Below, piece by piece: positions 1 to 28,327 of a stretch of DNA of 28,327 nucleotides (position 1 is the stretch's first letter; each line of letters opens with the position of its first letter). A program made the position numbers and the translations under genes. Source of the stretch: a virus. A model generated the notes under the pieces. The model saw nothing but the letters and a program-made list of their open reading frames with translations, did not search any database and was not told the DNA's origin. The stretch is taken from IMG/VR virus record IMGVR_UViG_3300020558_000025, positions 1 to 28,327 of that record. The stretch is one strand, 5' to 3'.

Positions 1-1228
1 GAACTGTTACAGCTCTTTTTTGTGCAGAAAAATTGAATGATACATAGTTACGAATCTCATCGGTGCTTGGCATGTTAGCCCCACCGATTGCCGCAGTTAC
101 GTTTGTACATCTCAAAGAGTTTACAACAGCTGTATTGATTGTTTCAGATGGACCGTTCACAAAAAATGAAACTGTGCCAACTTGATTGATTACATTTGTA
201 CCTAAGTTAGTATTCAATCCTCCACCCACTCTATACTGAATGAACAAAGTGGAATTAGGTCTCAAAGCTGCACCTAAGGAAATATTATTAGAATACTTTT
301 GGATATTCAAAGTGGTACCTAACGTAGTGAATTGGTCCAAGGCATCCTGTGCAGTATTTGTACCACCACCGAAAGTCATTTTTTTAAAACCCTCAGAGGT
401 GTATTCGGTAATAAACCTATTTTGAGTTTGTATATATCTTCCAACTTTGATTCCTGGTTGGTCTGATACTTTAGTAGGGTCTTCTACAAATACTCTATCC
501 TCAGCTAGGGCGTCAACTTCATACCATCTATTTGCAGCACCAAGAAACTCAGCTGTTGTAGGAATGTTTGTATATTGTGTTCCATCCTTCAACAATACAC
601 TTGTAATACCCAAAACATTTTTTTCAGGTAGGAACAATTCAAAGAATGGTTTCACATCACTTGGTGTTATTACTCTTTTGAATACTTTTGTAATTCCGTT
701 TACAACTATTTCTCTTTTGGTGATGGTATAGTTTACTAAAATCCCATTACTATTGAAATTTGGTATTTTAACTCTATTGGGAAAACCTTGAGAATTGTAC
801 GGAGATGAGAAATCAATATCCTCAACATTTTCAAATACCAATCCAGAACCTATAATTTGAGAACCTCTCACCAAAGTTCCTAAGTATCTCTCATCTTCTT
901 TATCTCCAAACGCCGGAACCGTAATTGAAAAATCCACTAATGATACCGATGGTCTCATACCAGGGATTTTCAAACCGTAGGTTCTCGCTATGTTATATAT
1001 AGAAGTTTTTTGTTGTGCGTATTGTAGAACAGTCTCTTGAATACTTCTATCTATATGGTAATGTAAGTTATCGGCAACCGCAGCATTCAAATCTAAGAAT
1101 ACAGAAAATACTGATGCATCATTGAAATCTTGAATCAGTTCAGGGTAATAAGTCCTTACGTAATTTTGTAGTTCAACCCTGATTGACGCAAAGTCCCTTG
1201 ACGTATATGATATTTGACGGTTAGCCAT
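1..1228 (-). CDS. 6: Baseplate wedge protein, T4 gp6-like (C-terminus cut by window edge)
   Basis: The frame is open from ATG at 1228 to the window edge, giving 409 residues without a stop; the C-terminus is outside. The protein opens MANRQISYTSRDFASIRVEL and has a helical N-terminal part (residues about 10-80, with a DLNAAVADNLHYHIDRS segment) like the start of gp6-type proteins. Near the cut end (residues about 390-409) it has IRNYVSFNFSAQKRAVT, resembling the conserved FxAQxRAVT segment of the gp6/baseplate-J family. In T4, gp6 forms the backbone of the baseplate wedge together with gp25 and gp53. Here it follows the gp25 gene by 5 bases, the same pairing seen in many contractile tails. 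The family call rests on remembered motifs plus the gp25 neighbour and is fairly secure. Confidence 0.85.
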   Translation of the reverse strand, partial: MANRQISYTSRDFASIRVELQNYVRTYYPELIQDFNDASVFSVFLDLNAAVADNLHYHIDRSIQETVLQYAQQKTSIYNIARTYGLKIPGMRPSVSLVDFSITVPAFGDKEDERYLGTLVRGSQIIGSGLVFENVEDIDFSSPYNSQGFPNRVKIPNFNSNGILVNYTITKREIVVNGITKVFKRVITPSDVKPFFELFLPEKNVLGITSVLLKDGTQYTNIPTTAEFLGAANRWYEVDALAEDRVFVEDPTKVSDQPGIKVGRYIQTQNRFITEYTSEGFKKMTFGGGTNTAQDALDQFTTLGTTLNIQKYSNNISLGAALRPNSTLFIQYRVGGGLNTNLGTNVINQVGTVSFFVNGPSETINTAVVNSLRCTNVTAAIGGANMPSTDEIRNYVSFNFSAQKRAVTV

Positions 1229-1233
1229 TATTT

Positions 1234-1710
1234 TTAAATATTGATAATTATAAAATCACTTTCGGCAAATGTTTGAGCATTTGTGGAATAATCTATTTTT
1301 ATTTTTGCAGTATACTCGGCTGTACCCCTTCCAGGTAGTCTGTAAACATCATAAAGTCTTGCAGTTTCATCCGCAGTTATTTGACCCATTTCCATGTTGA
1401 CCTCCATAGATTCATCAGCCGGTTCGATGGTAATTTGATTCACCAATAAATTTGGCATAAATCTTTGTATCGCATCTCTTATATCTGACTCTATAGCTTG
1501 GAATGTCAAACCGTCCAAAGGTTCGAAAACGAATTCGTATATTCTAGTTCCGAATTCAGGTAAATAATATCTAGAACCCTTCCTCGTCAGAATAAGATGA
1601 ATTAAATCAGCTCTTATTTGTTGAGAGGTATACTCAGTCAGCTCAAGAAAGTCCCCTCTGAAAGAATCGTTGAATGGGAATTTTATACCATAGGTTGTTC
1701 CGTCTGCCAT
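1234..1710 (-). CDS. 25: Baseplate wedge protein gp25 (gpW/gp25 family)
   Basis: The 158-residue protein is close to the usual size of T4 gp25 and its relatives in other contractile tails and injection systems. Residues 40-65 contain LILTRKGSRYYLPEFGTRIYEFVFEPLD, whose PEFGTRIYE...EP signature is diagnostic for the gp25 family. It is followed by an AIESDIRDAIQRFMP helix and a beta-rich C-terminus. In the baseplate gp25 binds the gp6 dimer and helps start sheath polymerisation. The start is ATG at 1710 and the gp6-like gene follows 5 bases after the stop. The 5' leader (1711-1730) is A/T-rich with no Shine-Dalgarno sequence and contains a TATATTTAT box. Gene order gp25-gp6 supports the call. 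Confidence 0.93.
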   Translation of the reverse strand: MADGTTYGIKFPFNDSFRGDFLELTEYTSQQIRADLIHLILTRKGSRYYLPEFGTRIYEFVFEPLDGLTFQAIESDIRDAIQRFMPNLLVNQITIEPADESMEVNMEMGQITADETARLYDVYRLPGRGTAEYTAKIKIDYSTNAQTFAESDFIIINI

Positions 1711-1730
1711 ATCCCATAAATATACTTTGA

Positions 1731-1919
1731 TTATTTTTTTATTAAAGTATTACCCTTTTTCCACTTAGGGTCATATGGACAGTGTCTACATCCATTCCCA
1801 CAACATTGTCCCCTTCGAATATGGAACTCTTCTGTGAAAATTATTCTGTCACCTTCGCTATAATACAAAGGGAGAAGTTTTTCTGACTTCTCCCCTTTAT
1901 TTTTATCATTTTTTTTCAT
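1731..1919 (-). CDS. Small Cys-rich DUF5522-like protein
   Basis: The 62-residue protein has a lysine-rich N-terminus, then RIIFTEEFHIRRG followed by a tight cysteine cluster CCGNGCRHCPY (Cys39, Cys40, Cys44, Cys47). That pattern, FTxxxHxxRGxCCGxGCRHCPY, is the one I know from DUF5522, a family of short proteins common in Bacteroidota. The four cysteines and nearby histidines could bind a metal, but no function is known to me and none is claimed. Its ATG (1919) overlaps the reductase stop codon by one base (TAATG), implying translational coupling to the ribonucleotide reductase. A 12-bp hairpin lies inside its first codons (1867-1898). It is probably host-derived cargo. Confidence 0.72.
   Translation of the reverse strand: MKKNDKNKGEKSEKLLPLYYSEGDRIIFTEEFHIRRGQCCGNGCRHCPYDPKWKKGNTLIKK
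1867..1898. other. Strong hairpin inside the start of the DUF5522-like gene
   Basis: On the minus strand the left arm AAAGGGGAGAAGT pairs with ACTTCTCCCTTT over 12 bp, with one bulged G and a loop of about 7 bases. On the minus strand it is followed by GTATTATA, a poor U-tract, so it is a weak terminator for the phage genes. On the plus strand it is followed by ATTTTTATC and a T8 run and would make a good terminator for antisense transcription. It encodes residues 8-18 of the small protein. It may be a degenerate terminator of the reductase gene or an mRNA structure that tunes translation. Confidence 0.55.
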
Positions 1920-3781
1920 TAGACAAATTTTACTTCACAAGCTCCACCGGCACAAGCCGCTTCGCCTGATAAGTCTGTATTATCATCTACTTCTACTATT
2001 TTTGATAAATCCACGTCGTGTAACGTTTTCATCAACTCCTCGTATTTTTCTTTCGAACAATCTTCGAATGGTGCTTGAATATAAGTTCCTCCATCGTATG
2101 GTAATACCGATAATCCATTATAATACTCTTTATTCTCCCACATCCACTCTCCTACAGCAGGCCACTCGTGTTCACGAATGGAAACTGTTGCAGATACGTT
2201 GTGAGCATTTGAACCACTTCTGTGACCTGGTTTAATCCACTCTTGTTGAACTCTTTTTACTCTTTCAAGAAGTTGAATTGGTGATTCGTTTCTCAGGATT
2301 GACCCTTCGGGTGCTTTTTGTGGAATACCAATTACTGCAGTATCGTGTGGTCTGAAATATTCATCCTCAACTAACTCTGAGTGATTATCTTTTAAGTAAG
2401 AATAGATTGATTCATTTTTACCAACTCTAACCCTTCTTATATAATAATCATTGTGCCAAGCATGGATTCCTGATGATGTACCTAATGTAAGTGAAGTTGT
2501 ACCTGCTGGTTTAACTGTTGTTGTTCTCGCTGCAGGGTTGATACCAATAACGTCAGCAACTCTTTTATTTTCTTCTTTAACAACTTTCGCCGCTGCTTTC
2601 ATATTTAAACCCAACACAGCTCCTGAACCAATACCTGTCATTGAAATTCCAATCAAAGCATCTTTCTCTGTTGTTCTTTGCCAAATAGGTCTAAGATAAT
2701 GGAAATCAGTATATCCTGCTTGTAGGGTTCCAATAAATGTTGCAGCCTTTACTCTGTCCTCATAATCTTCCTGTGATACAACATTCGATACGTTTACCTC
2801 TGTAAGATTACAGAATTGGAAAGGTCTTAGAGCAATTTCACAACATGGGTTTGTTCCCCAATCTTTATCGTTACTCAAGTAGATTCCAGGTTCTCCCGCA
2901 CCACTAGCCTCGATTCTTTTCCAAAGGTCCATAAAATAGTCTTTGGTAATCTTGTGTCTCATTAGTACTGCGGAATTATTAGCTCGTCCTCTTTGAGGGT
3001 TATGTTCCCACCAAGAACCACTCTTACAACCAATCATTTCCTCATCTGTTGCGGAAAATAATGAAATAAGTGCCGCTCTTCTGATACCACCAGCCAATAC
3101 AGCGTCAGCAATATGACATACCATATCATGAACTTCAATAGCTCTTAGTTTTTCACCATCTGACTTGGAATCCAAAATTCCTTCGAGTTTTATAAGACAC
3201 TCTTTGAGGGGTTGAGGTCCAGGTGCTTTACCACCTGAGGTTACCAACCGAGCCCCTTTTGGTCTGATGTCACTGAAATCAAACTGAATGTGAGAACCTC
3301 CATAAAAATAGGATTTAACCAATACTTTTACAGCGTCAGCCCATCCTTCAATAGAATCTGCAACTAACCATCTTCTACCTCTATCCTTACTTGGTTTTCT
3401 AATTTCGGGAAGTTGTTCAACGTGATGATTTTGTACGGAATAACCAACCCCTGTACCTCCAAGTAATAAGAACATGATTTCAGAGAATACTCTCCAATCG
3501 TCTACGGGTGCGTATGCACAGTTGTAAATTCTGTTTGGTGAGATTTCGATTGGTTTTCCTGCGAACTGCATTGACCTCATCGATGGGAGAACTTGTTTCT
3601 TGTAAACATACATGTAGTTCTCACGGATTTCTTTTTCTAATTGGGGATACTTTTTGATGTGCATCTCCATGTTTCTTGTTACTAACTCTTGCCAAGTCTC
3701 TCTTCTCTTTAACTCAGGGATGTACTTTGCATACTTCATGTACACCGTGATGTCTGATAAAATTCTGTTTGAAATGTCCAT
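1919..3781 (-). CDS. nrdJ: Adenosylcobalamin-dependent ribonucleoside-triphosphate reductase (class II, monomeric)
   Basis: The 620-residue enzyme reduces ribonucleoside triphosphates to deoxy forms using vitamin B12 coenzyme, supplying dNTPs for phage replication. The signature NPCCEIALRPFQFCNLTEVN spans residues 311-330. By spacing with the Lactobacillus leichmannii enzyme, Cys313 is the thiyl-radical cysteine (C408), Glu315 matches E410, Cys324 matches C419 and Cys88 (in IYNCAYAP) is the other redox cysteine (C119). The C-terminal Cys610/Cys615 pair (CAGGAC) keeps the CxxxxC spacing of the shuttle cysteines C731/C736. The usual Gly after the radical Cys is Cys314 here. It is about 120 residues shorter than the 739-residue bacterial enzyme. 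Start is ATG 3781; the stop overlaps the next gene's start. Confidence 0.93.
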   Translation of the reverse strand: MDISNRILSDITVYMKYAKYIPELKRRETWQELVTRNMEMHIKKYPQLEKEIRENYMYVYKKQVLPSMRSMQFAGKPIEISPNRIYNCAYAPVDDWRVFSEIMFLLLGGTGVGYSVQNHHVEQLPEIRKPSKDRGRRWLVADSIEGWADAVKVLVKSYFYGGSHIQFDFSDIRPKGARLVTSGGKAPGPQPLKECLIKLEGILDSKSDGEKLRAIEVHDMVCHIADAVLAGGIRRAALISLFSATDEEMIGCKSGSWWEHNPQRGRANNSAVLMRHKITKDYFMDLWKRIEASGAGEPGIYLSNDKDWGTNPCCEIALRPFQFCNLTEVNVSNVVSQEDYEDRVKAATFIGTLQAGYTDFHYLRPIWQRTTEKDALIGISMTGIGSGAVLGLNMKAAAKVVKEENKRVADVIGINPAARTTTVKPAGTTSLTLGTSSGIHAWHNDYYIRRVRVGKNESIYSYLKDNHSELVEDEYFRPHDTAVIGIPQKAPEGSILRNESPIQLLERVKRVQQEWIKPGHRSGSNAHNVSATVSIREHEWPAVGEWMWENKEYYNGLSVLPYDGGTYIQAPFEDCSKEKYEELMKTLHDVDLSKIVEVDDNTDLSGEAACAGGACEVKFV

Positions 3782-3843
3782 TTTTGTAATTTTTTTGTAA
3801 AATGATTTTATTTAAAAAATCGGTGATTTTCTTATTAAATATA

Positions 3844-3864
3844 TGGTCGGCGATGAACCGACCA
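3844..3864 (-). other. GC-rich hairpin between helicase and reductase genes
   Basis: Minus strand TGGTCGG-TTCATCG-CCGACCA forms a perfect 7-bp stem in a 134-base A/T-rich gap between the helicase stop (3916) and the reductase start (3781). Just upstream on the minus strand, TAAATTTG (3872-3865) matches the Bacteroidetes -7 box TAnnTTTG, but no -33 TTTG lies at the right distance. The stem is followed by TATATTTAATA rather than a clean T-run. It could be a weak terminator of the helicase transcript or a structured leader of the reductase mRNA. The gap is otherwise featureless apart from homopolymer A/T runs. Confidence 0.45.
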
Positions 3865-3915
3865 CAAATTTAATTAAAAAAAAATAAGTTTTTTTTGAAA
3901 AAAGTAGATATTTAA

Positions 3916-5295
3916 TTAGGGACTTTTTTGTTGTTCACGTTGTTTTCTTTTCTCCAACAGTTCTTTGACCCTATCTCTTTTTCTTTCTTCTTGTTGCTCT
4001 TCAAATCCTAGGAATGTGATTGATGATTCAGTGTCGATTTCAAGTAATTCATTATTGAATTTACAGTTCTCGAAAACAACCCCGTCTTTACCAAGACGAG
4101 ATTTAGTGATGGCTATTGTTGCAAGGTTCATCTCTTTTTGTTGTAATGTCTTTGCCACAGTAATAATAACGTGGCCTACTTGTGCTTTCTTGATTGAACC
4201 ACCCATTTGGTCTGTTGTAACAACTTCAGATGAAATTGAACTTCTATTTCCTTGGGTTGCAGTCCATCCCACAAGATTTAATTCGTGACACATGGCTTCG
4301 AATGCCCTCATAATTGAACCTTCGGCCTTCCATTCGTCTTTAGCACTTTGTTCAGGTAGAACACAATCTATGTAATCTAATAGAATCAAATCAATTTTAT
4401 TTCCCTCAGCAATCATTTTTCTCACCTGATTTTTGATATGATTCATAGTTACAGTGTCTGAAGCCAATTTCTTGAGAATCAATTTGTTCTTCATTGTATC
4501 TTGAATCTCTGAGATTTTATCCATTACTTTTTCTCTGTGTTCGGCTAATTTGTCAGGTTCAACGCCTGTCCAAATGGTGAAGTGTTTTCTCTGAATAATT
4601 TTTGGATTGTCTTCAAAAAAGATTTGTAAAACGTTATAACCGTGATTAAATGCGGTATTGGCTATTTTAGTGAGGATTGTGGTCTTACCAACACCAGTGG
4701 GTGCAAGTATGACCCCAATCTCACCTTTGGCTAATCCACCCTTTAACAATCTATCAATACCTGTTATTCCCATAGGAATTGGATGTCTGTAATCATCTTC
4801 CAAAACAGTATCCAAACCTGAGAAAATATCTGTAACATTCTTTTCAACTTCTCCAACTTGAAGAGCTTCTCTTACTAAACCCTCAACTTTGTCATAAGAC
4901 TCAAAGTCACCTTCAGTGATGATTTTCTGAGCTCTGTCCATAGCCTTTTTCAACTCTTGTTGTTTACAGAATTTCAAAGCTTTCTCTTGAACAAACTGAG
5001 CCCCTTCAACTGGTGCATCTTTGATTTGTTTTAAAGTATCCAAAACAATTTTGACAACCAATTCTTGGGTGACTTCAGCCCTTACAATCTGTTCAATTGT
5101 TTCAAAGTTAGGAGAAGCTTCATACTTTGAATGATATTCTTTAATCATCTGAATGATGATTTTAAAATACTTGTTGTCAAAATACGATGGCTCAAGAACG
5201 TCGACAATTGAGGATGCAAAGTCTTTATCCTCTATTAGTTGGTTGATAAGTTGTATTTGAAACGTGTTACCTAAGTAGTCAAAGTTTTTGTTCAT
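3916..5295 (-). CDS. 41: Replicative DNA helicase, DnaB/T4 gp41-like
   Basis: The protein is a hexameric-type replicative helicase of the RecA-fold DnaB superfamily, which unwinds DNA ahead of the phage polymerase. An N-terminal helical domain (about 1-150) precedes an ATPase domain with Walker A APTGVGKTT (about residues 198-206), the helicase-loader-type FFEDNP segment (about 227-232, in the position of the catalytic Glu), Walker B LILLDYID (about 304-311) and a WTATQGNRSS motif that senses nucleotide and DNA. A lysine/arginine-rich tail ends the protein. Length (459 residues) is close to T4 gp41. I place the start at ATG 5295; an in-frame TTG two codons upstream (5301) is possible. It follows the 153-residue gene by 33 bases. 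Confidence 0.9.
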   Translation of the reverse strand: MNKNFDYLGNTFQIQLINQLIEDKDFASSIVDVLEPSYFDNKYFKIIIQMIKEYHSKYEASPNFETIEQIVRAEVTQELVVKIVLDTLKQIKDAPVEGAQFVQEKALKFCKQQELKKAMDRAQKIITEGDFESYDKVEGLVREALQVGEVEKNVTDIFSGLDTVLEDDYRHPIPMGITGIDRLLKGGLAKGEIGVILAPTGVGKTTILTKIANTAFNHGYNVLQIFFEDNPKIIQRKHFTIWTGVEPDKLAEHREKVMDKISEIQDTMKNKLILKKLASDTVTMNHIKNQVRKMIAEGNKIDLILLDYIDCVLPEQSAKDEWKAEGSIMRAFEAMCHELNLVGWTATQGNRSSISSEVVTTDQMGGSIKKAQVGHVIITVAKTLQQKEMNLATIAITKSRLGKDGVVFENCKFNNELLEIDTESSITFLGFEEQQEERKRDRVKELLEKRKQREQQKSP

Positions 5296-5328
5296 AGCCA
5301 AAGAAAATATCCCCTCTTATTTTAAATA

Positions 5329-5790
5329 TCAATCTCTCAAATCAATTCCGCAATATTCGTAAGATAATTCGGAATTTGAAAAAATGTCAGTCAGTTCTTT
5401 AAGAACATCCTTCAAATATGGTCTTACGTCAACGGTGTAACGAACTTTGGGTGGAAACTTTTTTCCATCGAAAATTCTCTGACAAATTGTCTGGTCTCCT
5501 ACTTTCACAGAAAGATAGAAGTTTTCAGGACCCTCGGTAAAAGACGTATCCATAATCTTGGGGTCATGAATGATTGCCTCCATGTTATCCATCATATAGA
5601 TAACTGTTTTCATTTTGAGGTAATACTGTAGCTCCTCGGATAAGGATTTGATGAAATGATAAAACTCGGTAGAGTTTTTTGCTTCAGGGTTGAAACCTTT
5701 GACGTTGAAGAATCTTTGGACGACGATGTTGTCGTTCAGGGTCAACAAAAATTCCATCTTGATGCTGTCGTGTTCTTTCATGTTTTTCAT
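5329..5790 (-). CDS. Hypothetical protein in replication cassette
   Basis: I do not recognise this 153-residue protein (MKNMKEHDSIKMEFLLTLND...). It is a mixed alpha/beta sequence with alternating hydrophobics (LLTLNDNIVVQRFF, FYLSVKVGDQTICQRIFDGK), which suggests two similar small beta-rich halves. Each half ends in a QRFF/QRIF segment followed by a phi-x-x-K-x-F stretch, so an internal duplication is possible. There is no signal peptide or membrane segment. An upstream in-frame ATG at 5853 exists, but ATG at 5790 is preferred because it forms a 4-base ATGA overlap with the exonuclease stop (5787-5789). Its position between RNase H and helicase suggests a replication-linked role; this is context only. 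Confidence 0.7.
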   Translation of the reverse strand: MKNMKEHDSIKMEFLLTLNDNIVVQRFFNVKGFNPEAKNSTEFYHFIKSLSEELQYYLKMKTVIYMMDNMEAIIHDPKIMDTSFTEGPENFYLSVKVGDQTICQRIFDGKKFPPKVRYTVDVRPYLKDVLKELTDIFSNSELSYEYCGIDLRD

Positions 5791-6785
5791 TTTTTTGTGT
5801 TTCGTTTTTCTTTTCTTGTTAGTTTCATAAATGGTTTTAGGAAGTTTACCCACGCTTCGTCGTTTTTAGGTAGGTATTTAAATAGGCCGTCTTCCATCAT
5901 CAGCCTCATAAGGTTTTTATAACCTCGGTCAGTAGGGTCCATGGTATCGGTATGAATCTGTTCAACAAGTTGTTTACCTTCTTGGTTTATGAGGGGATTA
6001 TGAAGGTCAACAATCATTTGATTCACAACGTAAAACTCTTCTCCAAGTATACCACTTTTGGTCCGTCCTGTCAAAATATTTTCTAAAGATTTTGGTAATT
6101 TCTTTTGTTGGATATTTCGTGCATAATCCAATATTTCTTGGATAGTGCATGGTTTTTCAAGCATAAACGGAAAAAGTTTAACCAAAGTTTTTTCTCCCAA
6201 ACCTTCAATACCGTCAATATTGTCTGATTTGTCTCCTGTGAATATTTTTGTAACAGTGATGTTATAATGTGGGATGTCAACCTTGTTGATTGTTATCTTA
6301 TCTCCATTCTTAAAATACCTCTTTGCCACAGGTGAATAGATAGTCACTCTTTGACTTATAAGTTGGGTGAGGTCTTTGTCTGCTGAGAAGATTATAATGT
6401 CTTCATCGGTCGCAATTTGACAATAGTAAGCTATTAGGTCATCGGCTTCATTATCTTTCATTTCAACCTGTCGGACGAAAACCTCCTCCAAATACATCTT
6501 TACTCTAGCCTTTTGTTGTAGGTAAGATTCGTATTTGTACTCATTCATATCTTGGCGACGGTTTCCTTTATATTGAGGATACAAACCTTTCCTTACGGAT
6601 GAGTTCGAATCTCCGTCCCAAAATACTATAACTTTGTCATGATTGTGTTCTTCAAGAAATTTCCGGATAGTGTTGATGAAATGGTATACCCCTCCTATGT
6701 GAGAACCATCGTTATAAAGTTCTTTGACTCCGTGAAAACCAATCTTGAAAAGGTTGTCACCATCTACTAATAAAGTCTTAGGCAC
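5787..6785 (-). CDS. rnh: 5'-3' exonuclease / RNase H, FEN-like (T4 Rnh family)
   Basis: The 332-residue protein belongs to the flap-endonuclease/5'-3' exonuclease family, which in T4 removes RNA primers from lagging-strand fragments. Acidic metal-binding residues are all present: LLVDGDN (Asp8, Asp10), VFWDGDS (Asp57, Asp59), DNEADD (Glu113, Asp115, Asp116), SADKD (Asp136, Asp138) and TGDKSDN (Asp185, Asp188). A helix-hairpin-helix GIEGLGEKT (about 192-200) follows, and YKGNRR (72-77) is the conserved basic arch residue patch. The start is GTG at 6785, since an in-frame TAA lies four codons upstream and the first metal ligand is residue 8. The gene starts 9 bases after the DUF6165 stop and overlaps the next gene by 4 bases. 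Confidence 0.92.
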   Translation of the reverse strand: MPKTLLVDGDNLFKIGFHGVKELYNDGSHIGGVYHFINTIRKFLEEHNHDKVIVFWDGDSNSSVRKGLYPQYKGNRRQDMNEYKYESYLQQKARVKMYLEEVFVRQVEMKDNEADDLIAYYCQIATDEDIIIFSADKDLTQLISQRVTIYSPVAKRYFKNGDKITINKVDIPHYNITVTKIFTGDKSDNIDGIEGLGEKTLVKLFPFMLEKPCTIQEILDYARNIQQKKLPKSLENILTGRTKSGILGEEFYVVNQMIVDLHNPLINQEGKQLVEQIHTDTMDPTDRGYKNLMRLMMEDGLFKYLPKNDEAWVNFLKPFMKLTRKEKRNTKK

Positions 6786-6794
6786 ATATTTGAT

Positions 6795-7196
6795 TTAGAG
6801 GTGATTGTTTTCCTTTCTGTAGTCCACATATTCTTTAACTTCTCTGATTTCTGACGAAGTTATAGAATTGATTTGATTTTTCAAATCGAATCTTTTGTCG
6901 TTAGTGAAATAAACTTTTCTCGCCAAATTGATAAATTCATCTTCGAACTTACCTTCTTTTTCTAATATTCTCAAGATATCTTCAATTTCCCATAAATTTG
7001 AATTAGTACTGACTAGATTATGATATAAGTTTTTAATTATCAAATTGTTCAAATACTCCGAAGATAAATTATAAAGAAGTTCAAATTCTTTATTGATGTA
7101 ATCTAATTTTTCAGGATTTGAGATTTTATTCTTTTTAACTTGAAGAATTGATAACTTATCAATTAGTTCACCGACGCTTACAGGAATGTTTACCAT
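6795..7196 (-). CDS. DUF6165 family protein
   Basis: The 133-residue protein reads VNIPVSVGELIDKLSILQVKKNKI at its N-terminus, then helices ending LWEIEDILRILEKEGKFEDEFINLARKVYFTNDKRFDLKNQIN. The pair of features, PVSxGELIDKxxIL and LWxIEDxIRxxExxxxFDxxFIxLARxVYxTNDxRxxLKxxIN, matches DUF6165 as I know it. In bacteria this family often sits near sugar-transfer or surface polysaccharide genes; its biochemical role is unknown to me. The sequence is mostly alpha-helical and cytoplasmic. It lies one base from the uvsX stop on one side and 9 bases from the exonuclease start on the other, so it is co-transcribed with replication genes. Confidence 0.78.
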   Translation of the reverse strand: MVNIPVSVGELIDKLSILQVKKNKISNPEKLDYINKEFELLYNLSSEYLNNLIIKNLYHNLVSTNSNLWEIEDILRILEKEGKFEDEFINLARKVYFTNDKRFDLKNQINSITSSEIREVKEYVDYRKENNHL

Positions 7197-7197
7197 A

Positions 7198-8199
7198 TTA
7201 CTCTTCTTTCTCTTCGGTCAAAGTGAAATCTCCTTCAGCACCAATAATATCCTTCCAATAGTCGGCATATTCTTTTTTGTATGCTTCGATAGATGCTTTT
7301 TCTTCTGTTGAATCTTTACCCGCCAAAAACCCATGAGGTGTTACAATAATTTTCCCATCATCGAATCCGAGTCCGTTGATGTGGTTTTTCATTACAGATA
7401 TCTTACTCCTAACGGCAAATTTAACGGAACGTTTGTCTTTTGTCGCAGTAATTTTTGTAGTTCCAGCACCTTTCTGATTTCCGAACAAAAATACCAAAGA
7501 CGAGTTCAACCAAACAGATTCACCACCTTTAGCTTTAATCTTCGGTTGTCCGAAAGGATTGTCCGGTAATTCAACCCAAGGTTGATTTATGATAATCAAT
7601 GTATTTTCATATTCGGTATCCGCTTTTCTTGAACCAGAAATTCTTTGGTTGATACCCATTCCGATTTTATCGGATAAAACGGATGCGTTGTGTTGTTTAC
7701 CACCTTTACCCTCATAGGTCATCTTACAAGGTACTGAACCTACAGAATCCCAAATGAAACATAGGCTATAGTTCAATTCCCCTTTTTCTTGAGCATCCAA
7801 TAGTTGATTGATGTAATCGGTGATTTGTTCTATGTAGCTGAAGTTGTTATTGAATAGAAAGAATCCGTCCCAATCCAACTCACCTGTTTCGGTGTCAACA
7901 ACCTCGTCACATTGGAACCCCATGAGTTTAGCATGGTCAAAACTCCACTTCTGTTCTGTAATGATGAACACAGGTAAGATTTCTTTCTTTTGAGCATCTA
8001 CAGCAGCTTTGATTGCTGCAGTTGTTTTACCTGTATCTGAGTGACCCAAAAACATATTGATATGTCCAATAGCAGGACCAGGTAAACCAACGGCATCCAA
8101 GAAATCGGCACCTAAGTCCAAAAATCTTTGGGGTTTATATTTTGCAGAAGTTGAGAACTTCTTTTTCAGATTACTAAAATCGTTTTTCTTGATTGCCAT
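7198..8199 (-). CDS. uvsX: UvsX/RecA-like recombinase
   Basis: The 333-residue protein is a RecA-fold strand-exchange ATPase, the recombination engine used by T4-like phages for repair and recombination-dependent replication. Walker A is GHSDTGKTT (52-60), the catalytic Glu lies in FIITEQKWS (Glu82), and Walker B is LCFIWDSVGS (Asp151). A disordered loop rich in Gly/Lys (KGGKQHNA) and the INQPW/KGGESVWLNSS stretch match loops L1/L2 and the polymer ATP-cap region of UvsX proteins. The acidic C-terminus (TEEKEE) is typical. The start is ATG 8199, two bases after the stop of the small acidic ORF. It works with the gp32-like SSB encoded just upstream. Confidence 0.93.
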   Translation of the reverse strand: MAIKKNDFSNLKKKFSTSAKYKPQRFLDLGADFLDAVGLPGPAIGHINMFLGHSDTGKTTAAIKAAVDAQKKEILPVFIITEQKWSFDHAKLMGFQCDEVVDTETGELDWDGFFLFNNNFSYIEQITDYINQLLDAQEKGELNYSLCFIWDSVGSVPCKMTYEGKGGKQHNASVLSDKIGMGINQRISGSRKADTEYENTLIIINQPWVELPDNPFGQPKIKAKGGESVWLNSSLVFLFGNQKGAGTTKITATKDKRSVKFAVRSKISVMKNHINGLGFDDGKIIVTPHGFLAGKDSTEEKASIEAYKKEYADYWKDIIGAEGDFTLTEEKEE

Positions 8200-8201
8200 A
8201 A

Positions 8202-8414
8202 TTAAAAGTCTAAATCGTATGTTATAAAATCGTCCAATTCTTCATCGGGGTGAAACTCAAGCCAATCTTCATTCTCGAAAATAAAATACCCACCACCATT
8301 AGAGTCTTCCCATTTTCTGAGTTGAAGTTCTTTTCCGTTTTTATCTATTATTGTAAAATCGTAGGTGACGGCTTCGAAAACTTTTTTCGGATGTTCTTTT
8401 ACTTTGAATGTCAT
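8202..8414 (-). CDS. Small acidic hypothetical protein between gp32 and uvsX
   Basis: The 70-residue protein (MTFKVKEHPKKVFEAVTYDF...) has a basic N-terminus and a strongly acidic end (EFHPDEELDDFITYDLDF). A short predicted beta pattern (TYDFTIIDKNGKELQLRKWED) and a YFIFENEDWLEF segment suggest a small beta-sheet fold. I know no family for it. Its ATG lies 13 bases after the base of the gp32 terminator stem, so its transcription depends on readthrough or an unseen start. The stop is two bases from the uvsX start, implying coupled translation. A role linked to gp32 or UvsX is only a guess from position. Confidence 0.7.
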   Translation of the reverse strand: MTFKVKEHPKKVFEAVTYDFTIIDKNGKELQLRKWEDSNGGGYFIFENEDWLEFHPDEELDDFITYDLDF

Positions 8415-8449
8415 TATAAAAAAATATAAGGGCGGTTTGACCCGCCCTT
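8415..8449 (-). terminator. Intrinsic terminator after gp32-like gene
   Basis: Minus strand AAGGGCGG-GTCAAA-CCGCCCTT is a perfect 8-bp GC-rich stem (8428-8449), followed by ATATTTTTTT. It starts 9 bases past the gp32-like stop codon and ends just before the next ORF's ATG (8414). Confidence 0.88.
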
Positions 8450-8458
8450 GTTATAAAA

Positions 8459-9304
8459 TTAGAATGGTAAATCAGTGTCAGCTTCAGCGTCAGCTTGTGG
8501 GTCAGTAACTTTAGAAGACTTGGAACCACCAATTGAGGTTTCAGATACTTCATCATCACCGTAGACATATCCACCTTTTTCGTTATCCCACTTTGGTGTT
8601 TTACCTTGTGCGATTGCTTCAAGATACTCTACAGGTTTTTTACTATATACATCAGTCCAAGACAACTCATCATTTACCCACTCGTTAGCTTGGTCTTTAT
8701 CTGTATGAACAGGTGTTGGGTCGTCGTACATGATTGCTGAAACAGTTGTATACTCTTTCCCTTTTGGAGTTTTAGATTTAGCCAACTCGATGATTAGGTC
8801 ACGACCTTTTTCAGCATCTGTAATATCACCCTTGTTTCTCCAAATGGGAATAATCTTGTCAAGAATACCCTCATTCTTATAGTTGTGTTTAAATCTCCAA
8901 AACTTTGGACCGTCAGCTTCGTTATCACGGTCGATAACTTTAACGATGTAAAACTTACGAGATTTGTATTGCTTTGCAAGTTCCTTATCGGATTCCTTAC
9001 CTGTTGCCATCAACTCTTCGTAAACTTCGTTCAAAGGTGAACGTTCGTTGTCATTTTTTCCTGGGTCATAGAACTTCTGCCATTGACCACCTACTTGGAT
9101 TTCATGATACCAAGCCTCTTTGAATGGTGAGGAACCATCTGTGGTAGGAAGAATTCTCACTCTTCTCTGACCTGATTTCTCTTTATCACCAAGGATTAAA
9201 GCGAAATACTTTTTCATTCTTTCGTCTTGCGACATTTTCGATTGGGCCCCGCCCATTTGATTTTTTTCATACTGTGCCAATACGGCGTCTAATACATTAC
9301 TCAT
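8459..9304 (-). CDS. 32: Single-stranded DNA-binding protein, T4 gp32-like
   Basis: The 281-residue protein binds ssDNA at the phage replication fork and should partner with UvsX and the helicase. The N-terminus (MSNVLDAVLAQYEKN) is followed by an OB-fold core with the gp32-type segments RRVRILPTTDG, AWYHEIQVGGQWQKFYDPG, KFYIVKVIDRDNEADGPKFWRFKHNYKN and LDKIIPIW. The tail is acidic. The protein contains no cysteine, so the zinc ligands of T4 gp32 are missing; the CPVC region is replaced by DPGKNDNERSP. It ends DADTDLPF-like (ADTDLPF), resembling the SSB tip of Bacteroidota. It forms its own transcription unit with a promoter at 9329-9360 and a terminator at 8428. Confidence 0.88.
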   Translation of the reverse strand: MSNVLDAVLAQYEKNQMGGAQSKMSQDERMKKYFALILGDKEKSGQRRVRILPTTDGSSPFKEAWYHEIQVGGQWQKFYDPGKNDNERSPLNEVYEELMATGKESDKELAKQYKSRKFYIVKVIDRDNEADGPKFWRFKHNYKNEGILDKIIPIWRNKGDITDAEKGRDLIIELAKSKTPKGKEYTTVSAIMYDDPTPVHTDKDQANEWVNDELSWTDVYSKKPVEYLEAIAQGKTPKWDNEKGGYVYGDDEVSETSIGGSKSSKVTDPQADAEADTDLPF

Positions 9305-9328
9305 TTTTTATAAATTTAGATTGTTTAG

Positions 9329-9360
9329 CAAATATAATTGGGATTTCCCTATATGTCAAA
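9329..9360 (-). promoter_or_regulatory. Bacteroidetes-type promoter for the gp32-like gene
   Basis: On the minus strand TTTG (9360-9357) is followed after 20 bases by TATATTTG (9336-9329), matching the Bacteroidetes vegetative consensus TTTG-N19/21-TAnnTTTG. The expected start point is around 9321-9324, giving an A/T-rich leader of about 20 bases to ATG 9304. The spacer contains the short inverted repeat GGGATTTCCC (9340-9349), a possible operator. Confidence 0.75.
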
Positions 9361-9363
9361 TTT

Positions 9364-9387
9364 AAAAGGGACCAATCGGTCCCTTTT
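9364..9387. terminator. Bidirectional-looking terminator upstream of gp32 unit
   Basis: AAAAGGGACC and GGTCCCTTTT form a perfect 10-bp stem with a 4-base loop, with A and T runs on the two sides. It starts 2 bases past the stop of the 224-residue gene and lies just upstream of the gp32 -33 box. Confidence 0.88.
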
Positions 9388-9389
9388 TA

Positions 9390-10064
9390 TTATTTAAATT
9401 TAAAATCTTCTCTATCCTCTCCACTCGGTTGAAATGAATTTTTTATATCGTTCACATTGATATCACTAACTTGGTCGTCAGTCAAAACATATTCATTTTT
9501 TCCCGTTTTTTCCATTTCTTCTTTTTTGTCATCAAAAAAATCAGTGAGTCTTTGGTTATAAGGGTATGAATCATAGACTCTCAAATTCAATTTTTCTTCA
9601 GGACTCTTGGACCTATATTTTTCTAATTTACTTTCCAAAGAGTTTAACTTACCCATGATTTGGTCCATCTCACCAAGTCTTTTCTCTAAATTAGATAATT
9701 GTCCAAAAAGGTTTTCAAAGTATTCGTCTTGTTTTTGTTGGATATTTTTTTGAGCATCAACTAAATCCGTTATCTCTAATTCTTCAGTTCCACTCTCTTC
9801 ATCTTTCTTCTCAGTTGATTTACCCTTATCATCCAATTTTTCTACATCTGGGTCTGACTCAACATCTAAAGGCTCAGGTGTTGGAATACCTTTCGGGATA
9901 TCTGCAGCCGGTGTTTCTGCGGGTGCTGTTGCTGGAGCCCCCAAAGCCGCAGCTGCATCTGCTGCTGGGTCTGGTGGAGGAGGTTCAATAGCCTGTTCTT
10001 TGATATAATTTACAATTGAATTATATCTCTCTATTTCACTTAGAATTTTTTTATCTATACCCAT
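9390..10064 (-). CDS. Hypothetical protein with Pro/Ala-rich linker and coiled coil
   Basis: The 224-residue protein is not recognised. It has a short N-terminal helix (1-26), a disordered Pro/Ala-rich stretch (27-65: EPPPPDPAADAAAALGAPAT...), a very acidic/lysine-rich part (66-100), a likely coiled coil (about 100-155: DAQKNIQQKQDEYFENLFGQLSNLEKRLGEMDQIMGKLNSLESKLEKY) and a charged C-terminus. No signal peptide or membrane segment is visible. The composition suits a flexible virion or assembly protein, but this is not proof. It begins two bases after the 74-residue gene and ends at a strong terminator, so the pair closes the hub operon. Confidence 0.75.
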   Translation of the reverse strand: MGIDKKILSEIERYNSIVNYIKEQAIEPPPPDPAADAAAALGAPATAPAETPAADIPKGIPTPEPLDVESDPDVEKLDDKGKSTEKKDEESGTEELEITDLVDAQKNIQQKQDEYFENLFGQLSNLEKRLGEMDQIMGKLNSLESKLEKYRSKSPEEKLNLRVYDSYPYNQRLTDFFDDKKEEMEKTGKNEYVLTDDQVSDINVNDIKNSFQPSGEDREDFKFK

Positions 10065-10066
10065 TT

Positions 10067-10291
10067 TTACCCGTTTAAAAGTTGTTTAATTCCTTTGGCA
10101 GTTTCTACCTTTACTCTTCTGTTGGCTAAATGTTGGTGACCTGCTCTCTCAATAAGACCATCTCTTTCTCTGACCATATAACACTCACCGGTGTCCAAAT
10201 CACAAACCTCTTTGGAGCCGTCCCCATTGTCTTGCTCTGAAAACCTAACTGGTTTTCCCAAATAATTGTCGAGCATTGTTTTTAAATTCAT
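10067..10291 (-). CDS. Small hypothetical protein downstream of hub gene
   Basis: The 74-residue protein starts MNLKTMLDNYLGKPVRFSEQ and contains CDLDTGECYMVRERDGLIER (residues 30-49) before a lysine/arginine-rich end. I do not recognise its family. A longer frame reaching back to ATG 10363 would overlap the hub gene; ATG 10291 is preferred because it lies 28 bases after the hub stop (10320) and gives a compact hydrophilic protein. The two cysteines spaced CDLDTGEC could form a disulfide or metal site. It is co-transcribed with the large baseplate genes and sits two bases from the following coiled-coil gene. Confidence 0.65.
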   Translation of the reverse strand: MNLKTMLDNYLGKPVRFSEQDNGDGSKEVCDLDTGECYMVRERDGLIERAGHQHLANRRVKVETAKGIKQLLNG

Positions 10292-10319
10292 AGAATTGTT
10301 TTTATATAAATATATTAGA

Positions 10320-13300
10320 TTAAATAAAAGTGAATACACCAGGTGCGGTAACAGGTACCGCATTTCCTGTTGTTGTTACTGATATTTGTAGTTGTTGTGG
10401 TGGTGTACTAACTATTTGTGGTATTGAGAATTTTATTTTATTAGTTGATATAAATTGTACTGTTCTGAAATCCACTTGAGTTGTTCCAACCGTTATAGTT
10501 CTGACGTATTCTAAGTTTGTACCTGAAAGACTCATTACAGTTCCAGTAGTACCTGTCAGTGGTGAGAATCCTGATAATACTGTTGGTGGACACGCCGGTA
10601 TTGTTGTTTGTTGACCTCCTCCTCCTTGATTGAATGCGGTTCCTATATCAGTCCTCAATCCCACTCTTCCGGCACTTGCAATTGCCTGGTCAACTATACT
10701 ACCATAAATTCCCAAAAATCTATCTATGTTTGATTCATAATATTCTAGGGTAACCTGAGCCGCAGGGAATGCAGTACAATAATATTCAATAATTTTTTCT
10801 TTAAAAACTCCTCCTGTAATCTGTGAAATTCTCGGTGTTATAAGACCTGTCATAAATTTCAGGTAGGTATTTACATCATTAAATTTCGCGGCCGGTAATG
10901 ATTTATCACCACTTATGGTTTTGGTTTTAATACATGCATATACGTTAGGTACAAAATCCTGTGTAAGCGATGATGCTATTGGTTTATCCAAAGTAATATT
11001 ACTGAAGTTATTATCATACGCAACAAACTCTCCTTTAGGGTCACCAGCAATACTGAATGTTCGGATATAAGATAGAACATAAACTATAGTCTGAAGCTCT
11101 GCGTTAGGTGCGGTACCTGTATAGGTTTTGAGACTATTAGAGAAATCAGTTGCGGTCAATTTTGTAAGTTGTCCTGTAGTTGATTCAAGTCTATCAAATT
11201 GCGGTGATAGATTCGCTCTACAAGCATTTTGGGCATCTACAGAGAGGTTATTAGAATTTTGTATTAGGTTTGTTTCTTTTCCTTGGTTTGTGGTGGTTAT
11301 TGTTGTGTTTTGGTCTGTCTTTTGTATAACTAAGTTTTCTAATTGAGTCAGAAGATTTTGATTTATCTTTTGAAGATAGTTGTCCTCCACAGGATAATCA
11401 TATATACCCTGTCTTACTCCTGTAAAATTTGTAGTGAAGTCACCTGGGGTTATCGTATGTGAAACATCTGTAATCAAATATGGACCATTGAACATTGGAA
11501 CGTGTCTCAAATTGAAATACATAGTTGGTTGAATTAGGGCGTTACCCATAGCGCTGACTTCACACTGATAACTTCTCCTTTTATAGAAATTATACAAACT
11601 AGCATTTTGAGTACCAACATTCTTTGTATTAGTTTGGTCGGCCATCATCAATACCGCAGCGATGGATTCGGATGTTGCCTTTCCGTTGTCTTGAGATACA
11701 CTGAAGGTCTGAAAAACATTCTGATTTCTTATACCTATATCTACATTAAATCCAACTACCTTATTTGATTTATCAAAGTCATTTTTTCCTAGTTGGTTTT
11801 CAATAAGAGGGTTTCCTGTAGGATTTCTCAAGTCAAATCCATCATCCCCTATACCTGTAAGTTTAACTGAAACACCTAATTGGTCAGATGGCTTACCGAC
11901 GTAAAAACAAACTATTTTTGGACCAGACTTTCTATAATCCACATTTGTGAATGTCCCCCACATATTATCTGCGAAATCTAAAGTTGACTCTGTGTTTGGA
12001 CTTTGTAAACCGTTGACTTCTTGAACATTATAAAAATTACAGTATGCGGGTAGTGGCATCACAACAAAATTATTCTGCATCAACATTGAACTTAGCAGAG
12101 TGTATACACTCATTCCTTCGTTCAAAGAGTTCTTATTTATTAAATTTTTTATTGAGAAAATATCAAGAACTACTGTTTCACCTATGTTGCGTGAAGCCCT
12201 ATCCAAGAATAAAATATCCTCAAATAAAGTTCTCTGAGAATAATCATACCCTGCAACCCATTTGTCATTCAGTGCTTTAAAGACATTATATATTTCTACC
12301 TTACCCTGCAAACCTGAAAGTCCTGATTGGATTGTTTGTTCTTGAGGTTCTTGAACATCAGGTAATTTAGCTTGTGTAGATATAATAACTTGATTTAATA
12401 AATCATTTTGGAAGGTCTCGTTGTTGTTTATATATGCTGTAAGGTTGTCTCTGAAATTTGTAACCAATAGATTTGGATTATTCAATCTCTGAGTTGCATA
12501 CATTTTTATAATTGGAGCCAAAAGAACCACATTCCTTGATGAAAATTCTATATTGTTATTGATGAAGAAGTCAGTAATATACGAACCGTTATCAGTATAA
12601 GTCAATTCCGCTATTGATGAAAATCCAACCTCTGTTAGTAATGCTCTCCATGCTGGCCCATTTAAGTTTTGAGATTGTTGTAAAGTAATTCCTCCCCCAA
12701 CCGATGGTAAGGTATTAGTAACATAAGGTTGGAATGTAATTGGCTCGACTACCGTGGGTGTTGGTAAGCCAATTGAGATATATGACTCCCAAACTTTTCT
12801 ATTAAATTTTGATGGATTACCATTTCTTATAATCACATCATATTCCATTATTGATTTTATTTGTGATGAGAAATTATTGAATTGATTTGTAATAGCTTCC
12901 TTAAACAATTCACTCGTTCTCGTTGCTAAAGTTGGTGTAAGTTTCATTGCCTCCCTCATGAAAGCTTGGAAATTTCTTGAAATACCATCAATTTGTACTG
13001 CACTTTTATTTATTTCACTACGAACTGGTGCGTATTTAACGTTCGTGATTGGTGCACAATAATTCAGGAATTCTTTTTCCATCAAATCCAAAGCTCTTTT
13101 ATCAAATACTCCAAAGATTTCCTCCATTGTAGAGTAAGTGTTTGATGATAAAAGTTGGAATGGTACTATTGTAGACCCGTCAGAATAAATTAAATTCATA
13201 TACGAATCTGTATCTGGTTTGATTACTTGATTAGCATCAAAGTAACCATAGTTTGAAGCAGCCCATAAACATCTCGCAGAACCATTATACATAGCTTTGT

Positions 13301-16300
13301 TATCTACCAAATCTGTTGTTGTTACTGGATTACTAGTTTGATTGGTAACTAACTCATAATTGGTTTGGTTCATATTAGCACCAAATGACGGAAGGATATA
13401 ATACTCTGTACCAAGCTCAACTTCATCACTTGCCGGTACACAAAGATTTATAGTACTATAAGCATCAACTAAAGTGTTTGGTAAAAGTGCAGACCACGTG
13501 CTAACGTTCACATCTTTGTTGTTTTGCTCTGCCGAGAATTCTGAATTCGGAAATTGATATAACCTTAGTCCATCAGATACCGCAGATTGTATTTCATCAT
13601 TAGAATAATTTTGAAACAAATCCCTACCATTATAAAAATAGGCAAAATCATTCATAAGCTTGGGATAGAAACCTGTCTGTATCTCGAGTAGATTTTGATT
13701 TTGTTTCTCTAAACTAACTTTATATTTGGTCGGATTAGTTATTGGGAATTGAAATTCGTATGTTGTAGTTTTAGCACTAAAAACCGGGTCGAAATTGCCT
13801 AAATAATCGAAATTGTTCCATATACCATCTAAAATATCTCTATTCGTTTCTACATATGTTTTGTACCTATACCATATTGAACCCATCTTCAATATCCAAG
13901 CATAAGGTACTTTGTGAACGGCACCGAATTTATTGAAACATGAAGCCATATAATCCAACTCATTATTTATTCCCAAACTTTTATATCTCTCTCTCAGACT
14001 TATGAGTGGAAGAGAATTTATGAATAAGTAAGCGGCTTGTATGTAAGGGTTCCTATTTCTGTTTTTTTCTAATCTAACACCATTTTGTATCGCATTTATA
14101 AAAAATGGTGTGTTCAATATTGATGTTGTTTGTGTTTTACCTAAGTAGTTACTAGATGGCGTTTGAACAAAACCCTCTGTTGGCACCATACGTGTAGTAT
14201 TGTTCAAACTCCCGTTGTAATACAAATTCATAGTTTGTGTACTTACATTAGGTTGAGTTGATAGACTTTCAACAACAATACTCGGAGTTGGTGTGGTTCT
14301 GTAACCAAAATTGGTAACAGGTCTTTTGTTTATGTAATCATACAAATCTGTAAAGTTTGAAACCATATTTCTGTCCGCAAATACTGTTATAACATTTTTT
14401 GTATCGAAAACATTATTGAGTGTTGCTCTAGAACTTTGAGACATGTTAGTTTGAACCCAACCACTTGAAGTGAATGGGTATGTATCTATTATTTTAAAAT
14501 CATTACTAGCGTTTTTAGTCAAATCTACCAAAGGTTTTAAATCCGCACTTTGGAGAGGTTCCAACCCTAACTCTGTTGTTTTTAAAATAGAAAAAGGGTT
14601 GTCAGTCAGTTCTTTGAGATATGATGTGACAAAGAATCCACGTTCGTAATTATAGTAAGAAGGTCCTGTTCCATTGTTTGAAATTTGTTTCAAGAAAGTG
14701 GGGTAGTTCTGCGAATTCAAATTAGTATTTTTTAATTTGAATGTAATACTCGGACTATTGACACCGAGACTTTCTATGATGTTGTTAGTTTCTACACTTG
14801 TATTCAAAGTTATGAATGGTGTAACTTGATTTGGTAAGGCCCTACTAAAATTCGAATAGTTTGCAGTTACATATTCTCTTTCCCATATTTCGTAAAAATA
14901 TCTGACTTCCTGTTTGTTTGAATAAATGACATTTGAAGTTGGATATTCTATTGCATTTATTTGAATGGCAAATGTTGTAAGTTGACTTTCGATAGGGGTC
15001 TGTGTAGAAGGAACATTGTCTTTCATAATCAAACCCTTTATATACTCCTCAACGAATTCAACTTCAGGCCACTTGGAAAAGTCAGAGGCTTGGGTGATTT
15101 TGACCACTGATGGTGCTCCAAGATATTGTAACTGATATCTGCCTTTTTTATCATCAGGACTTTCAACAAAAAACTGAGGCCAAGGATAAACAGGTGTCTG
15201 TCCATTTACTATACCTTGATTTTCTCCTGCTGCCTGACTAGTAATTTGAACAACAGTCTGAGCCTCAGTGTTTCTTGCTGATGATTTGTTGTTATGAATT
15301 GCTAAGGACCTAACAGGGTCATATTTCACACTCCAAGCTTTGGTATGACAATCATCTAATAATCTAATGAAACCTTCAGTGTTTGCCATTATTACAGCAC
15401 ACATGTTTCTAACCGTTGGATTAAATCCGATACCTGTCGATTTGTCTTGAATCAGTATTTTTAATTCCTCAGTAATCGCAGTTTCATAAGCTTTGAGTTT
15501 TTTCAAGACTTCCTCTTCTATTTGATTCACTGTTTGTGTAAATCCACCCTGTTGGTCAAAATTGAAAAAGATTGGGTCACTTTGTACGGTAGTGCCATTT
15601 ATAACTGTCCCTTTCTTAGCCAACAAAATATCCAAATTATTTTTGGTTGTAGTTTTTTGAACGTCGCTCGCACTTATTACATTAAAAAAAGATGCCGCAG
15701 TCGCATCTTTGTTTATTTGACTCAAATCAATAGTTACCTGAATTTGATTTGGCGTAAGTTTATCAATCTTTATGTTTTCAGTGCTGTCAACACCCAAAGT
15801 TGGGTTTTTCCTCAACTCAGATAAGTTCCTATCAAAAATTGTGGAAAGGTTTTTGATTGCGGCTGTTTGTGAAGCTAAATTTGTTTGAAGCTCTTTTTTG
15901 AAAAAATAGACCCTATTATTGTTGTCTAAAATTATCGCTCTTGGGTCTAAATTAGTTAGGAACCAACTACTGCTTTGCGGACCAATCAAAGTCTCGACAA
16001 ACGCTTTTAATGTTTTCAAATAGTTCCTTATGTTAGTTAGTGGCTCAACGTTGACCAAAGGATAAGAATTGACGACGTTCCTTTCAAACATTTCAAGTTT
16101 GTTCATCAATTGTAATAGAGTCAATTCAGGAAAATCTTGGGGAATCAATCCCTTACTTTTATATTCACTGTAAACCTCTACAATTTTTTCATACCCCCTT
16201 TCGGTTACAAATTCAGCATAGACTGTATTTTCAGCGCGGGTGGCTGTAGTAATACCACCTTGTTGAGCTGAAGATGAGTTTTGTAAACTTTGATTGTTTG

Positions 16301-17114
16301 TCGCAGGGTTGGCAACAACAGGTTCCAAACTTGTAGCAAATCTTCTGTTATACATGTGAGGGGTTGCTAAAAGATGAGATATAAGAATCTCATTCAAGAT
16401 GTTGAATTTGAATCCTTTGAATTCTAAAGTAATTGCATAATTTCCAGTTGAGGTATTGAATCTCGCATCAAACTTTTCTAAGTAAAGTTGATACTTTATT
16501 GCTTGACCATAGTAACCTTTTAGTGTTAAATAAAATTGAGGGTATGGTAAAGTGAAGAATGCTGCATAAGGTGAGTTATCTCCTAATTGGAATAAAGCTT
16601 TCCCTTGGACATCTTCGAGTTGCATTGAGACTGATGGAATGAAACTTGTACCAAGTTTACATATGATAGAGGTGATTCCTAATAACCCATTATCTGTGAC
16701 GTTTTGTTGGTCTAGTACTGTGTCTACGAAATAAGCTTTGTTACCACGTGTGACAGTCTTTTCTAATTTGGCGTTTGAAAACTGAGTAGTCAACGCATCC
16801 TTACCTGTCAACTCATCATAATAACCTGTACCTATGTAATTGTTTTTGGTGGGCTTCAGAAAATTGATTCTAGCAATAGTCATGCTAGTATTTACATTTT
16901 CGTTGGGTTGGACTCCGAGTGCAAGTTTTGTTCTCGGTAAAATTTGTGCCTCCAAATTGGCATACATTACCAAATTTTCGTGGTCTACAATTCTCTCACT
17001 TATTCTACCAGTATTGTCAATAGTTTTATTAGGGTCAATCAGGATAATATTATCATAATCGAACTCAGGTAAAATATGACCACTTAAATCTCCTTGAATA
17101 TTACTACCTGCCAT
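10320..17114 (-). CDS. Giant baseplate hub-like protein with C-terminal IPT/TIG domain
   Basis: This 2264-residue protein is probably the central baseplate hub/spike component. Residues about 60-260 form a beta-rich region (CKLGTSFIPSVSMQLEDVQG..., PYPQFYLTLKGYYGQ, NYAITLEFKGFKFNI) like hub barrel domains. About 1840-1910 reads SYQCEVSAMGNALIQPTMYF...NGPYLITDVSHTITPGDFTT, resembling the gp27/late-control-D type hub domain (mG...i.P...f.G.Y.V..V.H.i..G.f.T). Residues about 1966-2140 form a separate domain of unknown role. Residues about 2172-2264 match an IPT/TIG Ig-like domain (SGFSPLTGTTGTVMSLSGTNL). The middle 1000 residues I cannot assign. The start ATG 17114 overlaps the LysM/gp53-like gene by 11 bases. 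Hub identity is an inference from domain shape and context. Confidence 0.7.
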   Translation of the reverse strand: MAGSNIQGDLSGHILPEFDYDNIILIDPNKTIDNTGRISERIVDHENLVMYANLEAQILPRTKLALGVQPNENVNTSMTIARINFLKPTKNNYIGTGYYDELTGKDALTTQFSNAKLEKTVTRGNKAYFVDTVLDQQNVTDNGLLGITSIICKLGTSFIPSVSMQLEDVQGKALFQLGDNSPYAAFFTLPYPQFYLTLKGYYGQAIKYQLYLEKFDARFNTSTGNYAITLEFKGFKFNILNEILISHLLATPHMYNRRFATSLEPVVANPATNNQSLQNSSSAQQGGITTATRAENTVYAEFVTERGYEKIVEVYSEYKSKGLIPQDFPELTLLQLMNKLEMFERNVVNSYPLVNVEPLTNIRNYLKTLKAFVETLIGPQSSSWFLTNLDPRAIILDNNNRVYFFKKELQTNLASQTAAIKNLSTIFDRNLSELRKNPTLGVDSTENIKIDKLTPNQIQVTIDLSQINKDATAASFFNVISASDVQKTTTKNNLDILLAKKGTVINGTTVQSDPIFFNFDQQGGFTQTVNQIEEEVLKKLKAYETAITEELKILIQDKSTGIGFNPTVRNMCAVIMANTEGFIRLLDDCHTKAWSVKYDPVRSLAIHNNKSSARNTEAQTVVQITSQAAGENQGIVNGQTPVYPWPQFFVESPDDKKGRYQLQYLGAPSVVKITQASDFSKWPEVEFVEEYIKGLIMKDNVPSTQTPIESQLTTFAIQINAIEYPTSNVIYSNKQEVRYFYEIWEREYVTANYSNFSRALPNQVTPFITLNTSVETNNIIESLGVNSPSITFKLKNTNLNSQNYPTFLKQISNNGTGPSYYNYERGFFVTSYLKELTDNPFSILKTTELGLEPLQSADLKPLVDLTKNASNDFKIIDTYPFTSSGWVQTNMSQSSRATLNNVFDTKNVITVFADRNMVSNFTDLYDYINKRPVTNFGYRTTPTPSIVVESLSTQPNVSTQTMNLYYNGSLNNTTRMVPTEGFVQTPSSNYLGKTQTTSILNTPFFINAIQNGVRLEKNRNRNPYIQAAYLFINSLPLISLRERYKSLGINNELDYMASCFNKFGAVHKVPYAWILKMGSIWYRYKTYVETNRDILDGIWNNFDYLGNFDPVFSAKTTTYEFQFPITNPTKYKVSLEKQNQNLLEIQTGFYPKLMNDFAYFYNGRDLFQNYSNDEIQSAVSDGLRLYQFPNSEFSAEQNNKDVNVSTWSALLPNTLVDAYSTINLCVPASDEVELGTEYYILPSFGANMNQTNYELVTNQTSNPVTTTDLVDNKAMYNGSARCLWAASNYGYFDANQVIKPDTDSYMNLIYSDGSTIVPFQLLSSNTYSTMEEIFGVFDKRALDLMEKEFLNYCAPITNVKYAPVRSEINKSAVQIDGISRNFQAFMREAMKLTPTLATRTSELFKEAITNQFNNFSSQIKSIMEYDVIIRNGNPSKFNRKVWESYISIGLPTPTVVEPITFQPYVTNTLPSVGGGITLQQSQNLNGPAWRALLTEVGFSSIAELTYTDNGSYITDFFINNNIEFSSRNVVLLAPIIKMYATQRLNNPNLLVTNFRDNLTAYINNNETFQNDLLNQVIISTQAKLPDVQEPQEQTIQSGLSGLQGKVEIYNVFKALNDKWVAGYDYSQRTLFEDILFLDRASRNIGETVVLDIFSIKNLINKNSLNEGMSVYTLLSSMLMQNNFVVMPLPAYCNFYNVQEVNGLQSPNTESTLDFADNMWGTFTNVDYRKSGPKIVCFYVGKPSDQLGVSVKLTGIGDDGFDLRNPTGNPLIENQLGKNDFDKSNKVVGFNVDIGIRNQNVFQTFSVSQDNGKATSESIAAVLMMADQTNTKNVGTQNASLYNFYKRRSYQCEVSAMGNALIQPTMYFNLRHVPMFNGPYLITDVSHTITPGDFTTNFTGVRQGIYDYPVEDNYLQKINQNLLTQLENLVIQKTDQNTTITTTNQGKETNLIQNSNNLSVDAQNACRANLSPQFDRLESTTGQLTKLTATDFSNSLKTYTGTAPNAELQTIVYVLSYIRTFSIAGDPKGEFVAYDNNFSNITLDKPIASSLTQDFVPNVYACIKTKTISGDKSLPAAKFNDVNTYLKFMTGLITPRISQITGGVFKEKIIEYYCTAFPAAQVTLEYYESNIDRFLGIYGSIVDQAIASAGRVGLRTDIGTAFNQGGGGQQTTIPACPPTVLSGFSPLTGTTGTVMSLSGTNLEYVRTITVGTTQVDFRTVQFISTNKIKFSIPQIVSTPPQQLQISVTTTGNAVPVTAPGVFTFI

Positions 17115-17427
17115 AATAATAAAAATATTGTTCTACAGCTGTTTTATAATCTTGAAGAGATGGTATCAATGGAAATGGTATAACCAAGATAGCACCATCA
17201 TAGATGTAGTTTTCAAGTCCACCAAAAATTGGATTAGCCTGTAGAATCAACCATCCAAAAACAGGGGAACTATAATATTGTTGTGAAATTCTATCCAATC
17301 TACTTTGACCTACCTTATAGATGTATGTTTGGTCTGTAGTTTTTGCAGGAATTGTCACATAAGGAACTATAGTTTGTTCTCCGTTGAATGTAAATTCATT
17401 ATATCTGTTGTAATAAGGGTATGACAT
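17104..17427 (-). CDS. 53: LysM-like baseplate protein, T4 gp53-type
   Basis: The 107-residue protein carries a LysM-like core: TYIYKVGQSRLDRISQQYYSSPVFGWLILQANP...IYDGAILVIPFPL (about residues 34-87). The YY-x-x-P-x-x-x-W-L-I-L-x-x-N step followed by a G-x-x-L-x-I-P strand is what baseplate wedge gp53 and the LysM tail proteins of other contractile phages share. In T4, gp53 locks neighbouring wedges together. The ATG at 17427 overlaps the stop of the 1669-residue gene by one base (TAATG), and the end overlaps the hub start by 11 bases, so the three proteins are likely made as one coupled set. Confidence 0.75.
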   Translation of the reverse strand: MSYPYYNRYNEFTFNGEQTIVPYVTIPAKTTDQTYIYKVGQSRLDRISQQYYSSPVFGWLILQANPIFGGLENYIYDGAILVIPFPLIPSLQDYKTAVEQYFYYYGR

Positions 17428-20400
17428 TAGTTCAATTTAACTTTAGATATAAGAACGTCTCCACCTGGCGTTGTTGGTGTGTTCCATTTATTATCTGTGT
17501 TTTGGTTTGTTTTTGCCCCCAAAGATTTTATCAATACTTCTTGGTTAGGGTCAGGAGCACTTGATTTCGCGTAGTTAAACTCTCTTGGTTTTCCTAATGG
17601 GAACGGTGTAAAGTTTAAGAAGTTTTTCATCTGATTTGTCTCCATCTCATTTAGGAATGTTTGAGTAAGAGTATCCTCTTCGTCAAAAGCTGGTTTTACA
17701 ATCGCTCTCCAATACGCATCAAACTCTTCAGAATATCTCATAGAAGCCCCTCTTGGTGCTAAAGATTGATTTTCAAGTAGATTTCCTATCATAGCGTTTT
17801 TAAAACTTTCATAAGCCTCTCCCTTTAAGTCGTTAGACAAAATCATATATTGTCTTTTGAAAGGATTTCCACTAAACAACGGGTTCTTACTGAACGGAAA
17901 AAATACATCATTTATGATTGTACTTATTTCTGTACTATTCACTCTTACCAATATTCCTGTATAGCTATCAGAACCTACACTGAAATTTACGTCACTTGTC
18001 AATTTAGTATAGAAATCATTTAAACTTACTTTGATTAAATCTATATCTTGGTCAATTTCCTGATTTGTTGTTGTGGGAGGATTAGGATTTCCAGCATTCA
18101 CAGGTCCTACCCCTGTTGTTCCCGACACCCAATAAATTACAACATTACCATTTGTCTCTTGGAATCCGTCAGTGTTATCCCACGATGTACCTGAGTATGG
18201 TACAATATTAGCTCTACTAATATATTGAAGATAAGCTTGTTGAGTGTTCACAACATCTTGTACAATTGTTGTTGCGGCATTTATAAAAGTACCTTGTTTA
18301 GCCCTAACAAAATCCAAATAATTTTGTTTCATTTGATTTTTAGCTGCTCTTGAGAAATCCTTGTCAGTATTATTTATCCATTCAATCCACGGGTCTTGAC
18401 CGGCATTTATTTGAGCAATCATGTCGGTAAAAACTTTATTTATATTTTTTTGTAGATTATCTGCCTTACCGTATAAATAAGTAATTGTGTTCGGGTCTGT
18501 ATAAAAAGTTCCCTCCTGATACTTTCTTTCAATGCTCCATTGTTGTAACATGGCATTATTGTATTGAGAAAAAATAGATTTACTTTGATTGAACACAGAA
18601 GTAAAGTAAGTTTGTGTTGTTGACACAAAAGTATCCATAAAGCCTTTGTAACTTATTTTACCAGTTTCGTCAGTTGCCGTAATAACATTCGTTAGTCTAT
18701 CTCCTATAGTAGTACTATTACTTAAAGCCGCTATATTCTGAATTTGATTTGTGGTAGGAGCGGTAGGTTGTGCAACACTTTGTAAAAATTCTTTATCTAA
18801 CACTTTGAAAGAGTCGTCGGTTGGGTCGGCTCTATCGTCCCACATCTCAGTATTAGCGTAGTAATTGAATGTCAAAGCGTTTTGTAATTTATCGACCGCA
18901 GTTTTCAATCCTTGACCCCCAACAAAATTAAAATTCAAAGTGACGTTTGCAATCATAGGTTGGATACCTATACCCTCAGGATTTATATCCAAACCTTCAA
19001 AATTCAAACTTAAACTTGTTGGAATTATTTTAGTGTTATAAAAGTCACCTACTCTGAGTATCAAGACCGGTGGTGTTCCAAAAGCAGTATTTACAGCATT
19101 ATTATACTCCAATTCATACGCACCCCCCGCAGTTGCCTTCACAGTCGGAATAGTATCCCCGGGTCTCATACATTGTTGTAAAAAGGTTAGTCTAGAATTC
19201 AAACCCTCAGGTGTTGTGGAATGGAATGATGGTTGAAAGAATTTCAATTTGTCTTTGAGATTATCATATAACATCGGAGAGTCTTGTTTGATTGTTTCGA
19301 AATAGTCACATTCAGATATAAGAGCTCTCACAATTCTTTTTGAAATATTATCAGTCTTTCTAAACTTAGGCTCAACTGTTGTTGGTGGAGTTGGGGGGAT
19401 TATACCAGTGGTCGGTTGAGTAGGTACAACATTTGGAGGTAATTGAGATGGTTCGGGTGCACTTACTGTTATTGATTTGATTTTGACTCTTCTACAAGCC
19501 ATAGCTGTGGAGTTAGTTATTGGTGCTCCCGCCAAACTATTATTGTTGTCATCGTTGTCAGTACAAGTTTCGAATTCAGTATTAGTTATAAATTGATTCG
19601 AACTAGCATCCCACTGAAAAACTTGCACTTTTTCGGCACCTTCTCCCTTTGGAACTTCTGTAAATGTAATTCTACCTGATTGTATGTACGAGTTTAGCAA
19701 TTGGTCCGAAGCAAATAAATTTTTAACACTATCTATTCTTCTCTGTGAAAGTTCTAAATTGTATGTTTGTTTTGCCGCGGCTGACGCACTTCCCAATAAT
19801 TCTATTACAACTTTAGATGAAGGGTTATTCTTCATCACTGTTTTGAGTTCATTGAAGAAATTTACTTGGATGTGATTGTAATTCTGAGTTACAACATTGT
19901 TTATAAAAACTCCTTGCCCCGCGTAAGTGGTTGTACTTTGGTTGATATAATCTGTATAATATTGTGAATAACTTCCAACCACAGGTGATACTGATGGAGG
20001 TGCTGGAATGTCATTGGGAAAATACAATGCAAAGTTTTGGAATTGTTTCAGTGTGTCTTGTGGTGTGTTCTGTGAAGGTTGTGTGATTGGTTGTGAACTA
20101 CTTTGAGTATCTCTTGCCCCCGTAGCTAAAGTATTTTTAGCAACACTTACTTGTTCTTTACTCAGATTTTTTGACGCAATAGCTTGTTGAATATCTTGTA
20201 ATTCATTTGGAGGAATTGTGTAATATCTTTTAGCCAGTTCATATAAATCGTATTTTTTACAACCAGCAAAGAATGATTCCAAAATTCCATTAATTCTTTC
20301 TTTATTACTTTCGTTATTCAAAACCTTATTCACAATAACATTCAGAACTGATGGATGGTCAACAACAATTTTCCATTGTAATGAACCACCTCTACTTGTA

Positions 20401-22436
20401 TTTGTATAAGTGTAAATTGGTTCAGGTCTACCAAGAAAATCTTGTGTCTTCCAATTCGCATTTACAGTCTCATTAAATGTCAACCCATAAGGTGGGAACC
20501 ACATCACTCTTCCACCATTTGGACCTCTCTCACAAATTGGTAACTCATTCACATTTATACCAGGAGTATTTGATGTTCTCCATGCTAAATTTTCCAATGA
20601 GAACATATATTTCTTAGCAAAAGCAGTATTATTTGTTCCTATCAAGTTTGATGAAGCCTGACCTCCTTCTTGTTTGTTAGGTGCAATATTCAAATTATAT
20701 GTTTTGTCGAATACAGAATAAGAAAATCTTCTACCTTCATTTACAACACCGTCTTGTTTTTGAAGGTCATTATACTGAAGATATGGTATATCTTTAGCAA
20801 AAACTCTACAATACTCGGTTCCAACCTCATTACCTAAAGAACCGACATATCTTAAAACTCTTGAACCTTTAGTAAGTTCTTTATATCCATCGTTGAAAAC
20901 TTTACTTACTTGGTCCATAGCATTACCAACATGTTGTAATCTTCTTCCACCCTGTGGTTGACTATTTATAATCCTTTGGGTATCATCAAGTATTGAACCC
21001 TGTCTGAATTCTAAATTTACGGACTCAGTTGAATTGTATGATGATGGTTTAAAGTCTTCATCTAATTGTGTAACTTCTCCCCCAATTCCTACTTTTTTAC
21101 CGGCATTCCCCCTATACTTTGGTGAGACCCAAGTAAATCCACCCTCGATACCACCACCATTTATATATGCAGGACCGTTGGCCCCAAGTTTGATTTCTCT
21201 ACTAGGTCCTTCATAAAGTTGGGCCAATTCTTGAGGACCATAGACAGGAGCTTGAACTTCTTGTCCAAATTCGTTGTTGGGTAAATCTCCTGTCGGTGAA
21301 AAAACTCTTGACGGTTCTGAAGTTGGTGAACCAATGTAGTAATTAGAATTATTTACTGTAGTACCAAATAAAGCTCCCCCTACTCTGTCGAAAATATTCC
21401 TTTCATATCCAGGTTTGTACTTGTTATAATTTATACTCCCGAATAATCTCGATTTTTGTCCTCCCCCTGTATTGTTCAAAAATATTTGAGAACCTGATTT
21501 AGGTGGCCCTAACAATTGTCCAAAGAAATTACCTACACTTGTATTAGACCTAGTAAAGGCCGCTTGTAATTGTTGTATGGTTGTGGGGAATCCTGAATTT
21601 ATAGATGGGTCAAAATAAGAACCAGGAATCGGTGATGTTGGCAAAATACTTCCGGCTAATCTCAACGCGAAGTCTGTTGCTGCTAAAATAGGTCCTGAAG
21701 GTTGTGTGATTACCCAATTTGGTTCAATCAGGGGTACTCGTGTGGTTAGTAGATTGAATATATCTGTACCACTATCTATGTTGAATAAATTTATTCTTCC
21801 TAAAGTTTGTTGTCTTATTTCAGTTGCAATCCTTTCTTCGAAAGACCTTCTAAGAGTAAATGCTCCCAATCTAGCGATATAGGAATCTTGTGTCAGTAAA
21901 CCATTACTTCCCTGTGGGTCCCTTGTTAAAAGGATTTGAACGGGGTTATAAGATGATGGTACAAAAGTTGTTGGATAAGGTTGGTTATTATAAAGGTTTC
22001 TTGAACCACTTCTTATATAATCAGGTTCAGTTATGTATTCACCACTATCTAGAACTGTTTGAGAACCATTGGAATATGCGTTTTTAGGTTTCCACTGAAG
22101 TGATGCAGGCTGAGCTTGGTCTATTATATGAGCGTCTTGTTGACCTGGTCCGTATTCACCTTGGTTTGAACGAGTATTATTCAATCCTCCAACATCCCCC
22201 ACAATTCTATATCCACCTTCCGCACCAAACTGATTTAATGGATAAAGTCTGTTAGCTAAAATTGGAGAATCAATTAGTACGTCAGGACTATCGGTAACCG
22301 CTAATTGTGATTGTTGATATTCATAAGTTATTGGTGGATTCGGACGATTTGGGGACTTGGGATAAGGGGCAAGATTTCTTGTCATCAATCTCGACCTGAA
22401 TCGTTCCGAATTATTATAATCTAATGGACTTGGCAC
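17427..22436 (-). CDS. Giant baseplate protein with OmpA-like domain
   Basis: The 1669-residue protein starts with GTG (22436); an in-frame TAG lies four codons upstream, so no earlier start is likely. The N-terminal 400 residues are rich in Pro, Asn, Gly and Tyr. Residues about 640-700 (FPPYGLTFNETVNANW...FLGRPEPIYTYTNTSRGGSLQWKIVVDHPSV) and about 1090-1180 (PPVLILRVGDFYN...LDINPEGIGIQPMIANVTLNF) look like conserved tail/baseplate modules of the tube-cap type. Between them, about 800-990, is an OmpA-C-like domain (ALYFPNDIPAP..., VVIELLGSASA, LELSQRRIDSVKNLF, RRVKI). It lies between the tape measure and the LysM/gp53-like gene. Baseplate role is inferred from neighbours; no enzymatic motif was seen. 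Confidence 0.7.
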   Translation of the reverse strand: MPSPLDYNNSERFRSRLMTRNLAPYPKSPNRPNPPITYEYQQSQLAVTDSPDVLIDSPILANRLYPLNQFGAEGGYRIVGDVGGLNNTRSNQGEYGPGQQDAHIIDQAQPASLQWKPKNAYSNGSQTVLDSGEYITEPDYIRSGSRNLYNNQPYPTTFVPSSYNPVQILLTRDPQGSNGLLTQDSYIARLGAFTLRRSFEERIATEIRQQTLGRINLFNIDSGTDIFNLLTTRVPLIEPNWVITQPSGPILAATDFALRLAGSILPTSPIPGSYFDPSINSGFPTTIQQLQAAFTRSNTSVGNFFGQLLGPPKSGSQIFLNNTGGGQKSRLFGSINYNKYKPGYERNIFDRVGGALFGTTVNNSNYYIGSPTSEPSRVFSPTGDLPNNEFGQEVQAPVYGPQELAQLYEGPSREIKLGANGPAYINGGGIEGGFTWVSPKYRGNAGKKVGIGGEVTQLDEDFKPSSYNSTESVNLEFRQGSILDDTQRIINSQPQGGRRLQHVGNAMDQVSKVFNDGYKELTKGSRVLRYVGSLGNEVGTEYCRVFAKDIPYLQYNDLQKQDGVVNEGRRFSYSVFDKTYNLNIAPNKQEGGQASSNLIGTNNTAFAKKYMFSLENLAWRTSNTPGINVNELPICERGPNGGRVMWFPPYGLTFNETVNANWKTQDFLGRPEPIYTYTNTSRGGSLQWKIVVDHPSVLNVIVNKVLNNESNKERINGILESFFAGCKKYDLYELAKRYYTIPPNELQDIQQAIASKNLSKEQVSVAKNTLATGARDTQSSSQPITQPSQNTPQDTLKQFQNFALYFPNDIPAPPSVSPVVGSYSQYYTDYINQSTTTYAGQGVFINNVVTQNYNHIQVNFFNELKTVMKNNPSSKVVIELLGSASAAAKQTYNLELSQRRIDSVKNLFASDQLLNSYIQSGRITFTEVPKGEGAEKVQVFQWDASSNQFITNTEFETCTDNDDNNNSLAGAPITNSTAMACRRVKIKSITVSAPEPSQLPPNVVPTQPTTGIIPPTPPTTVEPKFRKTDNISKRIVRALISECDYFETIKQDSPMLYDNLKDKLKFFQPSFHSTTPEGLNSRLTFLQQCMRPGDTIPTVKATAGGAYELEYNNAVNTAFGTPPVLILRVGDFYNTKIIPTSLSLNFEGLDINPEGIGIQPMIANVTLNFNFVGGQGLKTAVDKLQNALTFNYYANTEMWDDRADPTDDSFKVLDKEFLQSVAQPTAPTTNQIQNIAALSNSTTIGDRLTNVITATDETGKISYKGFMDTFVSTTQTYFTSVFNQSKSIFSQYNNAMLQQWSIERKYQEGTFYTDPNTITYLYGKADNLQKNINKVFTDMIAQINAGQDPWIEWINNTDKDFSRAAKNQMKQNYLDFVRAKQGTFINAATTIVQDVVNTQQAYLQYISRANIVPYSGTSWDNTDGFQETNGNVVIYWVSGTTGVGPVNAGNPNPPTTTNQEIDQDIDLIKVSLNDFYTKLTSDVNFSVGSDSYTGILVRVNSTEISTIINDVFFPFSKNPLFSGNPFKRQYMILSNDLKGEAYESFKNAMIGNLLENQSLAPRGASMRYSEEFDAYWRAIVKPAFDEEDTLTQTFLNEMETNQMKNFLNFTPFPLGKPREFNYAKSSAPDPNQEVLIKSLGAKTNQNTDNKWNTPTTPGGDVLISKVKLN

Positions 22437-22497
22437 TTGATACTTCTATTTAATCAATAAATAGGTAAACATTATTTTTTTTAAAACTAAATCACAA

Positions 22498-24483
22498 TTA
22501 TGTTGTTACCGAATATTGCCCCTTCTTTGCAATTTTACCAGCTCTCAATAGGGCACCCTCAGTAACTTCCAAAAGTGCTTGTTTAACAGTTTCAGGAGAT
22601 TGTAGAATGTATTCAGTAAAAGCAGGATACGATGGCATACTACTAAAATCTGGCGGAAGTTTTACTGTAAGTTCTGCAGGTATCGGAGTTTTTTCATCAA
22701 AAGAAACTTTCATGCTCATTCCTGTTGAAGTTGACTTCAACCCAGATTCATTTATAGCATTTAATATCGGTAAGAAAGATTTAGTTGAGGCTGCGTTTAC
22801 AACAAATTCACCATTCGAAAGTTTGGCATCTATGGAATCGCTTGTTGATGTACCGGGACCTGTCACCAATCCTCCACTTGCTCTTCTCAATGGTCTTCTT
22901 CCCGTAGGTTCACCAAACATGTCAAAACCCGTACTTGTGAGAATTGATTTCATCATATCACCCATATCTCCTTGTTGTCTTTGTCTTTCAATCTCATAAT
23001 TCTTGAAAGCATCTGGAAGTCTTTGAGTTAAATTCATTAACTCCTTAAATAATAGGTCCTCTTGCTTTTTTCGGTCCGCATCGGGTAACTTTTGAGCCTC
23101 TTTGAGTTTTTCTCTAATTTCTTCCGCATCTCTAAAATAACCTGATTTTCTCACTGCTTTAGCAAAACCCTCAGCAGATTTTCTTGTCATGTTCAAAGCA
23201 TCTTCCATATTTCTCAAGAAACCTGGTTGTGTATAAATTGAAGTTTTGACTAATTCTTTAATGAATTTAATTTCCGCATATGTTTTTTCAGCGGTGTTTA
23301 ATTGGCTTTCTTGTATCTGTTGTACAGTCTTTGGTGCCTTTTCTTGTTGTTCTATAATTCTTTTGAAATCTTGTTCTTGTAAATCAACTAATTTTCTTTG
23401 ATACTCATTACCCCTTTCGTCTTTTATAGAAACCTCATATTCACCTTCTTTTCCCATACTTGCAACGTTAGCAATCATTTTTTTGTCTTCTTCACTAACA
23501 TTGAAAGATAATCCTGTGGTAGAAATCCTTTTCAATTTATCATCCATCTCCGCAGCAGCCAATGCAGTTCTTTTCAAGTTCTCAGCACTCAAGTCGGTTT
23601 CTGCTGCCAAAGCATTCATTGTTAGAATTCCTTGTGGACTGACTCTGAAACTTTTAGTCTTTTCATCAAAATAGGTGAAAGACTTAGCCATATTGATTAT
23701 ACTATCCTGTAATCCTGATGGGTCATTTATAGATTGGTTCATCAGTTGGAACGGGTCTGTCAAATTTCCTACTGAAACACCTAATCTTTGAAAAGCTGAT
23801 GCCATTCTTACTGCATCTTCAGGGTTGAGAACTTTGTCGGCTAAAGTGAAAACTTCTTTCATATCAAACCTCAATCTCGATGCTTGTGCAGCCATTTTAG
23901 TAAACCCTAAAACTCCCTCACTGAAATTAAATCTTGCCAATTTATCTGTGTTATTCAATACATCTGAGACGACAACTTTAGCGTTGAGTCCTATTCTTTG
24001 AACATAAACAATAGATTCTTCTAGTTTTTTGGCAATATTTTCATAAGAATACCCTGCCTCGGTAAATTCATCGACAATTTTCGATGTTACTGTACCCAAA
24101 ATTTTACTTGTTGCATATAGTTCCTCAACTTGCTCTTTTTGTGCAACTAAATTTCTTCGAGTTCCCGCAGCTATTCCTTGTATTGCTCCTCCAACTGCTT
24201 CAATACTTCCTCCTAATTTTACGATACCTGGAGTCGCTTCAGAAACAGACCTAGCCATTTCTTGTATTCTCATTCTTGAAGCAACAAAGCTCGTATTCAG
24301 AGCCTCGGCAACTTCAGCTACGTTTGTGAGTTCTGTAGTTATTGTGGATGCAAAACCTCCTGGAGTTCTTAGTGCCTCTACATCGGTTCTAATTTTTTTA
24401 AGAACCTCAGAATATCTATTAGCAATTTGTAAATCTTCTGAGGTTATCGGCGCTTTCTCCGCCCCACTTTGCTGGAAAAACAT
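22498..24483 (-). CDS. Tail tape measure protein
   Basis: The 661-residue protein is predicted to set tail length and help eject DNA. It is largely alpha-helical with long heptad-like stretches. Near the C-terminus (residues about 535-570) it has ASGGLVTGPGTSTSDSIDAKLSNGEFVVNA, a motif widely shared by tape measure proteins (GGxVxGPGTxTSDSIxAxLSxGEFVVNA). Size is near T4 gp29 (590 residues). The gene directly follows the gp26-like gene and a small overlapping ORF, the place where tail assembly chaperones are encoded in many phages. Start is ATG 24483; the 35-base leader has a CTATTTATAA box and no Shine-Dalgarno sequence. It is probably the functional counterpart of gp29. Confidence 0.88.
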   Translation of the reverse strand: MFFQQSGAEKAPITSEDLQIANRYSEVLKKIRTDVEALRTPGGFASTITTELTNVAEVAEALNTSFVASRMRIQEMARSVSEATPGIVKLGGSIEAVGGAIQGIAAGTRRNLVAQKEQVEELYATSKILGTVTSKIVDEFTEAGYSYENIAKKLEESIVYVQRIGLNAKVVVSDVLNNTDKLARFNFSEGVLGFTKMAAQASRLRFDMKEVFTLADKVLNPEDAVRMASAFQRLGVSVGNLTDPFQLMNQSINDPSGLQDSIINMAKSFTYFDEKTKSFRVSPQGILTMNALAAETDLSAENLKRTALAAAEMDDKLKRISTTGLSFNVSEEDKKMIANVASMGKEGEYEVSIKDERGNEYQRKLVDLQEQDFKRIIEQQEKAPKTVQQIQESQLNTAEKTYAEIKFIKELVKTSIYTQPGFLRNMEDALNMTRKSAEGFAKAVRKSGYFRDAEEIREKLKEAQKLPDADRKKQEDLLFKELMNLTQRLPDAFKNYEIERQRQQGDMGDMMKSILTSTGFDMFGEPTGRRPLRRASGGLVTGPGTSTSDSIDAKLSNGEFVVNAASTKSFLPILNAINESGLKSTSTGMSMKVSFDEKTPIPAELTVKLPPDFSSMPSYPAFTEYILQSPETVKQALLEVTEGALLRAGKIAKKGQYSVTT

Positions 24484-24518
24484 ATTTTAGTTTTATTATA
24501 AATAGAGTAATTGTGATT

Positions 24519-24683
24519 TTACTCCTTTTGATGAGTCTCAATCCATTTATCTAAAAGATATTTTCTTACGAAAATGGGCATAATCATAAAATCAGAATAA
24601 CTTATATGAAGCAACGTAGATAAGTAATATAATTCGTCTAATTGTCCTTTTCTATACTCAGAAGAAAGGGCGAAAAAATTCAA
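24519..24683 (-). CDS. Small overlapping ORF upstream of tape measure (non-ATG start or frameshift product)
   Basis: This frame overlaps the last 26 bases of the gp26-like gene and has no ATG near its beginning. From TTG 24683 it gives 54 residues: MNFFALSSEYRKGQLDELYY..., ending MPIFVRKYLLDKWIETHQKE. TTG 24689 or 24695 would add 2 or 4 residues; the in-frame TAA is at 24701. The sequence has good protein character (amphipathic helix DELYYLSTLLHISYSDFMIMP followed by VRKYLLDKWIE). It resembles small proteins I recall from T4-like phages between gp26 and the tape measure gene, with a late MP-x-x-x-R-x-Y-x-x-x-K pattern. Alternatively it is a +1 or -2 frameshift extension of the upstream gene, at the T6 run in GAATTTTTTCGC. 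It may be a tail assembly chaperone. Confidence 0.65.
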   Translation of the reverse strand: MNFFALSSEYRKGQLDELYYLSTLLHISYSDFMIMPIFVRKYLLDKWIETHQKE

Positions 24684-25404
24684 CCCCAAAACCAACGTTT
24701 ACTGTTAGTCTTTCTCCTGATGGGGCTATAATTTGTTTGGTTAAATCCAATCTTGGTTCAGCATCTTGTAAGAACTTCCTAATATATTTTGAGTCCGCGA
24801 TTGGCATTGACTCTACGAATTTAGCTATTTCAGCTTTATCAGAATTTCCATTTATCTCCAAAATTTGGTTTTGTAAAGTAAGAGTGATTTTAGGTGCTGG
24901 TCTTGTTGGGGGGTAACTATCGAAAATATTTTGGAGATTTGTTTGTTCTCCATAATTCATCAATTTTAGTTTCGCCTGTGCTTTGGAAACAGGTAGAGTT
25001 GTAGTAAAACTACCGTCTTCATTTGGTTCGTGAAGTGGTTTTTTTATATTCAACTCTTCCAACGAAATATTAGCTTCGAATTGTTTTTTTGTTTGTGGGT
25101 CAATTAAATTCATCATTATGTTAGGTCCAAATGATGTGTTCCTCAAAAAAATAAGAATTGCTTCAACATCCCCTTCCAATAAATCATCTATTTTAATATC
25201 AGGTTCGTAAATTTTATTTCTCAATAAAGTTCCAGTAATATCGCTTGTATTACTCATCAAAATGTTTTCATCCGACGCTGTCAAATACCCAACTTTAACT
25301 GATTTTTTTTTGTTTTTATAAAACTTACCTCCTGATGGAAGTATTACAACATCGTGAGGTAATGAAAAATTTTGTTGTCCATAGTCTCTACTTTGGTCTT
25401 GCAT
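24658..25404 (-). CDS. 26: Baseplate hub assembly protein, T4 gp26-like
   Basis: The 248-residue protein begins with a short tail, then LPHDVVILPSGGKFYKNKKKSVKVGYLTASDENIL, and later IDDLLEGDVEAILIFLRNTSFGPNIMMNLIDPQTKKQFEANISLEEL. The LPSxGKxY opening and the D-x-L-x-x-x-D-x-x-x-x-L-x-x-x-R-x-x-S-x-G stretch are typical of the T4 gp26 base plate protein family. The C-terminus (KIVGF-like, ending VGFGVEFFRPFF) overlaps the small ORF. It lies between tube and tape measure genes, consistent with a role in hub or tail-core assembly. ATG 25404 directly follows the T-run of the tube terminator, so it is probably made at a much lower level than the tube protein. Confidence 0.8.
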   Translation of the reverse strand: MQDQSRDYGQQNFSLPHDVVILPSGGKFYKNKKKSVKVGYLTASDENILMSNTSDITGTLLRNKIYEPDIKIDDLLEGDVEAILIFLRNTSFGPNIMMNLIDPQTKKQFEANISLEELNIKKPLHEPNEDGSFTTTLPVSKAQAKLKLMNYGEQTNLQNIFDSYPPTRPAPKITLTLQNQILEINGNSDKAEIAKFVESMPIADSKYIRKFLQDAEPRLDLTKQIIAPSGERLTVNVGFGVEFFRPFF

Positions 25405-25446
25405 AAAAAAAATTTAACCGTGAAGTTTATGTCTCCACGGTTAAAT
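25405..25446 (-). terminator. Intrinsic terminator after tail tube gene
   Basis: Minus strand ATTTAACCGTG pairs perfectly with CACGGTTAAAT (11 bp, 13-base loop), followed by a run of 8 T that ends at the ATG (25404) of the gp26-like gene. It lies 31 bases past the tube stop codon (25477). Confidence 0.88.
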
Positions 25447-25476
25447 ATACAAGTTTTATTTTTAATTTAAATACTA

Positions 25477-25965
25477 TTAGTAAACCAACACACAACGGTC
25501 TGGACGCAATCCACATGTGATATCAGCTAAAGCATCATTGCTATACGCTAATGAACCAAAGTTAGCACTTGTCAGGAAGGTTCCGTATAAAATCCATTTT
25601 TCTACGACTACTCCTGTTGGGTCCAACATCTCGAGGTCAACATCTTTTTTGTAACCCGCAGCATAACCCATACGACCTGTTACTGATTCAGCGTGTAAAC
25701 GAACCCACTCCATCAATGCTTGAGCCGCAGACGGACCAATCGGGTCTCTGAATTTTACCTGAATTTCATCCCAATTAAATCTACCTGCAACAAATGTTGA
25801 AGTATTCAAGAATTGAATTTCGGTTGAATTTATTTTAATTGAGGGTCTTGAAGCAGATTCAACAAACCATTCATTGATACCCATGCTAGAAGGAAACCTT
25901 AAAATGAATCGATTCTGCCGTTTCGGTTCGTAGGGTAAGGGCATCTTCATCAGTAAATCAGCCAT
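25477..25965 (-). CDS. 19: Tail tube protein, T4 gp19-like
   Basis: The 162-residue protein matches the length and pattern of T4 gp19: an N-terminal PYEPKRQNRFILRFPSSMGINEWFVESASRPSI, then FNWDEIQVKFRDPIGPSAAQALMEWVRLHAESVTGRMGYAAGYKKDVDLEMLDPTGVVVEKWILYGTF and a DITCGLRPDRCVL end. The NRFxxxFP...VxSAxRP and DPTGVVVExWxLxGxF features are characteristic of contractile-tail tube proteins. Hexameric rings of it form the inner tube beneath the sheath. Start is ATG 25965 after an A/T-rich 92-base leader without Shine-Dalgarno but with CTATATTTAT (26000-26009). A strong terminator follows, fitting high-level expression. Confidence 0.93.
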   Translation of the reverse strand: MADLLMKMPLPYEPKRQNRFILRFPSSMGINEWFVESASRPSIKINSTEIQFLNTSTFVAGRFNWDEIQVKFRDPIGPSAAQALMEWVRLHAESVTGRMGYAAGYKKDVDLEMLDPTGVVVEKWILYGTFLTSANFGSLAYSNDALADITCGLRPDRCVLVY

Positions 25966-26057
25966 ATTATAAAAATTTTAATTTCTGTGTTTATATGTTA
26001 TAAATATAGTATTAGTGAAAATTTTTTCTATTTACTTTTATTTTAAAAAACTCATCT

Positions 26058-26885
26058 TTATTTTACTTCTTTTTTGATTCCTCCAGCTGTTGAATAAGTC
26101 TTTACTAGTTCTGGTTTATCTTTAAAAGCTTTCTTCATTACTTCTATATTCTTTAAATCGTCATCTGAAAAGCCAATTGTAGGTACTGCTGGAATAAACT
26201 TATTTACAATATCCATTTTAAGAAAACTTCTTTTATTTAGTAAAGCAGCCATCCCTTTTATATAGTCTACAAATTCTTGCATCGCAATTACCTTTCCGTG
26301 TTCGGGGTTTGTGGCACCTATATCATCACCAAAAGAAACGGGGTGGTACTTATTTAACTCCAAATATGTTTTTATAAGTTCTTCATCAGTCATATCCTGT
26401 TCTCCTGCGAAGGTTCTATATTTTTTTAAGTTTTTAATTACTTGGTTTTTGTCTATTCCTTTGAAATCGGAAACTATATAATTGTAAACTGCTTGTTTAA
26501 GAGTTCTCGGGTTGTGTCCTCGAGCAGTTATTATCGCAAAAATCGAACCATTGTTTACCGCTTCTACAAAATCCTTCCATGCTGGACCAGGTTTAGCTTT
26601 CATAGCATCAATCAAAAATTGTTTGTCACCATCCACTCTAAAATCCTTGAAGGCGTTTGGAGCAAAATCAACGATTGTACTCCCTTTGTATTTTAAAGGT
26701 CCTTTACCTATTTTACTTCTATATTCAGCAAAATCTTCAGTACTCATTCCAACCTCATTACCATCATCATCTAACAAATAGATTTCTGTTGGCATATGGA
26801 CAATGTTGTCATCCCAATCGAATGCGTAATACTTTAAATCTGGTGTCCCCTCGGGTTTTATTCCCTCTCGTAATATTTTTTTCAT
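26058..26885 (-). CDS. HAD-superfamily phosphatase-like protein
   Basis: The 275-residue protein shows the haloacid dehalogenase fold signature: motif I YAFDWDDNIV with Asp23 and Asp25, motif II AIITARGH with Thr120, and acidic motif candidates SFGDDIGATNP (about 184-194) and GFSDDD (238-243). The first motif followed by HMPTEIYLLDDDGNEV suggests a small cap insertion. HAD enzymes usually remove phosphates from small molecules, nucleic acid ends or proteins; the substrate here cannot be told. The position between sheath and tube genes is unusual for a T4-like module. The start ATG 26885 lies directly after the sheath terminator, so expression probably depends on readthrough. No polynucleotide kinase half was seen. 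Confidence 0.78.
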   Translation of the reverse strand: MKKILREGIKPEGTPDLKYYAFDWDDNIVHMPTEIYLLDDDGNEVGMSTEDFAEYRSKIGKGPLKYKGSTIVDFAPNAFKDFRVDGDKQFLIDAMKAKPGPAWKDFVEAVNNGSIFAIITARGHNPRTLKQAVYNYIVSDFKGIDKNQVIKNLKKYRTFAGEQDMTDEELIKTYLELNKYHPVSFGDDIGATNPEHGKVIAMQEFVDYIKGMAALLNKRSFLKMDIVNKFIPAVPTIGFSDDDLKNIEVMKKAFKDKPELVKTYSTAGGIKKEVK

Positions 26886-26891
26886 TAGGTA

Positions 26892-26926
26892 ATAAAAAAG
26901 TGGGGGGTTTTGGACCCCCCGTTTTT
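26892..26926 (-). terminator. Intrinsic terminator after tail sheath gene
   Basis: Minus strand AAAAAC-GGGGGG-TCCAAAA-CCCCCC-ACTTTTTT: a 6-bp all-GC stem flanked by A and T runs, starting directly after the sheath TAA (26928). The next gene's ATG (26885) follows 6 bases after the T-run. Confidence 0.87.
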
Positions 26927-26927
26927 A

Positions 26928-28327
26928 TTATATATTTTCAAACGAAGCACCTGTTGGTGTGATAAAGAACTCAATATCTATGAACTCCAAAGCCTTCGTT
27001 GGTTTAAGGTAAATTTTACCTGTGAGAGTGTTTCTGTCCAAGTCTTCAGGTGAAGAAGAAACAGTAACACGGAAGTCATATAAACCTCTATCTCTTCTGA
27101 TTGAGTCAAGTATAGGGTTTACACTATCCAAGAATTGTTGTCTTACGATTTGGTCGTTTTGTTCAAATAACAATCTCACTGCTACAGCTGAAATCAACTT
27201 ACGAGCTTGTAACAACAATCTTCTTACATTCAATCTGTTCAAAGCTGTGTCAGCAACTTGGAGGGTTTTATTACCCCAAATTACAGTTCCTACGTCAGCG
27301 AATGTCGCAATTGGGTTGATTCTACCTTGATAAAGTGTATCTCTATCTTGTTGAGTAAGTTTTACTCTCGCCTTGATTGAGTTTACTAAACCTCTTGTGT
27401 AACCAGCCGATGCAAACCATGGGAAAGAAATGTTATCTGTAAGAGCTAAGTTTCTACATACTTCACCTGTTGGTGGGATATAGATTTGTGTATTATTCAC
27501 AGTATCTCTTACTAAAATCCATGGATAATAAGTTGCGGTGTAGTTAGAATCAATACCTGTATTATCAAGATTGTCTACCGCTGTTTGTGGGTAAATGATT
27601 TGATTTTGGTCTGTTGAATCTGGTAGTAACATGTTATAGTCAGGGGTAGTGACAATGTAAATTGAGTCAGCTCTTTGGAACTGAATCATATCTATTGCTG
27701 CTTCTACAAGAGTTTGGTTATAAACGTAATCGATACTTGCAGTTGCAAAAACATTTATATTTGTAGATTCTGGATTTGCAAAAGTAAGAATACCAAGAAG
27801 ATATGCGTAATAGTCTGTATTTGCAAATGACTGACTGTCAGCATCAACGGTGATATTTTTGAAAGTACCGAAACCAGTTGCTGTTGGATATCTTGCCGAA
27901 GTACAAGCTCCTGCCAAGTAACCAGTACCACCTAAAGCGAATCTATCTTCATTAGTCCTTCTTTCTTCATAGATGTCCCAACCGTCAAAACCACCCGCCA
28001 TACAAAGTGTGAACTTTCTAGAGTAAATAAAATAATATGGATTATCCTGACTACTTGGATTAGAAGTGAAATCAGCAACACCACATTCGAATGCTGTTTG
28101 ACCACTTGTTGTGAACTCATTACCAATAGTCACCACCGTAGCACCTGAGTCCAAGTGGAAACCTTTAGTTAAACCGTTCCAAGGTGCCGATTCAGTTGCG
28201 GTACAAAAACCAACAACAGGATTCTTTTGACCTAAGTATTGCAAGAACGCATCCTCAATAGTAAATAAGTAAGAGGATGACATACCGAGATAAGTTCTAC
28301 GAACAACGTCACCAGGAGAAGTAACCG
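26928..28327 (-). CDS. 18: Tail sheath protein, T4 gp18-like (N-terminus outside window)
   Basis: The frame is open to the right edge, giving 466 residues; the reading continues upstream of the internal Met at 28283 as VTSPGDVVRRTYLGMSSSYLF, so the true start lies outside. The C-terminal part (WFASAGYTRGLVNSIKARVKLTQQDRDTLYQGRINPIATF...VIWGNKTL...LNRLNVRRLLLQARKLI...QFLDSVNPILDSIRRDRGLYDFRV...KIYLKPTKALEFIDIEFFITPTG) is the classic conserved end of contractile tail sheaths, including the WGNKTL and NVRRL segments. It polymerises around the tube and contracts at injection. Its gene ends 5 bases before the terminator stem. Gene order sheath then tube (with an HAD gene between) supports the call. 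Confidence 0.95.
   Translation of the reverse strand, partial: VTSPGDVVRRTYLGMSSSYLFTIEDAFLQYLGQKNPVVGFCTATESAPWNGLTKGFHLDSGATVVTIGNEFTTSGQTAFECGVADFTSNPSSQDNPYYFIYSRKFTLCMAGGFDGWDIYEERRTNEDRFALGGTGYLAGACTSARYPTATGFGTFKNITVDADSQSFANTDYYAYLLGILTFANPESTNINVFATASIDYVYNQTLVEAAIDMIQFQRADSIYIVTTPDYNMLLPDSTDQNQIIYPQTAVDNLDNTGIDSNYTATYYPWILVRDTVNNTQIYIPPTGEVCRNLALTDNISFPWFASAGYTRGLVNSIKARVKLTQQDRDTLYQGRINPIATFADVGTVIWGNKTLQVADTALNRLNVRRLLLQARKLISAVAVRLLFEQNDQIVRQQFLDSVNPILDSIRRDRGLYDFRVTVSSSPEDLDRNTLTGKIYLKPTKALEFIDIEFFITPTGASFENI

Follow-up and report, generated by a model that had tools for sequence, protein, structure and literature searches.

What is encoded by an open reading frame which overlaps the 3' end of a gp26-like gene and closes immediately ahead of a tape-measure-like gene, and how is it read? 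The question is raised by one locus of the window, that is, the whole stretch of 28,327 nt analysed here (IMG/VR virus record IMGVR_UViG_3300020558_000025), where an initial annotation had proposed two options, a small hidden ORF and a product of frameshifting. A conserved G-T frameshift of long-tailed phages was reportedly described by Xu, Hendrix and Duda in 2004. The G-T frameshift before the tape measure gene is considered to be widely conserved 'except T4', and -1, -2 and +1 versions have been described (2016 review, PMC5009743). The answer proposed in this work, to which a probability of about 0.9 is given, is that the hidden frame is read by a +1 slip of the ribosome at the end of the chaperone gene, which would yield a long form of the chaperone, G-T. 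The features of the locus are collected in Table 1.

Table 1. Features of the G-T locus and its context; positions are those of the window.
Feature	Position	Strand	Remarks
gp26-like gene	24658..25404	minus	248 aa; short tail assembly chaperone ('G') by proposal; stop UGA 24660-24658
+1-frame 'T' domain frame	24519..24698	minus	59 codons + stop; 51 codons if read from the slip site (24674)
Slip site UUU_UUU_CGC	24670..24678	minus	P-site UUU 24675-24673, A-site CGC; proposed +1 re-pairing on UUC, then codon GCC
GGGG	24684..24687	minus	8 nt 5' of P-site UUU; candidate Shine-Dalgarno-like stimulator
AGGAG	24714..24718	minus	Inside Ser-Gly-Glu codons, 38 nt 5' of the slip codon; conserved
Predicted G-T fusion	24522..25404	minus	294 residues, from +1 shift; CGCC translated as one step
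Tape-measure-like gene	22498..24483	minus	661 aa; phrog_25241 tail length tape measure, E 1.7e-15, short stretch only
Tail tube gene (context)	25477..25965	minus	phrog_4542 tail tube, E 1.5e-26
Tail sheath gene (context)	26928..28283	minus	phrog_23 tail sheath, E 7.8e-49

The T frame is open from 24698 to 24522 and is closed by TAA (24521-24519), with the preceding in-frame stop at 24701-24699; the range originally given for it, 24519-24701, includes this upstream stop codon and needed a minor correction. The overlap with the end of the gp26-like gene and the stop just before the tape measure ATG were correctly described, the gap between the T stop and the ATG of the tape-measure-like gene (24483) being 35 nt. 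It was also right that the window offers TTG alone as a start candidate 5' of the slip site, the first one, at 24695, giving 58 aa. The gp26-like gene ends with GAA TTT TTT CGC CCT TTC TTC TGA, where the T6 run already noticed in the overlap occupies 24678-24673, and T is in the +1 (equivalently -2) frame with respect to it. The gene order of the window, namely sheath, one unassigned gene, tube, gp26-like, T and tape-measure-like, resembles the V-G-T-H order of lambda. Elsewhere in the window (3916-6785, minus strand), two GTG-started ORFs, 5787-6785 and 5329-5853, overlap by 67 nt, and the ORF which follows them, 3916-5301, starts at TTG; the starts may be misplaced there, or a further overlap may be present.

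As regards the identity of the proteins, the gp26-like protein matches PF12322 T4_baseplate (Pfam, E 1.2e-10, 41.9 bits versus a cut-off of 24.5) and phrog_150 'baseplate hub' (PHROG, E 5e-14). Its AF2 model (pLDDT 86) was matched by Foldseek in BFVD to the SP-15 baseplate hub (TM 0.83) and to T4-like baseplate hub proteins; a T4-type gp51 was folded as well, and a PDB fold search gave no match. The profile score above the curated cut-off and the fold match in BFVD place the protein in the T4 gp26 family. The database label of this G family is 'baseplate hub', not chaperone, the putative chaperone function being drawn from analogy. The T domain alone matched no family model, Pfam and PHROG scans of the frame being unhelpful and giving no direct hit to phrog_634, the T4 gp51-type T domain, and a tblastn search of the short T product against phages, one of the checks suggested in the initial annotation, returned weak matches only; the relationship emerged through the gp26 neighbour. 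In the alignment of relatives, the domain shows the motif P...R.Y and a length of 49-107 codons. It matches the cyanophage T (E 1.7e-5, prob 79) and, weakly, the C-terminus of T4 gp51 (E 0.002, prob 15). Moreover, the whole window-type G-T aligns end to end with the -1 G-T of cyanophages (hhalign, E 4.6e-11, prob 97).

For the comparison, scans of IMG/VR with three gp26-like proteins provided 240 loci, some of them overlapping, to which isolated phages were added, while a fourth scan, with the SP-15 protein as query, returned SP-15 itself only. A profile of the T domain was used to place the T frame in 241 usable loci, and 98 representatives at 90% nucleotide identity were retained; groups W and A, with 53 representatives in all, are close to the window, and group B, with 45, is close to Flavobacterium phage immuto. 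Relative to the gp26-like gene, the T domain occupies the +1 frame in 239 of the 241 loci from IMG/VR and isolated phages, a constancy of phase which is far beyond chance; the two exceptions are one locus without a match and LR756511 (L086), where T lies in the -1 frame behind U_UUU_UUC. Between relatives, 50-58% of the substitutions in the +1 codons affect third positions and 16-22% second positions, and thus the T frame can be taken as a selected protein. Codon conservation in the +1 frame had been put forward as a check, and its outcome, together with the constant phase, bears out the protein character first ascribed to the hidden frame. A long ORF occurs 200 nt or less after T in 88 of the 98 representatives. 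With regard to annotation, standard ORF callers had been expected to miss the frame, which holds for Listeria phage LIS04 and Streptococcus phage GXN1, where nothing is annotated, but not for Flavobacterium phage immuto and Bacillus phage SP-15, where T is listed as a truncated hypothetical protein of 36-39 aa. In Rhodothermus phage RM378 (L252), the gp26-like gene ends with TCC TTT TTT TGG, has a +1 extension and adjoins a convergent tail tube gene, not the tape measure gene.

The slip motif is nearly fixed, taking the form GAN_UUU_UUU_CGN in the relatives of the window and UUU_YUN_UGG in those of the Flavobacterium phage, UUU being present at the slip site in 98/98 representatives. In groups W and A, both the P-site UUU and the following CGN codon are found in 53/53, whereas CGN represents 7% (W) and 18% (A) of the Arg codons of the same genes; group B has UUU_(CUU/UUU/CUA)_UGG_CCU, with UUU in 45/45. 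It is this contrast in frequency which constitutes the evidence, since the binomial p-values for the slip site ignore the kinship of the phages and are not to be taken literally. The +1 motif UUU_CGN, of the PA-X type, is a feature of the window and its close relatives; in the Flavobacterium-phage group, UUU_YUN_UGG is found in its place. The frequency of CGC in the window is 0.39 per 1000 codons. Because UUU is followed by C or U, tRNA-Phe can re-pair one base forward. The slipping UUU may vary among relatives, since Listeria LIS04 (UUU_UUU_AGU) and the CUA loci of group B fit the first UUU, and L057 and GXN1 the second.

Further signals surround this site. A synonymous scan showed that 6 of 87 conserved degenerate columns are codon-invariant, five of them within the last ten codons (GGG, UUU, CCU, UUC, UUC), and that the P-site codon is invariant, although part of the codon conservation of the overlap is expected from dual coding. 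A Gly codon is GGG in all 53 representatives of groups W and A, versus 10-12% of the Gly codons elsewhere in the gene, and the matching Gly of group B is GGG in 28/45, versus a background of 6%. The +1 frame is not coding 5' of the slip site, with stops located 1-3 codons upstream in some loci. GGGG is invariant in groups W and A. Since its conservation is explained by the protein of neither frame, we infer a role at the mRNA level, and perhaps GGGG pairs with the anti-Shine-Dalgarno sequence as a candidate stimulator of the shift. The codons which make up AGGAG are also nearly invariant in the relatives (GGA 53/53, TCA 47/53, GAA 48/50). Folding of the window revealed no stable RNA structure 3' of the slip site (z +1.1).

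The same frame would be reached, with one extra residue, by a -2 slip on the U6 run in the style of phage Mu, and a slip of either +1 or -2 had been suggested at the outset. On paper, -2 is possible for the window itself, UUU_UUU_C would allow the P-site tRNA of 52 of the 53 close relatives to pair again two bases back, and Mu does use -2 (PMC5009743). However, in locus L057 (UUC_UUU_CGC) and in Streptococcus phage GXN1 (UUC_UUU_CGU) such a slip would place tRNA-Phe on UCU. Furthermore, the codon before the first UUU in the Flavobacterium-phage group is AGC, ACC, ACG, AAC, ACA or AAG, and a -2 slip would there depend on the second codon, a UUU in no more than 19/45. A P-site re-pairing two bases back, as in Mu, is consequently not available in all members, and the -2 part of the suggestion is improbable, while the +1 part is retained.

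Initiation at a TTG inside the gp26-like gene, giving an independent small gene without any frameshift, is more improbable still. The window has TTG codons 5' of the slip site, and separate initiation would be possible in principle, but 14/98 representatives have no ATG, GTG or TTG in the +1 frame between the upstream stop and the slip site, the whole +1 frame of locus L069 is devoid of a start codon, and loci L059 and L068 have a +1-frame stop directly 5' of the slip site. The conserved portion of T, moreover, starts at the slip site, and the variability of the residues which precede it argues against a TTG-started gene, which would also leave the codon-level conservation of UUU_CGN and GGGG unexplained. 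Hence, between the small ORF and the frameshift product originally offered, the comparative data favour the latter. Transcriptional slippage at the U6/A6 run, producing mixed mRNAs, is hardly credible: a homopolymer is present in the overlap, but it is only six bases long, and relatives with no U6 run (AGC TTT CTT, AAC TTT CTA, TTC TTT CGC) keep the same T frame. A decayed remnant, or a sequencing error shifting one gene, would look like the T frame in a single genome and is equally hard to credit for a frame found again, under purifying selection, in isolates and independent assemblies, 241 loci in all.

Four observations thus favour the +1 frameshift: conservation of the slip site, the lack of an upstream start in some relatives, a conserved part of T which starts at that site, and poor -2 re-pairing in two contexts. 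As for the events proposed, the majority of ribosomes would terminate at the UGA of the gp26-like gene, releasing the short form G. A minority would pause at UUU, presumably the second of the slip site, with tRNA-Phe in the P site and the rare CGC waiting in the A site, GGGG possibly stimulating the event; tRNA-Phe would then move one base forward onto UUC and reading would continue in the +1 frame to the end of T, the predicted product being the G-T fusion. The lambda pair gpG/gpGT would suggest, by analogy, that G coats the tape measure while T brings in the tail tube protein. Three traits of a G/GT-type pair are present at the locus, namely its place between the tube and tape measure genes, a conserved overlapping C-terminal extension and a conserved slippery overlap. 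The tail assembly chaperone made by frameshift, which had been anticipated for this position, remains the probable reading, given that comparison of the sequences bears out coding in the +1 frame, conservation of the slip site, the order of the genes and homology with -1 fusions.

The wider gp26 family contains other forms of the same pair. T4-like cyanophages and other gp26 genes carry a T extension in the -1 frame, U_UUU_UUC being found at the gp26 end in 85/89 loci and U_UUU_UUU in one; examples are S-SSM5, P-SSM2, S-H38, PX29, Mendera, ACP17 and phiM12. Several records list this extension as a separate small gp51, although the gp26/gp51 of cyanophages probably represents a -1 frameshift and not a pair of genes. 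In the case of T4, gp51 (249 aa; L254 4480-5229) can be aligned over its full length with the fusion of cyanophages (hhalign, E 8e-18), T4 gp26 aligns with the G part of that fusion (hhalign, E 2.5e-24), and PHROG agrees, T4 gp51 covering positions 13-280 of the 282 of phrog_150; T4 gp26 itself ends with GAG TTC TTT GAG, without a slippery heptamer. These alignments indicate that T4 gp51 is an in-frame fusion of a gp26-like part and T, and a paralogue of gp26. This reading matches the 2022 report on tail chaperone genes of T4-like phages (Vladimirov, Gautam and Davidson, Virology 566:9-15) as cited in PMC10885494 and PMC12846349, two papers which ascribe to it, for some T4-like phages, a short and a long chaperone gene and, for others, poly-T -1 sites.

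In the tree of the G part, a deep and well-supported branch separates the -1 and T4 rows from the +1 rows, the exception being LR756511 (-1, on a long branch), which falls among the latter; the +1 side is large and includes isolates on Flavobacterium, Bacillus, Listeria, Streptococcus and Microcystis. LR756511 (L086) is a phage genome of 595 kb with T in the -1 frame behind GGT TTT TTC TTC, possibly a second switch of direction. In two further phages, Det7 (L263, GAG ATT TTC ATT TAA) and Vibrio D492 (L262, TCA CTT TTC AAG TAA), a T-like domain occupies the -1 frame, but a canonical heptamer is absent. In several of the cyanophage gp26/gp51 loci (L256, L257, L250, L276-L355), the -1 frame lacks an ATG in the vicinity of the slip site. 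A broader proposal, to which we would give even odds, is that the same short and long chaperones are reached from one homologous gene by three routes: -1 at U_UUU_UUC in cyanophages and others, +1 at UUU_UUU_CGN or UUU_YUN_UGG, and gene duplication in T4. In that case, the UUU_CGN signal of the +1 form would be a bacterial one, stimulated by the conserved GGGG 5' of it, and would belong to a type of +1 site as yet undescribed in bacteria.

These results have several implications. They provide a likely function for a frame that lies hidden in environmental phages of a common group, and correct an annotation, since a 'baseplate hub' and a truncated hypothetical protein would become one frameshifted chaperone gene. 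Moreover, homologous genes which would slip -1 or +1 at a near-identical U6C run represent a natural experiment on frameshift direction, and the locus is a candidate in which the UUU_CGN +1 motif of influenza and plant viruses could be tested in bacteria. No description of a +1 form in the gp26 family was found in the literature searched, most subscription papers being outside its coverage. This form appears to be new, frameshifted tail chaperones themselves being known.

Among known systems, lambda gpG/gpGT shares with the window the position between tube and tape measure genes, the short and extended products and the slippery overlap at the 3' end of G; lambda, however, uses -1, whereas the window would use +1 at UUU_CGN, and its G belongs to the T4 gp26 family (PF12322), with a putative chaperone role. 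The T4-like members of that family have homologous G and probably homologous T domains, and fused products which align end to end, but rely on -1 or, in T4 gp51, on a duplicated gene with in-frame fusion. A +1 shift at TTT-CGC has been proposed in the tail assembly chaperone pair of HF1-group haloviruses (PMC7230728). The comparison with HF1 covered its motif, AAG TTT CGC AGA TAG, and the likeness comprises +1, UUU_CGN and two paired frames ahead of the tape measure gene, although these are archaeal viruses, one small group with very different host codon use. The same P-site UUU, A-site CGN and +1 direction occur in influenza A PA-X (UCC_UUU_CGU) and plant amalgaviruses (cited in PMC7230728), where the likeness is one of motif only, since the ribosomes are eukaryotic and the proteins unrelated. 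The tsh gene of Listeria phages PSA, A118 and A500 is, like the window locus, a phage tail gene with a +1 frameshift, at CCC_UGA (PMC5009743), but it encodes the major tail protein and depends on a slow A-site stop codon and a different tRNA. Seen against these systems, the locus would encode a frameshifted tail chaperone of the ordinary kind, here in an unusual and widespread form: +1, at UUU_CGN or UUU_YUN_UGG, in the T4-gp26 family.
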